The translations under genes were made by a program, and so were the position numbers. This document shows positions 1 to 64,000 of a DNA stretch of 64,000 bases, piece after piece. The DNA comes from Parapedobacter koreensis (GTDB lineage Bacteria; Bacteroidota; Bacteroidia; Sphingobacteriales; Sphingobacteriaceae), in NCBI RefSeq assembly GCF_900109365.1, contig NZ_FNZR01000003.1, forward strand, positions 496,001 through 560,000, in the 5' to 3' direction. Under the pieces are notes generated by a model. The model was given only the letters and a program-made list of their open reading frames with translations, ran no database searches and was not told the origin of the DNA. Position 1 is the stretch's first letter. The number at the start of each line of letters is the position of its first letter.

Positions 1-335
1 AACGGAAGGGCTTGGGCATTGCATTGGGACGGCCGGTCTTCGTGACGCAAATCCTGCCAGCGAGCAACACGGTGGTATTGGGCGATGAAGTGGATTTGCA
101 ACGCGGTGAGGCGTACGTGAAAAATGTCAACCTGGTAAAATATGCATCGATTGAGCAACCGATGGAGGCCGTAACAAAGATACGCTATAAAGATGCTGGA
201 ATGACCAGCACCATTGTACAGGAAGACGGAAAAATGAATGTACAATTCCACCACATGGTGAAAGGTATTGCACCCGGCCAATCGGCGGTATTTTATGAGG
301 GGGACGATTTGCTTGGCGGTGGCTTCCTGGTATAA
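1..335 (+). CDS. mnmA: tRNA-specific 2-thiouridylase MnmA, C-terminal part (5' end outside window)
   Basis: The visible 111 residues match the C-terminal beta-barrel of MnmA, which thiolates U34 of Lys, Glu and Gln tRNAs. Upstream of the first possible start the frame stays open and reads RKGLGIALGRPVFV, the conserved 'GQRKGLG' region that follows the catalytic domain. The end reads APGQSAVFYEGDDLLGGG, also typical of the family. The gene therefore begins before the window, and the TTG at position 12 is not a true start. It stops at 333-335, just before a bidirectional terminator shared with the convergent gapA operon. Confidence 0.9.
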   Translation, partial: RKGLGIALGRPVFVTQILPASNTVVLGDEVDLQRGEAYVKNVNLVKYASIEQPMEAVTKIRYKDAGMTSTIVQEDGKMNVQFHHMVKGIAPGQSAVFYEGDDLLGGGFLV

Positions 336-356
336 AGATTGATGGTGTGAAAAATG

Positions 357-390
357 AAAAAGGCTCCTGCTTTACGCATGGAGCCTTTTT
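357..390. terminator. Bidirectional rho-independent terminator between mnmA and gapA
   Basis: The arms aaaaaggctcc (357-367) and ggagccttttt (380-390) are perfectly complementary around a 12-nt loop. A and T runs on the two flanks let the hairpin work on both strands, fitting its place between two convergent genes. Confidence 0.8.
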
Positions 391-417
391 ATTACGTTGT
401 TGTATCGAAGTCGGGAA

Positions 418-2265
<1,848 letters not shown>

Positions 2266-2269
<4 letters not shown>

Positions 2270-3249
2270 ATCGATAACACTTCCATCATTTCGAGCATGT
2301 CCTCACTCAGTTTGAACACTTTCTTGTTTAATACTTCCTCAAGGGGGGTGGCTGCTACCTCATTGCCGCGTATACCTACCATTACGCGTGTTTCACCGGC
2401 AAGCAAACGCCGTACAGCGGCAAAACCCAGTCGGCTGGCCAATACCCTATCAAAACTGCTTGGCGATCCGCCGCGCTGAAGGTGGCCCAGTATCGTTACT
2501 TTGGTGTCGTAAAAATTGAACCGGGCTTTTACCTCTTTCGCCACGTTGTATGCCCCGCCGTTTTCTTCACCCTCCGCCACAATAACAATCGTAGACGACT
2601 TTTTGCTTTTGGCCGCACCCTCCAGTTGGGTGCAGAGCTCTTCGATCCCTGTGGTCTTCTCGGGTAGCAATATCGCTTCGGCTCCACCGGCAATGCCTGC
2701 ATTCAAAGCAATGCAGCCCGAATCGCGTCCCATCACTTCCACAAAAAACAACCGGTCATGGGAAGCCGCCGTATCGCGTATTTTGTCAATGGCTTCAATG
2801 ACTGTATTGGTGGCTGTATCGTAGCCAAGCGTAAAATCCGAACCGTATAAATCATTGTCGATGGTTCCGGGTATACAGACTACGGGAATATTGTGTTCGC
2901 GTGAAAAAATCTCGGCTCCGGTAAATGTGCCATCCCCGCCAATTGCGATGAGGCCATCAATACCTGCGGCCTTAATATTATCATATGCTTGCTGCCTGCC
3001 TTCGACCGTACGGAAAGCCTTGCACCTGGCGGTCTTGAGAATAGTGCCGCCCAATTGGATGATGTTGCTTACCGAGCGGCTGCTCATCTCCAGAAAATTG
3101 GCGTCAATCATCCCTTGGTAACCTTGGTATATGCCTACTACGGACTTGCCAGCATGCAGGGCCGTGCGAACCGCTGCACGTATACAAGCGTTCATGCCCG
3201 GGGCATCACCACCCGATGTAAATATTCCTACTTTCGTTATGCTTTGCAC
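2266..3249 (-). CDS. pfkA: ATP-dependent 6-phosphofructokinase
   Basis: This is 6-phosphofructokinase I, which phosphorylates fructose 6-phosphate. It has 327 aa, typical of bacterial PfkA. Visible motifs are the ATP-binding TSGGDAPGMN (11-20), GGDGTFTG near residue 104, and the catalytic PGTIDND with the base Asp. It is the first gene of the pfkA-kinase-gapA operon, so two core glycolytic steps are co-transcribed. A divergent Nudix-type regulator gene lies upstream, and the 149-nt gap between them carries an inverted repeat. Confidence 0.96.
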
Positions 3250-3284
3250 TTTTCTAATAATCTTTATAAATTAGCAGCACGAAT

Positions 3285-3307
3285 ATAGTGTGTATTTGTT
3301 ACACTAT
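3285..3307. promoter_or_regulatory. Inverted repeat in the pfkA / Nudix-regulator divergent region (candidate operator)
   Basis: The arms ATAGTGT (3285-3291) and ACACTAT (3301-3307) are exact complements separated by 9 nt, in the only intergenic space shared by pfkA and the Nudix-type regulator. A site for that regulator is plausible but not shown. Confidence 0.4.
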
Positions 3308-3398
3308 TAAATTTTTCAAGAATTATTTTTTTACTTGAATGGTTTAAGTGAGCAAACTTAGGAAATAAAAATCAATTAATAAACAAATAGTCAAAGCT

Positions 3399-4100
3399 TT
3401 GCAATCAAATTTACCACATTTACAATCCATATTTACAACAGACTGCGTGATTTTCGGCTTCCGGGAAGGCGAGCTGAAAGTGCTGCTTATCGAACGTAAT
3501 GAATATCCCTTTAAAGGGTGGTGGGCGCTTCCGGGCTTCTTCGTAGAACATAATGAAACGATAGATGATGCGGTCAAGCGGATTTTATACGAGCATACGG
3601 GTTTGCGTGGAATCTTTATGGAACAATTGTATACGTTTGGTGACTTGAAGCGGCATCCCCAGGGGCGTATTATCACCGTGGCTTATTATGCCCTCTTGCG
3701 GTTGGACGATTTGAAAAGCCAACCCGAACCGGTGACGGACTATGCCCGGCAGGCTGTATGGCATCCCCTGAATAATTTGCCGGATTTGGCTTTCGACCAC
3801 CGACATATCATTGATAAAAGTATTTTAAAGGTAAGGCGGAAAATCAGCTATAGTCCCATCGCTTTTGAATTGTTGCCGGAAAAATTCACCCTCACGCAAT
3901 TGCAACAGCTGTACGAAGCTATTTGGGGTCGCAAATTGGATAAACGTAATTTTCGGAAGAAAATGCTGAATTATAATATCTTAAAGGAATTACCCGAATT
4001 TCAACGAGGTGTTTCATACCGTGCCGCTCGACTATACAAACTCGATAAACGCAAGTATGCGAAAGTGTTTCAGAATGAGCTGACGTTCTCCAAGGATTAG
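3399..4100 (+). CDS. Nudix-domain transcriptional regulator (NrtR/AraR-like)
   Basis: This 233-aa protein has an N-terminal Nudix fold (about 1-150) and a C-terminal winged-helix region (about 155-225), the layout of NrtR-type regulators including the Bacteroides arabinose regulator AraR. The Nudix box at 46-69 is degenerate: the REUxEE core reads RILYEH, so two of three metal-binding glutamates are lost. That argues for ligand sensing rather than hydrolysis. No ATG exists near the start and TTG at 3399 is the best start. It is divergent from pfkA-kinase-gapA, so control of sugar metabolism is an inference from position. Confidence 0.78.
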   Translation: MQSNLPHLQSIFTTDCVIFGFREGELKVLLIERNEYPFKGWWALPGFFVEHNETIDDAVKRILYEHTGLRGIFMEQLYTFGDLKRHPQGRIITVAYYALLRLDDLKSQPEPVTDYARQAVWHPLNNLPDLAFDHRHIIDKSILKVRRKISYSPIAFELLPEKFTLTQLQQLYEAIWGRKLDKRNFRKKMLNYNILKELPEFQRGVSYRAARLYKLDKRKYAKVFQNELTFSKD

Positions 4101-4226
4101 GAAATCCAACTCCCTTTCTTCGGCCTGCCATAGGGTTGTCACTACAACAAATTTCTTTGCTGTCGTAAACGCTTTGTAACCGTTTTGTCATAAGATGATG
4201 CGGAGTGGGGCGTATATAATTTTCTT

Positions 4227-4257
4227 TTTGCGAAATACCATTAAAGTTGTACTTTTG
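4227..4257 (+). promoter_or_regulatory. Bacteroidota-type promoter of the TetR-efflux operon
   Basis: A TTTG at 4227-4230 (-33 element) is followed after 19 nt by TACTTTTG at 4250-4257, matching the TAnnTTTG -7 consensus of the Bacteroidota primary sigma factor. The first gene starts 44 nt further on. Confidence 0.65.
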
Positions 4258-4280
4258 ACCATTATTTAAAAATAGTCAAA
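4254..4280. promoter_or_regulatory. Palindromic operator, probably for the downstream TetR regulator
   Basis: This 27-nt imperfect palindrome starts TTTGAC and ends GTCAAA, and 11 of 13 base pairs match around the centre at 4267. It overlaps the -7 element and the likely transcription start, the usual place for TetR autorepression. Confidence 0.6.
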
Positions 4281-4301
4281 CAGTAAAATGGTAAAATATA
4301 C

Positions 4302-4907
4302 ATGTTAGATGACAAAAGGAATCAGATTATTGCTGCAGCGCTAAGGCGCTTTTCGCATTTTGGCATTGTAAAGACGTCAATGAGTGAAATAGCGGAGGAT
4401 ATAAAACTTTCGAAAGCCAACTTATACTATTATTTCCAGGATAAGTTTGCCCTGATTGAAGCCATTGCTTACCAGATTATGGACGAAAGCGATGTGGCGA
4501 TCAAGCAGGCATTGGATGAAATACCTAATACGCTGGATACCCTTGTCCGGATGTTGGACATCAAAAAAGAATACCTTGAAAAGTATTATATGCTGATCAT
4601 CAACCTTCAGGAAATGAACATGAACGAAGAACGATGGATAGCCTTGTCAAAAAAAATGTTTCAGCGTGAAATGGACACCATTTCGAAAATATTTGAAAGG
4701 GGGATAAAACGTAACGAACTTGTAACATTTGATGTTTCATCCACGTCTGAATTGTACGTCGCCCTGATGCGGGGCTTGGCTATGTTTTGTGACCACACGA
4801 TACCACATGCATTGGTAGATAGAGACGAGCTGGATAAAATTATTGAAAAACAAAAGCAAGCAGCAGCCATCTTCATTAATGGCATAAAAAAATCGACAAA
4901 TAGCTGA
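4302..4907 (+). CDS. TetR/AcrR-family transcriptional regulator of the efflux operon
   Basis: This is a 201-aa one-domain repressor. The N-terminal helix-turn-helix (about 8-52, with TSMSEIAEDIKLSKANLYYY) is the TetR signature, and the rest is a helical ligand-binding domain. It is the first gene of an operon with a TolC-like channel (8 nt downstream), a membrane-fusion protein and an RND pump. A palindrome overlapping its promoter suggests autoregulation. The inducer is unknown. Family assignment is firm; regulation of the downstream pump is inferred from the operon. Confidence 0.9.
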   Translation: MLDDKRNQIIAAALRRFSHFGIVKTSMSEIAEDIKLSKANLYYYFQDKFALIEAIAYQIMDESDVAIKQALDEIPNTLDTLVRMLDIKKEYLEKYYMLIINLQEMNMNEERWIALSKKMFQREMDTISKIFERGIKRNELVTFDVSSTSELYVALMRGLAMFCDHTIPHALVDRDELDKIIEKQKQAAAIFINGIKKSTNS

Positions 4908-4915
4908 AAAACAAT

Positions 4916-6265
4916 ATGAACATAGTTAAAATGAATATACGGTTAATCATCGCAATGGTATTCGTAGGGTTGTGGAGTGCAAACACGGCCTCGGCACAGG
5001 AAGTACTCACCCTTAACGATGCGCTGCAATATGCGTTGAAAAACAACGAGTCAGTAAAAAAGGCTTATCTCGATATCGAAGGAGGAAAGCATCAGGTAGC
5101 TGAGGTGCGGGCAGGTGCGCTGCCGCAGGTGGAAGGTTCGGCAGGGCTCAACTATAACCCCATCATCGGTAAATTGGTATTTGCCGGCCAGTCCGTCACC
5201 ATTGGCCAGCCTTGGGATTCGCAATTTGGTGCGCAATTGAACCAACAGGTATTCAATCAGCAGGTTTTCACAGGGCTCAAGGCTGCTCAGGCCACGAGTG
5301 ATTACTATGTCCTTGCAGCCAATATGACGGAAGAGCAGGTCATTGAAACGGTTGCTTCCAATTATTATCAAGTGTTGGTCAATAAGGAGCAACTCAGCGT
5401 GATTGACACTAACCTGAAAAATATCCGTATCATCAATGATGTGGTGGCCAACCAATATCAAAACGGCTTGGCCAAGAAAATAGATGTCGATCGGATTAAA
5501 GTAAATATCACCAACCTGGAAACGCAACGGGAAGAATTGGTCAATGGGATCGTTTTGTTGGAAAACCGATTGAAATTCTCCATGGGAATGCCCATTGAGG
5601 CGCCAATAACCTTGGCTGAGGAGGAGTTGAAGGAAGTGCCTGCATTGACCGATTTCGACGAGGATGACGGCAGATTGGATCGGTTAGTGGAACTGCAAGT
5701 ACTGAATAAACAGCTGGAGCTGCTGGATTTACAATACAAAGCAAATAAGGCAGAATATTACCCTTCGCTTTCCTTAATTAGCAATTATAGCTATACGGCA
5801 ATGGCCAGCAAGTTCAACTATTTGTATCGTAATTCCGAAAATCCGGTTGCTGCAAAATTCGGGTCGATGCTCGTGGGCCTCAGCCTCCGTGTTCCGATAT
5901 TCAACGGATTTGCGACACGTGCACGTATCGGGAAGGCAAAAGTTGATTATTTAAAAGCCGAACAGGATTTGTACAACATGAGACAGTCGCTCGATTTGGC
6001 CAATGAAAATGCCAAGATTCAATTGAAAAACGCGGTGAATACCATCCATTCCCAACGGCAGAATATGCAATTGGCTCAGGAAGTATACGAGAGTACGCAG
6101 AATAACTACAATAATGGCCTAGCTGCGCTGACCGATTTACTGGATACAGAAAATGCGCTGACCCAAGCTCAAAACAGTTATACCCAAGCGCTGCTTAATT
6201 ACAAAATAGCGGAAATCCAACTGAAGAAATCAAACGGACAAATCAAAACATTAGTAAACGAATAA
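4916..6265 (+). CDS. TolC-family outer-membrane efflux channel
   Basis: This 449-aa protein is the outer-membrane exit duct of a tripartite RND pump. A signal peptide ends near residue 27 (NTASAQ). Two repeats of the outer-membrane-efflux-protein domain follow, rich in long helices with regular Leu/Ala/Gln and Asn. The phrase NYNNGLAALTDLLDTENALTQ near the C-terminus is typical of the family. ATG codons at 4916 and 4931 are both possible starts. It lies between the TetR gene and the adaptor gene, 24 nt upstream of the latter. Confidence 0.93.
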   Translation: MNIVKMNIRLIIAMVFVGLWSANTASAQEVLTLNDALQYALKNNESVKKAYLDIEGGKHQVAEVRAGALPQVEGSAGLNYNPIIGKLVFAGQSVTIGQPWDSQFGAQLNQQVFNQQVFTGLKAAQATSDYYVLAANMTEEQVIETVASNYYQVLVNKEQLSVIDTNLKNIRIINDVVANQYQNGLAKKIDVDRIKVNITNLETQREELVNGIVLLENRLKFSMGMPIEAPITLAEEELKEVPALTDFDEDDGRLDRLVELQVLNKQLELLDLQYKANKAEYYPSLSLISNYSYTAMASKFNYLYRNSENPVAAKFGSMLVGLSLRVPIFNGFATRARIGKAKVDYLKAEQDLYNMRQSLDLANENAKIQLKNAVNTIHSQRQNMQLAQEVYESTQNNYNNGLAALTDLLDTENALTQAQNSYTQALLNYKIAEIQLKKSNGQIKTLVNE

Positions 6266-6289
6266 ATCATCATCAATTACTGTTAATAT

Positions 6290-7375
6290 ATGAAACGAGT
6301 CATCATCACCATCATTGTCGTCGTAGGAGTGCTTGCTCTTATCGGATGGGTATTAAGCAATAACAAGAAAGAAAACGAGGCGAAAACGGCCGTGGTGGCC
6401 GAAACAGGTGGTGCGATTGTGGTAAAAGCGGCTAAAGTAAGCAGGCAGCCCATCGTGCTTGACTTTTCGGCCAATGGTACTTTTGCGGCAAACCAAGATC
6501 TGACACTGCTTTCTGAACTAAGCGGGCGAGTCACCCGTATTTTGGTGAAAGAAGGGTCAAGGGTAAGCAGGGGACAGGTGCTGGCAGTCGTCGATCCAGA
6601 AATTCTCAGCTTGGACAAGCAAGCCGCTGAAGACGCACTCCAAAAGCTAAAGACCGACTATGAGCGCTATAAAAGCTCTTTCGAAACAGGCGGTGTCACT
6701 AAGGCACAATTGGATGATATCGAATTGCAATTGCGCAATGCCGAGACCAGGCTGCAACAAGCCAACCGTCGCGTACAGGACGCAAACATCAAATCGCCAA
6801 TCAATGGCATTGTCAATCGCCGCGATATCGAAGTAGGCGCTTATCTATCAGCCGGTACCGAGCTATTTGAAATCGTCGATTTATCCCAATTAAAGTTGAA
6901 GGTTACCGCCAATGAAAATCAGGTGGTGAACCTTAAGGTGGGGGATAAAGTCGCCATTATAAGCTCGGTCTTTCCGGATAAGGAATTTAATGGCACGGTA
7001 AGCTTCATCGCAGCAAAGGCTGACAATACACTGAATTATCCGGTCGAAATCACGGTTGATAATACTGCCGCCACTCAACTGAAAGCAGGCATGTACGGTA
7101 CGGCACACTTTAAATTTCCACAACAAGAGCCGACGATTTTAATACCACGGGGCGCTTTTGTCGGCGGAGTCAATAGCAACCGTATTTATGTGCTTGATGC
7201 AGATAGCACCGCGAAGACACGTGACGTGGTTGCCGGAAGGATTTTCGGTGAGCAGGTGGAAATATTGAGAGGCCTTGAAGAAGGTGAAACCGTCATTACC
7301 AGCGGACAGATTAATTTGGTAGACGGTGCGAAGGTCGAAACGCAAGTCGATTCGACGGCGAATAGCCAGTCTTAA
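6290..7375 (+). CDS. RND efflux periplasmic adaptor (membrane-fusion protein)
   Basis: This is a 361-aa HlyD/AcrA-like adaptor. It has one N-terminal membrane anchor (residues 3-22), then a lipoyl-like domain (LSELSGRVTRILVKEGSRV), a short helical hairpin, the second lipoyl half (IKSPINGIVNRRDIEVGAYL), and beta-barrel and membrane-proximal domains. It bridges the inner-membrane pump to the TolC-type channel. No lipobox cysteine is seen, so it is anchored by its N-terminal helix. It is co-directional with the flanking efflux genes. Confidence 0.93.
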   Translation: MKRVIITIIVVVGVLALIGWVLSNNKKENEAKTAVVAETGGAIVVKAAKVSRQPIVLDFSANGTFAANQDLTLLSELSGRVTRILVKEGSRVSRGQVLAVVDPEILSLDKQAAEDALQKLKTDYERYKSSFETGGVTKAQLDDIELQLRNAETRLQQANRRVQDANIKSPINGIVNRRDIEVGAYLSAGTELFEIVDLSQLKLKVTANENQVVNLKVGDKVAIISSVFPDKEFNGTVSFIAAKADNTLNYPVEITVDNTAATQLKAGMYGTAHFKFPQQEPTILIPRGAFVGGVNSNRIYVLDADSTAKTRDVVAGRIFGEQVEILRGLEEGETVITSGQINLVDGAKVETQVDSTANSQS

Positions 7376-7415
7376 GGTCTCAACTTTCAAATTAAAACGT
7401 CTCATATCTTAAATC

Positions 7416-10400
7416 ATGAAGATAGCAGAAATATCGATTAAACGCCCATCTATCGTCATTGTGGTTTATACCGCACTGACCTTGATGGGTATCTTGAGCT
7501 ATTTCTCGTTGAACTACGAGTTGCTCCCCAAGTTTTCCCCCAATGTGGTGTCTATCACCACCGTTTATCCCGGTGCATCGCCAAGTGAGGTGGAAAACAC
7601 GGTCACCAAGAAAATAGAAGATGCGGTGGCCTCGCTGGAAAACATCAAGAAGTTGGACGCGACATCATTTGAAAGCTTATCGATGGTGGTCATCGAACTC
7701 CATAGCGGAGCGGATGTGGACTACTCCCTGAATGATGCACAACGGAAGGTTAATGCGATCCTTTCGGATTTGCCGGACGACGCCGAAACGCCCTCACTGG
7801 CCAAATTCTCATTGGATGACCTGCCTATCCTCACGCTTGCTGCTACGGGTAATCTGGATGACGCCGCTTTTTATGATCTGATAGATAAGCGTGTGCAACC
7901 GGTGCTTTCACGCGTACCGGGTGTAGCTCAAGTAAACCTCATTGGCGGACAGGAACGGGAAATTCAGGTGAGCATAGATGCGTCCAAGCTGCAAGGTTAT
8001 GGCATGTCCATCTTGCAGGTACAGCAAGCTATTCTTACCTCCAACCTCGACTTCCCGACCGGTAGTGTGAAAACGCAAAACCAGGATATTCTTATCCGTT
8101 TGGCGGGGAAATACAAAACGGTGGATGAACTCCGTAACCTGGTCATCGCCACAACAGCTACCGGGGCACAAGTACGTATGCGGGATATCGCTGATGTGCA
8201 GGACAGCCAGAAGGACGTAGAAAAAATTGCACGTGTGAACGAACGGAGTGCATTGGTGCTCCAGGTGCTGAAGCAGTCGGACGCCAATGCCGTGGAAGTA
8301 AGCCGCGGTTCGCAGGAGGCCATTGCTAGTTTAACTCAAACGTATGCGAAAGAAGCATTGAAAATTGATGTCGCAAACGACAGTTCAACATACACATTGG
8401 AGTCAGCCGATGCGGTAATCCATGACTTGTTTCTGGCTATTGTGCTGGTAGCGGTCGTGATGCTGTTCTTTTTGCACAGCCTCCGGAATGCAGTGATTGT
8501 CATGGTGGCTATCCCGGCATCGTTGATTGCTACATTCATCGGTGTGAATCTCCTGGGCTATACGCTCAACCTCATGTCGCTGCTGGGGCTGTCGCTGGTG
8601 GTGGGTATTTTGGTGGACGATGCCATCGTCGTCATCGAAAACATCTACCGGCATATGGAGATGGGCAAGAATAGGGTAAGGGCATCTTACGATGGCGCCA
8701 AGGAAATCGGTTTTACAGTCGTATCCATCACGATGGTTATTGTGGTGGTATTCCTCCCCATTGCGCTCAGCACGGGTATGGTATCCGACATATTACGCGA
8801 GTTTTGCGTAGTCGTGGTTATTGCCACATTGCTCAGTTTGGTGGCGTCGTTTACGATCGTGCCCTTGCTTACTTCCCGTTTCGGTAAATTGGAAAGGGTC
8901 TCCAACAACAACATTTTTGGACGATTCATCCTTTGGTTTGAGAAACAGTTGCATCGTTTTACCCGTTGGATGACGGGTATATTGAAATGGTCGCTTAACC
9001 ATAAATTCATTACCCTGGCATTGGTTGTCATCCTGTTTTTCGGCTCTTTCGTCCTGCCGGCGGGTGGTTTCATCGGGTTTGAATTTTTTGCTTCGGGTGA
9101 TAGGGGTGAGTTTTTGGTGCAGATTGAAATGCCCAAGGATGCTTCTATCGAGCAAACCAACCAGATGACCAGAAAGGCAGAGGAATACCTGAACAAAAAA
9201 CCCGAGATTGTATCGATGATTACGACCGTGGGCCAATCGAGCGATGCGGTGACGGGAGCATTGACGACAATGTACAAATCCGAAATCACCGTCAAGCTTG
9301 TGGAAAAGAAAGAACGTGAGGATGAGAGCAGCATCTATGCCGCCAAGGTAAAACGTGAGCTGGAGAAAATATTGGTGGGCGCAAAAGTAAAGACCGTTCC
9401 CATCAGTATCGTCGGCTTTGCCGAGCAGGCGCCTGTGGAAATGGTGGTCATGGGCTCGGATTTGGATAGTGTGCTTACCTATGCAAACGACGCGCTGGCC
9501 ATCCTCAACAAAATCCCCGGCACCGTGGAAAGCAAGTTGTCCGTAGAAAGCGGTACACCGGAAATCACGGTAGAAGTAGATAGGGACAAGATGGCCGCAT
9601 TGGGCTTGAATTTGCAGACCGTAGGTGGCACCATGCAGACGGCATTCAACGGCAATACGGATGGTAAGTTCCGGGCGGGTGAATACGAATATGACATCAA
9701 CATCCGCTTTGATGATTATAACCGGAAGAATGTGGACGACGTGAGTAACCTCCTGTTTGCGAATGATAGGGGGCAACTCATCCGCTTATCGCAGTTTGCA
9801 ACCATTAAAGAAGGATCAGGACCGAGCCAATTGGAGCGTCGAGATAAGAGCACGTCGGTAAAAGTACAATCCCAAGTGGTTGGTCGAACCGCCAGTGCCG
9901 TGGTAGCTGATTGGATGGACCAACTGGACCAAGTACGTACGCCCGGTGGCGTGAGCTATGTTTGGGGTGGTGATATGGAGCAGCAGTCGGAAGGTTTCGG
10001 TACATTGGGTATCGCGTTGCTTGCATCGGTATTATTGGTGTATTTCATCATGGTCGCTTTGTACGACAGCTTTGTATATCCCTTCGTGGTCATGTTTTCC
10101 ATACCGCTGGCGGTAATCGGTGCGTTTTTGGCACTGGCATTGACCAACAACACATTGAGTATCTTTACGATTCTCGGGCTTATTATGCTGATTGGCTTGG
10201 TGGCCAAAAATGCTATCATTCTTGTGGATTTTACCAACCACCTCAAAGCAGAAGGCAAATCCACAAGAGAAGCCCTAATTCTGGCTAACCAAGCTCGTTT
10301 GCGGCCTATCCTGATGACGACCATCGCCATGGTATTCGGGATGATACCCATTGCCATTGCATCGGGTGCCGGTGCGGAATGGAAAAATGGCTTGGCATGG

Positions 10401-10586
10401 GTAATTATCGGTGGTTTGATCAGTTCACTGTTTCTTACCCTTATTGTAGTACCTGTAGTTTATCAGATTGCAGACAATATCCTGCACCGCCTCGGGCTCG
10501 ACAAAAAAGGACAGCCCATCGAAGAATTGATGGTGGAAGATTATGTGCATACCGAGGTGAAGGAATATGAAGATGAACCTGTTTAG
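7416..10586 (+). CDS. RND multidrug efflux pump, inner-membrane subunit (AcrB/MexB-like)
   Basis: This 1056-aa proton-driven transporter has the two-fold repeated RND architecture: a TM helix, a large periplasmic loop and six TM helices, twice over. The proton-relay aspartate pair is visible in [17 protein letters not shown] in the fourth TM segment. The second half carries the [21 protein letters not shown] motif. It belongs to the HAE1/HME side of the superfamily, and substrates cannot be predicted. A terminator follows at 10620-10650, ending the TetR-TolC-adaptor-pump operon. Confidence 0.95.
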
Positions 10587-10619
10587 TTTCTATTGAGATT
10601 AGGTTAATATGTTTACAGG

Positions 10620-10650
10620 CCTGCTGGAGATTTCTTCCAGCAGGTTTTTT
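10620..10650 (+). terminator. Rho-independent terminator of the efflux operon
   Basis: The arms cctgctgga (10620-10628) and tccagcagg (10636-10644) form a perfect 9-bp stem with a 7-nt loop, followed by six T. Confidence 0.85.
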
Positions 10651-10696
10651 GTCATTTAATCTCCTTATCTTTACTCCCGCAAAGCAATACGTTACC

Positions 10697-11518
10697 ATGA
10701 AGCAATACCTCGATTTAATGCGCCATGTTTATGAGAATGGCGTGGATAAGCACGACCGTACGGGCACGGGTACGCGCAGCGTTTTTGGCTATCAGATGCG
10801 TTTTGATCTCAAAGCAGGATTTCCGTTGGTCACCACAAAAAAGGTACACCTGCGGTCGATCATCCATGAGCTGATTTGGTTTCTACGGGGCGACACCAAT
10901 ACCCATTACTTGAAAGAAAACGGGGTGAGCATCTGGGACGAGTGGGCAGACGAACAGGGCAACCTTGGGCCTGTTTATGGTTCGCAATGGCGCTCATGGC
11001 CGACACCTGACGGGGGCCATATTGATCAAATCAAAAAGGTCATCCACCAACTGAAGACCAATCCTGATTCGCGCCGTATTATCGTATCTGCCTGGAACGT
11101 AGCTGAAATCGAACACATGGCCCTGCCGCCATGCCATGCCTTTTTCCAATTTTACGTGACATCGGCAAACCCCGGGGAAGGACGGCATAAGCCGCAGCTT
11201 TCCTGTCAATTGTATCAGCGCAGTGCGGATATTTTCCTTGGCGTCCCGTTTAACATTGCTTCGTATGCGCTCCTGACCCAGATGGTGGCACAGGTCTGTG
11301 ATATGGAGGCTGCGGAGTTTGTCCATACCTTTGGCGATGCCCATCTTTATAGCAATCATTTTGAACAAGTGGCCTTGCAATTGAGCCGGGATCCGAGGCC
11401 ATTGCCTACGATGGAACTTAACCCGGAAGTCACTGATATTTTTGCTTTTAAATACGATGATTTCCAATTGACGAACTACAATCCTTATCCGCATATCAAA
11501 GCACCGGTGGCGGTGTAA
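10697..11518 (+). CDS. thyA: Thymidylate synthase
   Basis: This is ThyA, 273 aa, which methylates dUMP to dTMP with methylene-tetrahydrofolate. The catalytic cysteine lies in [11 protein letters not shown] (C146), and [11 protein letters not shown] and the C-terminal IKAPVAV are conserved. The start at 10697 ([11 protein letters not shown]) aligns with E. coli ThyA; an in-frame TTG-like extension to 10649 is not needed. A short insert after HAFFQFYV (about 9 residues, [10 protein letters not shown]) distinguishes it from the E. coli protein. folA follows after 21 nt, the classical pairing. Confidence 0.97.
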
Positions 11519-11539
11519 GCTTAGTCAGTCACTACGGAC

Positions 11540-12043
11540 ATGGATAAACCCATTATTTCAGCTATTGTAGCGGCCGCAGAAAACAATGCTATCGGCAAAG
11601 GCAACGAATTGCTTTGGCATTTGCCCAATGACCTACGTTTTTTCAAGCAAACGACCTCCGGGCATACCGTGATCATGGGTCGCAAGACCTACGAATCGGT
11701 GGGGAAGCCCTTGCCAAACCGCCGCAATATTGTCATCACGCGTCAGCCGGAATATGTCCTCAAGGGAGCAGAAGTAGTCCATTCGCTTGACGAAGCACTG
11801 CAGCGGTGTACAGGTGACGGGGAAGTTTTTATTGTGGGCGGTGCTGAAATATACAGACAGGCCTTGCCCGTCACGGACCGTATCTACCTTACCCGTGTAC
11901 ATGCTACGCTGGCAGGGGATGCGTACTTCCCGGAGTTGGATAAGCCCGATTGGGCGTTGGTATCCGCGGAAAGGCATGAGCCTGACGAGCGCCACGCTTA
12001 TGGTTATACCTTCATGTACTATGAAAGGACATCGTCTGTTTGA
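11540..12043 (+). CDS. folA: Dihydrofolate reductase
   Basis: This is a 167-aa DHFR, which regenerates tetrahydrofolate consumed by ThyA. The N-terminal AIGKGNELLWHLPNDLRFFK carries the catalytic acidic residue (D31). The NADPH-binding GRKTYESVGKPLPNR and IVGGAEIYRQAL motifs are intact. It follows thyA closely on the same strand and an mscS-type gene begins 18 nt downstream, so the three are probably one transcript. Confidence 0.96.
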   Translation: MDKPIISAIVAAAENNAIGKGNELLWHLPNDLRFFKQTTSGHTVIMGRKTYESVGKPLPNRRNIVITRQPEYVLKGAEVVHSLDEALQRCTGDGEVFIVGGAEIYRQALPVTDRIYLTRVHATLAGDAYFPELDKPDWALVSAERHEPDERHAYGYTFMYYERTSSV

Positions 12044-12061
12044 TAAGAATTCTTTATTTTT

Positions 12062-12964
12062 ATGGCCATGGCTGCGGCAACTGACATCATGAAACAACGG
12101 GCCATCAGGGATCGGCTCTTTTTTCTTTTCAAGGTCGTGCTATGGGTCGTGATTGCCTATTCATTTGCCACAGCAGAAGCATGGTACGGCGACCATCCGC
12201 GTGTACGCCAATTTGCTTATGGCCTCAATACCTTTCTCACAGGCAGCGTGCTCATTTCCATTGGTCGGTTTATTTTTATCGCGCTGTACAAACGGCGCAA
12301 CATCAAAAACGATCGGATAAGGGGTAACTATGTGCTGGGAATCAACCAAATTGCGACGTTGCTGAACGTTGCATTTGTCATTATCGGATTGATGCTGGTG
12401 TTTGGCATCAACCCAAGGGAGTTTTTGACCAGTATCACGATTGTCGCCATGGCCATTGCGCTGTTGTTCAGGGATTACATCACGAATATGATTAGCGGAT
12501 TGCTGATTATGTTTTCCGACCAGTTTACCGTTGGGGATAATGTGCGGATAGGGGAGCATAAAGGAAAGATTGTAGACATCACACTGGCCAATATCATGGT
12601 GAAAAACGAGGATGATGATGTCGTCTTAATACCCAACAATACGGCTTTTACGGCCAATATCATTAACCAGTCTTTGCAAAACTCCAAAAAGCTGACCGTG
12701 GATTTTGAGTTGCCATTGGCGCATTCCTATGATCAGGAAGCATTGAAAAACAGCCTTGAAACGGTAGTGAAACAGTATGGTGGCGCTATTGTAACGGGGA
12801 GCTTCCAGTTTAAAGTCGTCGGTGTAGGGAAAGACGTGGTTAAATATAAGCTGCAATTTTTTACGACCAAACGGGACGCTGACGTCAGGAGGAGGGTACG
12901 CAATGATGTCTATCAACGCTTGATTGCGTACGATGCCGAACAAGCATCAAAGCCAAAAAATTGA
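12062..12964 (+). CDS. Small-conductance mechanosensitive channel family protein (MscS-like)
   Basis: This 300-aa membrane protein has about four predicted TM segments and an MscS pore/beta domain. The pore-lining region is roughly residues 130-155 (AIALLFRDYITNMISGLLIMF). It is followed by QFTVGDNVRIGEHKGKIVDI, the conserved start of the MscS beta domain. It likely releases solutes on hypo-osmotic shock. ATG codons at 12062 and 12089 both fit. It sits right after folA and ends 2 nt from the convergent coaA stop. Confidence 0.85.
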   Translation: MAMAAATDIMKQRAIRDRLFFLFKVVLWVVIAYSFATAEAWYGDHPRVRQFAYGLNTFLTGSVLISIGRFIFIALYKRRNIKNDRIRGNYVLGINQIATLLNVAFVIIGLMLVFGINPREFLTSITIVAMAIALLFRDYITNMISGLLIMFSDQFTVGDNVRIGEHKGKIVDITLANIMVKNEDDDVVLIPNNTAFTANIINQSLQNSKKLTVDFELPLAHSYDQEALKNSLETVVKQYGGAIVTGSFQFKVVGVGKDVVKYKLQFFTTKRDADVRRRVRNDVYQRLIAYDAEQASKPKN

Positions 12965-12966
12965 GA

Positions 12967-13923
12967 TTACACTTTCCTGATTTTTACGCTTTTCACAAAG
13001 TGGTGGTTGCCTTTTTCCAGGATGAGATCTGCCCGAAGCCGGGTAGGCAGGATGTTTTTCAGGAGGTTTGGCTTATTGATTTCATTCCAAATATTAGCCG
13101 CTACGGTGATGCATTGTTCCTCGCTTAAATCCGCATAGCGGTGAAAGTAAGAATCCGGGTTTTGAAATGCAGTTTTGCGTAGCCATTTAAACCGTTGGAT
13201 ATACCATTCCAGCAAATCATCCGAATCGGCATCTACATAAATGGCATAGTCAAAAAAATCCGACACGAAGACCCGTGGACCACGGCGTTTGCCTTTTACA
13301 TTGACCTGAAGCACATTGATTCCTTCCACAATCAACACATCGGGTTGGGCTATCCATTGCTGTTCATCCGGCAGGATGTCATAGGCTAGGTGGGAATATA
13401 CAGGAGCCGACACCAATTCTTTGCCGGATTTGATGTCAGATAAGAAACCGAGCAACCGCCTGGTGTCATAGCTTTCGGGGAATCCTTTGCGATTAAGTAT
13501 GCCTTTGGACTCCAAATAACGATTGGGATGCAGGAATCCATCCGTGGTGACCAGATCGACCTTTGGATTCCCTGAAGAAAGCGACAACACCTTTTGTAAT
13601 ACCCTTGCTGTGGTACTTTTGCCTGCTGCCACACTTCCCGCGATTCCGATAATAAAGGGCAGTCGTTTGCTGTAGTTATTAAAAAACGACGTGGCTTTTT
13701 GGTGCAAAAGCCGGTAACTATCGATATGTATCTGCAATAAATGGCTTAACGGGAAATAAACATCTTCGATTTCCTGCATGGTCAATGGCTCATTCAACGC
13801 GTTGAGCTTGCGGATATCCGCATCGACAATGGAATAAGCTGGATGGCCATTAAGTTCTTTCCATTCCTCACGCGTAATGTGGCGGAAAGGGGAATATGCA
13901 ATGCCATTATCCGTTTTTACCAT
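12967..13923 (-). CDS. coaA: Pantothenate kinase, type I
   Basis: This 318-aa protein carries out the first step of coenzyme A synthesis. The P-loop GSVAAGKST (96-104) and the conserved DFFDYAIYVDADSDDLLEWYIQRF segment are those of CoaA. VDLVTTDGFLHPN follows the P-loop, as in E. coli. It is the last gene of a minus-strand group with the patatin and mgsA genes. Confidence 0.96.
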   Translation of the reverse strand: MVKTDNGIAYSPFRHITREEWKELNGHPAYSIVDADIRKLNALNEPLTMQEIEDVYFPLSHLLQIHIDSYRLLHQKATSFFNNYSKRLPFIIGIAGSVAAGKSTTARVLQKVLSLSSGNPKVDLVTTDGFLHPNRYLESKGILNRKGFPESYDTRRLLGFLSDIKSGKELVSAPVYSHLAYDILPDEQQWIAQPDVLIVEGINVLQVNVKGKRRGPRVFVSDFFDYAIYVDADSDDLLEWYIQRFKWLRKTAFQNPDSYFHRYADLSEEQCITVAANIWNEINKPNLLKNILPTRLRADLILEKGNHHFVKSVKIRKV

Positions 13924-13972
13924 ACCAATTGGGTTGATGGAAGCTGCAAACTTAGTTAAAAAGCACGGAATT

Positions 13973-14341
13973 TTAAAGTATCCCCTTTAGAATCAGTTCA
14001 CCTGTCGCGGGGTTGGTTGCCAGCGGTACGTTGTATACGTCGCACACCCGCATCAGCATTTGGATGTCTGGTTCGTGGGCATGCTTTCCCAGCGGGTCGC
14101 GAAAGAAGATGATGGCATCGACTTTGCCTTCAGCAGCCAGCGCGGCAATTTGCGCATCGCCGCCTTTCGGGCCGCTGAGTTTCAGCTCGACGTCCAATCC
14201 GGTCTGCCTGATATAGGATCCCGTGGTGCCCGTAGCCACCAGTTTTGCACTACGCAACAACGCAATATGGTCTTTTACAAATCCGACCATTTCCGGTTTT
14301 TTGCCGTCGTGTGCGATGAGTGCTATTGTTTTTTGTTCCAT
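13973..14341 (-). CDS. mgsA: Methylglyoxal synthase
   Basis: This 122-aa enzyme turns dihydroxyacetone phosphate into methylglyoxal, the phosphate-relief bypass of lower glycolysis. GTTGSYI (38-44), LSGPKGGDAQI with catalytic Asp (D62) and FFRDPLGKHAHEPDI are hallmarks. It is shorter than the 152-aa E. coli protein, as usual outside enterobacteria. It lies between coaA (49 nt downstream) and the patatin gene (25 nt upstream). Confidence 0.95.
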   Translation of the reverse strand: MEQKTIALIAHDGKKPEMVGFVKDHIALLRSAKLVATGTTGSYIRQTGLDVELKLSGPKGGDAQIAALAAEGKVDAIIFFRDPLGKHAHEPDIQMLMRVCDVYNVPLATNPATGELILKGIL

Positions 14342-14366
14342 CGGTTGTGATTTTAGATTTTAGACT

Positions 14367-15422
14367 TCAGCTTTTGACAGACAAAAACCGCCAGGGGCTT
14401 TTAGGTTGTGAATGCGCTCTTTCGTTGACCAATTGCGCGGCTAACGTGTTGAGTAAATCGTCATTTTCACTGACCATCCTATCACCCAAAGCGATTAACT
14501 TCTGGATATTGCTATGGCTTGCAGCATCCAGTTCCTCGCGTATGCTATGCAGGTTGGCGGGTTCTATCCGGATATATTGATTGGCCTTGCCCGCAGATTT
14601 ATACAATTGCTGTAAGAAAAAGTCGCTGCTTTCGGCAGCGCCGCTCATCATGATGTCAATCAAGGCCGGTCCGATGGCTATCGCACGGCTTTTTTTGAAG
14701 TGTTCATAATCATACGCTTTCCTTGACCGTCCGGTACCCAACGACAAAATCGAGATGTCATTGATTTTGGTTTCGTTGAATGCCTGCGTTACTTCCACCA
14801 GCGCACTCATCGAAGGGTTGGGGGCAAACACTCCGCCATCCAGCAACGGGTAGCGCGTGCCACTCATTGAATAGGTCTCAGCTACGCTGAAATAAGTGGG
14901 CGCAGCGGAAGTTGCCCTGCAAACATCACGCAAGTAGAAATCGCGTGGATCGCCACGTACAATGGCGGTCTGCTGCCTGAAAAAGTGTGTTTTACGGAGT
15001 TCGATGTTGTAAGCCGTGACGATGCAAGGTTTGAGAAGCTCGCTCAGTTTGGTGTCGCCGAAATAGGCTTCCAGGACATGCTCCAATGCCGTGCTTGGAT
15101 ACCGCTCACTCAACAACCCAAATCGGGCCATCAGCCGACGGAAAAACCCGGCCTTGAAAATATCGCTGCCGTGAGTCACATAAATATCTAATGCCTCTTT
15201 CGCAGAGAATTTTGGGCGGGAAGGATTTTGATCATCCGGGCATAATAGCAAACAGATAAGGATGCCACCCGTGCTGGTACCCGCAAAAAAATCAAAAAAA
15301 TCTACGATCGCTGCATCAGGATTATCGCTTATCCGTTTCAATCTCCGTTCTAAAGCGGCCAACAACATACCCGGAATAATTCCGCGGATTCCGCCGCCGT
15401 CTATTGAAAGGATTCGCTTCAT
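14367..15422 (-). CDS. Patatin-like phospholipase
   Basis: This 351-aa protein has a patatin domain with all catalytic signatures. The oxyanion-hole motif is GGGIRG (9-14), the nucleophile is in GTSTG (S50), and the Asp of the dyad is in DGG (D195). The protein is predicted soluble. The same domain type occurs in housekeeping acylhydrolases and in CBASS effectors (CapV), but no cGAS-like nucleotidyltransferase or partner gene is adjacent, so a lone lipid hydrolase is the safer reading. It probably heads a minus-strand unit with mgsA and coaA. Confidence 0.85.
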   Translation of the reverse strand: MKRILSIDGGGIRGIIPGMLLAALERRLKRISDNPDAAIVDFFDFFAGTSTGGILICLLLCPDDQNPSRPKFSAKEALDIYVTHGSDIFKAGFFRRLMARFGLLSERYPSTALEHVLEAYFGDTKLSELLKPCIVTAYNIELRKTHFFRQQTAIVRGDPRDFYLRDVCRATSAAPTYFSVAETYSMSGTRYPLLDGGVFAPNPSMSALVEVTQAFNETKINDISILSLGTGRSRKAYDYEHFKKSRAIAIGPALIDIMMSGAAESSDFFLQQLYKSAGKANQYIRIEPANLHSIREELDAASHSNIQKLIALGDRMVSENDDLLNTLAAQLVNERAHSQPKSPWRFLSVKS

Positions 15423-15534
15423 TGTTTATGCTTTGCGCGTAAAAATAGGACTTTTCTCATAATCTTCCCACTTATGGGCATCATCTGTGACAGGCGGTCT
15501 TCCATCTCCTATCCCACATCTCAAATCTTATCCT

Positions 15535-15542
15535 TATTTTTG
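15535..15542 (+). promoter_or_regulatory. -7 element upstream of purL
   Basis: TATTTTTG fits the TAnnTTTG consensus 38 nt before the purL start. No clear -33 element is seen. Confidence 0.4.
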
Positions 15543-15579
15543 TGGAAAATATATAGTGCTTATCATTTAATCATTCATC

Positions 15580-17802
15580 TTGGAAACACAAGAATTGACC
15601 ACCGTAGAAACAGCAATCGAATTGGGCCTTTTGCCCGAAGAGTTTGACCGGATAACCGAAATTTTAGGACGGACACCCAATTTCACTGAATTGTCGATTT
15701 TTTCGGTGATGTGGAGCGAACACTGCTCGTATAAAAATTCCATCGTTTGGCTGAAAACGTTGCCTAAAGAAGGGCCGCACATGCTGGCGAAGGCCGGTGA
15801 AGAAAATGCTGGCTTGGTAGACATTGGTGACGGTCTTGGCTGTGCCTTCAAAATTGAATCGCACAATCACCCTTCCGCTTTGGAACCTTATCAAGGCGCG
15901 GCGACCGGTGTCGGCGGTATCAATAGGGATATCTTCACCATGGGAGCCCGCCCGATTGCGCAACTCAATTCCCTGCGTTTTGGGAACATCAACCATCCAC
16001 GTACACAATGGTTAATAAAAGGAGTCGTCAAGGGTATCGGCGATTACGGCAATGCGTTTGGTATCCCTACAGTTGGGGGTGAAGTTTTTTTTGATGAATG
16101 CTACCAGGTAAACCCACTGGTGAATGCCATGTCGGCTGGCATCGTAAAAGCCGGGGAAACGGTATCAGCAACCTCCTATGGTGTGGGCAATCCGGTTTAT
16201 ATCGTCGGATCAGCCACTGGCAAGGACGGTATCCATGGAGCTGCTTTTGCGTCCAAAGATATCACCGAAGATTCCGTGAACGATTTGCCTGCGGTACAGG
16301 TAGGCGATCCGTTCCAGGAAAAATTACTATTGGAGGCCACGCTTGAGGTCATCCAGACCGGCGCCGTCATCGGCATGCAAGATATGGGCGCAGCCGGAAT
16401 CATTTGTTCCAATTCGGAAATGTCTGCCAAAGGTGAGCATGGCATGCGCATCGATTTGGACAAAGTGCCCACCCGGCAGGCCCATATGAAACCCTATGAA
16501 ATCCTGTTGTCTGAGTCGCAAGAACGCATGCTTATTGTGGTACAAAAAGGGCGGGAAGCGGATGTGGAGGCTGTATTCGATAAGTGGGATTTGAATTGCG
16601 CCATTATCGGCGAAGTGACCGATACGCAACGATTGGAATATTACATGCACGGTGAGTTGGTAGCGGATGTGCCCGCCAACGATCTGGTACTGGGTGGTGG
16701 CGCTCCCGTCTACCACCGGGAATATAAGGAACCCGCCTATTTTGCCGAGTACCAGCAATTCAAGATGGAAACCATTGCCGAGCCGGAAGATCTCCGGGAG
16801 GTAGCACAACACTTACTGTCGCATCCCAATATTGCTTCCAAGCGGTGGGTTACTAAGCAGTACGACTCCATGGTAGGTACAGCAACGATGACAACCAACC
16901 GGCCGAGTGACGCAGCTGTGGTATCCATAAAAGGTACCAGTAAAGCGATAGCGCTGACTGTTGATTGCAACTCACGCTATGTCAATGCCGATCCGCAGAA
17001 GGGGTGTGCCATTGCCGTTGCCGAGGCTGCGCGCAACATCACCTGTGCCGGGGGCGAACCTTCGGCCATTACCAACTGCCTCAATTTTGGCAATCCATAC
17101 ATTCCCGAAGTATACTGGCAGTTTGTGCACGCAATCAAGGGAATGGGGGAAGCCTGCCTCAAATTCCAAACGCCAGTGACCGGCGGAAATGTAAGCTTCT
17201 ACAACCAATCGCCCGATGGCGGCTCGGTGTTCCCTACGCCTACTATCGGGATGCTCGGGGTGTTGGCCGATGCAGCCAATCTGATGACGCTGGATTTCAA
17301 GGCAGAAGGGGATTATATTTACTTAATTGGTGAATCGAGGAATGATATCGCTTCATCACAGTACTTGGCATCGTTCCATGGTGTGAAAGCTTCACCAGCC
17401 CCTTATTTTGATTTGGATGAGGAGTATGCAACACATCAGATCATTAAGCACCTTATCCATGAACAGCTCATTGTATCGGCACATGACGTATCAGACGGCG
17501 GATTGTACGTGGCCTTAGCCGAGTCTGCGATGGCTGGCGATGTGGGGTTCGCCATTGACACCGATAGTGAAATACGTAAGGATGCGTTTCTGTTTGGTGA
17601 AGCCCAGGGAAGAATCGTGGTCTCTGTGAAGCCGGAAGCCCAGGAAGCCTTTGTGGAATTACTGGCAGCAAGCGGAACGGAATTTTCATTATTGGGCGCA
17701 GTAACGAAAAATGGCTTTGTGGTGGATGGGGAATTGTATGACACCGTTGCCCACGCCCAACAGGTTTATGAGGATACAATAGGAGCTATTTTAGGCGAAT
17801 AA
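15580..17802 (+). CDS. purL: Phosphoribosylformylglycinamidine synthase subunit PurL, TTG start
   Basis: This is the small-type FGAM synthase II (740 aa), the ATP-dependent amidotransferase subunit of purine synthesis that works with PurQ and PurS. Two AIRS-type domain pairs are visible. [31 protein letters not shown] and the second-half NRPSDAAV and [10 protein letters not shown] segments are typical. An in-frame stop lies at 15568-15570 and the first downstream ATG (15709) would cut into the WSEHCSY motif, so the start must be the TTG at 15580. A strong terminator follows. Confidence 0.95.
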
Positions 17803-17827
17803 TCAATCTGTTTTTAATTATTTTTTG

Positions 17828-17857
17828 AAGCCCGGTAATTTAATTGCCGGGCTTTTT
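17828..17857 (+). terminator. Rho-independent terminator after purL
   Basis: The arms aagcccggtaa (17828-17838) and ttgccgggctt (17844-17854) pair over 11 bp with one G-T, followed by a T run. The rest of the 314-nt gap up to the ammonium transporter gene is very AT-rich. No further gene or clear promoter was recognised there. Confidence 0.85.
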
Positions 17858-18116
17858 TTATGTTTAAACAGTGTTTATATTTTAGTTTTTGTGTTAATAT
17901 CCGATAAACAATGGTTAATTTATGTCTGATTTGGATAAAAAGCATGCTTACTTTCGTTTTTTGCATATAAAAAATAGAAAAACGTCAAAAAAAAATTTAT
18001 TTTTTGAAAAAAAACTAATTTGAGACTTGTTTTAATGAAAAATTTGTACATATTTGTGATATAAGTTAATTGTTTTGTAATCTTAACCGTATTTTCTGAA
18101 CTAATTTTAAAACATT

Positions 18117-19451
18117 ATGGAGATTTTTATGACAAATTTATCCTGCTTAAGTGATGTGTTCAGTGCAGGAATGGCATTTCCGTTGTTGTCTGTAATGCAG
18201 GAGGCAACTGTGGAAGGGCCATCAGTTACCGATGTATTGTTAACCGCAAACAATATTTGGATGATGTTAGCAGCAGCGTTGGTATTTATCATGCATTTGG
18301 GCTTTGCGAGTGTGGAGGCTGGCTTCACTCAGGCAAAGAACACAGTCAATATTTTATTCAAAAATACCTTAACCCCTGTTCTCGGTATTGTCACTTACGC
18401 ACTTGTCGGTTTTGCATTAATGTATCCGGGAGATTTCAATGGTTTCCTTGGTTTTAGTATGGAGAGTTGGAATATTATCTGGTTTGCACCAGGTTCTGCT
18501 GATGTGAGCGCTGGATATGCCGATGGCGGTTATACGTTCTGGACCGATTTTGTTTTTCAGGCCATGTTTGCAGCTACTTGTGCGACGATTGTTTCCGGTG
18601 CTGTGGCTGAGCGGATTAAATTAAGTGCGTACCTTACATTCACACTGATTTTTGTGAGTCTTGTATATCCAATCATAGGAAGTTGGAAATGGGGCGGTGG
18701 GTTTTTAGATGAATTGGGCTTTGTTGATTTTGCGGGATCCACATTGGTGCATTCCGTTGGTGGCTGGGGCGCGTTGATTGGTATTTGGTTGCTAGGCCCC
18801 CGTATCGGAAAATATGAAAATGGCAAAACCAGTGAGATTGCAGGGTCATCCGTTCCGTTGGCAACCATTGGGGTATTTTTACTCTGGTTAGGGTGGTTTG
18901 GGTTTAATGGTGGTTCGGTATTGTCTGCGGATCCGGGATTGGTTTCATTGGTGTTGACGACGACGACGCTGGGTGCATGCGGAGGTGCGATAGGTGGGCA
19001 TTTTACCAGCATGATTGTGATGAAGCGCATCGATTTCGGAATGGTGCTGAATGGTATATTGGCAGGCTTAGTGGGGATTACGGCGAGTGCCGACATCATT
19101 ACCCCGTTTGAAGCACTGATTATTGGTGGTGTTGCCGGCATTTTAGTGGTGTTTTCTGTGCTTACCCTTGACAAGCTCAAACTTGATGATTGTGTGGGCG
19201 CAGTTTCTGTCCACTTGGTGTGCGGTGTATGGGGTACGTTGGCAACAGGCATATTTGGAGAGGGCGCATCCTTTATGCCCCAGCTTTACGGCGTGTTGGC
19301 TTGTGGCGCCGCGGCTGCCGTTGGTGCATTTATTATCTTTTCCATCCTCAAAGTTACAATGGGTCTTCGAGTAAGCCCTGAAATGGAAAAACACGGTCTT
19401 GACAGTGAAGAACACGGTATCCGTGGCTACACCATTTTGATGGAAGACTAA
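18117..19451 (+). CDS. amt: Ammonium transporter (Amt/MEP/Rh family)
   Basis: This 444-aa inner-membrane channel carries NH4+/NH3 and has about eleven TM helices. The conserved twin pore histidines lie in STLVHSVGGWGALIG and in AVSVHLVCGVWGTLATG. The N-terminal stretch before TNDVLLTANNIWMMLAAALVF may act as a signal-like helix. ATG codons at 18117 and 18129 are both possible starts. No GlnK-type PII gene is adjacent. Instead an outer-membrane barrel gene follows after 180 nt in the same direction, suggesting a two-membrane uptake pair. Confidence 0.94.
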   Translation: MEIFMTNLSCLSDVFSAGMAFPLLSVMQEATVEGPSVTDVLLTANNIWMMLAAALVFIMHLGFASVEAGFTQAKNTVNILFKNTLTPVLGIVTYALVGFALMYPGDFNGFLGFSMESWNIIWFAPGSADVSAGYADGGYTFWTDFVFQAMFAATCATIVSGAVAERIKLSAYLTFTLIFVSLVYPIIGSWKWGGGFLDELGFVDFAGSTLVHSVGGWGALIGIWLLGPRIGKYENGKTSEIAGSSVPLATIGVFLLWLGWFGFNGGSVLSADPGLVSLVLTTTTLGACGGAIGGHFTSMIVMKRIDFGMVLNGILAGLVGITASADIITPFEALIIGGVAGILVVFSVLTLDKLKLDDCVGAVSVHLVCGVWGTLATGIFGEGASFMPQLYGVLACGAAAAVGAFIIFSILKVTMGLRVSPEMEKHGLDSEEHGIRGYTILMED

Positions 19452-19631
19452 TATTAATAAACCAGTAAATAAACTTCTTCTACAACGCTATCGTAGATTA
19501 CTTTTTTAACTAACAGGTTCGGGAATAACGTGGTGTGTTACAGCACCACGTTACCCCAAGCCAATTGTTTCACCGCTTTCTTAAGTTGGCCTGGAAAACT
19601 ATGCTTAAGAACAAGCAAAACCATTACAAAA

Positions 19632-20657
19632 ATGAAAAAATTTTTTATCGTAGGAAGCATGTCTTTGTGTTATTTTATTGCATCAGCACAAGATGAATCG
19701 TTGACCATCTCTGGATCTGTGGATGCCTATTACAAATATGACTTTTCGGGATACCGAAATGACGATGGATTGGGCAATATTCCCACCTCGTTTGCCAATG
19801 AACAAAACTCTGTTTCTTTGGGTATGGTCAACGTCATATTAGGCAAGACCGTAGGAAAGGCATCGTTTGTCGGTGATGTGTCTTTTGGGCCACGTGGGCA
19901 GTATCAATCCATCGTTCCTTCCGGTGACGGCAATTCATTCCACATCCAAAACCTTTACATGAGCTATGCCTTCAGTGAAAAATTTTCCATGACTGCGGGA
20001 TACATGGGTACTTTTGTTGGCTATGAGATTATTTCGCCCACGGGGAATTTCAACTATTCTACATCCTACCTGTTTTCAGCAGGTCCGTTCCAAAACGCCG
20101 GAATCAAGGCCCAATATGCCTTTTCGGATAAAGTGGGGTTGATGGTGGGATTATTCAATGATTGGAATGCTTACCAGGATTTTGACGGCGTATCCGATTT
20201 TGGTGCCCAATTATCACTGTCGCCCGTAGATGGCTGGGATGCTTACATCAATTTTCTCACGGGCAGTACCGGGACGATTATCGATCTTACTACGGCCTAT
20301 CAAGTTACCGATGCCTTCAAGGTAGGGTTGAATGCCGCTGACTTTTCTGATTTTGGCGATTCCGATGGGGGATACTCGGGCGGAGCGCTCTATGTGCAAT
20401 ACGGATTTTCGGATGCATTTGCCCTTGGAGCGAGGGGTGAATATTACAAGGAGAAAGAGACGGGGTGGGCCTTTACGCCGGGAGATGAATCGGTACTTGG
20501 ATTGACGCTGTCTGCTAACGTGAAGGCAGGCCCATTAACCGTGATCCCGGAGTTCCGGCTTGACAATGGCTCTACGGAAATGTTTTATAAGAGCATGGAT
20601 TTAGATCTTACAAAAAGTGCGTCGCAATTTTCCCTTGCGTTGGTATACGCATTTTAG
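19632..20657 (+). CDS. Outer-membrane beta-barrel protein (BBP2/OmpL-like porin) paired with Amt
   Basis: This 341-aa protein starts with a clean signal peptide (MKKFFIVGSMSLCYFIASAQ). A barrel rich in alternating aromatic and Gly residues follows, ending in the terminal LALVYAF typical of outer-membrane proteins. SGSVDAYYKYDFSG near the mature N-terminus resembles SGYIETYYVYDFGN in the barrel encoded after kdpC in this window, so they are probably the same family. The start at 19632 was chosen because it places the signal peptide at the N-terminus. A role in NH4+ passage is an inference from position. Confidence 0.8.
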   Translation: MKKFFIVGSMSLCYFIASAQDESLTISGSVDAYYKYDFSGYRNDDGLGNIPTSFANEQNSVSLGMVNVILGKTVGKASFVGDVSFGPRGQYQSIVPSGDGNSFHIQNLYMSYAFSEKFSMTAGYMGTFVGYEIISPTGNFNYSTSYLFSAGPFQNAGIKAQYAFSDKVGLMVGLFNDWNAYQDFDGVSDFGAQLSLSPVDGWDAYINFLTGSTGTIIDLTTAYQVTDAFKVGLNAADFSDFGDSDGGYSGGALYVQYGFSDAFALGARGEYYKEKETGWAFTPGDESVLGLTLSANVKAGPLTVIPEFRLDNGSTEMFYKSMDLDLTKSASQFSLALVYAF

Positions 20658-20686
20658 CAACTCATTACATTAATACGATAGAATGG

Positions 20687-20722
20687 CAAGGCCTAACAGG
20701 TGTCACATCCCGTTAGGCCTTG
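20687..20722 (+). terminator. Hairpin after the Amt-associated porin
   Basis: The arms caaggcctaacagg (20687-20700) and cccgttaggccttg (20709-20722) pair with one mismatch. The following T tract is weak (ttgttgg). Confidence 0.6.
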
Positions 20723-20890
20723 TTGTTGGCAAACAGGTGTGTTAGCACGTAGGTTTTGGAACGGCGTTTGTTAAAAAAATTACCAAAAGAAGATTCAATT
20801 GCTTATCTTAGAAACGGTAGGGTGTCTTGGGAGGTCATCTTGCCAGTTATTCATTTTATTAGTTTACTTATTTATTAAATTGGAGGAGTT

Positions 20891-21466
20891 ATGGTTAATT
20901 TAATTGTAATGTTTATTGCCGGTGCCGCCATAGGCCATGGCAATCCATTGAAAGATGATGTGGGGCGCAGTAATGGCCAATTTGCCGTTGACCAACGCGG
21001 GAAGTTTGTCGTTTATCATTCCGAAACATTGCCCGGCGAGGTAAGTTTTTCTGCCGTTCAGGCACATTTATCGGCATTTCTGGAAGCAAAAGGCAATAAG
21101 GTAATAGTCCGGAGTGCGACCCGTCTGGAAAGTGAGGGCAGTGCACCCATGAAAAAGCATGCAGGGATTGGCAACTACGTGGCTGGGACGGTCAATTATA
21201 AGTTGGTTGTGGAAGACAACGACGGTGAACTGAACTATTGGTTTACTGACCTGACGTACCAACCGTACCGCAATGATCGTTATGGAAAACGCATCAAAGC
21301 GACAACAGCACCTATTCCATTAGAAAGCCAGCTGAGCAAACTGAATGAAGAAGTATGGAAAAAACAGCGGAATCATGCTTATGAGGCTATTAGCGAGGTA
21401 GCTAATCAAGTAGCCAAGCAGCTGGCCACCGTGGACAAACCGAAAGTAATTACGACCAGCATGTAA
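20891..21466 (+). CDS. Secreted or periplasmic hypothetical protein, DUF4468-like
   Basis: This 191-aa protein has a short hydrophobic N-terminus (VNLIVMFIAGAAIG) and a mixed alpha/beta body. Segments such as VNYKLVVEDNDGELNYWFTDLTYQPY followed by a C-terminal helix resemble DUF4468-type proteins of Bacteroidota, but the match is weak. The start is supported by an unusually good Shine-Dalgarno, ggagg, 5 nt before ATG, rare in this window. Function unknown. It appears monocistronic, with a terminator just downstream. Confidence 0.6.
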   Translation: MVNLIVMFIAGAAIGHGNPLKDDVGRSNGQFAVDQRGKFVVYHSETLPGEVSFSAVQAHLSAFLEAKGNKVIVRSATRLESEGSAPMKKHAGIGNYVAGTVNYKLVVEDNDGELNYWFTDLTYQPYRNDRYGKRIKATTAPIPLESQLSKLNEEVWKKQRNHAYEAISEVANQVAKQLATVDKPKVITTSM

Positions 21467-21497
21467 CGCAGATCAACGGTTTTTGCCACAGTATAGG

Positions 21498-21525
21498 GGG
21501 TGTTTGCAATCAAACACCCTTTTTT
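21498..21525 (+). terminator. Rho-independent terminator upstream of htpG
   Basis: The arms gggtgtttg (21498-21506) and caaacaccc (21511-21519) form a 9-bp stem with a 4-nt loop and a six-T tail. Confidence 0.85.
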
Positions 21526-21610
21526 GTTGTCATGTTGTCCTGTCATCCTGACTGTATTGTATTATTGGAACACATATTGTTTAAAAGAGGCAAACGAACG
21601 AATAGTCAAA

Positions 21611-23500
21611 ATGAACGAAAAGGGCAACATTTCTATCCACACCGAGAATATCTTTCCGGTGATCAAAAAGTTTCTGTATTCAGACAATGAGATTTTCCTT
21701 CGGGAACTCGTGTCAAACGCAGTGGACGCCACGCAGAAAATCAAACGATTGGCTTCCCTAGGGCAGTATAACGGGGAGCTTGGCGATACCACCATAGATA
21801 TCGCGTTTGATGAAAAAGCCAAGACGATTACCATTTCCGACAATGGCATCGGTATGACTGCCGAAGAAGTGAAAAAGTATATTAACCAAATTGCTTTTTC
21901 AGGTGCCACGGAGTTTGTGGAAAAATTTAAGGAAGCCAAGGATGCCAACGAAATTATCGGGCGTTTTGGGCTTGGCTTTTATTCGGCCTTCATGGTGGCG
22001 GACAAGGTGGAGATTCAGACCTTATCTTATCAGGAAGGGGCTGAGCCTGCACGTTGGGTTTGTGACGGCTCCACCTCTTATGAGATTTCGGAAGGAAGCC
22101 GTACGAAACGGGGTACTGATATCGTCCTGTATATCAATAAAGATTCCGAAGAATTTTTAGACAAGGGTAAGCTCCAGGAGATATTGGAGAAATATGGCAA
22201 GTTTTTGCCAGTCCCAATTCGTTTCGGCACCCGCACCAGCAGCGAGCCCGATGGCGAAGACGAGGAAGGCAAAACGAAGTATAAATCGGTGGAGGTAGAC
22301 AACATCATCAACAATCCCCAACCAGCCTGGACGAAATCGCCATCGGAATTAAAGGACGAAGACTATTTGGCGTTTTACCGCGAGCTTTATCCTTACTCCT
22401 TCGACGAGCCACTTTTTTGGATTCACCTGAACGTAGATTACCCGTTTAACCTCACCGGCATCCTCTACTTTCCAAAAATCAAAAACGATTTTGAATTCCA
22501 GAAAAATAAGATCAAGCTTTATTCCCGCCAGGTGTTCATTACGGATGAAGTAAAAGATATTGTTCCGGAATTTCTGATGCTGCTGCACGGTGTTATCGAC
22601 TCACCGGATATTCCATTGAACGTATCCAGAAGCTTTTTGCAGGCCGATAGCAACGTCAAAAAGATAAATGCCCACATTACCAAGAAAGTCGCCGATAAGT
22701 TGGCTGAGTTGTTCAAAACAGACCGGAAAGGGTTTGAGGAAAAATGGAAGGACATTAGCCTTTTCGTCAAATATGGAATGCTCAGTGATGAAAAATTTGC
22801 CGAAAAAGCCAACGATTTCTGTTTACTGAAAAATACCGAAGGCGAAATCTACACCCTCAAGGAATACGCCGAGAAGGTGAAGGATATCCAGCAAGACAAA
22901 GATGGCAATGTGGTGTACCTCTATACGCATGATACCGCACAGCAGGACAGCTATATCGCTACGGCTAAGGACAGCGGATATGATGTGTTGGTATTGGATT
23001 CGCCAATAGATAGCCATTTCGTGGCATATTTAGAGCAGAAAAACGAAAAGACCCAGCTGAAGCGTGTGGATGCAGACGTCATTGACAAGCTCATCCAAAA
23101 AGCGGAATCCAAGACATTACAACTGACTGAAGAAGAAAGCAAGGCGGTAACGGCGCTGTTTGAGCAGGCTATCAGTAAGGACAATATGAACGTACATGTG
23201 GAAGCACTCAACGAGCAAGAGCTGCCGGTGACGGTCACCCTTGACGAATTTATGCGCCGGATGAAGGATATGGCACAGACGGGTGGCGGCATGAACTTCT
23301 ATGGCTCAATGCCCGACAATTACAAAGTGACCGTCAATGGCAATCACCCCTTGATTAAACGCATCCTTTCCAACGAAGATGAAGAGGCACGTCGGCAATT
23401 AGCCAAGCAAGCGTTTGATTTGGCATTGCTTTCACGCGGCTTGCTCACTGGAAATGAGCTTACTAACTTCGTGAAACGGAGCGTCAGTCTAATTGGTTAA
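21611..23500 (+). CDS. htpG: Molecular chaperone HtpG (Hsp90)
   Basis: This is bacterial Hsp90, 629 aa. The GHKL ATPase motifs are visible: ELVSNAVDATQK (Asn), DNGIGMT, and GRFGLGFYSAFMV. The middle domain carries the conserved RVFITDEV-like YSRQVFITDEVKDIVPEFL. The start at 21611 (MNEKGNISIHTENIF) matches the family; the frame is open upstream but that extension is not conserved-looking. Identity is certain. Confidence 0.96.
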   Translation: MNEKGNISIHTENIFPVIKKFLYSDNEIFLRELVSNAVDATQKIKRLASLGQYNGELGDTTIDIAFDEKAKTITISDNGIGMTAEEVKKYINQIAFSGATEFVEKFKEAKDANEIIGRFGLGFYSAFMVADKVEIQTLSYQEGAEPARWVCDGSTSYEISEGSRTKRGTDIVLYINKDSEEFLDKGKLQEILEKYGKFLPVPIRFGTRTSSEPDGEDEEGKTKYKSVEVDNIINNPQPAWTKSPSELKDEDYLAFYRELYPYSFDEPLFWIHLNVDYPFNLTGILYFPKIKNDFEFQKNKIKLYSRQVFITDEVKDIVPEFLMLLHGVIDSPDIPLNVSRSFLQADSNVKKINAHITKKVADKLAELFKTDRKGFEEKWKDISLFVKYGMLSDEKFAEKANDFCLLKNTEGEIYTLKEYAEKVKDIQQDKDGNVVYLYTHDTAQQDSYIATAKDSGYDVLVLDSPIDSHFVAYLEQKNEKTQLKRVDADVIDKLIQKAESKTLQLTEEESKAVTALFEQAISKDNMNVHVEALNEQELPVTVTLDEFMRRMKDMAQTGGGMNFYGSMPDNYKVTVNGNHPLIKRILSNEDEEARRQLAKQAFDLALLSRGLLTGNELTNFVKRSVSLIG

Positions 23501-23517
23501 GGTTTTTTTTAAAATTG

Positions 23518-23548
23518 TTGTTGGATTGTGAGGCGATTATTATCTTTG
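23518..23548 (+). promoter_or_regulatory. Promoter of tRNA-His
   Basis: TTG at 23518-23520 is followed by 20 nt and TATCTTTG at 23541-23548, a full match to TAnnTTTG. The tRNA begins 14 nt later, so transcription would start very near its 5' end. Confidence 0.7.
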
Positions 23549-23562
23549 CAATCCATTAACAC

Positions 23563-23637
23563 GGTGGGTATAGCTCAGTTGGTTAGAGCACTAGATTGTG
23601 GTTCTAGGGGTCGTCGGTTCGAGCCCGATTATCCACC
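23563..23637 (+). tRNA. tRNA-His (GTG)
   Basis: The gene folds as a full cloverleaf. The acceptor is GTGGGTA with TATCCAC, plus the extra G-1 (23563) opposite C73 that marks tRNA-His. The anticodon arm is CTAGA-TTGTGGT-TCTAG with anticodon GTG at 23598-23600, and the T-loop is TTCGAGC. The CCA end is not encoded. The accessory zone begins just downstream, so the 3' end could be an integration target, though no duplicated copy was found. Confidence 0.95.
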
Positions 23638-23645
23638 CCGATGGC

Positions 23646-23677
23646 AAAAGGCACTTACGTTTGTAGGTGCCTTTTTT
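23646..23677 (+). terminator. Terminator of tRNA-His
   Basis: The 13-nt arms at 23646-23658 and 23663-23675 (aaaaggcac core) pair around a 4-nt loop and end in a T run. Confidence 0.75.
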
Positions 23678-23715
23678 GTGTCGTTCGGGTGTCTGCGTTT
23701 TTTGATGTGCGCTTG

Positions 23716-23904
23716 TCAATCTACTATATTCAGTTTTATTTTTAGTTTTTTGCTGATTTCAACCCCTTTGTAATGTCCGTTTACCATTCTGGTAAGTATC
23801 TCTCGGCTTACACCGATTTTTTCGGCAACCTCTTTGATGGTTCGCCGAGACTTTACGATTTCAAGTTTAAACTGGAGGTTTTCAGGATACTTTGATTCTT
23901 TCAT
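23716..23904 (-). CDS. Small helix-turn-helix protein
   Basis: This is a 62-aa basic protein. Residues 22-46 (TIKEVAEKIGVSREILTRMV and following) form an XRE-type helix-turn-helix, and little else is present. It may be an antitoxin-like or excisionase-like regulator. It has no obvious partner and opens the accessory zone downstream of tRNA-His. Confidence 0.55.
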   Translation of the reverse strand: MKESKYPENLQFKLEIVKSRRTIKEVAEKIGVSREILTRMVNGHYKGVEISKKLKIKLNIVD

Positions 23905-24151
23905 TTTATTACGTTTGTGAAATACAGGAAACCAATGGGAGTGGGCAATCTGTTTTTCGGTTCATGTTTATTCATAGATATAAGACCGTTTTTATACTCA
24001 AGTTGGAGAAGGTATCTGATTTCGGTCAATCCATGAGGGTTGTAATCCCTTCCCTGGAGACAAAATAGATATCAATCCCTACCTTTTTGATTATCGGAGA
24101 TATTTTTTAGCGCAATTGCGTACATTTACAAACACAAAGAAAGTGAGGGAA

Positions 24152-24364
24152 ATGATGTTAAAGACAGCTTCATTTTTTAAGGTAGAAAAAGATCTTTTTT
24201 ATAAGCAAGGCGAGGAAAAGGGAGCCGAACAAAAAAGCTATGAGGTTGTAAGCAATCTTATTTTAGATTTCGGTTTCAATGATGAGCAGGCTGCTCGTGC
24301 GTCCCAAACCTCCATCGATTTTGTCAAGAAAGTCCGCGCTGATCTGGACAAGAAAAAGAAATAG
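24152..24364 (+). CDS. Rpn/PD-(D/E)XK-type C-terminal tail fragment
   Basis: This is a 70-aa ORF. Its layout matches the C-terminal tail of Rpn-family proteins: an EKG-rich linker (QGEEKGAEQKSYEVV), then ILDFGFNDEQAARASQTSIDFVKKVR. A parallel end is seen in the complete Rpn gene 1.5 kb downstream (INEGKSEVVRNLLNNTDF... SVPVEFVLKIK). The nuclease core is absent, so it is a relic or a free-standing tail domain. ATG at 24152 is preferred over the TTG at 24116 because a -7-like TACATTTA lies just upstream. Confidence 0.4.
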   Translation: MMLKTASFFKVEKDLFYKQGEEKGAEQKSYEVVSNLILDFGFNDEQAARASQTSIDFVKKVRADLDKKKK

Positions 24365-24397
24365 CGATAATTGCTGCTATCGTATATTGGTATTGAT

Positions 24398-24424
24398 CAT
24401 CCGTCAATCGGCGGATGTTTTTTA
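24398..24424 (+). terminator. Rho-independent terminator after the Rpn tail ORF
   Basis: The arms CATCCG (24398-24403) and CGGATG (24412-24417) are followed by seven T. Confidence 0.65.
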
Positions 24425-24480
24425 TTTGCAGTCACAGAGTTTTTCAACGGTTTGTTGAAAGCAGATTGCATATTGTCCCA

Positions 24481-24747
24481 TTATAACCCCACTATTTTGC
24501 CAGCAATTTCCCTGCAATGCTCAATATCGCCTAACAGGCCCATCCTTCCCGTTTCAATCTTGAAAAGGGTAGAGGCAATGACTTCTGCATCCGCTCCATG
24601 TATTTTTAGGCTGAATATCTGAGGAACATAACTATGGTATTCATCTCTTGCTTCTTCGTATACATTCACGCCAATCGGATCCCATTCAGTCCATAGGATC
24701 TCGTCAATTTTTTGATAAAGAATCTTCTGTTCAATGGTCATTACCAT
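24481..24747 (-). CDS. Conserved small protein of unknown function
   Basis: This 88-aa acidic protein starts at MVMTIEQKILYQKIDEILW and contains TEWDPIGVNVYEEARDEYHSY and a C-terminal GDIEHCREIAGKIVGL. Proteins of this look are widespread in accessory regions and near toxin genes, but I know of no assigned function. The upstream extension of the frame to 24888 runs into the neighbouring toxin remnant and is rejected. It sits directly downstream of the toxin-antitoxin pair on the same strand. Confidence 0.6.
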   Translation of the reverse strand: MVMTIEQKILYQKIDEILWTEWDPIGVNVYEEARDEYHSYVPQIFSLKIHGADAEVIASTLFKIETGRMGLLGDIEHCREIAGKIVGL

Positions 24748-24809
24748 ATTATTTTTTCTTCGAATACAAATTTGTTCTGCCTTTCGAGGGGTGGGGTTGG
24801 ATGATTCTC

Positions 24810-25108
24810 TTAGAAGATGGCGGAAGGATGCCGTTTGGTATGAAATACAGATAATACGACAACTTTTACATTCGATTCGTCTATCCAATACACAATCAAA
24901 TAAGGAAACACTTTCAGCGGTACCGCCCGTATCTCGTCGGGAAAACGGACTTGGAATAGTTTAGGATTTTTACTTATGGTGGTAAGGTATTTATTGACTT
25001 CTTTGAGTAGTCTGGCACCTAGTCCAGTTAACTGCTCTTCATACCATTCAAGGCTTCATCCAGTTCCAGCAACGCTTTTGGCGAAAGCTGGATTTCATAA
25101 AAGCCCAT
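24810..25108 (-). pseudogene. ParE/RelE-like toxin, frameshifted
   Basis: The reading frame from 25108 starts MGFYEIQLSPKALLELDEAL, a ParE/RelE-type toxin N-terminus, then meets a stop after 18 more bases of wrong frame. Shifting by one base near 25046-25052 restores WYEEQLTGLGARLLKEVNKY, then RFPDEIRAVPLKVFPYLIVY and an end at VFHTKRHPSAIF, a complete toxin fold of about 99 residues. One G appears to be missing in the run before TGGTATGAAG. The gene overlaps the antitoxin gene end by 14 nt. It is either a real inactivated toxin or a base-calling error. Confidence 0.75.
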
Positions 25109-25391
25109 AGTGCTCTTTGATGGTTTCCCAAGCGACGGGTTTGTCTTTGCCGGACTGATAGTCGATTTTCCGTTGCCTAAACTCCGCAACATCGGAATCC
25201 GTTAGCCCGTACGATTTCATGAAATCAGTGGTTGGGATATCGGATGTATCTTCATTTAACAAAACATCAACACTATCCAATGTGACATTTTCGGAAGATA
25301 AATCGGTGGTAACCTTAAAATTGAGCGCCTTAGCCATGGACAGCAGCCATTGGTAATCGCGCTTACTTACATTGTCCAAAATCAACCGCAT
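25095..25391 (-). CDS. Antitoxin of the ParE/RelE-like module
   Basis: This 98-aa acidic protein has an N-terminal alpha/beta part (MRLILDNVSKRDYQWLLSMA) and a C-terminal tail (FRQRKIDYQSGKDKPVAWE) typical of toxin-wrapping antitoxins. The stretch before the end (QRKIDYQSGK, VAWETIK) is often found in antitoxins that precede ParE/RelE toxins. It overlaps the toxin remnant by 14 nt and lies upstream of it, the normal order. With the toxin frameshifted, it would be a solitary antitoxin. Confidence 0.65.
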   Translation of the reverse strand: MRLILDNVSKRDYQWLLSMAKALNFKVTTDLSSENVTLDSVDVLLNEDTSDIPTTDFMKSYGLTDSDVAEFRQRKIDYQSGKDKPVAWETIKEHYGLL

Positions 25392-25450
25392 AATTTACGC
25401 TATCTTTATAGCAAAGATAAACCTTAACAGGCTTAGTTCCAAATTCACCC

Positions 25451-25549
25451 TTATTTTTTACCTTTCTCTGCATCCCGCTTGGCTTTGGCTGCGGCTAATT
25501 TTGCTTTGTACCTATGACAATAACAATAATTTGGCAAGGGCTGCCGCAT
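25451..25549 (-). CDS. Possible 32-aa small basic protein
   Basis: This is a short ORF (MRQPLPNYCYCHRYKAKLAA and a lysine-rich end AKAKRDAEKGKK) in the otherwise empty 305-nt stretch between the antitoxin gene and the Rpn gene. The composition is protein-like, with a CxCH-type start and Ala/Lys helix. No promoter or ribosome-binding site supports it. It may be the tail of a lost gene. Confidence 0.2.
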   Translation of the reverse strand: MRQPLPNYCYCHRYKAKLAAAKAKRDAEKGKK

Positions 25550-25636
25550 CGGCCGTCTTTTGGGTGTACATCGCAATACGGTCGCTGCTTTTATAAAGGA
25601 TAGCGGATCTATACATTAATAAAGGTCTACATTTAT

Positions 25637-25681
25637 AAAAAAGACAATAAAACTAAATATTTTAGTTTTATTGTCTTTTTT
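25637..25681. repeat. 21-bp perfect inverted repeat upstream of the Rpn gene
   Basis: The arms 25637-25657 and 25661-25681 (core agacaataaaactaaa) are exact complements around a 3-nt loop. The hairpin ends 15 nt before the ATG of the Rpn gene and touches its -7 element. It could be a terminator for upstream transcription or an operator. Confidence 0.8.
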
Positions 25682-25686
25682 GTTTT

Positions 25687-25694
25687 ATATTTGC
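25687..25694 (+). promoter_or_regulatory. -7 element touching the Rpn gene start
   Basis: TATATTTG matches TAnnTTTG and lies only 3 nt before the ATG at 25697. If used, the mRNA would be leaderless or start inside the gene. Confidence 0.35.
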
Positions 25695-25696
25695 AC

Positions 25697-26578
25697 ATGA
25701 CCAAATCAAAACAACCTACCATTGGAAAATTCATCGATCCATTGACGGATTGGGGTTTTCGTCATCTTTTCGGACAGGAACCCAATAAGGAGATACTGAT
25801 AGAGTTTCTGAATGACCTGTTTCAGGGGGAGAAGCATATTGCTGAACTCGAATATGCTCCTAATGAACATGACGGAGATGATGGTACGGACAAACGCGTC
25901 ATTTTCGATTTGCATTGTCGTGGGGATAACGGCGAATACTTCATTGTGGAAATGCAGCGCATTCGGCAGGATTTCTTCAAGGACAGGGCGTTGTTCTATG
26001 TATCCCGGCTTATTCAGCGGCTATTGCAGAAGGGGCAGGAATCAAACGATTATGAACTGCCGGAGGTTTACCTTATTGGCATTTTGGAATTTAGTATGGA
26101 TGCAAATGAGCAAGATAGGTGCTTCCATGACATCGCATTGATGGAAAAAAACTCAGGAAAATTATTTTACAATAAGTTGGGTTTTAAGTTCTTGGAATTG
26201 CCTAATTTTGTAAGAAGTGGCGGCGATTTGCTTAACGACATGGACAAATGGATGTACCTGTTGAAGCACATGAGTACCCTGAAAAAAATTCCGACATTTT
26301 TGGATAAGCGGATTTTTCAGCTTATTTTTAAGATATCAGAAGTAGCAAAACTAAGAAAGGAGGAACGTATGGCATACGAAGCAAGTTTAAAGGCTAAGTG
26401 GGATACGCAGAATGCGTTTGAGTCGGTAAGACGAGATGGTATAAATGAAGGTAAGTCTGAAGTAGTGAGGAATTTACTCAATAACACCGATTTTCCCGTA
26501 GAGAAAATCGCATCCCTCGCCTCTGTTCCGGTTGAATTTGTTTTAAAGATTAAAGCGAAGCTGAAATATCGTGCGTAA
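25697..26578 (+). CDS. Rpn-family recombination-promoting nuclease (PD-(D/E)XK)
   Basis: This 293-aa protein is of the Rpn/'PD-(D/E)XK nuclease family transposase' group. It begins with FIDPLTDWGFRHLFGQEPNKE, the group's N-terminal signature. The nuclease core is visible as FDLHCRGDNGEYFIVEMQR (D, then E-x-Q). The C-terminus carries a NEGKSEVVRNLL tail. Relatives are DNases linked to recombination and, in some cases, phage defence. It stands alone between a perfect inverted repeat and an HTH gene. The ATG at 25697 was preferred to TTG at 25691. Confidence 0.85.
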   Translation: MTKSKQPTIGKFIDPLTDWGFRHLFGQEPNKEILIEFLNDLFQGEKHIAELEYAPNEHDGDDGTDKRVIFDLHCRGDNGEYFIVEMQRIRQDFFKDRALFYVSRLIQRLLQKGQESNDYELPEVYLIGILEFSMDANEQDRCFHDIALMEKNSGKLFYNKLGFKFLELPNFVRSGGDLLNDMDKWMYLLKHMSTLKKIPTFLDKRIFQLIFKISEVAKLRKEERMAYEASLKAKWDTQNAFESVRRDGINEGKSEVVRNLLNNTDFPVEKIASLASVPVEFVLKIKAKLKYRA

Positions 26579-26677
26579 CTTTCTCACTGTCAACTGTAAT
26601 TTCAGGGATGATGATAGGTTCTTGTCTGCGTAGTATTTTTTAGCCTCCAAAGTTTCTGAATGAGACATTGTTTAACT

Positions 26678-27181
26678 TTATCTGCCTCCTTTCAAGCCCA
26701 CCCCTTCAAACAATACCTTAAACAACTCACCCGGCTCCTTATCCGCCGCCATTTCAATCAGTGCCAGCTCATAGGTTTCGATTCTATCAATGCCAAGTTT
26801 GGTAAGCCTCTGTAGCCGATCGCGCTTGATTCCGGTACGGTGAGCGAGAATATCAAGGTTATAGTCTTCCAGCGAAAAAATCAACTTGCCTGTAGGCGAG
26901 GTGTCAGGCTTGATATTTTTTGATATTGGTTTATCCGTATTTTTTAGCGTCAAGTCCGGGTAGACCTCTTTTAAATAAACTTCAATTGGGTCTCCGACAA
27001 AAAGCGCTATTTTGAAAGATTCAATAGCAAGAATTGACTTTACAGTGCCATTTCGCATATTTCTGATGCCCGCGATAGCAATGCCAGTAGCATCACTGAT
27101 ATCAGTACTGTCTAGGTCTTTGTTTTTTAATCTTTTAGCGAGATATGGGCCTAAATTATTATCTGGAGCTTCTACTTTCAA
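26678..27181 (-). CDS. Helix-turn-helix protein of unknown function
   Basis: This 167-aa protein has two HTH-like halves joined by a Lys/Thr/Pro-rich linker: TDISDATGIAIAGIRNMRNG near the N-terminus and LDILAHRTGIKRDRLQRLTK in the C-terminal half. The second half looks like an XRE-type fold. It could be a transcriptional regulator of the accessory zone. It is convergent with the Rpn gene and divergent from the candidate structured RNA and SusC operon. Confidence 0.55.
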   Translation of the reverse strand: MKVEAPDNNLGPYLAKRLKNKDLDSTDISDATGIAIAGIRNMRNGTVKSILAIESFKIALFVGDPIEVYLKEVYPDLTLKNTDKPISKNIKPDTSPTGKLIFSLEDYNLDILAHRTGIKRDRLQRLTKLGIDRIETYELALIEMAADKEPGELFKVLFEGVGLKGGR

Positions 27182-27343
27182 GGGTGACTATTTTCCCTTA
27201 AAAGTATTGCTAATAATAGTTAGAGCCAATTTCTTAATAAATACATCAATTTATTTAAATAATTTTTGAAATAAATTGATTTTTACCTATGTTTGCTATG
27301 TGAATTAGTATTGTATATGTTAAGAGATAAATGGATGGAATAA

Positions 27344-27351
27344 TATATTTG
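27344..27351 (+). promoter_or_regulatory. -7 element of the candidate structured RNA
   Basis: TATATTTG fits TAnnTTTG just before the first hairpin. No good -33 element is visible. Confidence 0.4.
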
Positions 27352-27356
27352 TAGCG

Positions 27357-27640
27357 TCATTCGAAAAATATTGAGATGATGCTCGCTTAAAGAGCCTCGC
27401 AACCGCACGAACGTAGGAAATTCAAAACGGTAAGGTAGAGGGTAAGTGAGCGTCTGGTGATACCCCTATGAGCAATCATAGGGTACCAGGCCACTTGCGA
27501 TTTACCTTCCCGGTACTTCCTTCGGGATTTTCCCTTAGGATAGTAGCAATATCAATAGGAAACTATTGTGAGCGCCGACCTACGCGGTCCGTCGTGCGGA
27601 AATCAAGAGTGGTCTGGCTCCTTCGGGGGCTGAAACCTAC
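27357..27640 (+). ncRNA. Candidate structured RNA upstream of the SusC operon
   Basis: This gene-free stretch is rich in stable hairpins. One is GCTC/GAGC (27381-27395). A long composite stem runs over 27432-27508: AAGGTA/TACCTT, AAGTG/CACTT, CTGGT/ACCAG, and an 8-bp tip closed by a GCAA tetraloop at 27472-27475. Others are CCCG/CGGG (27509-27526), CAATAG/CTATTG closed by a GAAA tetraloop at 27559-27562, GACC/GGTC (27577-27589), and GCTCC/GGGGC closed by a UUCG tetraloop at 27622-27625. Three textbook tetraloops in under 200 nt point to a folded RNA. It does not match the riboswitch, RNase P, tmRNA, SRP or 6S motifs I know. Confidence 0.5.
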
Positions 27641-27675
27641 CTAAAAAAGTGAGGCTTTGATAAACGTCAAAGCCA

Positions 27676-27813
27676 ATGAAAACAAAAAGAACCATCGCAT
27701 CTAAACCCATCCAGCCTATCCATGATAGGAGGGATGATGGTCATTTGGTGTCCAAAGCGTGGAAGATTTCCACGTCTAATCTTTTTAAAAGTATCGCGAA
27801 AAATCCCGTTTGA
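27676..27813 (+). CDS. Possible 45-aa basic protein between the structured RNA and SusC
   Basis: The ORF reads MKTKRTIASKPIQPIHDRRD at its start and ends FKSIAKNPV. It is strongly basic and begins 2 nt after a hairpin (GGCTTTG/CAAAGCC, 27653-27674). It fills the space between the candidate RNA and the susC-like gene, in the same direction. It could be a leader peptide, a small RNA-binding protein or chance. Confidence 0.35.
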   Translation: MKTKRTIASKPIQPIHDRRDDGHLVSKAWKISTSNLFKSIAKNPV

Positions 27814-27866
27814 ATTGGTATCGAGAATGAATTAACACAATTTCTTACACCCAAATCAAACATTAA

Positions 27867-30800
27867 ATGAAGCAAAAATTACGCTTAGGGGATAGCTATG
27901 CCCTTATACGATACATCAGCCTCTTGGCTATAACGATTACTATGTGTGCAGAAGCCCGCTCACAGCGCCCCGAGCCCTCGGGGCCTGTGCTGTCGGGCAT
28001 TGTGGTTGACACGGCTGGCCTGCCGATAGCAGGTGCCACCATTACCACCAAAGGCACGTCAGACAAAACAATCAGTGCCGCCAACGGTCGGTTTACTTTT
28101 TATTCAAAGGTGCCATCCGGCACGCTTATGGTGAGCTACCTCGGTCACCGAACCGCCGACGAGAAATTTGGTGAAGGGAATATCGGGCCATTTCACATTG
28201 TGCTTATCCCGAATGAAAATATGCTCGATGAGGTGGAGGTATCCACGGGCTACCAAAAGCTATCGCCGGAACGGTCTACGGGAAGCTTTGTACATGTCGA
28301 TAACGAATTGCTCAATCGAAGTTTTTCTTCGGATCTGTTGAGCAGATTGGAAGGCGTCACCAATGGGTTGCTTTTCAACCGATCGACATCGGGTACTCCG
28401 GTAGCATTGAGTGTCCGTGGGCCAAGTACTATCCACGCAGATGGTCAGCCGCTGATTATTCTGGACAATTTTGAATACAACGGCGACTTGCGAAACATCA
28501 ATCCGAACGACATAGCAAGTGTCACCGTGCTGAAAGATGCCGGTGCTTCCTCCATTTGGGGGGCAAAGGCGGGGAATGGGGTGATCGTAATCACGTCCAA
28601 AAACGGCAGGTACAACGCAGCCCCGAGGGTCACGGTCGGTACCAACGTCTCTACCACAGCAAAGCCCGATCTATTTAGCCAAATGCAGGTAAGCAGTGGC
28701 GATTTCATCGATTTAGAGTTATTCCTTTTCAATCGGGGTTATTACAACAACACGCTTACCAACAATAGTAAACCCGCTGTGTCACCGCTAGTATGGCTAT
28801 TGGCCCAAAGACGGGCAGGGCTGCTGTCTTCACAGGATTCGGCGGGTATGATAGATGCACTGCGGGGTTTGGATGTTAGAAACGATATTTCCAACTATTT
28901 GGACCGCACAGCTGTGGCACAGCAGTACACCGCTGCTATCAGCGGAGGAAGCCAACACCATAGCTACCATGCATCCGCAGGATGGGATAAGAACCTGACC
29001 AATAAGGTCGGCAATGGGTATGACAGGCTTACGCTGAATTTCAACAACACGTTTTTGTTGCTGCGCGATAAACTGGAAATCACCACAGGAGTAATCTATA
29101 CGCAGGCCAAAGATGAGGAAAACGATCCGTTCGTTCCGATCAGTTACCCATACGCGCAATTGGCGGACGCTGGCGGGCGCAGCTTGCCGATAGCCCGGTA
29201 TAACCAAGGGTTTCTGGACACGGTGGGCCAGGGCCGATTGCTGGATTGGACATATCGCCCGCTGGATGAATTGCGTCTCATGGACAATACGGTCAAAACA
29301 ACTGACCTGAAATTCAACGTGGCGACCCAATATCGGCTCACTTCGTTCCTGAAAGCCAGCCTGCGCTATCAGTACGGACGGGGTATATCCAATAGGAGGG
29401 ACCACCGAAGCCAGGCTTCTTTTTTTACGCGTGATCTGATCAACCAGTTTTCATCCATAGCGTCGAATGGCCAAGTGGCAAGGTCTGTCCCATTGGGCGG
29501 GATACTGGATTTGCGTTCAAACGAATACACCGCCCATCACCTACGGGGGCAATTGGATGTAGACAAGGCGTGGGGCATTCATTCCGTGAGCGGCATCATC
29601 GGCGGTGAGTTGAGCGACGTGGTCACACAATCGGCTGCCAATCGATTCTACGGCTACAACGAGGAGCGGGAGACGGTGGGTATCGTAGACCCCGTAAATT
29701 CATACACTAGCATGGTGACGGGGAGGTCAAACATCCGCATACCTGCTCCGCAGAATCTGGCTTACCTGACCGATAGGTTTGTGTCTTACTACGCGAATGC
29801 CAGCTATAGCTATGACAACCGCTATATCCTGTCTGCAAGCTTCCGTAGAGATGCGTCCAATCTTTTCGGGGTAGCTACTAACCAGAAATGGACGCCGCTG
29901 TGGTCTGCCGGGCTTGCTTGGAAAATCAGTGATGAGCGCTTCTATGGTGTGGATTGGCTGCCTTCCGTAAAGCTTCGTGCTACCTATGGCAAAAGCGGCA
30001 ATATAGACCGGAATGTGACGGCATTTCTCACGGCAATGGCTTTTCCCGTAAATGAATATGGCCAGCCAACGATGACCATCACCAACCCACCGAATCCCGA
30101 CCTCAAATGGGAAACCATCACAATGGTCAATACCGCCCTGGATTTTGCGCTTTTGAAATCCCATCGTGTCACCGGAAGCGTCGAATATTATTGGAAGATA
30201 GGCAAAGATTTAATGGGTGATGCCGAAATACCCTCTTCATCGGGCAGGAGCACATACCGTGGCAATACGGCAGCGATGGCTGGGCACGGATTGGATTTGA
30301 CGCTCAATACGCAAAACCTTATGGGCAAACTCAGGTGGCGTACGGATGCAATGTACAGCTATACGTGGAATAAAGTAACCGAGTACTTGGTAAAGCCAGT
30401 AAATTTGAATAGCTATATGGGTGGGGCCTTCTTGGAAGGCAAGCCGATCCGGTCTTTATTCGCTTATAGGTGGGCGGGGCTGGATCCTTCAAATGGCAAT
30501 CCGCGCGGGTATATCGGGGAGGATGTGTCAGCCGATTATTCTGCATTGGTCAATTCCACCGATTTGGGCGAACTGCTATTCGTGGGATCTGTTGTGCCAA
30601 CGCATTTTGGCAGTCTGCGCAATACGTTTGACTGGAAATCTTTTTCTTTTTCGTTCAATATTGTTTACAAATTCGGCTACTTCTTCAGGAGAAATTCACT
30701 CGACTACGCTTCGCTGTTTTCGGGTTCCTATCAGGGCAATCCGGATTTTGTGACGCGCTGGCAGCAGCCGGGGGATGAAGCCACCACTGATGTGCCGTCG

Positions 30801-31076
30801 CTGGTTTACCCAGCAAATACGATGCGTGACAATTTTTACCGGAATAGCGAAATACTTGCCATCAGCGGGAGCCATATCCGGTTGCAGGATGTACGGCTGG
30901 CATATCACATCGCCAATCGGCAAAATGGAAAATTGCCATTTGAAGGTATTCAGGTATTTGCGATGGCCAGCAATTTAGGCTTGCTATGGCGATCAAACAC
31001 GTACGGAATCGATCCCGATTCGCAGAATATTAGCCAATCCCACACCATTTCGGGAGGAATAAGGCTTGAATTTTAA
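27867..31076 (+). CDS. SusC/RagA-family TonB-linked outer-membrane transporter
   Basis: This is a 1069-aa TonB-dependent transporter with a signal peptide, an N-terminal carboxypeptidase-D-regulatory-like domain (SGIVVDTAGLPIAGATITTKG), a plug domain (near SVRGPSTIHADGQPLIILDNF and DIASVTVLKDAGASSIWGAK) and a C-terminal 22-strand barrel. The last residues GGIRLEF are typical. It pairs with the following SusD-like lipoprotein, whose start region overlaps its end by a few bases, and with a TlpA-like protein. No sigma/anti-sigma gene lies nearby. The nutrient is unknown; oligopeptides are as likely as glycans. Confidence 0.93.
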   Translation: MKQKLRLGDSYALIRYISLLAITITMCAEARSQRPEPSGPVLSGIVVDTAGLPIAGATITTKGTSDKTISAANGRFTFYSKVPSGTLMVSYLGHRTADEKFGEGNIGPFHIVLIPNENMLDEVEVSTGYQKLSPERSTGSFVHVDNELLNRSFSSDLLSRLEGVTNGLLFNRSTSGTPVALSVRGPSTIHADGQPLIILDNFEYNGDLRNINPNDIASVTVLKDAGASSIWGAKAGNGVIVITSKNGRYNAAPRVTVGTNVSTTAKPDLFSQMQVSSGDFIDLELFLFNRGYYNNTLTNNSKPAVSPLVWLLAQRRAGLLSSQDSAGMIDALRGLDVRNDISNYLDRTAVAQQYTAAISGGSQHHSYHASAGWDKNLTNKVGNGYDRLTLNFNNTFLLLRDKLEITTGVIYTQAKDEENDPFVPISYPYAQLADAGGRSLPIARYNQGFLDTVGQGRLLDWTYRPLDELRLMDNTVKTTDLKFNVATQYRLTSFLKASLRYQYGRGISNRRDHRSQASFFTRDLINQFSSIASNGQVARSVPLGGILDLRSNEYTAHHLRGQLDVDKAWGIHSVSGIIGGELSDVVTQSAANRFYGYNEERETVGIVDPVNSYTSMVTGRSNIRIPAPQNLAYLTDRFVSYYANASYSYDNRYILSASFRRDASNLFGVATNQKWTPLWSAGLAWKISDERFYGVDWLPSVKLRATYGKSGNIDRNVTAFLTAMAFPVNEYGQPTMTITNPPNPDLKWETITMVNTALDFALLKSHRVTGSVEYYWKIGKDLMGDAEIPSSSGRSTYRGNTAAMAGHGLDLTLNTQNLMGKLRWRTDAMYSYTWNKVTEYLVKPVNLNSYMGGAFLEGKPIRSLFAYRWAGLDPSNGNPRGYIGEDVSADYSALVNSTDLGELLFVGSVVPTHFGSLRNTFDWKSFSFSFNIVYKFGYFFRRNSLDYASLFSGSYQGNPDFVTRWQQPGDEATTDVPSLVYPANTMRDNFYRNSEILAISGSHIRLQDVRLAYHIANRQNGKLPFEGIQVFAMASNLGLLWRSNTYGIDPDSQNISQSHTISGGIRLEF

Positions 31077-31086
31077 TGATAGAAAA

Positions 31087-32475
31087 ATGATGAAAACAAC
31101 ATTAGTAATACGATACATCGCGGTCGTTTGTGTGGCTTTCACTGCCTCATGCAGCGACTATCTTGATGCCGTGCCCGACCGCTCACTGTCGGTATTGACC
31201 AAAATCAGCGAATACCAACAACTATTGGATAATGCGCAGATTTATATCAATGCGCCGGGCATTGCTGAAATAGGGACGGACGACCTCTACCTGACCAATG
31301 ATATGTGGCTGGCAACTTGGGTATTGCCGAGGAATGCATACGTATGGGCAGCTGATTTTTACGAGGGTAATACTGCGGTAGGCTATACGTCCGACTGGAC
31401 GTATCCATACGAAACCATTTACTACACCAATGTCGTGTTGGATGGATTGCGACGGCTGGAAGTAAGCAGCGCCGAATCGGACGAATACAATGAAGTGAAA
31501 GGACATGCCCTCTTTCTCAGGGCACTGCACCATTATTTTCTCCAGGAAATATTTGGACAGCCGTACCGTCCTGAATCGGCATCAGCTGATCTGGGAATCC
31601 CGCTTAAGCTGTCGTCTGAGCTATCCCAAACTCTTTATAGGGCTACGGTGCAGGAGACCTTTGGCCAAATCGTACGTGATTTGCAAGAAGCACTTGCCTT
31701 GCTGCCCGAAAACTACCAAACTGCAAATATGTTCCGTGCGTCGAAGGCGGCAACCCACGCATTATTAAGCCGGGTATACCTGACCCTGCAGGATTACGAA
31801 AAGTCGCTCGACCATGCCGACGCTTGCTTAGGCATGTACGATGTATTGCTTGACTTCAATGATTTAGCTCCGTCGTATAATCTGCCGTCACCGCATAATG
31901 CCGAGGTGTTGTTTAAGATAAGGCAGGTCGGACATTTGCCCGGATTGAATCCCATTATCGATCCGGGGCTTTATGCATCCTACAGTGATGACGACCTTCG
32001 CAAAAACACGTTCTTTCAACTACAAGAATCGTCCGGTACGCCAAGAATCAAGACCTTATATTCTGGAGGTACCACCCCGATGTCCGGACTCGCAACGGAC
32101 GAGGTGTACCTCAATAGCGCCGAATGCCGTGCGCGGATGGGCGATAGCGATGGCGCGATGCGGGATCTCAACAAGTTGCTTGAACATCGGTATGCCGCCG
32201 GGAGTTTCGACCCCGTTGCGGCCGTCTCTCCCGATGAGGTACTTCGCAAGGTACTGCTCGAACGTAGAAAAGAATTGGTCTTCCGAGGAACCCGGTGGAC
32301 GGACCTGCGCAGGTTGAACCAAGACCCTGCCTACGCCGTGACGTTGACAAGAACGCTGGACGGCACGGAATATCGACTGCCGCCCAATAGTTCCAACTAT
32401 ACCTATCCGATTCCCCTTAATGAGATTGTGATGAATGGTTTTCCTCAAAACGAACGCAATGAGACGTCTAATTAA
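31087..32475 (+). CDS. RagB/SusD-family surface lipoprotein
   Basis: This 462-aa substrate-binding lipoprotein forms the lid of the SusC channel. The signal peptide ends in a lipobox with Cys22 (AFTASCSDYL). TPR-like helices follow (ALHHYFLQEIFGQPY, ATHALLSRVYLTLQDYEKSL). The C-terminal VLLERRKELVFRGTRWTDLRRL is the family hallmark. The start at 31087 puts the signal peptide at the N-terminus; the frame is open back to 31066 inside susC. The next gene overlaps its end by 17 nt. Confidence 0.92.
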   Translation: MMKTTLVIRYIAVVCVAFTASCSDYLDAVPDRSLSVLTKISEYQQLLDNAQIYINAPGIAEIGTDDLYLTNDMWLATWVLPRNAYVWAADFYEGNTAVGYTSDWTYPYETIYYTNVVLDGLRRLEVSSAESDEYNEVKGHALFLRALHHYFLQEIFGQPYRPESASADLGIPLKLSSELSQTLYRATVQETFGQIVRDLQEALALLPENYQTANMFRASKAATHALLSRVYLTLQDYEKSLDHADACLGMYDVLLDFNDLAPSYNLPSPHNAEVLFKIRQVGHLPGLNPIIDPGLYASYSDDDLRKNTFFQLQESSGTPRIKTLYSGGTTPMSGLATDEVYLNSAECRARMGDSDGAMRDLNKLLEHRYAAGSFDPVAAVSPDEVLRKVLLERRKELVFRGTRWTDLRRLNQDPAYAVTLTRTLDGTEYRLPPNSSNYTYPIPLNEIVMNGFPQNERNETSN

Positions 32476-33946
32476 CAATAGGTTACATACTTGGATGCTG
32501 CTGTCTTTGGTCATCATCACCTGTCAGGCAATGGCATCAGAAAGCGTGCGTGAGCCGATAACCATTGAATTGAAATTTGCTGATAGTGCTTTTGGCAATG
32601 AACGGTTCGTGTTGAAATATTGGCATCAGCTTGTAGGTGTTTCTACTTCTTCTTTTGTGGTGCATGATGAAGTTGTAGGGGTCAGAACGGATGCAGGCAA
32701 TTTTCGGTTCAGGGTATATCCAAGCAGTGATCAGGGGTATTTTAGCCTGGGTAAAGAAAAGGATGGATATTTCGAGCACTTACTGTATCACTATCTGGTC
32801 GAATCAGGAGATAGCGTCCTCGTTGTAATGAATGAAAGCAACGCCTTCGATGAGGTCTACATACAGAAGCAATGGAGTACATATTATGATGGATTTCGGA
32901 ATTTCAAGTCTTATCGGCCATCTTTTTTTGGCAACGGGTCAGCAAAATACCAATGCAGATACAGTACCGATAGTTTGTCGTTGCGCTTGAGCGACGGCAA
33001 AGAAGATAAGAGCCGGGACGAGTCTTTAGCCATTCTCGCTGGATATGCGGATAAGATTGCACCGCATACTTATGAACGATTAAGGGCGGATATCGTGGGG
33101 AAAAATTTGCTGGAAAAATACCGGATGTTTAGTTGGGACGTTTTATCGCTGGCTAAAAAAAAGAATGGTTACGCAACCATAAAACAAATCCACGAAATGG
33201 GTTTCACCAAAAACAGTCAAGATAGCGCCTGGATAAACGTTGCCGTAAATTCGCCATTTTACTTGGAAAGCATGCTGGTGGGATTGCCCTACGCGATGAT
33301 TACGGATAGTATGCCGACCCCTGAACGGATGCTTAAACAAATAGACGGCGGGTATAGCGGTTTGATAAAAGATAGATTACTCTGCCTATTGCTACTGACG
33401 TACCGGGATAGATTTGAAAGCCAAGCCACGGTCTACCGTCAGATTCAGCGTGTGGTGAGGAATGAAGGGTTGCAGAAGATGTTGCATAGTTATTCACAAA
33501 AATTCCTTCAGGGCGCTCCGGCCTTCCCTTTTGAATTGGAAGATGCCGACGGCAAATTAATAAAGCTGGCGGACTTGGAAGGCAAATTGCTTTTGCTGGA
33601 TTTTTGGTTTACCGGCTGCTCCGGTTGCAGTCATTTTTTTATGGAAACATTGTCAACTATCGAAGAAGAGTTTCGGGGAGACAACCGCTTTGAAGTGATT
33701 TCGATTTCCATTGACCAGGACAGAAAACGGTGGCTTAACAGCGTCGATAGTAAACGTTATACATCGGAAGAAGCAATCAACGTGTATACGAATGGCGATG
33801 GCTCAGCTCATGAATTGATTAAATTTTACAACATCGAAAGTTATCCTACTATCGTCATCATTGACAATAAGGGAAGGTTGTATGGCATCTATCATCAAGG
33901 ACAGGTATCAAATGCCACAATTCGGGCGATGTTGGATCCCGTGTAA
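32459..33946 (+). CDS. TlpA-like thioredoxin-domain protein of the SusCD operon
   Basis: This 495-aa protein is exported (signal peptide about 1-26) and has a long N-terminal region of unknown fold and a C-terminal TlpA/AhpC-type thioredoxin domain (about 355-495). The redox motif is C387-S-G-C390, within LLDFWFTGCSGCSHFFMET, and a cis-proline region (ESYPTIVIID) follows. Such proteins often follow SusCD in Sphingobacteria and probably handle disulfides at the cell surface or in the periplasm. The start at 32459 overlaps the susD-like stop, suggesting coupling. Confidence 0.82.
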   Translation: MRRLINNRLHTWMLLSLVIITCQAMASESVREPITIELKFADSAFGNERFVLKYWHQLVGVSTSSFVVHDEVVGVRTDAGNFRFRVYPSSDQGYFSLGKEKDGYFEHLLYHYLVESGDSVLVVMNESNAFDEVYIQKQWSTYYDGFRNFKSYRPSFFGNGSAKYQCRYSTDSLSLRLSDGKEDKSRDESLAILAGYADKIAPHTYERLRADIVGKNLLEKYRMFSWDVLSLAKKKNGYATIKQIHEMGFTKNSQDSAWINVAVNSPFYLESMLVGLPYAMITDSMPTPERMLKQIDGGYSGLIKDRLLCLLLLTYRDRFESQATVYRQIQRVVRNEGLQKMLHSYSQKFLQGAPAFPFELEDADGKLIKLADLEGKLLLLDFWFTGCSGCSHFFMETLSTIEEEFRGDNRFEVISISIDQDRKRWLNSVDSKRYTSEEAINVYTNGDGSAHELIKFYNIESYPTIVIIDNKGRLYGIYHQGQVSNATIRAMLDPV

Positions 33947-33956
33947 TTGGATATAA

Positions 33957-33996
33957 TAAAAGAGGGGAGTCCAATCAAGTGGAGTCCCCATCTTTT
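33957..33996. terminator. Bidirectional terminator between the SusCD operon and the DUF6520 gene
   Basis: The arms ggggagtcca (33964-33973) and tggagtcccc (33980-33989) pair with one mismatch, flanked by A-rich and T-rich runs, between two convergent genes. Confidence 0.75.
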
Positions 33997-34029
33997 GCAG
34001 AAGACCAAAATAAGCAACGTTTGAATAGA

Positions 34030-34356
34030 CTACCTGGCGGGAGGCGTGTAAGGCCCGAGGCCACTCGTGGTTGCGTTTTCTTTGAGCACAAACAACTCGC
34101 CTCCTTCTTCAATGATGTCGTCTGAATCAAACGTAGCGGTGCAGGGCGGTGCGGTCGGGTTGCCGCCGCAGCTATGCCCTGTTTCTGCTTCATCATTTGA
34201 CAACCGCCACCTTCCATTCGCTTGGTCATCCTGCTCAATGGGATAAGTGACCATCACCTTGCTTTTTTGCTTTGGGGTAAAGGCGTAGGTCAGGAAAGCA
34301 ATCGTTAATACACCAACCAACGCAAATAGGTTCCATTTTTTTAATAACTTAACCAT
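34030..34356 (-). CDS. DUF6520-type small secreted peptide, last gene of the HTTM operon
   Basis: This 108-aa protein has a signal-like N-terminal helix (LFALVGVLTIAFLTYAFTP). The short mature part holds two cysteines about 9 residues apart (HSCGGNPTAPPCTATFD) and an acidic stretch. It resembles the DUF6520 family of small Bacteroidota exported proteins. It overlaps the upstream 86-aa gene by 16 nt, so it is part of the tightly coupled operon. A cysteine-bearing secreted peptide at the end of an HTTM operon makes it a candidate product or substrate of that system. Confidence 0.6.
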   Translation of the reverse strand: MVKLLKKWNLFALVGVLTIAFLTYAFTPKQKSKVMVTYPIEQDDQANGRWRLSNDEAETGHSCGGNPTAPPCTATFDSDDIIEEGGELFVLKENATTSGLGPYTPPAR

Positions 34357-34601
34357 AATCGTGTTTGATTTCTGGAAGCAAGCGCTTCCTGGTTTTCCTC
34401 CGTTCGGACCTGGGGGTCATATCCTACTTGGAACGTTTTCTTTTTTTCTAATGGCAGGGGAGACCCTTGGCCCTGCATGATGATGGTATCCTGTTTTCTA
34501 TTTACTAGTTGTGTTTTGCACAAAAATAGGCCATCATTGGGCTCGTAAATGGAGCATATCCGAACCAACGATGTAATGGAAAACCGAATAGGAGGGGTCA
34601 T
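34341..34601 (-). CDS. 86-aa hypothetical protein, coupled to the AraC gene
   Basis: This is a small soluble protein beginning MTPPIRFSITSLVRICSIYE. It is not recognised. It is supported by position rather than homology: its ATG overlaps the AraC stop as ATGA (34598-34601), and its end overlaps the start of the DUF6520 gene by 16 nt. That is the same tight style as the rest of the operon. The three cysteines are not in a known motif. Confidence 0.45.
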   Translation of the reverse strand: MTPPIRFSITSLVRICSIYEPNDGLFLCKTQLVNRKQDTIIMQGQGSPLPLEKKKTFQVGYDPQVRTEENQEALASRNQTRLWLSY

Positions 34602-35590
34602 AAAGCCTTGGTCTCGCGCGGATAGCATTTGAAAAACTTTTTGTACTGTTTATTGAAATCGTGCAGCGCGCTGAAACCGACGGCATACGCTACTTGAGTG
34701 TACGTGTACCTGCCTGTAAGAATCAAATCCCGGGCGTGCCGCAATCGTATTGCCATGATGAATGCTTGGGGAGAGGTGCCATAATACCGACGGTGTATCC
34801 GTAGCAGGTACGACTCCGAGACGCCGCTGCGCTCTACGACTTCGTCCACCCGAGGGATGGAGCCTTTCTTGATTTCATTGATGATATATGCTCGTACGTT
34901 ATGCAACAAGTTAAGCGTCTTTGTACTGCCTTGCGGCTGCTCGCGTAGCGCATCCATGCAGCAATCGATCAGCGCGGCCACCGCTTCATAAAGCCGGAGA
35001 TCCATCGTGAGCGGCCGAAGGAGGGGAAGCCGAAGCAATTTTTGCCAAAGGATGCGTGGAACATGGCCAAAGGGCAGGACGCGGGTAGGATAGGGGCTTG
35101 GGCCTTGGCTTTTTAGTTGGAGAAGGAGGGGGCGGATAGGGATAAATGCCGCGTCGCTGATATAGCGCAGGAGCATCCGCTTATTGGTGGTCCAAAGGTA
35201 TATGATGGTGATACCGCGGGGCACAGATACCATGTATACACCGCGGGGTGCGTATATGAGTGTGTACGTTTCGGCGTGCAGCGAAAGTGCAGTGACATCG
35301 TCGTCCTGCTCGCGGAGGGTAAATCGACCTTCGCTCACGTAGCATCCATGCAAGTCAGCATGGGTGCATGTGATGGGAAATGACAGGGGGAGATGAGCAT
35401 GGATTTCATGCACGGCGATGAACATATCCTTGGCATCGTGAAAGCTATATGCAAGATCAAACGCTTCACCTGAAAGGTAATGCCGATCATGCGCACAACG
35501 CAGCGTTGCAGAAGGCACAAAAGGGGGCTCGGCAGTAGTGGCGGTGGCCGGGTATGCATGCCGGATATGGTACCTGACCGGTTCATGCAT
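34598..35590 (-). CDS. AraC-family transcriptional regulator
   Basis: This 330-aa regulator has a C-terminal AraC/XylS double helix-turn-helix (about 230-325), with RVDEVVERSGVSESYLLRIH and YTQVAYAVGFSALHDFNKQY. The N-terminal ligand domain is poorly conserved and rich in His and Tyr. It is encoded inside the HTTM operon, with its start (35590) overlapping the HTTM stop by 8 nt, so it probably feeds back on this locus. A longer start at 35638 would run deep into the HTTM gene and is less likely. Confidence 0.82.
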   Translation of the reverse strand: MHEPVRYHIRHAYPATATTAEPPFVPSATLRCAHDRHYLSGEAFDLAYSFHDAKDMFIAVHEIHAHLPLSFPITCTHADLHGCYVSEGRFTLREQDDDVTALSLHAETYTLIYAPRGVYMVSVPRGITIIYLWTTNKRMLLRYISDAAFIPIRPLLLQLKSQGPSPYPTRVLPFGHVPRILWQKLLRLPLLRPLTMDLRLYEAVAALIDCCMDALREQPQGSTKTLNLLHNVRAYIINEIKKGSIPRVDEVVERSGVSESYLLRIHRRYYGTSPQAFIMAIRLRHARDLILTGRYTYTQVAYAVGFSALHDFNKQYKKFFKCYPRETKAL

Positions 35591-36497
35591 CTGCACTTTG
35601 GTTTGTATCCGCGTGATCTGCCGGGGCAGGGGTTTCACGGCCTGAGGCAGATACGCGGAGGGGTTTGACCATAGGAGATGTACTGGTTTGCTGATTGTTC
35701 ACAGGAAGATAGGGGTAGTGGAAAGCCACCACGTTGAGCAGTATCATCAACGCAGAGAAGAAATGTAAGCCCATCGCCAATGCGATGCCGGTATGGAGCG
35801 CCACAGTGGCCCACAGGCACAGCCTGCGGGTACGGGGTAGCCAAATGAGTACGGGGTAGCAGAGTTCCAATAGTACCACCAGCCAACCGGCCGCCACCCA
35901 CCAGGGAGTAGGAATACCTTTGGCCAGTTCGGTGGCAATGACGGGCAGATAACCCGGCTGCATGATGGCTTTCCACAACGCTTCGCCCGTCCACCAGGTA
36001 GTGCCGAAGGCCTTGTTGATGCCGGCAACGGCGTATACTACGCAGAGATGCAGTTGGATTGTCCGCAAGAGCAGGCTATGCCATGGGATTAGGGTTCTCT
36101 CCGATGGGGCAATCGCGGCATAAAACAGGGCACTGCAAGCGAGGTAGTCAAACCCGTAGCTGAATAGCGGATTGCTTAGAAATGTCAGTTGATGAAGGAG
36201 CAGGAGCAGCACCACCGCGATACGTGGGTAAAAACCGATGATAACCGCAACACAGAGCAGTATATAAGCCAGGGGTGCTACATCTTGCGATCCCGACCCG
36301 AGTGGCAATAGCGCCTTGCCTTGTTTCAACGCCAGCAACGGTGCATCCACGAAACGGTCTGCACCGTAAAGTATGGCAAAATCAGGCCATAATAATAGTT
36401 GTGCAGCAAGCAGGAGCGCACTTATTCCAATACGCAATATCGGTACCCAATGGTGCGATCCGGAAAAGCCAAATAAGAAACGATCAGGGTGCGTCAT
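35583..36497 (-). CDS. HTTM-domain (SdpB/gamma-carboxylase-like) membrane protein
   Basis: This 304-aa inner-membrane protein has about eight TM helices. The stretch IQLHLCVVYAVAGINKAFG followed by WWTGEALWKAI is the core of the HTTM family, which includes vitamin-K-dependent gamma-carboxylase relatives and SdpB of the Bacillus sporulation-delaying peptide system. Its ATG overlaps the stop of the upstream 201-aa gene as ATGA. With a single-pass partner upstream and small secreted proteins at both ends of the operon, a role in peptide maturation is plausible but not proven. Confidence 0.72.
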   Translation of the reverse strand: MTHPDRFLFGFSGSHHWVPILRIGISALLLAAQLLLWPDFAILYGADRFVDAPLLALKQGKALLPLGSGSQDVAPLAYILLCVAVIIGFYPRIAVVLLLLLHQLTFLSNPLFSYGFDYLACSALFYAAIAPSERTLIPWHSLLLRTIQLHLCVVYAVAGINKAFGTTWWTGEALWKAIMQPGYLPVIATELAKGIPTPWWVAAGWLVVLLELCYPVLIWLPRTRRLCLWATVALHTGIALAMGLHFFSALMILLNVVAFHYPYLPVNNQQTSTSPMVKPLRVSASGRETPAPADHADTNQSADA

Positions 36498-37099
36498 GGC
36501 AGCGGTGCTTTCCGTATGGTATCGGTGAGCAGCGTGTATAGCGAAAGGAGCGGCTCATTAGATGACGCACCCAACGACCGTATGGCATACGCGCTGACCC
36601 GTAGGGTACGCGTATGGCAACAGGTATCTGGAAGGAGTGTGGACGCCATGTTTCGAGCCACGGCCCGGGCAAAACGTTTGTCGGGGTGGTCGTCCGGTGT
36701 ATTGGGGAGCAGCTCTTGGAAAAGCTCCAAGAAATTTTGGTAACGGAGGTAACCTTCCACACCGGAAATCGGTGGATGATATACCATGCTGCGTTCGCCA
36801 CCGTCACTATCTGCACAGGCTACTTCATAGCGGTAAAAGCTGCCTACCTGCGGAGCGAAGAAAGTATAGCCGGTGTTCAATCCGGTGAGGCGGGCATATT
36901 TATGGATAGTTGGATAAAGGGCTACCTGCCTCGTGGCTTGCAAAAGGGGGGCAGCCCACCGGCTATCGCCATTGGTAGCTACACCCCGATACCACCCCTC
37001 AAGCGATGCCCATGCATTATACACACCCATCACGCTAAGATGAAAGGCAATACAAAGGATGTAAATCCGCTGGTACCAACCAAGATGTCTACTCACCAT
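36494..37099 (-). CDS. Single-pass membrane protein, SdpA-like partner of the HTTM protein
   Basis: This 201-aa protein has one N-terminal TM helix (about 10-30, YQRIYILCIAFHLSVMGVY) and an extracytoplasmic domain with NTGYTFFAPQVGSFYRYEVA. The Y-x-FF-x-P pattern is common in small partners of HTTM proteins and recalls SdpA, but overall similarity cannot be judged here. Cysteines at CADSD and CCHTR could form a disulfide. It overlaps the upstream small gene by 11 nt and the HTTM gene by 4 nt. Confidence 0.55.
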   Translation of the reverse strand: MVSRHLGWYQRIYILCIAFHLSVMGVYNAWASLEGWYRGVATNGDSRWAAPLLQATRQVALYPTIHKYARLTGLNTGYTFFAPQVGSFYRYEVACADSDGGERSMVYHPPISGVEGYLRYQNFLELFQELLPNTPDDHPDKRFARAVARNMASTLLPDTCCHTRTLRVSAYAIRSLGASSNEPLLSLYTLLTDTIRKAPLP

Positions 37100-37322
37100 A
37101 CCGGCTCAGGATTTGTTGGTACTCGATGAACGTCGTTTCCTCGGGCAATGGCCCCCACGCAATACGGCGATCAAAGATGCGCTTAGGTTCTTTGGGTTTG
37201 TCTTCATCGGCTACGGATGATCTGGTTGCTACGTAAGGCATTGCGGGTGCCCCGGCCATGACAGCTGCAGACACCAATAAAACAACCAGCACGATGGGCA
37301 GAAATAATGCAGTCTTTTTCAT
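37089..37322 (-). CDS. 77-aa exported protein, first gene of the HTTM operon
   Basis: This is a small protein with a clear signal sequence (MKKTALFLPIVLVVLLVSAA, likely cleaved after AGA). The mature part is short and charged: DEDKPKEPKRIFDRRIAWG, then EETTFIEYQQILSRYGE. The start at 37322 was chosen for the signal peptide over an in-frame ATG at 37379. It could be the precursor handled by the HTTM pair or an immunity-like small membrane protein. Not recognised. Confidence 0.55.
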   Translation of the reverse strand: MKKTALFLPIVLVVLLVSAAVMAGAPAMPYVATRSSVADEDKPKEPKRIFDRRIAWGPLPEETTFIEYQQILSRYGE

Positions 37323-37493
37323 TTTACTATGTGTTGATAGTCTGCTAAAATTGGCCAATGCCATCCGGCTGGGCAACAAGCTCGTGACATAGGATATACT
37401 TCACTGGAAATTTGGCAGGATTTGCTTGACATGCATTTTACGGTATTAGGAAAATTGGTATCTTTAGCCGTCATTCAACAACCCATTCTGCCC

Positions 37494-38228
37494 ATGATTT
37501 ACCGTGCTATCGCTATCGATGACGAACGTTTTGCGCTTGACGACCTCAGGCTTGCACTCAACTATGTGCCCAATGTGACGCTCGTCGCCACATTCCTTAC
37601 CTTCGAAGAAGCTCTGGCGTTTTTATGTGTTGATGGGCCAATGGATATCATTTTCTGCGATCTGGATCTGGATGGCACCGGCAATGTGGATGCCTTGCGT
37701 GGCATTGCAGTGGCCCGGGAACTCAAGGCTTGGTGTACCTTATTTTATTTCTTTACCGGCCATCCGGAATACCGCATCCCTGCTATCGATACGTCTGCGG
37801 CTGGGCATTTGCTCAAGCCGGTAGATCCGGCAAAAATCATGGATGGGGTGGCCTGGTTGGAGCGCATCCGCTTTCGGCAGCCTGCTTTGCCGAAGCAGTT
37901 GCTTGTGCGCGAAAGGGGATCCGGCGTACTGCGATTCGTCGATATGGAAGACATCTGTTGCCTATGTACGCATATCCACGAAAAAAACTACGTGGAGGTA
38001 ATCTGCCATTCGGGGGCACAAATCGTCACGCTTGCCAGCTTGAAAGCTATGCATGCCCGGGTGGCACCTTCCGGCCTGTTCATCCAGCTCAACCAAGGGG
38101 CTGTAGTCGCCAAACAGGCAATCGTATCGGAGTCTGAAGGCATCGTCCTGCTGGCCTCAGGCCATCGGTTTGCTGTCGGAAAGAGTCACGCCAAAGCGTT
38201 TGCCCATTACCTCAGGCAGCTTTCATGA
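37494..38228 (+). CDS. LytTR-family response regulator
   Basis: This 244-aa protein has an N-terminal receiver domain with acidic pocket DD (9-10) and phospho-acceptor D56 (FCDLDLDG). A C-terminal LytTR DNA-binding domain follows (about 140-244, EDICCLCTHIHEKNYVEVI). It is divergent from the HTTM operon, with 171 nt between the starts, and overlaps the following kinase gene as ATGA. The pair probably reads an external signal, perhaps the peptide made next door. The start at 37494 places the receiver domain at the N-terminus. Confidence 0.88.
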   Translation: MIYRAIAIDDERFALDDLRLALNYVPNVTLVATFLTFEEALAFLCVDGPMDIIFCDLDLDGTGNVDALRGIAVARELKAWCTLFYFFTGHPEYRIPAIDTSAAGHLLKPVDPAKIMDGVAWLERIRFRQPALPKQLLVRERGSGVLRFVDMEDICCLCTHIHEKNYVEVICHSGAQIVTLASLKAMHARVAPSGLFIQLNQGAVVAKQAIVSESEGIVLLASGHRFAVGKSHAKAFAHYLRQLS

Positions 38229-39349
38229 GCAGCATGCATAAACGTATACGCATTTGGTGCAAGCGACTCAAGCGACGGCATCCCCTGCCCTGGTGGGGGC
38301 ATGTATGCTTCGTCGCAGCCTATGTGCCGGGGTACCTGTTTTTTCTTGAGCTGGATGAAATGGCAGCGCCAGACGCAACATCAAAGCTGGTCATCGCCGC
38401 GTTGCAATTGTTTTTTTTCTACACGGCTATTCTATTGCTGTTACCTCTGGCTTTCCGGTATCGTCGTGGGCCTATGGCCACGGCGGCATGGATGATGATT
38501 TACCTGGTACTGGATTTTCTGGTAGTGGCTGTTTTTCTTTTTGCAATTAGCGTGGGTTCGGGCGCCATTCAGCTTTATTGGGACGAAGGAGGTGACTGGC
38601 TGTATGACGTCATCAACTTTCCGGCAGTGGCTGTGGCCACCTGCTACCTCGCTGGACTGGCCAGCGTGATCTATCAACTGATCGCTCAGGGCCTGATCTT
38701 CTACCATCATCGGGCTAACCTGACGGTGCTTGTAGACCGCAAGCAGGCGGCCATTCGTGCGTTGGAATTGGAGTGGCGTCGTCTACAGTTGGATCCCCAT
38801 CTGATGGCGGGGTTGCTGTCTCGCATCCGGCTCATGGCTCATCGAGATCCTATGTACACCTGGAAGGCGCTGAATAAGACCATCGCCATCATGCAATACT
38901 ATTGTTCCATTTCGCCCGCTACGCCGGTCATCCCGCTGGCAGAGGAAGTGAAGCAAGTGAGGAATTTCCTCGCCATGGAAACGCTGGGGCATCCAGATAG
39001 TTACTTCCGGTTGCAGGTGGCCGACGAGGCATTGCCCTGCACCATCATCCCCATGCTGTTGCTTATGCTCGTAAAAAACCAGATCAAACACGGTGTATTA
39101 CATGATCGCCAAACACCTGCTGTGCTGTGCGTATCCACCTGCCACGGGGGCAATTGCCTACACATCATTACACTTAACGGTATCAATCGCAGCCCACGCA
39201 CGGAATTTCAAGACACCGGGATAGGACAGAAAAACATCAGATACCGATTGGCGCACTACTATCCCGGTCGCTACATTTTCCGCAGCGGCGAAGATGCTGA
39301 TGGGCGCTACCGCGTGGAAATCTGCATCGGGGCTGGTGAACAAACGTAA
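38225..39349 (+). CDS. LytS/YehU-type sensor histidine kinase
   Basis: This 374-aa membrane kinase has about four TM helices (25-155), a short coiled linker and a His_kinase domain. The phosphate-accepting box reads LQLDPHLMAGLLSRI (H192), a divergent form of the usual QINPHFLFN. The ATP-binding half is better conserved (LLLMLVKNQIKHGV, DTGIGQKNIRYRL). It is translationally coupled to the LytTR regulator. The signal is unknown; the adjacent HTTM operon is the obvious candidate target. Confidence 0.85.
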   Translation: MSSMHKRIRIWCKRLKRRHPLPWWGHVCFVAAYVPGYLFFLELDEMAAPDATSKLVIAALQLFFFYTAILLLLPLAFRYRRGPMATAAWMMIYLVLDFLVVAVFLFAISVGSGAIQLYWDEGGDWLYDVINFPAVAVATCYLAGLASVIYQLIAQGLIFYHHRANLTVLVDRKQAAIRALELEWRRLQLDPHLMAGLLSRIRLMAHRDPMYTWKALNKTIAIMQYYCSISPATPVIPLAEEVKQVRNFLAMETLGHPDSYFRLQVADEALPCTIIPMLLLMLVKNQIKHGVLHDRQTPAVLCVSTCHGGNCLHIITLNGINRSPRTEFQDTGIGQKNIRYRLAHYYPGRYIFRSGEDADGRYRVEICIGAGEQT

Positions 39350-39516
39350 TTTTTAATTAAGTTTGAGGTAACGATTGTTTAACATTCGCCATCCACGTGG
39401 CATACGGCGGTTGGCGGGTTGCAATATACTGGTCTGATTGGCTCAATTTGGAGATAGCATCCCTCACCGCGTTGCTGGGTTTCTGTCATGCCGATGGCGC
39501 TTCAACCCAAAGTGCC

Positions 39517-39801
39517 ATGATTCTACAATTTTTATCTCGTATTATCGAACTATTCAGCGAAGCCGTGGAGCTGCTTCGCGAGATTGCGGGCTTTCTTCGC
39601 CAAAACCACCAATCCGAACCCGTGACACCGGAGTTACTCCGTGATGCCAAGTATGCAGCTGAACGCATTGGCGTGGTGGATAGAACGTTGCGCCGCCTCA
39701 CCAGAAAGGGCATGCTGCCCATACATTCCTATGTCAACCGTAGACGCCGGTTCCGTGAGAACGATATCGAGCGCTGCCGCAGGTTTTACCGTGGGGAATA
39801 G
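39517..39801 (+). CDS. Helix-turn-helix protein (MerR/excisionase-like)
   Basis: This is a 94-aa protein. The N-terminal amphipathic helix (LQFLSRIIELFSEAVELLRE) is followed by a DNA-binding part, AAERIGVVDRTLRRLTRKGM, and a basic end with RRRRFRENDIERCRRFYRG. The pattern is that of excisionase/MerR-type HTH proteins common in Bacteroidota mobile elements. It stands alone at the left edge of the DUF6266 cassette. The frame is open further upstream, but the ATG at 39517 gives a compact domain. Confidence 0.65.
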   Translation: MILQFLSRIIELFSEAVELLREIAGFLRQNHQSEPVTPELLRDAKYAAERIGVVDRTLRRLTRKGMLPIHSYVNRRRRFRENDIERCRRFYRGE

Positions 39802-39809
39802 GCTCCGCA

Positions 39810-39935
39810 TTGGCTTCGGAGCTTCCACCATCCCTGCGCATGGCTTGCGACTGGAAGCCCTGGCTCTCGTAGCCACTGAGGTGCTGCAAGGGTAGGGCGA
39901 GGGTGCAGTAAATCCCGGCGGAGCTCCGAAGCCAA
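39810..39935. repeat. 14-bp inverted repeat in the gap before the DUF6266 genes
   Basis: TTGGCTTCGGAGCT (39810-39823) and AGCTCCGAAGCCAA (39922-39935) are exact complements 98 nt apart. They occupy the left third of a 361-nt gene-free stretch and could be ends of a small element or an RNA stem. Confidence 0.6.
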
Positions 39936-39981
39936 CCCCAAGCCGTCTCTGGGCTAACCCCGTTACATACTCTTGTCGTAG

Positions 39982-40031
39982 ACGGACAGCAAACGGACAC
40001 TTAACGGACAATTTCCGGCTTTGGGCGGACA
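39982..40031 (+). promoter_or_regulatory. Phased CGGACA repeats upstream of the DUF6266 promoter
   Basis: ACGGACA occurs at 39982, 39993 and 40004 with an exact 11-nt period. A fourth CGGACA lies at 40026, 21 nt after the third. One-turn spacing about 50-100 nt before a -7 element (TATGTTTG, 40081-40088) fits an activator binding array. Confidence 0.5.
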
Positions 40032-40080
40032 GTTGCCGGACTATCGCATCCCCGCAGCAGTTTTTTCTTTTTCAGTGGTT

Positions 40081-40088
40081 TATGTTTG
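40081..40088 (+). promoter_or_regulatory. -7 element of the DUF6266 operon
   Basis: TATGTTTG matches TAnnTTTG. The downstream leader holds a hairpin (CTGTC-TCCG-GACAG, with flanking GC pairs), then the ATG at 40163. Confidence 0.45.
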
Positions 40089-40162
40089 TCTCCGTCGTCG
40101 TTAGGCTGTCTCCGGACAGGACGGCGGCGAATGAATAATAAATCATTAAAAAAGAAAACAAT

Positions 40163-40801
40163 ATGGCAAAGTTTATAAACGGTGCGATAGGCACCTTTTC
40201 AGGAAAAGTAGGGAGTATCATCGGCAGTAGCTGGCGCAGTGTCCCTTATATGCGCGGGCTGAGCAAGAAGCGCACGAAGCCTTTTACCGAGGCGCAATTG
40301 GCCCAGCAGCAGCGGTTTGGTTTGATGGGGCAGTTCCTGCTGCCGCTGAAAGGCCTGCTGGAAATCGGACTTGCGAACCTGGACGACTCCACGGCGACGC
40401 TCTTCAACCAGGCGATGGCGCTCAATCTTCCGGCCGTCACGGGCACTTATCCCGATTTCGGTATTGACTACGCGGGGATACAGTTCAGCAAAGGCGGTCT
40501 GGAACCGCTCCGCGGTGTGACGATCACCCACGAGGGGGAAACAGCCACGGTGTCCTGGAATCCGGTGGCCAACCGCTTCAGCGGCAATGGGGATGACGAG
40601 GTATATGTGCTGTTGTATGACCGCGAGTTGAACCTGTTTTATACCTCTGATGAGATAGCCGCACGTTCTGCCGGGCAGGCAGACATTCCGCTGGATGCGG
40701 ATACTGCTGGCCACATGGCCGATACCTGGCTGTTTGCTGTGGCACGTGATGGCAGTCGTGTATCCAACACCGTATACGGGGGATCGCTCATGCTTGGCTA
40801 A
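40163..40801 (+). CDS. DUF6266-family protein, copy 1
   Basis: This 212-aa protein has the family N-terminus (MAKFINGAIGTFSGKVGSII, then WRSVPYMRGLSKKRTKPF), a helical part with QQRFGLMGQFLLPLKGLLEIG, and a C-terminal beta domain resembling an Ig or fibronectin fold (VTITHEGETATVSWNPV). There is no signal peptide. The function of DUF6266 is unknown to me; genes often occur in tandem in accessory regions. A paralogue follows 65 nt later, separated by a tRNA T-arm mimic. Confidence 0.8.
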   Translation: MAKFINGAIGTFSGKVGSIIGSSWRSVPYMRGLSKKRTKPFTEAQLAQQQRFGLMGQFLLPLKGLLEIGLANLDDSTATLFNQAMALNLPAVTGTYPDFGIDYAGIQFSKGGLEPLRGVTITHEGETATVSWNPVANRFSGNGDDEVYVLLYDRELNLFYTSDEIAARSAGQADIPLDADTAGHMADTWLFAVARDGSRVSNTVYGGSLMLG

Positions 40802-40822
40802 CGGGTAATGGTTGTATAATCC

Positions 40823-40850
40823 GGGCCGGGGGTTCGAATCCCCCGGCCCA
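40823..40850 (+). repeat. tRNA T-arm-like perfect hairpin between the DUF6266 genes
   Basis: GGGCCGGGGG (40823-40832) and CCCCCGGCCC (40840-40849) form a 10-bp perfect stem around TTCGAAT, an authentic T-loop sequence, followed by A. The 3' part reads like a tRNA T-arm plus acceptor end, but no 5' acceptor, D-arm or valid anticodon arm is found upstream, so it is not a complete tRNA. Confidence 0.7.
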
Positions 40851-40866
40851 TTTAAAACAGGCACTT

Positions 40867-41499
40867 ATGGCAAAAATGATTGATTTATTTACGTTTTCGG
40901 GTAGGCTGGGGGATATGGTGGGCTGCATGGGTCCCTCGGGATTTTATGTGCGGAGCCGGCCACGAAAATCCACAAAACCCCCGACGATCCGCCAGTTGGA
41001 AACGCGGGCGCGGATGGCGTTGGTAGCGAAATTTCTGAATCCGATCCGTGAACTTATCTCTCTGGGCTTTGCTTCCCAGCAGGATCGCAGGTCTAAGGCG
41101 GGGGCTTTCGGAAGGGCTACGGCACATGCCCTACGGAAGGCAGTGGCGGGCACGTATCCCGACCTATCCATCGATCCGGGGGAGGTGCTGCTGAGCAGGG
41201 GCGGTTTGGCGGGATTGGGCAAACCGGCCCTTGCTGTGGCAGAGCCATCGCTGACCGTCACGTGGGTACCGTATACGGATCGGATGCGCGCTTTTGCGGA
41301 CGATACGGTCTATGCTGTGGCCTACCATGCAGATGCCGGTGCACTGGCTACCGGTATAGCCACCCGCGGTAGCGGTACAGTGAACATCGACATTTCAGGC
41401 GAGCGAGCGGGAAGTGAATTGCTGGTGTATGTCTGTGTGGCCGAACGTGACCATCGGGAGTTTTCCAACAGTCAGTTCCTGGGTATAGCCTACACTTGA
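40867..41499 (+). CDS. DUF6266-family protein, copy 2
   Basis: This 210-aa paralogue of the preceding gene shares the N-terminal FSGRLGDMVGCMGPSGFYVR region, then RQLETRARMALVAKFLNPIR, AGTYPDLSIDPGEVLLSRGG and the C-terminal beta domain (LTVTWVPYTD). Divergence between copies is high outside the motifs, so the duplication is old. The second copy has a cysteine in the N-terminal glycine loop. Function unknown. It probably shares a transcript with copy 1 and DUF5675. Confidence 0.78.
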   Translation: MAKMIDLFTFSGRLGDMVGCMGPSGFYVRSRPRKSTKPPTIRQLETRARMALVAKFLNPIRELISLGFASQQDRRSKAGAFGRATAHALRKAVAGTYPDLSIDPGEVLLSRGGLAGLGKPALAVAEPSLTVTWVPYTDRMRAFADDTVYAVAYHADAGALATGIATRGSGTVNIDISGERAGSELLVYVCVAERDHREFSNSQFLGIAYT

Positions 41500-41530
41500 A
41501 ACAAAAATTAAAAAGAATAAAAAAACAATA

Positions 41531-42007
41531 ATGAACGAGATAAAGATTATCCGCGTGGCGCAGGGAAAAAACAGTACCCTCAGCCACCTCTATATCGGAG
41601 GCCTCTTCGCCTGCTACTTGCTGGAAGACAGCGTACGTAAGGAGAAGATACAGGGACTTACTTGCATCCCTGAGGGGGAATACCTTCTGTCGCTCAATTC
41701 CTGGGCGGGGATGAATGCCAAGTACGCTCCGAAGTACCCGAAGCTTCATCAGGGCATGATAGAAATCACTGAAATACCCAATTACCAGTTGGTCTTCATC
41801 CACATTGGCAACTACCATACGCAGACAGCGGGTTGTCCGCTCACCGGGTCGTACTGGCAGTTGCTGGATGGCGATTATCAGGTGATGCACTCTACGGCTG
41901 CTTATAAGTATGTGTACCCGCTATTAGTGGGGGAGATCGGGAAGGGGAATAATAGGATTGAGGTTTTAAACCAGTGCTCCACGTCTGGATCTCCGTCGCT
42001 TCGCTAG
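41531..42007 (+). CDS. DUF5675-family protein with a YkuD-like H...GC motif
   Basis: This 158-aa protein has the DUF5675 look: LEDSVRKEKIQGLTCIPEGEY in the middle, then FIHIGNYHTQTAGCPLTG. In that segment H91, H96 and G101-C102 resemble the catalytic histidine and S/T-x-GC cysteine of L,D-transpeptidases, which suggests a cysteine-type peptidoglycan enzyme; this is inference. The natural end seems to be near NRIEVL. The last residues are encoded by the left arm of an 80-nt palindrome. It is the third gene of the DUF6266 cassette. Confidence 0.7.
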   Translation: MNEIKIIRVAQGKNSTLSHLYIGGLFACYLLEDSVRKEKIQGLTCIPEGEYLLSLNSWAGMNAKYAPKYPKLHQGMIEITEIPNYQLVFIHIGNYHTQTAGCPLTGSYWQLLDGDYQVMHSTAAYKYVYPLLVGEIGKGNNRIEVLNQCSTSGSPSLR

Positions 42008-42041
42008 GATCTCCTAGGTCGTGGATCGCTGGTTTAAAACC
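41962..42041. repeat. 80-nt palindromic element at the 3' end of the DUF5675 gene
   Basis: The outer arms GGTTTTAAACCAG (41962-41974) and CTGGTTTAAAACC (42029-42041) are exact complements. Inside are TCCACG (41978-41983) and CGTGGA (42020-42025). The centre holds two direct copies of GGATCTCC. The element supplies the final codons of the DUF5675 gene, as an inserted REP-like repeat would. Confidence 0.75.
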
Positions 42042-42121
42042 GGAATGGGGAGGGCAGGGGTTTTTAATTCCCACTCAAGCAGGCGTAAAACTAAAGATGA
42101 ATTTTTAATAAAACAAAAATC

Positions 42122-42370
42122 ATGAAAACAGAAGTAGATAAAATAAATGACAAAGTCATTGGACAGGCCGAAGCGGGCAAGCCGACGGTATATAACCGGA
42201 TAAGGGAGGGCTTGGCGCTGGCCAGCCAGTTGATCATCGCTTCGCCGCTGGGGCTCCCCGCCAAGGTAGTGGCCGTGGCCAAGTATGTGGCTCTGGCAAT
42301 GGGCATACTGGACGCCGTGGAAAGCGCAGGCCGGAAAGGAGCGGATACCGATGAGAAACAATCTGAATAA
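42122..42370 (+). CDS. Small holin-like hypothetical protein
   Basis: This 82-aa protein is charged at both ends. A central apolar stretch (LALASQLIIASPLGLPAKVV, then AKYVALAMGILDAV) could form one long or two short membrane helices. That layout recalls holin-like proteins that follow a wall-degrading enzyme, but there is no direct match. It is the last gene of the DUF6266/DUF5675 cassette and is followed by a terminator. Confidence 0.5.
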   Translation: MKTEVDKINDKVIGQAEAGKPTVYNRIREGLALASQLIIASPLGLPAKVVAVAKYVALAMGILDAVESAGRKGADTDEKQSE

Positions 42371-42394
42371 AAGGCGTAAGCGATAGTGTCAGTT

Positions 42395-42437
42395 AGCCAC
42401 CGCTGCGGTTATATCTCCGAGCGGTGGTTGGTTTTTT
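42395..42437 (+). terminator. Rho-independent terminator ending the DUF6266 cassette
   Basis: The arms 42395-42404 and 42420-42429 (CCACCGCT/AGCGGTGG core) are followed by six T at 42432-42437. Confidence 0.75.
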
Positions 42438-42515
42438 CTGTGGTTATTATCAGTGTTTTAAGCTTCTATTTCTTAGCTGTAAGTTGCTAATTAATCGGAT
42501 CGCAGAGACGAGAAT

Positions 42516-43346
42516 TTACCGTCCAATAAACACCGGTATTTTGGCCTGCATGACTATTTCTTTGGATAAACTCTTGTCAAGCAATCGATCGAATAGGTTG
42601 CGTTCAGCCATGGTAATTGCAAGGATATCACCGCTTAATGTGTCTATGACTTTTTGAACAATGGTGATGTTTTCTTTGCCATGCACTAATTTCCAGTCGA
42701 TATTTACGATAGGGGTGTTGGCCTGCAATTCCATGGTATACGCGGCCAACTTTTTAAAATCTTCATCCTTTGGTTGCTGCTCTTTTTCATGGATATGCAC
42801 TACCCAATAATTGATTTGTTCGCTACCAAATAGTGAATACAAGGAGGTGATAGTTTGGTGGTCTTCTGGACGATAGTCTGTAAAGAACGCGATATTAGCG
42901 AGATCAATGTGCTCTGCACCGATAGGTACCGCCAGCAGGGGAATAGACAGCGATTCGGCTACATCATACGTATTGGTGCCGATAAACTGGTATTTTAAGC
43001 CTGTAGCTCCTCCGGTGCTCATTACGATCAAGTCTACAGAAATTTCCTTGGTCAGTTCGCGTATCAGGCCAACAATGTTTCCTCTTTGGCAAATGGTTTT
43101 TATCGTTACATCGAAGAAAAAGCCCGAAACATCTTTCAGGAAAGAAGCCATGCCGTGTTCGGCCTCTTCCAAAGCACGTTGCTCGTCCCGCTCATTGTCA
43201 TTTTCACTTTGGAAGCCTGACTGAAATGCCGTATAGGCATGAAATAAATAAACAGTAGCGTTTGATTGCTGAGCCAAACGCAGCGCGCTTTCGGCAGATT
43301 TTAGCGCATATTCAGAAAAATCAGTGGGTACTAATATGTTGTTCAT
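42516..43346 (-). CDS. Universal stress protein, tandem UspA domains (first NhaA-Usp locus)
   Basis: This 276-aa protein has two UspA folds. The first begins MNNILVPTDFSEYALKSAESALRLA, with an ATP-loop-like STGGATGLKYQFIGTNTYDV; the second, more degenerate, domain occupies about 150-276. It overlaps the 3' end of the nhaA gene by 26 nt, so the two are coupled. A second NhaA-Usp pair lies at 51.4-53.7 kb. It is likely cytoplasmic and nucleotide-binding, and may sense stress for the antiporter. Confidence 0.85.
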   Translation of the reverse strand: MNNILVPTDFSEYALKSAESALRLAQQSNATVYLFHAYTAFQSGFQSENDNERDEQRALEEAEHGMASFLKDVSGFFFDVTIKTICQRGNIVGLIRELTKEISVDLIVMSTGGATGLKYQFIGTNTYDVAESLSIPLLAVPIGAEHIDLANIAFFTDYRPEDHQTITSLYSLFGSEQINYWVVHIHEKEQQPKDEDFKKLAAYTMELQANTPIVNIDWKLVHGKENITIVQKVIDTLSGDILAITMAERNLFDRLLDKSLSKEIVMQAKIPVFIGR

Positions 43347-44559
43347 CCGCTTTTAGGCTCGTGGATTCTTGGTGGACGTTGTTTTTTTGACGCTTGGCAA
43401 TTACGGTAAGGACTAAAGCGCCGGATATTCCAGACAATAGGGAAGCCGATAGAATAGCAAATTTGGCTTGGGCCAGCAAAGTCTGGTTGCCGAAAAATGA
43501 CAGTACAGCAATGAAAATGGACATGGTAAATCCGATGCCTGCCAACATTCCCACACCCCATAAGTGCTTCCATTGCGCTTTATGCGGTTTGGAGCATATC
43601 CCCAGCTTTACCGATAACCAGGATACAGAAAAGATTCCCAAAGGCTTGCCGAGAAACAATCCCAATACGATCCCCAAGCCTAAGGGTGTGACCAGCCCGC
43701 TTACCATGCCTTCTTCGAAAGTAATGTTCGTATTTGCCAATGCGAAAATAGGCATAATGATCAAGTTTACAGGTTTGGAAAGCGCATGGGCCAAGGTTTC
43801 CAGTGGAGGATGCTTTGCTTTTCCCGGTTTTGCAGGTATGGCAAAGGCTGTGAGCACACCAGCGATAGTCGCATGTATCCCCGAATGATGGATAAAATAC
43901 CATATGACCAAACCGGGGATTAGATAAAAAGCCAAGTGCTTGATGCCGATTTTATTGAATACCAGCAACAGCGAGAATACCAATCCGGCATATAACAAGT
44001 AATTATAGTGCAACTCGGTAGCATAAAAAAGGGCAATTACCACGATGGCCATTAAATCATCCACAATGGCCAATGCCGCCAAAAATACTTTAAGCGATAA
44101 GGGTACACGGTCGCCCAGCAATGTCACGATGGCCAATGCGAATGCGATATCCGTTGCCATGGGAGTGGCCCAGCCCGCTGCGGTTTCCCGGTTGAAATTG
44201 AAGATCGTAAAAATGAGGGCAGGAGCAAGAACACCACCTAATGCGCCGATAATCGGGAGTGCGGCTTGTTTTGGAGACGCCAGTTCCCCATCGATCAGTT
44301 CTCGCTTGATTTCCAAGCCAACCAACAAAAAGAAAATGGCCATGAGCCCATCGTTTATCCACAGCAACAACGGGTACTTGAGCTGTATCCCAAGGATTTG
44401 ATAGCCCATTTCGTGATTTAACAACGTCTCAAAGTTGCCGCTCAACGATGAGTTTGCGATGATGAGCGAAAAAACCACACATCCAATTAAGATGATTCCG
44501 GGTCCGGTGCTGGAATGAATAAAATTCTTAATCTTGCTTAATACCATATCCATCGACAT
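43321..44559 (-). CDS. nhaA: Na+/H+ antiporter NhaA, copy 1
   Basis: This is a 412-aa inner-membrane antiporter with about twelve TM helices. The ion-binding aspartate pair is in LAALAIVDDLMAIVVIALFY. Other NhaA signatures include INDGLMAIFFLLVGLEIKRE and GIGFTMSIFI. It exchanges H+ for Na+ and helps in salt and alkali tolerance. It is coupled to the downstream Usp gene. A second copy of similar length is encoded on the other strand 7 kb away. Confidence 0.94.
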   Translation of the reverse strand: MSMDMVLSKIKNFIHSSTGPGIILIGCVVFSLIIANSSLSGNFETLLNHEMGYQILGIQLKYPLLLWINDGLMAIFFLLVGLEIKRELIDGELASPKQAALPIIGALGGVLAPALIFTIFNFNRETAAGWATPMATDIAFALAIVTLLGDRVPLSLKVFLAALAIVDDLMAIVVIALFYATELHYNYLLYAGLVFSLLLVFNKIGIKHLAFYLIPGLVIWYFIHHSGIHATIAGVLTAFAIPAKPGKAKHPPLETLAHALSKPVNLIIMPIFALANTNITFEEGMVSGLVTPLGLGIVLGLFLGKPLGIFSVSWLSVKLGICSKPHKAQWKHLWGVGMLAGIGFTMSIFIAVLSFFGNQTLLAQAKFAILSASLLSGISGALVLTVIAKRQKNNVHQESTSLKADEQHISTH

Positions 44560-44702
44560 AACACAAATGTAGTGTTTGTCTGGTTACATAAGTAATGATT
44601 TTTTATATTATTTCGTGTTTTGTTGATAAATTGTTGGCGATTTACACGATTTGTTTGTTGAAATGTAATAATTGTGATGCACCTGAACTTCATGTCATCA
44701 AC

Positions 44703-46136
44703 TTACTCTTCTTGTTTATGCCAGTGTTCCGTTCCCGTGATGCCCAGATCTTCCGCACGAAACACCGGATCAATCCCCGCTTTCTTTTGCCGCCGATAGT
44801 CTTTCAATGCCTTCAATGCCGGTTTGCGCAACAACAGGATTGCGATGAGATTGAGCCAAGCCATCAGACCTACGCCGATGTCTCCCAATGTCCACGCTGT
44901 CTCGGCCGTTTTAATCGTGCCATAATAGGTGGCGGCCAAAATAAGTATGCGCAATACCCATACTGCCCATTTATGCCTCCCTTTGTTGTCCAGGTAGCTT
45001 AAGTTGGTTTCGGCCATGTAATAATAAGCCATGATGGTGGTGAAGGCAAAAAACAATAGGGCGATGGCAACAGCTGGACCCCCTATCGTGGGGAAATGCT
45101 GGGCTATGGCATGTTGCGTATATTCCGGGCCGATTGCCGCTCCGGGAATGTTTTCCACGAGGTACCCTCCATCGGGATTTTGCACGTTATATTTTCCCGT
45201 AAACAAGATCATGAATGCCGTGGCGGTGCAGACAAATAATGTATCGACATATACGGAAAAAGCCTGCACTAATCCCTGCTTAGCCGGATGGCTCACCTCG
45301 GCGGCCGCTGCTGCATGAGGGGCTGTGCCTTGGCCAGCTTCATTGGAATAGATGCCGCGTTTGACACCCCATGCCACTGCCATGCCAATAACGCCAGCGA
45401 AAGCAGGCTCAAAATTGAAGGCAGAACGGAAGATTAGCATAAATACGTCAGGTATCTCGCTGAAATGGAATGCGATAATCACAATAGCCAATAAAATATA
45501 ACCACCGGCCATGAAGGGTACCACCACCTCGGCTACCTTTGCAATCCGTTTCACGCCGCCGATGATGATCAGACCCAATAATACCACTAATCCAATACCG
45601 GTATATTCCACAGGGATGGAAAATGCGCTTTGGCTGCTTAAAGCGATACTGTTGCTCTGTACGCCGGGCAGGAACAATGCCGTGCTTAATATGGTGGCTA
45701 CAGCAAACACTATCGCATACCATTTGATACCTAATCCCTTTTCGATATAAAAGGCAGGGCCGCCACGGTACTGGCCATCCTTTACCTCCTTATAGATCTG
45801 TCCTAATGTGGCTTCGATATAGGCAGATGCGCTGCCGAGAAATGCGATCAGCCACATCCAGAACACGGCACCGGGACCACCCATGGCAATGGCCGTAGCT
45901 ACCCCGGCAATATTGCCGGTACCTATCCGTCCGGATAGCGCAATGGCAAAAGCCTGGAAGGAAGACACGCCTTTCGCCGACGAAGTGCCACCAAATAACA
46001 ACCTGACCATATCTTTTAAATACCTTACTTGCAAGAATCCGGTAGCAAAAGAAAAGTAAACGCCGGTTGCGAGGCATAAAATGATTAACGCATTACTCCA
46101 AATAATGTTGTCGATGGTATTGATTGCTTGCTCCAT
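44703..46136 (-). CDS. Alanine/glycine:cation symporter (AGCS family)
   Basis: This 477-aa sodium-coupled amino-acid carrier has about eleven TM helices. The family signature GTGNIAGVATAIAMGGPGAV and EATLGQIYK-type segments are present, together with GVKRGIYSNEAGQGTAPHAA. The start at 46136 (MEQAINTIDNIIW) gives a normal N-terminus. It lies within the cation-transport island but has its own spacing (about 75 nt and 140 nt to neighbours), so it may be a separate transcript. Confidence 0.93.
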   Translation of the reverse strand: MEQAINTIDNIIWSNALIILCLATGVYFSFATGFLQVRYLKDMVRLLFGGTSSAKGVSSFQAFAIALSGRIGTGNIAGVATAIAMGGPGAVFWMWLIAFLGSASAYIEATLGQIYKEVKDGQYRGGPAFYIEKGLGIKWYAIVFAVATILSTALFLPGVQSNSIALSSQSAFSIPVEYTGIGLVVLLGLIIIGGVKRIAKVAEVVVPFMAGGYILLAIVIIAFHFSEIPDVFMLIFRSAFNFEPAFAGVIGMAVAWGVKRGIYSNEAGQGTAPHAAAAAEVSHPAKQGLVQAFSVYVDTLFVCTATAFMILFTGKYNVQNPDGGYLVENIPGAAIGPEYTQHAIAQHFPTIGGPAVAIALLFFAFTTIMAYYYMAETNLSYLDNKGRHKWAVWVLRILILAATYYGTIKTAETAWTLGDIGVGLMAWLNLIAILLLRKPALKALKDYRRQKKAGIDPVFRAEDLGITGTEHWHKQEE

Positions 46137-46210
46137 GTTGCTAAGATAAAAATTCTCCGTTGCGCACAAAAGATTTTCTCTTTAACACGGGCGTGGCCAC
46201 AAACAGTTCG

Positions 46211-47527
46211 CTACAATACCGGTTCGATATATACTTTTACAGAATCTTTGGTCAACCGGGACTTGAACCAATCTTCAATCCGCCTGCGTTGCTCGCTGGT
46301 CTTCCCAAGATCGCTGGTACCCACGAAAAGGCTGGGATAACTTGTCATACGTAATGAATCATCAAAGACGACCTGTTCGGCCGTTCCGCAACTCACTACC
46401 TCCGGGAATAAGGGTTTGAGTTCATTGAGCAACTGCCGTCCGAGTTCCTGTTGTGTCCGTAGGCTATCCTGCATGCGCAGGCTTTTTTCCAAATCCTGCC
46501 GGAGCCGACTGATTTCCGTCTGCTGGCGATCCATCACCAGTACCTGATCGTCTGAATCATCCACGGAAAATCCCTGCTGAATGGTCACGCTAGCACCCGT
46601 CAACCTGTAGTAGCGTATTTTGGCGGCTACATCTTCTTTTAGCGATTCGGGAATGAGCCGTCCGCCATAAATCAGCCGGATCGTTTTTTTAGCCGGGTCG
46701 ACTTCGGATTTCAGCAAGTAATCCCCTTCGATATAGGTGTCGTTCCTGATGTAAGCGTTGGCTTCCTGCGTGAACCGCTCCTGCCGAACCAGCATGTAGC
46801 CAAAGTAGATGCTGGGTACCATGGTTACCGTAACGATGACGCTTACCCAACGGTTTGCCACTTTCCGGGTGCCTTCTTCAGCATAATGCCATACCGGATA
46901 CTTCAGGAAACGGGCCGCGATAAGCGTGGCCACGCCAATGAATACCGTATTGATTGTGAACAGGTAAAACGCACCGAAGAAGTATGTCCATGCGCCGTTT
47001 GCCAATCCGTAACCGGCGGTGCACAGCGGCGGCATCAATGCCGTTGCGATGGCCACACCGGGAATCACGTTCCCTTTCTGTTTGCTGGACAGCGCTACGA
47101 TGCCGGCAAGCCCGCCCACCAAAGCGATGATGACGTCGTATATATTGGGGCTGGTACGTGCCAGCAATTCGGAATGGGCTTCGGATATGGGAGTTACGAG
47201 GAAGTATAACGTGGAAGCGGAAAGCCCGGCAAATACGGCAAACCCAAAATTGGTCAATGCCTTACGGAACAACCCGAAATCGTAGGTTGCCAGGCTATAT
47301 CCCATGCCCAGAATGGGCCCCATCAAAGGTGAAATCAACATAGCCCCGATAATTACGGCGGTGGAATTAACGTTGAGACCGACACACGCGATAAGGATGG
47401 CAAAAATCAATATCCACAGATTCGTGCCCTTGAAATAAATCCCTTTTTCTACGGTATCATGGATGACATCGTGCGGCTCCTGTTCGGATTTAATGTTAAA
47501 TTTTTTGGCAATATCACGGAATTTCAT
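46211..47527 (-). CDS. DUF389/TIGR00341-family membrane protein
   Basis: This 438-aa protein has an N-terminal soluble segment, six or so TM helices (about 35-235) with VGLNVNSTAVIIGAMLISPL, the DUF389 hallmark, and IPGVAIATALMPPLCTAGYG. A long C-terminal extracytoplasmic part follows, with a coiled-coil stretch (QTEISRLRQDLEKSLRMQDS). Its function is not established. The longer start at 47590 was rejected in favour of MKFRDIAKKF at 47527. It sits 86 nt downstream of kup on the same strand. Confidence 0.85.
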   Translation of the reverse strand: MKFRDIAKKFNIKSEQEPHDVIHDTVEKGIYFKGTNLWILIFAILIACVGLNVNSTAVIIGAMLISPLMGPILGMGYSLATYDFGLFRKALTNFGFAVFAGLSASTLYFLVTPISEAHSELLARTSPNIYDVIIALVGGLAGIVALSSKQKGNVIPGVAIATALMPPLCTAGYGLANGAWTYFFGAFYLFTINTVFIGVATLIAARFLKYPVWHYAEEGTRKVANRWVSVIVTVTMVPSIYFGYMLVRQERFTQEANAYIRNDTYIEGDYLLKSEVDPAKKTIRLIYGGRLIPESLKEDVAAKIRYYRLTGASVTIQQGFSVDDSDDQVLVMDRQQTEISRLRQDLEKSLRMQDSLRTQQELGRQLLNELKPLFPEVVSCGTAEQVVFDDSLRMTSYPSLFVGTSDLGKTSEQRRRIEDWFKSRLTKDSVKVYIEPVL

Positions 47528-47612
47528 GGGCCATTTATGTGTTTCAACGTAACAAACATCGTGAAACACTTTTGGTTTTGCAACCCGCACGGCACGCCAA
47601 TAACACTAATTT

Positions 47613-49559
47613 TCACTTCACCCGTTTCAGTCTTTCTTTTTTTGGTTGCGCGGGAACCATCAATGGAACCCTTTCCACCGTTACGAAGCTGGAATCCAAA
47701 CCGAATCCTTTTTCTTCCGATAAGCTGAATGTCCGTAACATACCATACACATCCAGTACAATCCGTTCGGGAAAGCTGAACTCCCGAGAGCCGGAGAGCA
47801 CCCGTTCGAGTACCACGAACCGGAAATCCCCGTCCAGATTGTGGCGCCGCAGCGTCTCAAAATTGCTCTTGATATCCACTTCGCCGTTTGCAACAAGATT
47901 CCCCACGACTTCACGGAATAGTATGCTGATGCGCTGTTCGTCGCGGAAACCCAGCCGGAAATCGATCCGAATTACCTTACCCGGAACCAAGTGGGTCACT
48001 TCATATTCACCCGTGTAGGGCGAATCCGTCACATCGACATGCACCAGCCAGTACACATCCGCCCGTTTGGGCTTTTTCCTGATGATGGAATAGATGATGC
48101 TTTCCTCGATCTCCGACTCGAAATTTGCGCTGGTGAGGTAGACCAGTTGCGAGGCGTACAGCGGGATGGACTTATCCCCGCCGATTTCGGAGATGATTGG
48201 GAGGTATTTCCCGATATCCACGAACCGGGTATGCCGGTTCTTGATCCTGCGGGCCCACCACCAGCACAGCATCACGGAGAATACAATGACCGTGATCAAC
48301 AGCGTAAGCCATCCGCCGTGCGAGAATTTGGAGACATTGCCGACGAAAAACGTAATTTCGATGATCAGGTATATGACGAAAAACGACAGTGCAAGCGCTT
48401 TCGGAATACGTTTCTGCAACAGGAATACAGTCATCAACGTCGTGGTGACGATGAAACTGATGTTGATGGCCAATCCGTACGCAGCCTCCATCCGGGCGGA
48501 TTCGCGGAATACCAGGATGACCAGCACGCAGCCAATCAGCAGAATCCAATTTGCAGACGGTACATAAAGCTGACCCTTCAGCATATTGGGATGTACGATG
48601 CGGACCTTTGGCCATAGATTCAGCCGTACGGCTTCGGAAACCAGCGTGAATGCGCCGGAAACCATGGCCTGGCTGGCGATGATGGCGGCAATCGTTGCAA
48701 CTGAAATTCCGTAGGGCAGGAACCATCCGGGCATCACCGCATAGAACGGATTGCCGCCGTCAAGCGTAGCACCTTCGTGGCCGAGCAACCAGGCACCCTG
48801 CCCAAAATAGTTCAATAGCAGGCAGGCTTTCACGAATATCCACGAAATCCGGATGTTTTTTAGGCCGCAATGCCCGAGGTCGGAATACAGCGCCTCCGCG
48901 CCGGTGGTGCAAAGGAAAACCGCGCCGATAATCAAAAGCGCGTTGGGATGCGAAACGATGGTCTGGATGGCGTAATGCGGGCTTACGGCTTTTAAGACCG
49001 CCGCTTCATCAAAGAGGTGGACGAACCCAAGCACCGCCAGCATCGAGAACCAAAGAAACATAACAGGGCCGAATAGCCTGCCGACAATGGCAGTGCCAAA
49101 CCGTTGCACGGAAAAAAGGACGACGACGATCACCAATACGATGGGAACGGTCTGTAGACCTGGATAAAAGATGTCCAACCCCTCAATGGCCGAGGAGATG
49201 GTGATGGCCGGCGTGATCATCCCATCGGCCAGCAGGGCAGCACCTCCAAGCATGGCAGGAAACACGACCCATAAGCCCCGTTTCCGCACCAGTGAAAACA
49301 GCGACAGAATGCCGCCTTCACCCTTGTTATCCGCGCGGAGGGTAATGATGACGTATTTGATAGTGGTCTGCAACGTTAATGTCCAGAAAATACAGGACAA
49401 ACCTCCATATATCAGATCCGCGCTGATGGCATCCTGCCCGACGATTGCCTTAAAAACGTAAAGCGGGGAGGTGCCGATATCGCCGTAGATGATGCCGAGA
49501 GCAATGAGTAGGCCTGCTGCCGTGAGTGGATGGCTGTTTGTGTGAGAATGTTGTTTCAT
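47613..49559 (-). CDS. kup: Low-affinity K+ uptake protein Kup
   Basis: This is a 648-aa KUP/HAK/KT transporter. The N-terminal GIIYGDIGTSPLYVFKAIVG is the family signature. Twelve TM helices are followed by a cytoplasmic domain of about 200 residues. Kup works as a K+/H+ symporter when osmotic or acid stress limits other systems. It is followed on the same strand by a DUF389 gene and lies next to kdpE, grouping constitutive and inducible K+ uptake. Confidence 0.95.
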   Translation of the reverse strand: MKQHSHTNSHPLTAAGLLIALGIIYGDIGTSPLYVFKAIVGQDAISADLIYGGLSCIFWTLTLQTTIKYVIITLRADNKGEGGILSLFSLVRKRGLWVVFPAMLGGAALLADGMITPAITISSAIEGLDIFYPGLQTVPIVLVIVVVLFSVQRFGTAIVGRLFGPVMFLWFSMLAVLGFVHLFDEAAVLKAVSPHYAIQTIVSHPNALLIIGAVFLCTTGAEALYSDLGHCGLKNIRISWIFVKACLLLNYFGQGAWLLGHEGATLDGGNPFYAVMPGWFLPYGISVATIAAIIASQAMVSGAFTLVSEAVRLNLWPKVRIVHPNMLKGQLYVPSANWILLIGCVLVILVFRESARMEAAYGLAINISFIVTTTLMTVFLLQKRIPKALALSFFVIYLIIEITFFVGNVSKFSHGGWLTLLITVIVFSVMLCWWWARRIKNRHTRFVDIGKYLPIISEIGGDKSIPLYASQLVYLTSANFESEIEESIIYSIIRKKPKRADVYWLVHVDVTDSPYTGEYEVTHLVPGKVIRIDFRLGFRDEQRISILFREVVGNLVANGEVDIKSNFETLRRHNLDGDFRFVVLERVLSGSREFSFPERIVLDVYGMLRTFSLSEEKGFGLDSSFVTVERVPLMVPAQPKKERLKRVK

Positions 49560-49586
49560 TATTCCTTATAACAATCCTTACATAGT

Positions 49587-50264
49587 TTATTGAAACCGAT
49601 AGCCAACACCGCTTTCGGTAATGATGTGGACTGGACGGTTCGGGTCGTCTTCGATCTTTTTCCGGATCTGAGCGATGAATACCCGTAGGTATTGCGTTTC
49701 CGACTGGAAACTGATGCCCCATACCTCTTTCAGCAGGAACTGGTGCGTAAGCACCCGTCCCTCGTTGCGGGCAAGCAGCGCCAGCAGGTTGTATTCCGTT
49801 GAAGTAAGTTTCTGGATTTCACCCGCCCGCCTGACCACCCTTGCCATGAGGTCGATTTCCAGCTGTCCCGTCTCGACGGTCTGGACAACGGTACTTGCGT
49901 CGCTGTGGCGGATGGCGGAACGCAGCCTGGCCAGCAGTTCCCCCACACGGAATGGCTTGGTCAGGTAGTCGTTGGCACCGTTTTCCAGCGCGTTGACAAT
50001 ATCGGCCTCCCCGTTTTGTACCGACAGGATCACAATGGCCCTGCTGTACCATTCGCGGAGCTGCCGGAGCACCTCATGGCCGCTCATGTCCGGCAACCCC
50101 AGATCCAACAGGATCGCATCCGGAAAGTGGCTGGAAGCCAGCAGTAACCCTTCTTTCCCGGATTCGGCGTGCCTGACGGCATACCCCTTGCTGGAAAGAT
50201 TAATCTCCAGCAACTTCCGTATCTGGGGTTCATCATCGATAATCAATACCGTCGGTTTGTTCAT
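49587..50264 (-). CDS. kdpE: OmpR-family response regulator KdpE
   Basis: This 225-aa protein has a receiver domain with phospho-acceptor D54 (ILLDLGLPDMSG) and an OmpR-type winged helix in the C-terminal half (TSTEYNLLALLARNEGRVLT, YLRVFIAQIRKKIE). It is 5 nt downstream of a KdpD-like kinase gene and oriented with it. The start at 50264 gives the standard N-terminus (MNKPTVLIIDDE). It should control kdp genes, though the operon at 57-64 kb also has a sigma-54-type promoter. Confidence 0.9.
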   Translation of the reverse strand: MNKPTVLIIDDEPQIRKLLEINLSSKGYAVRHAESGKEGLLLASSHFPDAILLDLGLPDMSGHEVLRQLREWYSRAIVILSVQNGEADIVNALENGANDYLTKPFRVGELLARLRSAIRHSDASTVVQTVETGQLEIDLMARVVRRAGEIQKLTSTEYNLLALLARNEGRVLTHQFLLKEVWGISFQSETQYLRVFIAQIRKKIEDDPNRPVHIITESGVGYRFQ

Positions 50265-50269
50265 TTTTC

Positions 50270-51331
50270 TTATACGTGCAACCTGGAGATTTCGACCGGA
50301 AGGACAATACGGAACAATGCACCGCCTTGGGCCTGATTGGCCACACAAACCGTGCCGCCGTGGGCTTCCACGAAACCTTTGGCGATGGATAGCCCCAATC
50401 CGGAGCCACCGGTTCCGGAGTTGGGAAGTCGGTAAAACTTCTCGAATACGTGGCTTATTTCCGTTTCGGGGATGCCCAGCCCGCTATCCAGCACATCGAT
50501 CAACAGGTTATTTTCCTTATTATAAGTGGTCACTATTTCAATTGGCGTCTGTTTCGGGGTGTATCGGGTAGCATTGTGCACCAATGCATACACGGCCGTT
50601 TCGATCAGGCCCCCGTCCAGCTTGACCAACGGCAGGGATTCGTCCGGTTCAAAACGGATACGGATGGTATCTGTGGCCGGGAGCTTCTGGATGACCAAAA
50701 AAATCAGCTCGTTGACATCGCACCAGTCTCGCTTCAGTTTCAGCGTGCCCGTCTCCAGCCTGCTCATGTTCATCAGGTTTTCCACCTGTTTATTGAGGCG
50801 GTTACCCGCTATTTCCATTTCCGCTAAGAGTTCCATCCGCTGCTGGGAACCGATTTCTGGATCGATTTCCTTCAGGGTATCGATGCTACCGATGATCGTT
50901 GCGATCGGAGTTTTCAGTTCATGGGACAGTGAGTTGAGCAGCGTATTGTAGAGTTTGATGGTCTTTTCCTTTTCTTCCCGGTCACGTATCTTTTTTTCCT
51001 GTTTCCGCAGACGGTTCGTGAGTACGGCATTGACCAGCGCGATAAACAGGTAGATGAAAAACAACAGCGCGCTTTCTGTATCACGGATTTTATAATCCGG
51101 GATCGGATCGATGAAAAAGATGTTGAGCAACAGGGCACTAAGCAACGCGGCTGCCAGTACAGGTATGATATCGAACAATACGGCCAGCACGGATACGGCA
51201 GCCAGCAGAATCAGCGCCACCGCCCACTGATCCATGGAGTCACCAAGCGCGTAGCACACCATTGCCAGCAGGGCGATCGATGCTGTTCCGATCAGGAACT
51301 GCCAAAAGGGATGAAGTTTCACTGCGGCCAA
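50270..51331 (-). CDS. kdpD: KdpD-type histidine kinase lacking the KdpD/Usp sensor domain
   Basis: This 353-aa membrane kinase has a DUF4118-type four-helix membrane domain (about 10-105), as in the middle of E. coli KdpD. A coiled linker, the H-box SLSHELKTPIATIIG (H137) and an ATPase domain with LDSGLGIPETEISHVFEKFY and GTGGSGLGLSIAKG follow. The N-terminal KdpD and Usp domains are absent; they are encoded as a separate protein at 62986 onwards. It is upstream of kdpE in the same operon. The kinase is complete on its own. Confidence 0.88.
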   Translation of the reverse strand: MAAVKLHPFWQFLIGTASIALLAMVCYALGDSMDQWAVALILLAAVSVLAVLFDIIPVLAAALLSALLLNIFFIDPIPDYKIRDTESALLFFIYLFIALVNAVLTNRLRKQEKKIRDREEKEKTIKLYNTLLNSLSHELKTPIATIIGSIDTLKEIDPEIGSQQRMELLAEMEIAGNRLNKQVENLMNMSRLETGTLKLKRDWCDVNELIFLVIQKLPATDTIRIRFEPDESLPLVKLDGGLIETAVYALVHNATRYTPKQTPIEIVTTYNKENNLLIDVLDSGLGIPETEISHVFEKFYRLPNSGTGGSGLGLSIAKGFVEAHGGTVCVANQAQGGALFRIVLPVEISRLHV

Positions 51332-51435
51332 ATCAGGGGTTATTTTTCCGCAAAGTTAGAAACTGAGGTATAAAGATTTTATAAAGAAATTAGTGCGATG
51401 CCGCTTTTGCCTATGCGATTTGGTAATTTAGCCCC

Positions 51436-52623
51436 ATGAACCACATCATCAATTTACGGCCGTTCCGTGAATTCCTCAGATCCGGATCTGCCGGTGGGAT
51501 AATCTTGCTATTTTGTGTCATTATTTCGCTCTTGGTAGCCAATTCCCCATTGGGTGCCCACTTCGAACGTTTTCTGGCGAGTGAATGGGGCGTACATACC
51601 GAACAACTCCACCTACGGTATTCTGTGCTGCTATGGATCAACGACGGGCTGATGGCCATCTTTTTCCTGATGGTGGGCCTGGAAATCAAGCGGGAATTGG
51701 TAGAGGGCGAACTGTCTTCGCCCAAAAAGGCGGCACTGCCCATCCTGGCGGCAATAGGTGGCGTATTAGTTCCCGCTACGATTTACACGCTGTTCAATTC
51801 CGGCATGCCGACAGCGGCCGGTTGGGGCATACCCATGGCGACCGATATCGCCTTTGCCCTGGCAATCATCACCATGCTCGGAAAGAACGTGCCGGCTTCC
51901 TTAAAGGTTTTTCTGGCGGCCCTGGCCATCGTGGATGATCTGGTGGCGATACTGGTCATTGCGATTTTCTATACCTCCGAATTACATTTTACCTACCTGA
52001 TGTATGCCCTGGGCTTATTCGCTTTATTGCTGCTGTTCAATCGGTTCGGTGTGAAACGTATCTATCTATACCTGATACCGGGTCTTTTCATTTGGTATTT
52101 CGTCCACCAGTCCGGCATACATGCCACGATAGCGGGCGTACTGGTCGCGATGACGCTCCCTACAACGCCCGATGCAAAAGAATCACCCCTTGAAAAACTC
52201 GAACACCTACTGGTTAAGCCCGTGAATTTCATTATCATGCCCATTTTCGCCCTTGCAAACACGAATATCAGGTTTCAGGAAGAAATGTTTTATGGATTGT
52301 TTACACCCCTTGGATTGGGCATCATACTGGGACTTGTTATTGGTAAGCCCGTTGGCATAACGGTTATTTCCTGGCTGGCGGTCAAACTGCGGCTGTGCAC
52401 CATGCCCGACGACGCAACGTGGTTCCATATCATCGGCGTCGGGTTTCTGGCAGGTATCGGCTTTACGATGTCCATCTTCATCGCGCTCCTTTCCTTCACC
52501 GGACAGGAATTGTTGATGGCCGAGGCGAAATTTTCGGTGCTGGTTGCCTCGGTGCTGTCCGGGACATTGGGCGCATTGCTGCTGTCACGGATAGCACGAA
52601 AAGCGAACGGTAAAAGCAGATGA
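51436..52623 (+). CDS. nhaA: Na+/H+ antiporter NhaA, copy 2
   Basis: This is a 395-aa paralogue of the antiporter at 43.3 kb with the same key features: LAALAIVDDLVAILVIAIFY (Asp pair), INDGLMAIFFLMVGLEIKRE and GIGFTMSIFI. A Usp gene follows after about 220 nt, repeating the NhaA-Usp arrangement of the first locus but on the plus strand and not overlapping. The duplication probably predates the separate promoters. Confidence 0.94.
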   Translation: MNHIINLRPFREFLRSGSAGGIILLFCVIISLLVANSPLGAHFERFLASEWGVHTEQLHLRYSVLLWINDGLMAIFFLMVGLEIKRELVEGELSSPKKAALPILAAIGGVLVPATIYTLFNSGMPTAAGWGIPMATDIAFALAIITMLGKNVPASLKVFLAALAIVDDLVAILVIAIFYTSELHFTYLMYALGLFALLLLFNRFGVKRIYLYLIPGLFIWYFVHQSGIHATIAGVLVAMTLPTTPDAKESPLEKLEHLLVKPVNFIIMPIFALANTNIRFQEEMFYGLFTPLGLGIILGLVIGKPVGITVISWLAVKLRLCTMPDDATWFHIIGVGFLAGIGFTMSIFIALLSFTGQELLMAEAKFSVLVASVLSGTLGALLLSRIARKANGKSR

Positions 52624-52846
52624 AAAACTTCGGTAAGCAATACCTCGAAACGGATAAAGGGAGCGTGGAATAAACGCGTTATGGAAGCTGCCAGCCTGTA
52701 CTGTTTTTCCATGGAGGGCACTCCAACGCACTGGACTGGCATAGCTTATACCACTTGAAAATTCGTGGGGTATGATCTGGTTTGACGATTGTTGCCGTGA
52801 GATTAAAAAAAGTTAAAGGAATTCTTTGTTGATTAAAAAGCATGAC

Positions 52847-53695
52847 ATGGAAAAAATAATATTGGTACCTACGGATTTCTCGTCTAATGCATTGAAAGCA
52901 ACAAAATACGCCCTAAAATTGGGCGAAAACATGGATTGCAAGGTTCATCTGTTGCATGCTTATATGGCGTTTCATTCGGCTTTTCAAAGTGAACTGGCCA
53001 ACCGGACCGATGAACAGCGTGCGGAACTGGGTGCACAGAAAGGCATGAACGGTTTCCTTGAAACGCTCGGATTGAATAATGGCAGTACCGGAATCTCCAC
53101 CAGCATCGAGAAAGCCGACCTCGCCGATGCCGTTAAACGCTTTATCGCCGGGAATGACACCGCATTGATAGTCATGGGAACACATGGTGCATCCGGCTTA
53201 AAAATGGGCTTGCTGGGCAGCAATACCTATGATGTGGCAAAGGTGGCGAGTGTGCCGATGCTGATTATGCCCCTGAATGCGGCTGACGTCAAGCCCGAAA
53301 AAGTCATTTTCTTTACGGATTACCGCGAAGCTGATCAATACACCCTTTCGAGCCTGGTCGATCTGTTTGGCCATCTGGTACGGCAATGCTCGCTTGTGCA
53401 TATCCACGAGGAAAGTGCGCCGCCCACAGCGGAAGACGAACAAAAACTGACAACGTGGAAAGAACGATTGCAAGGGGTGGTGCCACACGCTCGGTTGGAC
53501 AGTGAACTGGTTTACGGAAAGGAAAGTGTAGCCCTGGTGGATGATATACTGGATAATTACGATGCCTCGCTGACCGTTCTGACACTGGTCGGGGGGCGTA
53601 GTTTTTTCGAGAAACTGATACACAAGAGCCTGGCGAAGGCAATCGTCCACCAGCCGAAGACACCGGTACTGCTGTTGGCAGACGAAAGCCTTTAG
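52847..53695 (+). CDS. Universal stress protein, tandem UspA domains (second NhaA-Usp locus)
   Basis: This 282-aa paralogue of the Usp at 42.5 kb starts MEKIILVPTDFSSNALKATK. The first domain has GTHGASGLKMGLLGSNTYDV, a G-x2-G-x9-G-(S/T)-like nucleotide loop; the second is more degenerate. The start at 52847 fits the family. A -7 element for the next gene (an NtrC-type regulator) lies just beyond its stop, so the regulator may be separately transcribed. Confidence 0.86.
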   Translation: MEKIILVPTDFSSNALKATKYALKLGENMDCKVHLLHAYMAFHSAFQSELANRTDEQRAELGAQKGMNGFLETLGLNNGSTGISTSIEKADLADAVKRFIAGNDTALIVMGTHGASGLKMGLLGSNTYDVAKVASVPMLIMPLNAADVKPEKVIFFTDYREADQYTLSSLVDLFGHLVRQCSLVHIHEESAPPTAEDEQKLTTWKERLQGVVPHARLDSELVYGKESVALVDDILDNYDASLTVLTLVGGRSFFEKLIHKSLAKAIVHQPKTPVLLLADESL

Positions 53696-53710
53696 CGCCG
53701 GAAATTACGT

Positions 53711-53718
53711 TACCTTTG
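53711..53718 (+). promoter_or_regulatory. -7 element of the NtrC-family regulator gene
   Basis: TACCTTTG matches TAnnTTTG, 10 nt before the ATG at 53728. No strong -33 element is seen. Confidence 0.45.
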
Positions 53719-53727
53719 TAAAAATAT

Positions 53728-55077
53728 ATGAAACGGCTTTTATTGATCGACGATGAAGAAAAACTACGGAACCTGCTGGCCAGGGTGATCGGTGTGCAGG
53801 GCGAAGGTTTTCAGGTCGATCAGGCAGGTACCCTGAAAGCCGCTCGGCAGAAATTAACGAGGGCGCAATTTGATGTGGTATTATGCGATGTCAGATTGCC
53901 CGATGGAAGCGGTGTGGAATTCGTCCATGAGGTGAGGCAGATCCAACCGCTTACCGAGATTATCCTGCTTACCGCTTACGGTAATATTCCGGATGGGGTG
54001 CAGGCCATCAAAAATGGTGCATTCGACTACATTACCAAAGGAGACGACAATAACCGGATTATTCCGCTGATCAACCGGGCTTACGAAAAGGTGCTGCTCG
54101 CCAAACGCGTGCAGCAATTGGAACGGCGGGTTGGGCAACGGTACTCCTTTGACAACATCATCGGGAACTCGAGGCAGATTCAGGAAGCAGTCGGCCTTGG
54201 GAAAAAAGTGGCCCAAACGGACACTACCGTGCTGTTGCTCGGAGAGACCGGCACCGGGAAAGAGGTGTTCGCACAGGCAATCCATCACGCCGGAACCCGA
54301 AGCAGACAGCCGTTTGTCGCAGTTAATTGTTCTGCATTCAGCCGCGAACTGTTGGAAAGCGAGCTGTTCGGGCACCGTGAAGGCGCTTTTACCGGGGCAT
54401 CGAAAGATAAGAAAGGATTATTCTCGGAAGCGGACGGGGGGACGATTTTTCTGGATGAAATCGGCGAGATGTCCTATGATTTGCAAGCGAAGCTGCTGCG
54501 TGTGCTTGAAATCGGCGAGTTCCTGATGGTGGGAGATACCGTGCCCACGCGGGTAGACGTACGCATAGTTGCAGCGACGAACAGAAACCTTGAAACGGAA
54601 ATCGATCAGGGCCATTTCAGGAGCGACCTGTATTACCGGTTATCCATTTTCACGATTACCCTGCCCCCTTTGCGGGAACGCCCCCAGGACATCAAAATAT
54701 TGGCAGCGCATTTTGCTCAGACCTTTGCCTTGAAAATGAACAAGCAAAAGAGCGTTCTATCCGACAACTACGTGGAATTACTCGAATCACATCCCTGGAA
54801 AGGAAATATCCGTGAATTGAAAAATGTTATCGAACGAAGCGTTATCCTGAGCGAAGGGAACACATTGAACGCGGATACCTTGCCTTATGAGTTTTTCCAG
54901 TCCAATGCATCTCCGTTAAAACCTTCCCTATCTGCGTTCTCGCTGGTCGGGGCAGAAAAACTGCAAATCCAGAAAGTCCTCAATCACACCGGGGGCAACA
55001 AAGCAGAAGCCGCCCGGCTACTTGAAATCGGGGTCGCGACACTTTATCGAAAAATAGCCGAATATCAAATCGGCTAA
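53728..55077 (+). CDS. NtrC-family sigma-54-dependent response regulator
   Basis: This 449-aa protein has all three modules. The receiver domain has D54 (LCDVRLPDGSG). The AAA+ domain has Walker A GETGTGKE (172-179), the sigma-54-contacting GAFTGA loop (219-224) and GGTIFLDEIGEM. A Fis-type helix-turn-helix is at the end (NKAEAARLLEIGVATLYRKI). No dedicated histidine kinase is adjacent. The nearest sigma-54-type promoter found lies at 56190, ahead of the kdp operon, making that its likely target. Confidence 0.92.
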   Translation: MKRLLLIDDEEKLRNLLARVIGVQGEGFQVDQAGTLKAARQKLTRAQFDVVLCDVRLPDGSGVEFVHEVRQIQPLTEIILLTAYGNIPDGVQAIKNGAFDYITKGDDNNRIIPLINRAYEKVLLAKRVQQLERRVGQRYSFDNIIGNSRQIQEAVGLGKKVAQTDTTVLLLGETGTGKEVFAQAIHHAGTRSRQPFVAVNCSAFSRELLESELFGHREGAFTGASKDKKGLFSEADGGTIFLDEIGEMSYDLQAKLLRVLEIGEFLMVGDTVPTRVDVRIVAATNRNLETEIDQGHFRSDLYYRLSIFTITLPPLRERPQDIKILAAHFAQTFALKMNKQKSVLSDNYVELLESHPWKGNIRELKNVIERSVILSEGNTLNADTLPYEFFQSNASPLKPSLSAFSLVGAEKLQIQKVLNHTGGNKAEAARLLEIGVATLYRKIAEYQIG

Positions 55078-55121
55078 TGCGCTTCCTTACAGTTTCTAAG
55101 AATAGTTTTTCGGTATTATAG

Positions 55122-55152
55122 TTGGAATAAAACGTAAATCCTGTTAGTTTTG
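55122..55152 (+). promoter_or_regulatory. Promoter of the MscS-like gene
   Basis: TTG at 55122-55124, then 20 nt, then TAGTTTTG at 55145-55152 (TAnnTTTG match), 42 nt before the ATG. Confidence 0.55.
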
Positions 55153-55194
55153 AAGAAACAATAGATTCTTTAAACGTTAAAAACCATCGTAATT

Positions 55195-56042
55195 ATGCAG
55201 GCAAATAACATAAGAGACATTGGGGATCATTGGAATCGGCTTATCGCCTCGGCAGTAGAGTGGGCGCCAAGAATCATAACGGCGGTGATCACGGCCGCCT
55301 TGGTTTACGTGATTGGCTTGTGGCTGATTCGAGTGATTAAGCGGGTGCTTCATGGTACTTTTGAACGCAGACAAATGGAACCCTCCCTTCGCCTCTTCGT
55401 GAGTAATTTAGTGAGCTGGGTACTCAATATCTTGCTGTTCATTGTTGTGGTGACGCAGTTGGGTGTGCAGACGTCTGCTTTTGTAGCCATCATCGGGGCG
55501 GCAGGCCTGGCAATCGGCTTAGCATTGCAAGGCTCTCTGTCCAACTTTGCAGGTGGTGTCCTGATCTTATTGCTGAAACCCTTCCGTGTAGGCGATTATA
55601 TTTCCTCAAGCAACGGTGAATCTGGAACAGTCAAGGAAATTGATATCTTCAATACGAAGCTGAACACCCCGCAAAATCAAATACTCGTTGTACCCAACGG
55701 AACACTTTCCAATAGCAGCATTACAAATTTCAGTCAGTTGCCGGTAAGACGCACCTGGTTTGACATTGGTGTTAGTTACGATGCTGACTTGAAAAAAGCC
55801 AAGGAAATCCTTTTGGAGGTTATTAGCAACAACGAATTCGCCCACAAGATCCAGCCCCACAGGTGGTCGTTACCGAATTGGGAGATAGTGCGGTCAACTT
55901 ATCGATACGTGTAACCGCGGACAACACTAATTTTTGGACGATGCAGGAACAATTGATCATCGATTGCAAGGCCGCACTCGACCGCGAAGGTATTTCGATT
56001 CCGTTCCCACAACGGGACGTACACCTATACCAGAAATCATAA
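55195..56042 (+). pseudogene. MscS-like mechanosensitive channel, frameshifted near the C-terminus
   Basis: The intact frame gives 239 aa with three TM helices, the MscS pore helix (AAGLAIGLALQGSLSNFAGG) and the beta domain (FRVGDYISSSNGESGTVKEI). It then ends in an unrelated tail after IQPH. Removing one C from the CCCC run at 55855-55858 restores IQPQVVVTELGDSAVNLSIR and continues to QRDVHLYQKS with a stop at 56040-56042, a full-length MscS of about 281 aa. Either the last 65 residues are lost in nature or the C run was miscalled. It lies between the NtrC-type gene and a strong terminator. Confidence 0.8.
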
Positions 56043-56066
56043 AAAGTTTTGCCCAATCAGGGGTTA

Positions 56067-56113
56067 CCTTATCAAAATGAAATAATCCTTTTCATTTTGA
56101 TAAGGTTTTTTTT
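56067..56113 (+). terminator. Strong rho-independent terminator insulating the kdp operon
   Basis: A 16-bp perfect stem (56067-56082 with 56090-56105, core CTTATCAAAATG) with a 7-nt loop is followed by eight T. Confidence 0.85.
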
Positions 56114-56189
56114 GCTGTAACTCATGTCATTATAAATTAATCACTGATAATAAGTCACTTGTGTAGATTTCCGTGAAATTGGTATGTCG

Positions 56190-56206
56190 TTGGCACTCCC
56201 CCTGCC
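56190..56206 (+). promoter_or_regulatory. Sigma-54 (-24/-12) promoter of the kdp operon
   Basis: TTGGCACTCCCCCTGCC places GG and GC exactly 10 nt apart, the invariant spacing of RpoN promoters, with a full TTGGCAC -24 box. The expected start lies near 56217, 7 nt before the ATG at 56224. An NtrC-family activator is encoded 1.1 kb upstream. Confidence 0.7.
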
Positions 56207-56223
56207 AAACAATACACAATATA

Positions 56224-56598
56224 ATGGAAACGATCAGACAAGAAGAATTTTCCTTGATTATTGTCAGCGAACTTCCGGAAGTGAAGAACGATGTGGTCAG
56301 CCTTTGCCGCAAGGGCAATATCGCCGGGGTCATGCAGATAGTTGTCAACTACATGCGTGACATGGTCAGGGGGAAGCAGCTTGACAAGGTACTACGGTGC
56401 ATGAACCTCGTTGGGTGGATGTATGGCCGGGGCGATAGCGCGGTAAGGGAAATCATCGCCAATGTTTTTGTGCGCTCTTTCAATGGCCTTCACAACCAAT
56501 GTACCAACTGGGAGTGGGAGCGAATACGTGAAGACATGCCCGCCAACCTGTACTCGGTATACACCGTACAGAACCGGGCGTTAATGGGACGGGTGTAA
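56224..56598 (+). CDS. Small conserved protein at the head of the kdp operon
   Basis: This 124-aa soluble helical protein begins METIRQEEFSLIIVSELPEV. The central segment VLRCMNLVGWMYGRGDSAVR and following resembles VLKVVNLLYINGGLHDRNAI in the 113-aa protein two genes downstream, so the two are probably paralogues. No function recognised. It is the first gene after the sigma-54 promoter, and its stop overlaps the next start (TAATG). A regulatory or assembly role for Kdp is possible. Confidence 0.65.
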   Translation: METIRQEEFSLIIVSELPEVKNDVVSLCRKGNIAGVMQIVVNYMRDMVRGKQLDKVLRCMNLVGWMYGRGDSAVREIIANVFVRSFNGLHNQCTNWEWERIREDMPANLYSVYTVQNRALMGRV

Positions 56599-56831
56599 TG
56601 GAAAGGAAGAAGACCATTGCGGAACTCAGGAAGACGGTCAGGGCATACCAGAAAATCAGACCATTTGACTGCCTCATGTACTTCTTCCTTGCTTTCATCG
56701 CCGTTGGGATAGCCATCAGAATCATGATTCATCATTCAATCAATATTATGCCAGCATTACTAATCACATTGGGGGGGCTTGTATGCTTTCTCCTGTTTTA
56801 CAAAGCCATCGGCTTTTTCAAAAATAGTTGA
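56598..56831 (+). CDS. Small two-TM membrane protein of the kdp operon
   Basis: This 77-aa protein has a basic N-terminus (ERKKTIAELRKTVRAYQKIR) followed by two membrane helices (about 25-45 and 50-72) with a short loop. It overlaps the upstream gene by 1 nt and is followed after 4 nt by the 113-aa gene. Not recognised. It may anchor the flanking soluble proteins to the membrane. Confidence 0.6.
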   Translation: MERKKTIAELRKTVRAYQKIRPFDCLMYFFLAFIAVGIAIRIMIHHSINIMPALLITLGGLVCFLLFYKAIGFFKNS

Positions 56832-56835
56832 TACC

Positions 56836-57177
56836 ATGGAAATTGAAACAAAAATTACAAGAACGCTGCGGCAGTGGATACCCGCAGCGCTTACCGGCAG
56901 GAGTCCGGCAGACGATTATGAAGCGCTCCGTGAAGCCGCGAATTTGTTCCTGAGGAAAATCAAGGGGACTGATACTGAGCGGGCGGATGCGCTGGAGGTC
57001 TTGAAAGTGGTGAACCTGCTGTATATCAACGGTGGCCTCCATGACCGCAACGCCATAGAAAACGAATTCCTGTTCCTGCTCGCGGCAGAGGAGGCACCGG
57101 GCAGCCTGAAAGCACATGTGGAACTGTTGCCCAGGGAGCTTCGGCAGGCCTATTTAAAAACCATTCTGGAGTATTGA
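56836..57177 (+). CDS. Small conserved protein, paralogue-like to the first gene of the operon
   Basis: This 113-aa soluble helical protein starts MEIETKITRTLRQWIPAALT. The VLKVVNLLYINGGLHDRNAI segment aligns by eye with the 124-aa protein at 56224. No enzyme motif is seen. It ends 42 nt before kdpF. The ATG at 56836 is chosen because it follows the preceding stop by 4 nt; the earlier frame opening inside that gene is a shadow. Confidence 0.6.
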   Translation: MEIETKITRTLRQWIPAALTGRSPADDYEALREAANLFLRKIKGTDTERADALEVLKVVNLLYINGGLHDRNAIENEFLFLLAAEEAPGSLKAHVELLPRELRQAYLKTILEY

Positions 57178-57219
57178 AATGAATAAAAATCAGGAAACAT
57201 CACAAATTTGACACCACAT

Positions 57220-57297
57220 ATGATACTCTTATTCCTATTGGCAATTGCCGTTTTCGCGTACATGATGTATGTCCTGCTCAGGCCGGAGAAATTCTGA
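57220..57297 (+). CDS. kdpF: KdpF, small subunit of the K+-transporting ATPase
   Basis: This 25-aa single-TM peptide (MILLFLLAIAVFAYMMYVLL, then RPEKF) matches KdpF, which stabilises the KdpABC complex. The closing RPEKF is typical of Bacteroidota KdpF. After its TGA (57295-57297) the same frame stays open for 23 more codons and encodes a second hydrophobic helix. kdpA starts 96 nt downstream. Confidence 0.85.
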   Translation: MILLFLLAIAVFAYMMYVLLRPEKF

Positions 57298-57369
57298 TCG
57301 AACCCCATCATCCTGTTCGCAATCTCGTTGCTTATCCTGGCCTACTATAAAGTCCGGTATGCACATTAA
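57298..57369 (+). other. In-frame hydrophobic continuation after the kdpF stop codon
   Basis: Codons 57298-57366 read SNPIILFAISLLILAYYKVR and YAH before TAA, a plausible TM helix in the kdpF frame. It has no ATG. It could be a separate mini-protein started at a non-ATG codon, a readthrough extension, or a decayed second helix. Confidence 0.4.
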
Positions 57370-57393
57370 TCATTCAATTAAAAATAGAAAGAA

Positions 57394-59094
57394 ATGAATA
57401 CAGAAATCCTTGGAGTCATTTTCATGTACCTTGCCGTGGTCGTGCTGGCTATTCCGCTGGGCCGCTATATCGGTAAGGTATTCAATTACGAAAGCACGTG
57501 GCTCGATAAACTGTTCAATCCGCTGGACAGGTTGTTCTACAAATTCGGCGGTATAGACCCGTCTGTCGGAATGAACTGGAAAGAACACCTGGTGGCCCTG
57601 CTGACCATTAACGCCTTTTGGTTTATTTATTCCATGTTCATCCTGACGAACATGGGTTGGCTGCCGCTTAATCCCGACGGCAACCCCTCCATGGGCTGGG
57701 ACCTGGCCTTCAATACCGCCGTGAGCTTCGTGACCAACACGAACCTGCAGCACTACTCGGGTGAAACCGGCTTGTCGTACCTCGGCCAGTTAACGCTGAT
57801 GCTCTGGCAGTTTGTCAGCGCAGGGACGGGTATTGCCATCTGTGCCGTGGTATTCATTGCCATGAAGGAACGGACAATGGAAAAGCTCGGGAACTTCTAC
57901 GGTTATTTCGTGCGTTCCTGCACCCGCATCCTTTTGCCCATCGCATTTATCGGGGCCGTGGTTCTCGTGTTCAACGGTACGCCCATGACCTTTGAGGGGA
58001 AGGATACCGTCACTACGCTCGAAGGGGCCGAGCAGCAGGTCAGCCGGGGACCGGTGGCCGCCTTTGTATCCATCAAACAACTGGGAACCAACGGTGGCGG
58101 GTTTTACGGCCCGAACTCCACCAATCCGATGGAAAATCCGAATTACCTGACCAATATCCTGGAAACGGTTTACATTGTTCTTATACCGATGGCCATGGTA
58201 TTTGCATTGGGGCATGTGCTCCGGCGCAGGAAACTGGCTTGGATGGTATTCGGCGTGATGACCTTTGGTTTTTTATGCCTGCTTCTCCCCACTATCTATT
58301 ATGAAATGAACGGGAACCCTGCCATCACGGATATGGGGGTTCAGCAGCAGCTTGGAAGCATGGAGGGCAAGGAAGTGCGCTTCGGCCCGGCGGCTTCGGC
58401 TTACTGGGCCATCAATACCACGGCCACCAGCAACGGTTCGGTGAATGCCATGCACGACAGCATGACACCCCTTGCCGGCATGTTTACCCTGCTGGGCATG
58501 ATGGTCAACTGCTTCTACGGTGGTGTTGGCGTTGGTTTCATCAACTTCTATGTGTTCATCATCCTCGCGGTGTTCATCGGTGGGCTGATGGTGGGACGTA
58601 CGCCGGAGTTCCTGGGCAAAAAAGTGGAGGCACGGGAAGTGAAGATCGCCATGATTATAGCCCTGTTGCATCCTTTCCTGATTCTCGGGGGAACGGCCCT
58701 GGCCACTTACCTGTACAACGGCGATCCGGAAAGCTACGCGGGTTGGCTCGCCAATCCGGGGTACCACGGTTTCAGCGAGATGCTGTATGAGTTCACCTCG
58801 TCCAGTGCCAACAATGGCAGCGGCTTTGAGGGGCTGGGCGACAATACCCCTTTCTGGAATGTCGCCTGTGGTGTGGTGATGCTGTTTGCGCGTTACCTGC
58901 CCATTGTAGGCCCCGTGGCCATCGCCGGTTCACTGGCGGCAAAAAAGTACATCCCCGAAAGCGCCGGGACGCTAAAGGCCGATACGTCCACATTCGGTAT
59001 GATGGTGTTTGCCGTGATTGCCATCGTGGCCGCGCTGGCATTCTTCCCTTCGTTAACGCTTGGACCCATTGCTGAGTACTTCTCATTGTATTAA
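57394..59094 (+). CDS. kdpA: Potassium-transporting ATPase subunit KdpA
   Basis: This is the 566-aa channel-like subunit of the high-affinity K+ pump. Four filter-type glycine motifs are visible, including SFVTNTNLQHYSGE and LGTNGGGFYGPNSTNP, and GSGFEGLGDNTPFW in the C-terminal half. Ten TM helices are expected. It is followed by kdpB after 21 nt. The codons in this and the next gene are visibly richer in G and C than in the AT-rich stretches near 18 and 27 kb. Confidence 0.97.
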   Translation: MNTEILGVIFMYLAVVVLAIPLGRYIGKVFNYESTWLDKLFNPLDRLFYKFGGIDPSVGMNWKEHLVALLTINAFWFIYSMFILTNMGWLPLNPDGNPSMGWDLAFNTAVSFVTNTNLQHYSGETGLSYLGQLTLMLWQFVSAGTGIAICAVVFIAMKERTMEKLGNFYGYFVRSCTRILLPIAFIGAVVLVFNGTPMTFEGKDTVTTLEGAEQQVSRGPVAAFVSIKQLGTNGGGFYGPNSTNPMENPNYLTNILETVYIVLIPMAMVFALGHVLRRRKLAWMVFGVMTFGFLCLLLPTIYYEMNGNPAITDMGVQQQLGSMEGKEVRFGPAASAYWAINTTATSNGSVNAMHDSMTPLAGMFTLLGMMVNCFYGGVGVGFINFYVFIILAVFIGGLMVGRTPEFLGKKVEAREVKIAMIIALLHPFLILGGTALATYLYNGDPESYAGWLANPGYHGFSEMLYEFTSSSANNGSGFEGLGDNTPFWNVACGVVMLFARYLPIVGPVAIAGSLAAKKYIPESAGTLKADTSTFGMMVFAVIAIVAALAFFPSLTLGPIAEYFSLY

Positions 59095-59115
59095 ATCACT
59101 ACCATTCAGAAAAAA

Positions 59116-61125
59116 ATGGACACAAATAAATCATTGTTCACGAAAGACATGGTGCAGGAAGCACTCAGGCAGTCTTTCATCAAGCTGGATCCCCGGGTCA
59201 TGTTTAGGAACCCGGTGATGTTTACGGTAGAGATCGGCACATTGGTGATGCTGATTGTGACCGTGATGACCTTGACCGGCGATCAGTCGCAGGGGAGTTT
59301 CGGCTATAATTTCACCATCTTTTTGGTGTTGTTGCTCACTGTGTTGTTTGCCAACTTTGCCGAGGCCATCGCCGAGGCACGTGGCAAGGCACAGGCGGAA
59401 AGCCTGCGCAGAACACGGGAAGAAACGGCGGCCACCCTTCAGGATGGACGGATGGTCTCCTCATCGTACCTCCAAAAAGGGGACGTGTTCATCTGCAAAG
59501 CGGGCGACGTGATCCCGGCCGACGGCGAAATCATCGAGGGACTTGCAACCATAGACGAAAGCGCCATCACCGGCGAATCCGCACCGGTGATCCGTGAGTC
59601 CGGGGGTGACAAGAGTTCGGTGACCGGGGGCACCAAGGTGCTTTCCGACCGCATCAAGGTGCGTGTAACCGCCCAACCCGGGGAAAGTTTCCTCGACAAG
59701 ATGATCGCCCTGGTGGAAGGTGCCAGCAGGCAAAAAACACCCAACGAGATCGCGCTGACGATTCTGTTGGCCGGTTTTACCCTGGTGTTCATCATCGTAT
59801 GCGTGACCTTGAAGCCATTCGGGGATTATGCCCATACGCCGATCACCATTGCCGCATTTATTTCCCTGTTTGTGTGCCTGATACCCACCACCATCGGCGG
59901 GCTGCTATCCGCCATCGGCATCGCCGGGATGGACCGTGCGCTGCGGGCCAATGTGATCACAAAGTCGGGCAAGGCCGTGGAAACCGCCGGGGACATCGAT
60001 GTATTGCTGCTTGACAAAACCGGTACGATTACCATCGGCAACCGGAAAGCTACGGCGTTCCACCCGGCACCGGGTGTTGCGAATGAGGTATTGGTCCGGG
60101 CGGCCGTGCTGGCATCCATGGCCGACGGTACGCCCGAGGGTAAATCCATCATCGAGCTGGCGGGTGTAAATCCTGATTCCTACGACGTGGCCAGCCCCCG
60201 TTTTATTCCGTTTACGGCAGAAACCCGCAGTTCGGGTATCGATGCAGACGGCATCCGGATACGGAAGGGAGCTACGGACGCTATCCGGCAACTGGTTGAA
60301 AAGGCCGGCAATGCGTTCCCGCAGCAAACCAAAGAAACCGTGCGTGTGATTGCCAGCAACGGCGGGACACCGCTGGTGGTATCGGAGAACGATAAGGCCA
60401 TCGGTGTCATCGAGCTTCAGGACATCGTCAAACCGGGCATCCGGGAACGGTTTGAGCGGTTGCGGAAGATGGGCATCAAGACCGTGATGGTGACCGGCGA
60501 CAATCCGCTGACTGCCAAATATATTGCCGAAAAGGCAGGCGTGGACGATTTCATCGCCGAGGCGAAGCCCGAAGACAAGATGAATTACATCAAAAAGGAA
60601 CAGGCCGGGGGGCGGCTGGTGGCCATGATGGGCGACGGTACGAACGACGCTCCTGCGCTGGCACAGGCCGACGTGGGCGTGGCCATGAACAGCGGCACGC
60701 AGGCAGCCAAGGAAGCGGGCAACATGGTGGATCTGGACAATGATCCCACCAAGCTCATCGAGGTGGTCGAAATCGGCAAACAGCTGCTCATGACCCGCGG
60801 AACGCTCACCACGTTCTCCATTGCCAACGACATGGCCAAATACTTTGCCATCATCCCGGCGCTGTTCATTGCGGCCATCCCCGCCCTGCAGGGGCTGAAC
60901 ATCATGGGGCTGCACAGCCCGGAAAGCGCCATCCTCTCGGCGGTCATCTTCAACGCCATTATTATCCCGCTCCTGATTCCGCTGGCGCTGAAAGGCGTAG
61001 CCTACAAGCCCATCGGGGCCAGTGCCCTCCTGCGCCGTAACCTGTTTATATATGGCCTGGGAGGTATCCTTGTCCCATTCGCAGGCATCAAGCTCATTGA
61101 TATGTTGGTTTCTCTATTTAGTTAA
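59116..61125 (+). CDS. kdpB: Potassium-transporting ATPase, ATP-binding subunit KdpB
   Basis: This is a 669-aa P-type ATPase. The phosphorylated aspartate lies in [10 protein letters not shown] (D300). The actuator-domain TGES is at 152-155, its Ser155 corresponding to the regulatory phospho-serine of E. coli Kdp[16 protein letters not shown] and [16 protein letters not shown] follow. It energises K+ uptake through KdpA and is intact. Confidence 0.97.
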
Positions 61126-61143
61126 CTTCAAAAAATTACAATC

Positions 61144-61704
61144 ATGAAGAAGCATATTATTCCTGCTATCCGGCTCACTGTTGTTTGTATCGTTTTCTTC
61201 TGCGGTATCTATACGCTCGCAATTTGGACAATAGCGCAGCTTGCACCCGGAAAGGGAGAAGGACTGACCATCTCGGACAGTGGCAAAACATACCACGTCA
61301 ATGTGGGGCAGGCTTTTACCTCGGATCGGTATTTCTGGTCGCGTCCCTCCGCAGTGGATTACAATGCCGCCGGTTCCGGAGGTAGCAATAAAGGCCCGTC
61401 CAATCCGGAATACCTCGCCACTATAGCCGCCCGGATCGATACGTTCCTCGCACATAACCCCGGAATTGAACGTGCTCAAATTCCCTCCGACCTGGTGACC
61501 GCCAGCGGCAGCGGACTGGATCCGCACATTTCCGTACAGGCCGCTGAAGTACAAGTGGCCCGGATAGCCAACGAACGCAACTTTACCGAGGATGCCATCT
61601 CGCAATTGGTTGCTTCCAATACCGAAAAGCCGCTCTTTGGGCTGTTTGGCACCGAGCGCATCAATGTTTTAAAACTCAATCTGGCCCTGGATAAACTTAG
61701 ATAA
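61144..61704 (+). CDS. kdpC: Potassium-transporting ATPase subunit KdpC
   Basis: This 186-aa subunit has one N-terminal TM helix and a periplasmic or surface domain. FTSDRYFWSRPSAVDYNAAG and ASGSGLDPHISVQAAEVQVA are the family signatures. It completes the kdpFABC set and is followed by a 26-codon ORF and an outer-membrane barrel gene in the same direction. Confidence 0.95.
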   Translation: MKKHIIPAIRLTVVCIVFFCGIYTLAIWTIAQLAPGKGEGLTISDSGKTYHVNVGQAFTSDRYFWSRPSAVDYNAAGSGGSNKGPSNPEYLATIAARIDTFLAHNPGIERAQIPSDLVTASGSGLDPHISVQAAEVQVARIANERNFTEDAISQLVASNTEKPLFGLFGTERINVLKLNLALDKLR

Positions 61705-61716
61705 AGCTGTTTTATC

Positions 61717-61797
61717 ATGCAATTATTAAAAGACAGCTTTATCGATCTCTTCGCTGCCATTGAGAAGAAAATTGTACAGAGAAACTTATCAGAATAA
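61717..61797 (+). CDS. Possible 26-aa small protein between kdpC and the barrel gene
   Basis: The ORF begins MQLLKDSFIDLFAAIEKKIV and ends QRNLSE. It starts 12 nt after kdpC and stops 15 nt before the porin ATG, filling the gap neatly. The sequence would form an amphipathic helix. No homologue known to me. Confidence 0.35.
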   Translation: MQLLKDSFIDLFAAIEKKIVQRNLSE

Positions 61798-61812
61798 TCA
61801 GCATATCAAACA

Positions 61813-62901
61813 ATGAACAAAACACTATTGGCTACTTGCCTTGGATTTTCAGCAGTTACTTCCGTTTACGCGCAAACCGGCGATGTAAGCAATCCATTGA
61901 CGATCAGTGGATATATCGAAACCTATTACGTCTATGACTTTGGTAACCCCGGTGATCACAACCGGCCCGGTTTCCTGTATTCGTACAATCGCCACAACGA
62001 GGTGAATCTCAATTTCGGCTTTGCCCAGGCCGCTTACGATAACGGCGCGGTGCGGGGCAAACTTGCACTCATGGCAGGTACCTATGCCAATGCCAACCTT
62101 GCCGCCGAGCCGGGCGTGCTCAAAAATGTCTACGAAGCCAATGCGGGAGTGAAAATCTCAAAAAGCAAAAACCTGTGGGTCGATGCCGGCATTTTCGCTT
62201 CGCACATTGGCTTTGAAAGCGCCATCGGCGCAAACTGCTGGAACATGACCCGCAGCATATTGGCGGAAAATTCACCTTACTACCTGTCGGGAGCCAAGGT
62301 TTCCTACACCAGCGACAACGGCGAGTGGTTCCTCAGCGGGTTGGTCACAAACGGCTGGCAACGCATCCATCGGGTGGACGGCAACAATATGCCCGGTTTT
62401 GGCCATCAGCTTACTTGGATGCCCAACGAAAAGGTAACCCTGAACAGCAGTTCGTTCGTCGGGAGCGATGATCCGGACAGCACACGCCGGATGCGGTACT
62501 TCCACAACTTGCACGGACAGTTCCAATTTAACGATCAATGGGGATTGATCGCCGGATTCGATATGGGCATGCAGCAACAGGCAAAAGGTAGCAGTGATTA
62601 CCATACCTGGTATTCGCCCGTGCTGATTGCCCGCTATGCCCCCACCGGATCGCTTGCTTTCGCGGCACGTGCCGAATACTACATGGATAAAAGCCAGGTC
62701 ATCATTGCCACGGACACACCTAACGGCTTCCAGACGTTCGGCTATTCGTTGAACATGGACGTCAAGGTGCTGGACAACGTCCTATGGCGGTTGGAAGGAC
62801 GCTCCTTCAATAGCCGTGAAGATCGTGTTTTTACGGATTCCGACGGATTACCGATTAAAACTAATTTTTTCTTAGGGACATCCTTAAGCATCAGTTTCTG
62901 A
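61813..62901 (+). CDS. Outer-membrane beta-barrel protein (BBP2/OmpL-like porin) of the kdp operon
   Basis: This 362-aa exported protein has a signal peptide ending near VYAQ. Barrel-like alternation follows, starting with SGYIETYYVYDFGN and ending in GTSLSISF. Segments VWVDAGIFASHIGFES-like (LWVDAGIFASHIGFESAIGA) and ISGYIE resemble the BBP2 family. It lies between kdpC and the KdpD sensor, so it may let K+ cross the outer membrane. The Amt-linked barrel at 19.6 kb shows the same pairing with a cation transporter. Confidence 0.8.
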   Translation: MNKTLLATCLGFSAVTSVYAQTGDVSNPLTISGYIETYYVYDFGNPGDHNRPGFLYSYNRHNEVNLNFGFAQAAYDNGAVRGKLALMAGTYANANLAAEPGVLKNVYEANAGVKISKSKNLWVDAGIFASHIGFESAIGANCWNMTRSILAENSPYYLSGAKVSYTSDNGEWFLSGLVTNGWQRIHRVDGNNMPGFGHQLTWMPNEKVTLNSSSFVGSDDPDSTRRMRYFHNLHGQFQFNDQWGLIAGFDMGMQQQAKGSSDYHTWYSPVLIARYAPTGSLAFAARAEYYMDKSQVIIATDTPNGFQTFGYSLNMDVKVLDNVLWRLEGRSFNSREDRVFTDSDGLPIKTNFFLGTSLSISF

Positions 62902-62947
62902 ATAGTAGCAATCGCTTCGGCATCCAGTCGGAGCGATTTGCTTGTGT

Positions 62948-62955
62948 TATATTTG
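62948..62955 (+). promoter_or_regulatory. -7 element before the KdpD sensor gene
   Basis: TATATTTG matches TAnnTTTG, 31 nt before the likely ATG at 62986. A small hairpin (AATCGCT 62910-62916 with AGCGATT 62932-62938) precedes it. The sensor gene may have its own promoter. Confidence 0.4.
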
Positions 62956-62985
62956 TACAGCTAAAAAGGGAAGGAATCAATGCTT

Positions 62986-64000
62986 ATGGAGGAGCGGAAA
63001 TCAGCGGAACACTTCCTCAACCTCATCAAAAAATCGAGGCTGGGGAAATTCAAGATCTACATCGGCATGAGCGCAGGTGTGGGAAAGACCTACCGCATGC
63101 TGCAGGAAGCGCATACCCTAATGCGTAACGGCATTGATGTAAAAATCGCTTACGTTGAGACGCACAACCGCACGGAAACGTCGGCATTGGTGGAAGGGCT
63201 GCCGGTTATTCCGCGACGCCAGCTGTTTTATAAAGGCCGCCAATTGGAGGAACTTGATGTCCAGGCAGTCCTTAACCTCCGTCCGGAGGTGGTTATCGTG
63301 GACGAACTGGCCCACACCAACATCGTGGGCAGCAAAAACGAAAAGCGCTGGCAGGACGTGGTGGAAATCCTGGAGGCGGGTATCAATGTCATCAGCGCGG
63401 TCAATATCCAGCACATCGAAAGCCTGAATGAAGAAGTGAAGGAGATCACCGGCATCGAAGTCAGGGAACGTGTGCCCGACAGGGTCATTGCCATGGCCGA
63501 CGAGCTGGTGAATATTGACCTTGCGGTGGAGGATTTGATAACCCGGCTGAAGGAAGGGAAAATTTATGGTGCCGACAAGGTAGCGGCGGCGCTGGCTAAT
63601 TTTTTCAAAAGCGACCATATTCTCCAACTCCGTGAACTGGCCCTCAAGGAAGTGGCTGGCCATGTCGTACGGAAGGTAGACACGCAGGTGCATAAAGGCA
63701 CCGCATTGAAGCATGAACGATTCATGGCCTGCATCGGCAGCGACGCCGGGCGGGCAAAGGCCGTCATCCGCAAAACAGCGCGGCTGGCTGGATACTACAG
63801 CGGGCAATGGTACGTGCTGTATGTGCAGACGCCTCGGGAACGGATGGATAAAATTGCGTTGGATAAGCAGCGGATGCTCATCAACAACTTCAAGCTGGCA
63901 ACCCAATTGGGCGGCGAGGTGATACAGGTCCGGCATAAAAGTGTGCCGACGGCCATCACGGAACAGGCCCTGAAAATGGATATCACGACGGTGTGTATCG
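62986..64000 (+). CDS. kdpD: KdpD sensor protein (KdpD plus Usp domains), 3' end outside window
   Basis: The frame is open to the window end (338 codons seen). Residues 18-225 are the KdpD N-terminal domain with Walker A GMSAGVGKT (27-35) and PEVVIVDELAHTNIVGSKNE. A Usp-like domain follows from about 245 (ERFMACIGSDAGRAKAVIRK). In E. coli these parts sit at the front of KdpD; here they are separate from the kinase encoded at 50.3 kb. An in-frame ATG at 62980 is an alternative start. Whether a kinase domain follows outside the window cannot be seen. Confidence 0.88.
   Translation, partial: MEERKSAEHFLNLIKKSRLGKFKIYIGMSAGVGKTYRMLQEAHTLMRNGIDVKIAYVETHNRTETSALVEGLPVIPRRQLFYKGRQLEELDVQAVLNLRPEVVIVDELAHTNIVGSKNEKRWQDVVEILEAGINVISAVNIQHIESLNEEVKEITGIEVRERVPDRVIAMADELVNIDLAVEDLITRLKEGKIYGADKVAAALANFFKSDHILQLRELALKEVAGHVVRKVDTQVHKGTALKHERFMACIGSDAGRAKAVIRKTARLAGYYSGQWYVLYVQTPRERMDKIALDKQRMLINNFKLATQLGGEVIQVRHKSVPTAITEQALKMDITTVCI

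What the first reader, a model, noticed from the sequence alone, without database searches (positions are those of the whole stretch)
34030..39349. Translationally coupled HTTM/SdpAB-like operon with small secreted proteins, divergent from a LytTR two-component system
Seen: six minus-strand genes overlap one another (11, 4, 8, 4 and 16 nt). In order they encode an exported 77-aa protein, a single-pass protein, an HTTM membrane protein, an AraC regulator, an 86-aa protein and a DUF6520-type secreted peptide with two cysteines. A LytTR regulator and kinase, coupled as ATGA, point away. Known: SdpB is an HTTM protein that with SdpA matures a secreted peptide in Bacillus, and LytTR systems often respond to peptides. 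Inference: this is a peptide production and sensing system not described for this phylum.
Basis: partly seen in the sequence, partly recalled or inferred. Interest (0 to 1): 0.72.

Follow-up and report, generated by a model that had tools for sequence, protein, structure and literature searches.

The report
Carboxylase-like peptide-maturation gene cassette
A Bacteroidota bacterium carries a compact gene set, conserved in relatives, in which a membrane protein built like the vitamin K enzyme of human blood clotting sits beside a small exported protein that it probably modifies or processes, apparently by chemistry other than the human enzyme's carboxylation.

Summary
The 11, 4 and 8 nt overlaps of the exported 77-aa protein (A77), the 201-aa protein (B201), the HTTM protein and AraC are real. 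The 86-aa 'gene' scores as non-coding and is not conserved, so the last small gene is probably a separate unit. The core A77-B201-HTTM recurs across Bacteroidota (Sphingobacteriaceae, Chitinophaga, Hymenobacter, Chryseobacterium, Saprospiraceae). A divergent LytTR/kinase pair, a downstream AraC or Crp gene and a convergent SusC/SusD are added in most Sphingobacteriaceae copies. HTTM has the fold of vitamin K-dependent gamma-carboxylase (Z 17) and is homologous to SdpB. The catalytic Lys218 and two quinone-pocket residues are invariant (71/71), but the carboxylase Glu-binding Asn-His pair is absent (46/46 non-carboxylase members). B201 matches no known family, including SdpA and DUF5819, but fills their place; in one Chitinophaga it is fused behind HTTM in carboxylase order. 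A77-type proteins mostly share a C-terminal [VIL][LM]x[KRN]Y tag (22/32; shuffled 0.2%). Best explanation: an Sdp-like, split-carboxylase-like machine that matures an exported, C-terminally tagged peptide. Substrate role, reaction and product function are inferred. New variant of a known kind.

The parts
37089..37322 (-). A77: 77-aa Sec-exported small protein, putative substrate, with C-terminal tag ILSRY(GE)
   Evidence: single copy in genome; coding score 0.21
36494..37099 (-). B201: one N-terminal TM helix plus a predicted periplasmic beta-beta-alpha-alpha-beta-beta domain with GYxFFAPxVxS motif; positional counterpart of SdpA and DUF5819
35583..36497 (-). HTTM membrane protein with the gamma-carboxylase transmembrane fold; K162, W168, F247 retained, YGxD in place of the Asn-His region
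34598..35590 (-). AraC-family regulator, translationally coupled to HTTM; replaced by a Crp-type gene in some relatives
34341..34601 (-). 86-aa ORF, probably not a gene (intergenic or promoter region)
34030..34356 (-). 108-aa small exported Cys-containing protein, probably a separate unit; DUF6520 assignment not confirmed
37491..38228 (+). LytTR-type response regulator (divergent domain), divergently transcribed
38225..39349 (+). His_kinase (LytS-like) sensor, coupled to the regulator as ATGA
27867..33946 (+). SusC (27867-31076), SusD (31090-32475) and TlpA-like thioredoxin (32435-33946), convergent neighbours; SusD recurs beside the cassette in relatives
   Evidence: TlpA-like; SusC/SusD: homologous pair recurs beside the cassette in relatives, family named by reading
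39397..42007 (+). HTH_17/excisionase-like protein, two DUF6266 proteins, DUF5675 protein; recurrent neighbours of unknown role

Best explanation
A77, B201 and HTTM form a peptide-maturation unit that works like SdpC-SdpA-SdpB and is built like a split vitamin K-dependent gamma-carboxylase. A77 is exported by Sec (signal peptide read from sequence). HTTM holds a quinone site with the catalytic lysine equivalent to Lys218 of human GGCX (residue and fold shown by alignment and model comparison; quinone binding inferred). B201, anchored by one helix, supplies the periplasmic substrate-binding part that in GGCX is the C-terminal half of one chain (inferred from order, topology and a natural fusion; not shown by sequence). 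The pair recognises A77, probably by its C-terminal [VIL][LM]x[KRN]Y tag (inferred), and modifies or processes it. Because the Asn-His pair that holds glutamate in GGCX is missing, the reaction is probably not gamma-carboxylation (inferred). In Sphingobacteriaceae the product is likely tied to the divergent LytTR pair, the AraC/Crp regulator and the SusC/SusD outer-membrane system, as signal or transported cargo (weakest step).
For: Core order in more than 30 loci of several Bacteroidota orders. HTTM fold: GGCX chains are the only strong matches, Z 15.4-17.2 over 215-240 residues for 15 entries, next unrelated row 8.3 (Foldseek E 6e-5). HTTM against bacterial full-length carboxylases E 2e-13, against SdpB E 1e-14, against DUF5819-paired HTTM E 2e-26. 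K162, W168, H235 and F247 invariant in 71/71; N-H only in the 25 carboxylases. Function of GGCX K218, W223, F299, N159 and H160: PMC12589487. Natural fusion HTTM-B201 in carboxylase order in Chitinophaga rhizophila, with two tagged small proteins beside it; reverse-order fusion in L065. A77 tag in 22/32 against 0.2% of shuffles and about 2% of random short ORFs. Same order in actinobacterial sdp loci and in small protein-DUF5819-HTTM loci. SdpA and SdpB are needed to process SdpC (PMC6818787). Conserved divergent regulator and convergent SusD.
Against: No experiment. B201 has no significant profile match to SdpA, DUF5819 or the carboxylase lumenal domain; its score against the last lies within the range of shuffled profiles, and its model is only moderate with no PDB match. 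Ten of 32 upstream small proteins lack the strict tag, mostly in Sphingobacterium, and three loci (two Pedobacter, one Parapedobacter luteus) show no A77. The upstream set was picked by position and eye and its members are related, so 22/32 is not 32 independent trials. HTTM also has weak matches to redox proteins (MauE, DoxX).
Confidence: 0.6

Rival explanations
1. An antimicrobial peptide system in the strict Sdp sense: A77 is the pre-toxin, matured by B201-HTTM to kill competitors or siblings.
For: SdpB homology and C-A-B gene order; patchy distribution, 13 of 200 other family genomes and 3 of 295 other phylum genomes, as expected of competition systems; very diverse A77 bodies.
Against: A77 shows no C-terminal hydrophobic toxin segment of the SdpC kind by reading; no SdpI immunity protein anywhere in the genome; the constant partners are two regulators and SusC/SusD rather than immunity genes.
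Confidence: 0.17
2. A true quinone-dependent glutamate carboxylase making Gla residues in A77.
For: GGCX fold and conserved Lys218 equivalent; acidic residues in many A77 proteins.
Against: The Glu-binding Asn-His pair is replaced in 46/46 members of the three partner-dependent groups; no conserved Glu cluster in A77.
Confidence: 0.07
3. A membrane redox helper (MauE/DoxX-like) serving the neighbouring TlpA, MauE and small Cys-containing proteins of the SusC/SusD module; A77 is a small subunit, not a substrate.
For: Weak MauE and DoxX matches of HTTM; MauE and TlpA genes nearby in several loci.
Against: The A77-B201-HTTM core occurs without SusD or MauE detected nearby in Chitinophaga, Hymenobacter and Saprospiraceae; A77 has no cysteine; the fold match is to GGCX, far above others.
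Confidence: 0.1
4. Fortuitous neighbours with no joint function.
For: None beyond the lack of experiments; distribution is patchy.
Against: Recurrent order in many genera, overlapping starts and stops, and B201-HTTM gene fusions in two lineages.
Confidence: 0.03

Closest known systems
SdpA/SdpB/SdpC of Bacillus and Actinobacteria (TIGR04034/PF17418, TIGR04033)
   Same: Exported precursor, single-TM partner and HTTM protein in one coupled set; HTTM homologous to SdpB; same gene order as actinobacterial copies; aromatic-x-F-F motif after the TM in both partners.
   Different: B201 does not match SdpA models; HTTM lies far below the SdpB cut-off; A77 is unlike SdpC in size and lacks its hydrophobic domain; no SdpI; regulators and SusC/SusD instead.
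DUF5819-HTTM pairs (PF19136) with small exported protein and DCC1 protein, Bacillota and Actinomycetota
   Same: Same architecture; HTTM proteins homologous, E 2e-26.
   Different: DUF5819 shows no significant profile match to B201; function also undescribed.
Vitamin K-dependent gamma-carboxylase (human GGCX; bacterial VKGC)
   Same: Transmembrane fold, Lys218, Trp223 and Phe299 equivalents; B201 could be the equivalent of its C-terminal half, as the Chitinophaga fusion suggests.
   Different: Split into two genes; Glu-binding Asn159-His160 absent; no PF22777 lumenal domain.
HTTM proteins of linaridin peptide clusters (e.g. CrdG of corynaridin, PMC9927463)
   Same: An HTTM protein assigned to maturation of a gene-encoded peptide.
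   Different: An alpha/beta hydrolase is encoded beside it there; not compared by sequence here.

Membership tests
SdpA (TIGR04034 / PF17418) | profile match of the partner protein | tested here: not met
   No match at E up to 10 in any of 16 B201 members; hhalign with 7 SdpA sequences not significant. Positive control: PF17418 recognises real SdpA at E 1e-18 to 1e-39.
SdpB family (TIGR04033) | profile match above curated cut-off | tested here: not met
   All 15 members match (best E 2e-10), but the window protein scores 29.6 against a cut-off of 178.4 bits. Homology itself is met: hhalign E 1e-14.
Sdp system | exported precursor encoded beside SdpA-like and SdpB-like genes | tested here: inconclusive
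   A small exported protein directly precedes B201-HTTM in the window and most relatives, but that it is a precursor, and that B201 is SdpA-like beyond position and topology, is inferred.
Sdp system | SdpI-type immunity gene | tested here: not met
   PF13630 absent from the whole genome.
Sdp system | partner-dependent processing of the precursor to a secreted peptide | not testable with these tools
   Needs mutants and mass spectrometry.
DUF5819 (PF19136) | profile match of the partner protein | tested here: not met
   No match at E up to 10; real DUF5819 proteins match at E 2e-19 or better.
Vitamin K-dependent gamma-carboxylase | HTTM transmembrane fold | tested here: met
   VIA Z 17.2, rmsd 3.5 over 234 residues; hhalign E 2e-13 to bacterial VKGC.
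Vitamin K-dependent gamma-carboxylase | catalytic base Lys218 | tested here: met
   K162, 34/34 in the family.
Vitamin K-dependent gamma-carboxylase | Glu-binding Asn159-His160 | tested here: not met
   Y-G-x-D in 34/34; N-H in 25/25 carboxylases.
Vitamin K-dependent gamma-carboxylase | lumenal domain PF22777 | tested here: not met
   No match in HTTM, B201 or elsewhere in the genome. Fold equivalence of B201 is untested.
LytTR two-component system | receiver plus LytTR domain, adjacent histidine kinase | tested here: met
   Receiver and kinase detected in the window; LytTR detected in the 59% identical orthologue and other relatives, not in the window protein itself.
DUF6520 (108-aa protein) | profile match | tested here: not met
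   No Pfam or NCBIfam match at E up to 10.

The most novel reading that the evidence does not exclude
Three groups of bacterial systems (SdpAB, DUF5819-HTTM and this B201-HTTM family) are split, partner-dependent relatives of vitamin K-dependent carboxylase. They use menaquinol-derived base chemistry, with an acidic site in place of the glutamate pocket, to carry out a non-carboxylating change on small exported peptides; in Sphingobacteriaceae the peptide bears a C-terminal recognition tag and feeds a LytTR and SusC/SusD circuit.
Probability: 0.3. Interest if true: 0.82.

Novelty: new variant of a known kind. Interest (0 to 1): 0.6.

Why it matters
How SdpA and SdpB turn SdpC into a toxin, and what the many bacterial HTTM proteins do, is not explained in the papers found here. 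This family ties SdpB-type proteins to the solved fold and catalytic lysine of GGCX, shows which carboxylase residues are lost, and offers a defined candidate substrate tag. That makes the chemistry directly testable with a three-gene set and two point mutants.

Tried and rejected
Direct SdpA homology of B201: profiles, profile-profile comparison, and comparison after fetching true SdpA sequences all failed. B201 as a sequence homologue of the carboxylase lumenal domain: a colinear full-length alignment can be drawn, but its score is within the shuffled decoys, so it is not claimed. A TIGR04034 hit in L034 (E 5e-4) was not pursued: no convincing SdpA-like protein among the long ORFs there. PDB searches with the B201 model gave nothing above background. 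The sequence search of solved structures with the HTTM profile found nothing; the fold search did. Viral contigs gave no HTTM relative. DUF5831, MTS_N and SigI matches were taken as chance. No further A77-like protein was found elsewhere in the genome. Papers on HTTM or SdpB in Bacteroidota: none recognised in the searches of the held open-access library.
Full report
WHAT IS THERE. Four minus-strand genes are coupled: an exported 77-aa protein (A77), a 201-aa protein with one N-terminal membrane helix (B201), an HTTM membrane protein and an AraC regulator. The fifth ORF (86 aa) is probably not a gene: its codon score is that of non-coding DNA, its G+C is 43% while the flanking genes have 50-54%, it matches nothing, and no relative was seen to have it. 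A -7-like box lies inside it (weak, since such boxes are expected about once per 5 kb by chance). The 108-aa exported protein is therefore best seen as a separate unit; it does not match DUF6520 models. Divergently lie a response regulator and a His_kinase sensor joined by ATGA. Downstream, convergent, are SusC, SusD and a TlpA-like protein (TlpA; SusC and SusD named by reading). The window's genus is Parapedobacter: the same-genus genome G003 holds contigs of 20,251 and 24,428 bases that match Parapedobacter soli contigs.

CONSERVATION. Relatives of B201 were found in 13 of 200 other genomes of the family and 3 of 295 other genomes sampled over the phylum: patchy and accessory. A scan of named genomes with the HTTM family gave 32 loci from Parapedobacter, Sphingobacterium, Olivibacter, Pedobacter, Chitinophaga, Chryseobacterium, Hymenobacter, Saprospiraceae and others. 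B201 directly precedes HTTM in nearly all. In Sphingobacteriaceae the receiver gene lies immediately upstream on the opposite strand in nearly all loci (exceptions: L023, where it is downstream; two Pedobacter loci, where it is on the same strand; and L032, which lies on a 5.9-kb contig). An AraC or, alternatively, a Crp-type gene follows HTTM in most, and a convergent SusD lies within 6 kb in most. In most loci outside the Sphingobacteriaceae the A77-type protein, B201 and HTTM stand without these neighbours, so those three are the core and the rest are lineage-specific attachments.

A77. The gene before B201 encodes a small exported protein in most loci. The bodies differ greatly, but 22 of 32 end in [VIL][LM]x[KRNTES]Y within eight residues of the C terminus. 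Shuffled versions do so in 0.2% of cases and arbitrary short ORFs of the same loci in about 2%. The sequences are related and were collected by position, so this is a conserved feature, not a probability. Two tagged proteins stand in tandem in Chitinophaga rhizophila. Many members also share a [TV][KR]xF[FI]-like patch upstream of the tag (seen by eye), including some that lack the tag.

HTTM. AlphaFold with 15 homologues gives a good membrane core. In the PDB, vitamin K-dependent gamma-carboxylase stands alone: Z 15.4-17.2 over 215-240 residues for 15 entries, next unrelated row 8.3. Profile comparison supports homology to bacterial full-length carboxylases (E 2e-13), to SdpB (E 1e-14) and to the HTTM proteins paired with DUF5819 (E 2e-26). 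In a joint alignment of 71 proteins, K162 (Lys218 of GGCX, the base that deprotonates vitamin K hydroquinone), W168 (Trp223) and F247 (Phe299; both line the naphthoquinone pocket) are invariant. The Asn159-His160 pair that holds the substrate glutamate is invariant in the 25 carboxylases and absent from all 46 others, which have Y-G-x-D or mostly D-G-G-D there. GGCX residue functions are from PMC12589487. Residue equivalences rest on alignment; the N-to-K, K-to-W and F-to-F spacings in a bacterial carboxylase agree within one residue with the human numbering. So the quinone side is kept and the glutamate side is not.

B201. No Pfam, NCBIfam, PHROG or PDB relative worth the name. Conserved are a His in the membrane helix, a GYxFFAPxVxS motif after it, and an Arg. 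SdpA has PQxWxFFT and DUF5819 has QxWxxFAPxP at the corresponding place, but profile comparisons are not significant, so common descent is not claimed. What does speak for an equivalent role is order, topology and fusion: in Chitinophaga rhizophila one 521-aa chain carries HTTM followed by B201 (B201 model 144 bits), the same order as membrane part and lumenal part in GGCX; in L065 the two are fused the other way round.

RELATION TO KNOWN SYSTEMS. Plasmids of Rhodococcus, Streptomyces and Tsukamurella carry precursor or hypothetical protein, SdpA and SdpB in that order, matching A77, B201 and HTTM. Plasmids of Macrococcus and Streptomyces carry a small protein, DUF5819, HTTM and DCC1. SdpA and SdpB are required to process SdpC to the SDP toxin (PMC6818787). 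An HTTM protein is also part of linaridin clusters (PMC9927463). The window system works like these but fails the SdpA, SdpB cut-off, DUF5819, SdpI and carboxylase Glu-pocket tests, so it is filed as a new variant, not as a member.

MECHANISM. Shown: gene order, export signal by reading, conserved C-terminal tag, fold, conserved lysine and quinone-pocket residues, loss of the glutamate pocket. Inferred: that A77 is the substrate, that B201 holds it, that a quinol drives the reaction, that the product is a signal or cargo for the LytTR pair and SusC/SusD. The toxin reading is possible but lacks an SdpI-type immunity gene. Confidence that A77 is the substrate of B201-HTTM is about 0.6; that the reaction is gamma-carboxylation, below 0.1.

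Noticed in passing
window 39397-42007: An excisionase-like HTH protein, two DUF6266 proteins and a DUF5675 protein lie just beyond the kinase. DUF6266 recurs at a similar distance beyond the kinase in L018, L020, L021, L024, L025, L028 and L033: an unexplained conserved association.
   Followed up: partly
L023:3000-9100 (Parapedobacter luteus): The cassette there sits beside short peptides with GG-type leaders and a C39-VKOR-thioredoxin protein, a vitamin K epoxide reductase relative next to a carboxylase-fold protein.
   Followed up: no
L061:3836-8518 (Chitinophaga rhizophila): Two tandem tagged small exported proteins, an OMP_b-brl_3 outer-membrane barrel and an HTTM-B201 fusion in one strand-wise row; a compact version of the system.
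   Followed up: partly
L129:3842-4372 (Flammeovirga pectinis plasmid): Canonical SdpA (PF17418, E 1e-18) in a Bacteroidota plasmid.
   Followed up: no
L114, L116, L121: Plasmid loci in Bacillota and Actinomycetota with an uncharacterised small exported protein, DUF5819, HTTM and a DCC1/DUF393 protein: probably a widespread undescribed peptide system.
   Followed up: partly
window 25691-26578: PDDEXK_2 nuclease-family transposase upstream of the SusC/SusD genes.
   Followed up: no
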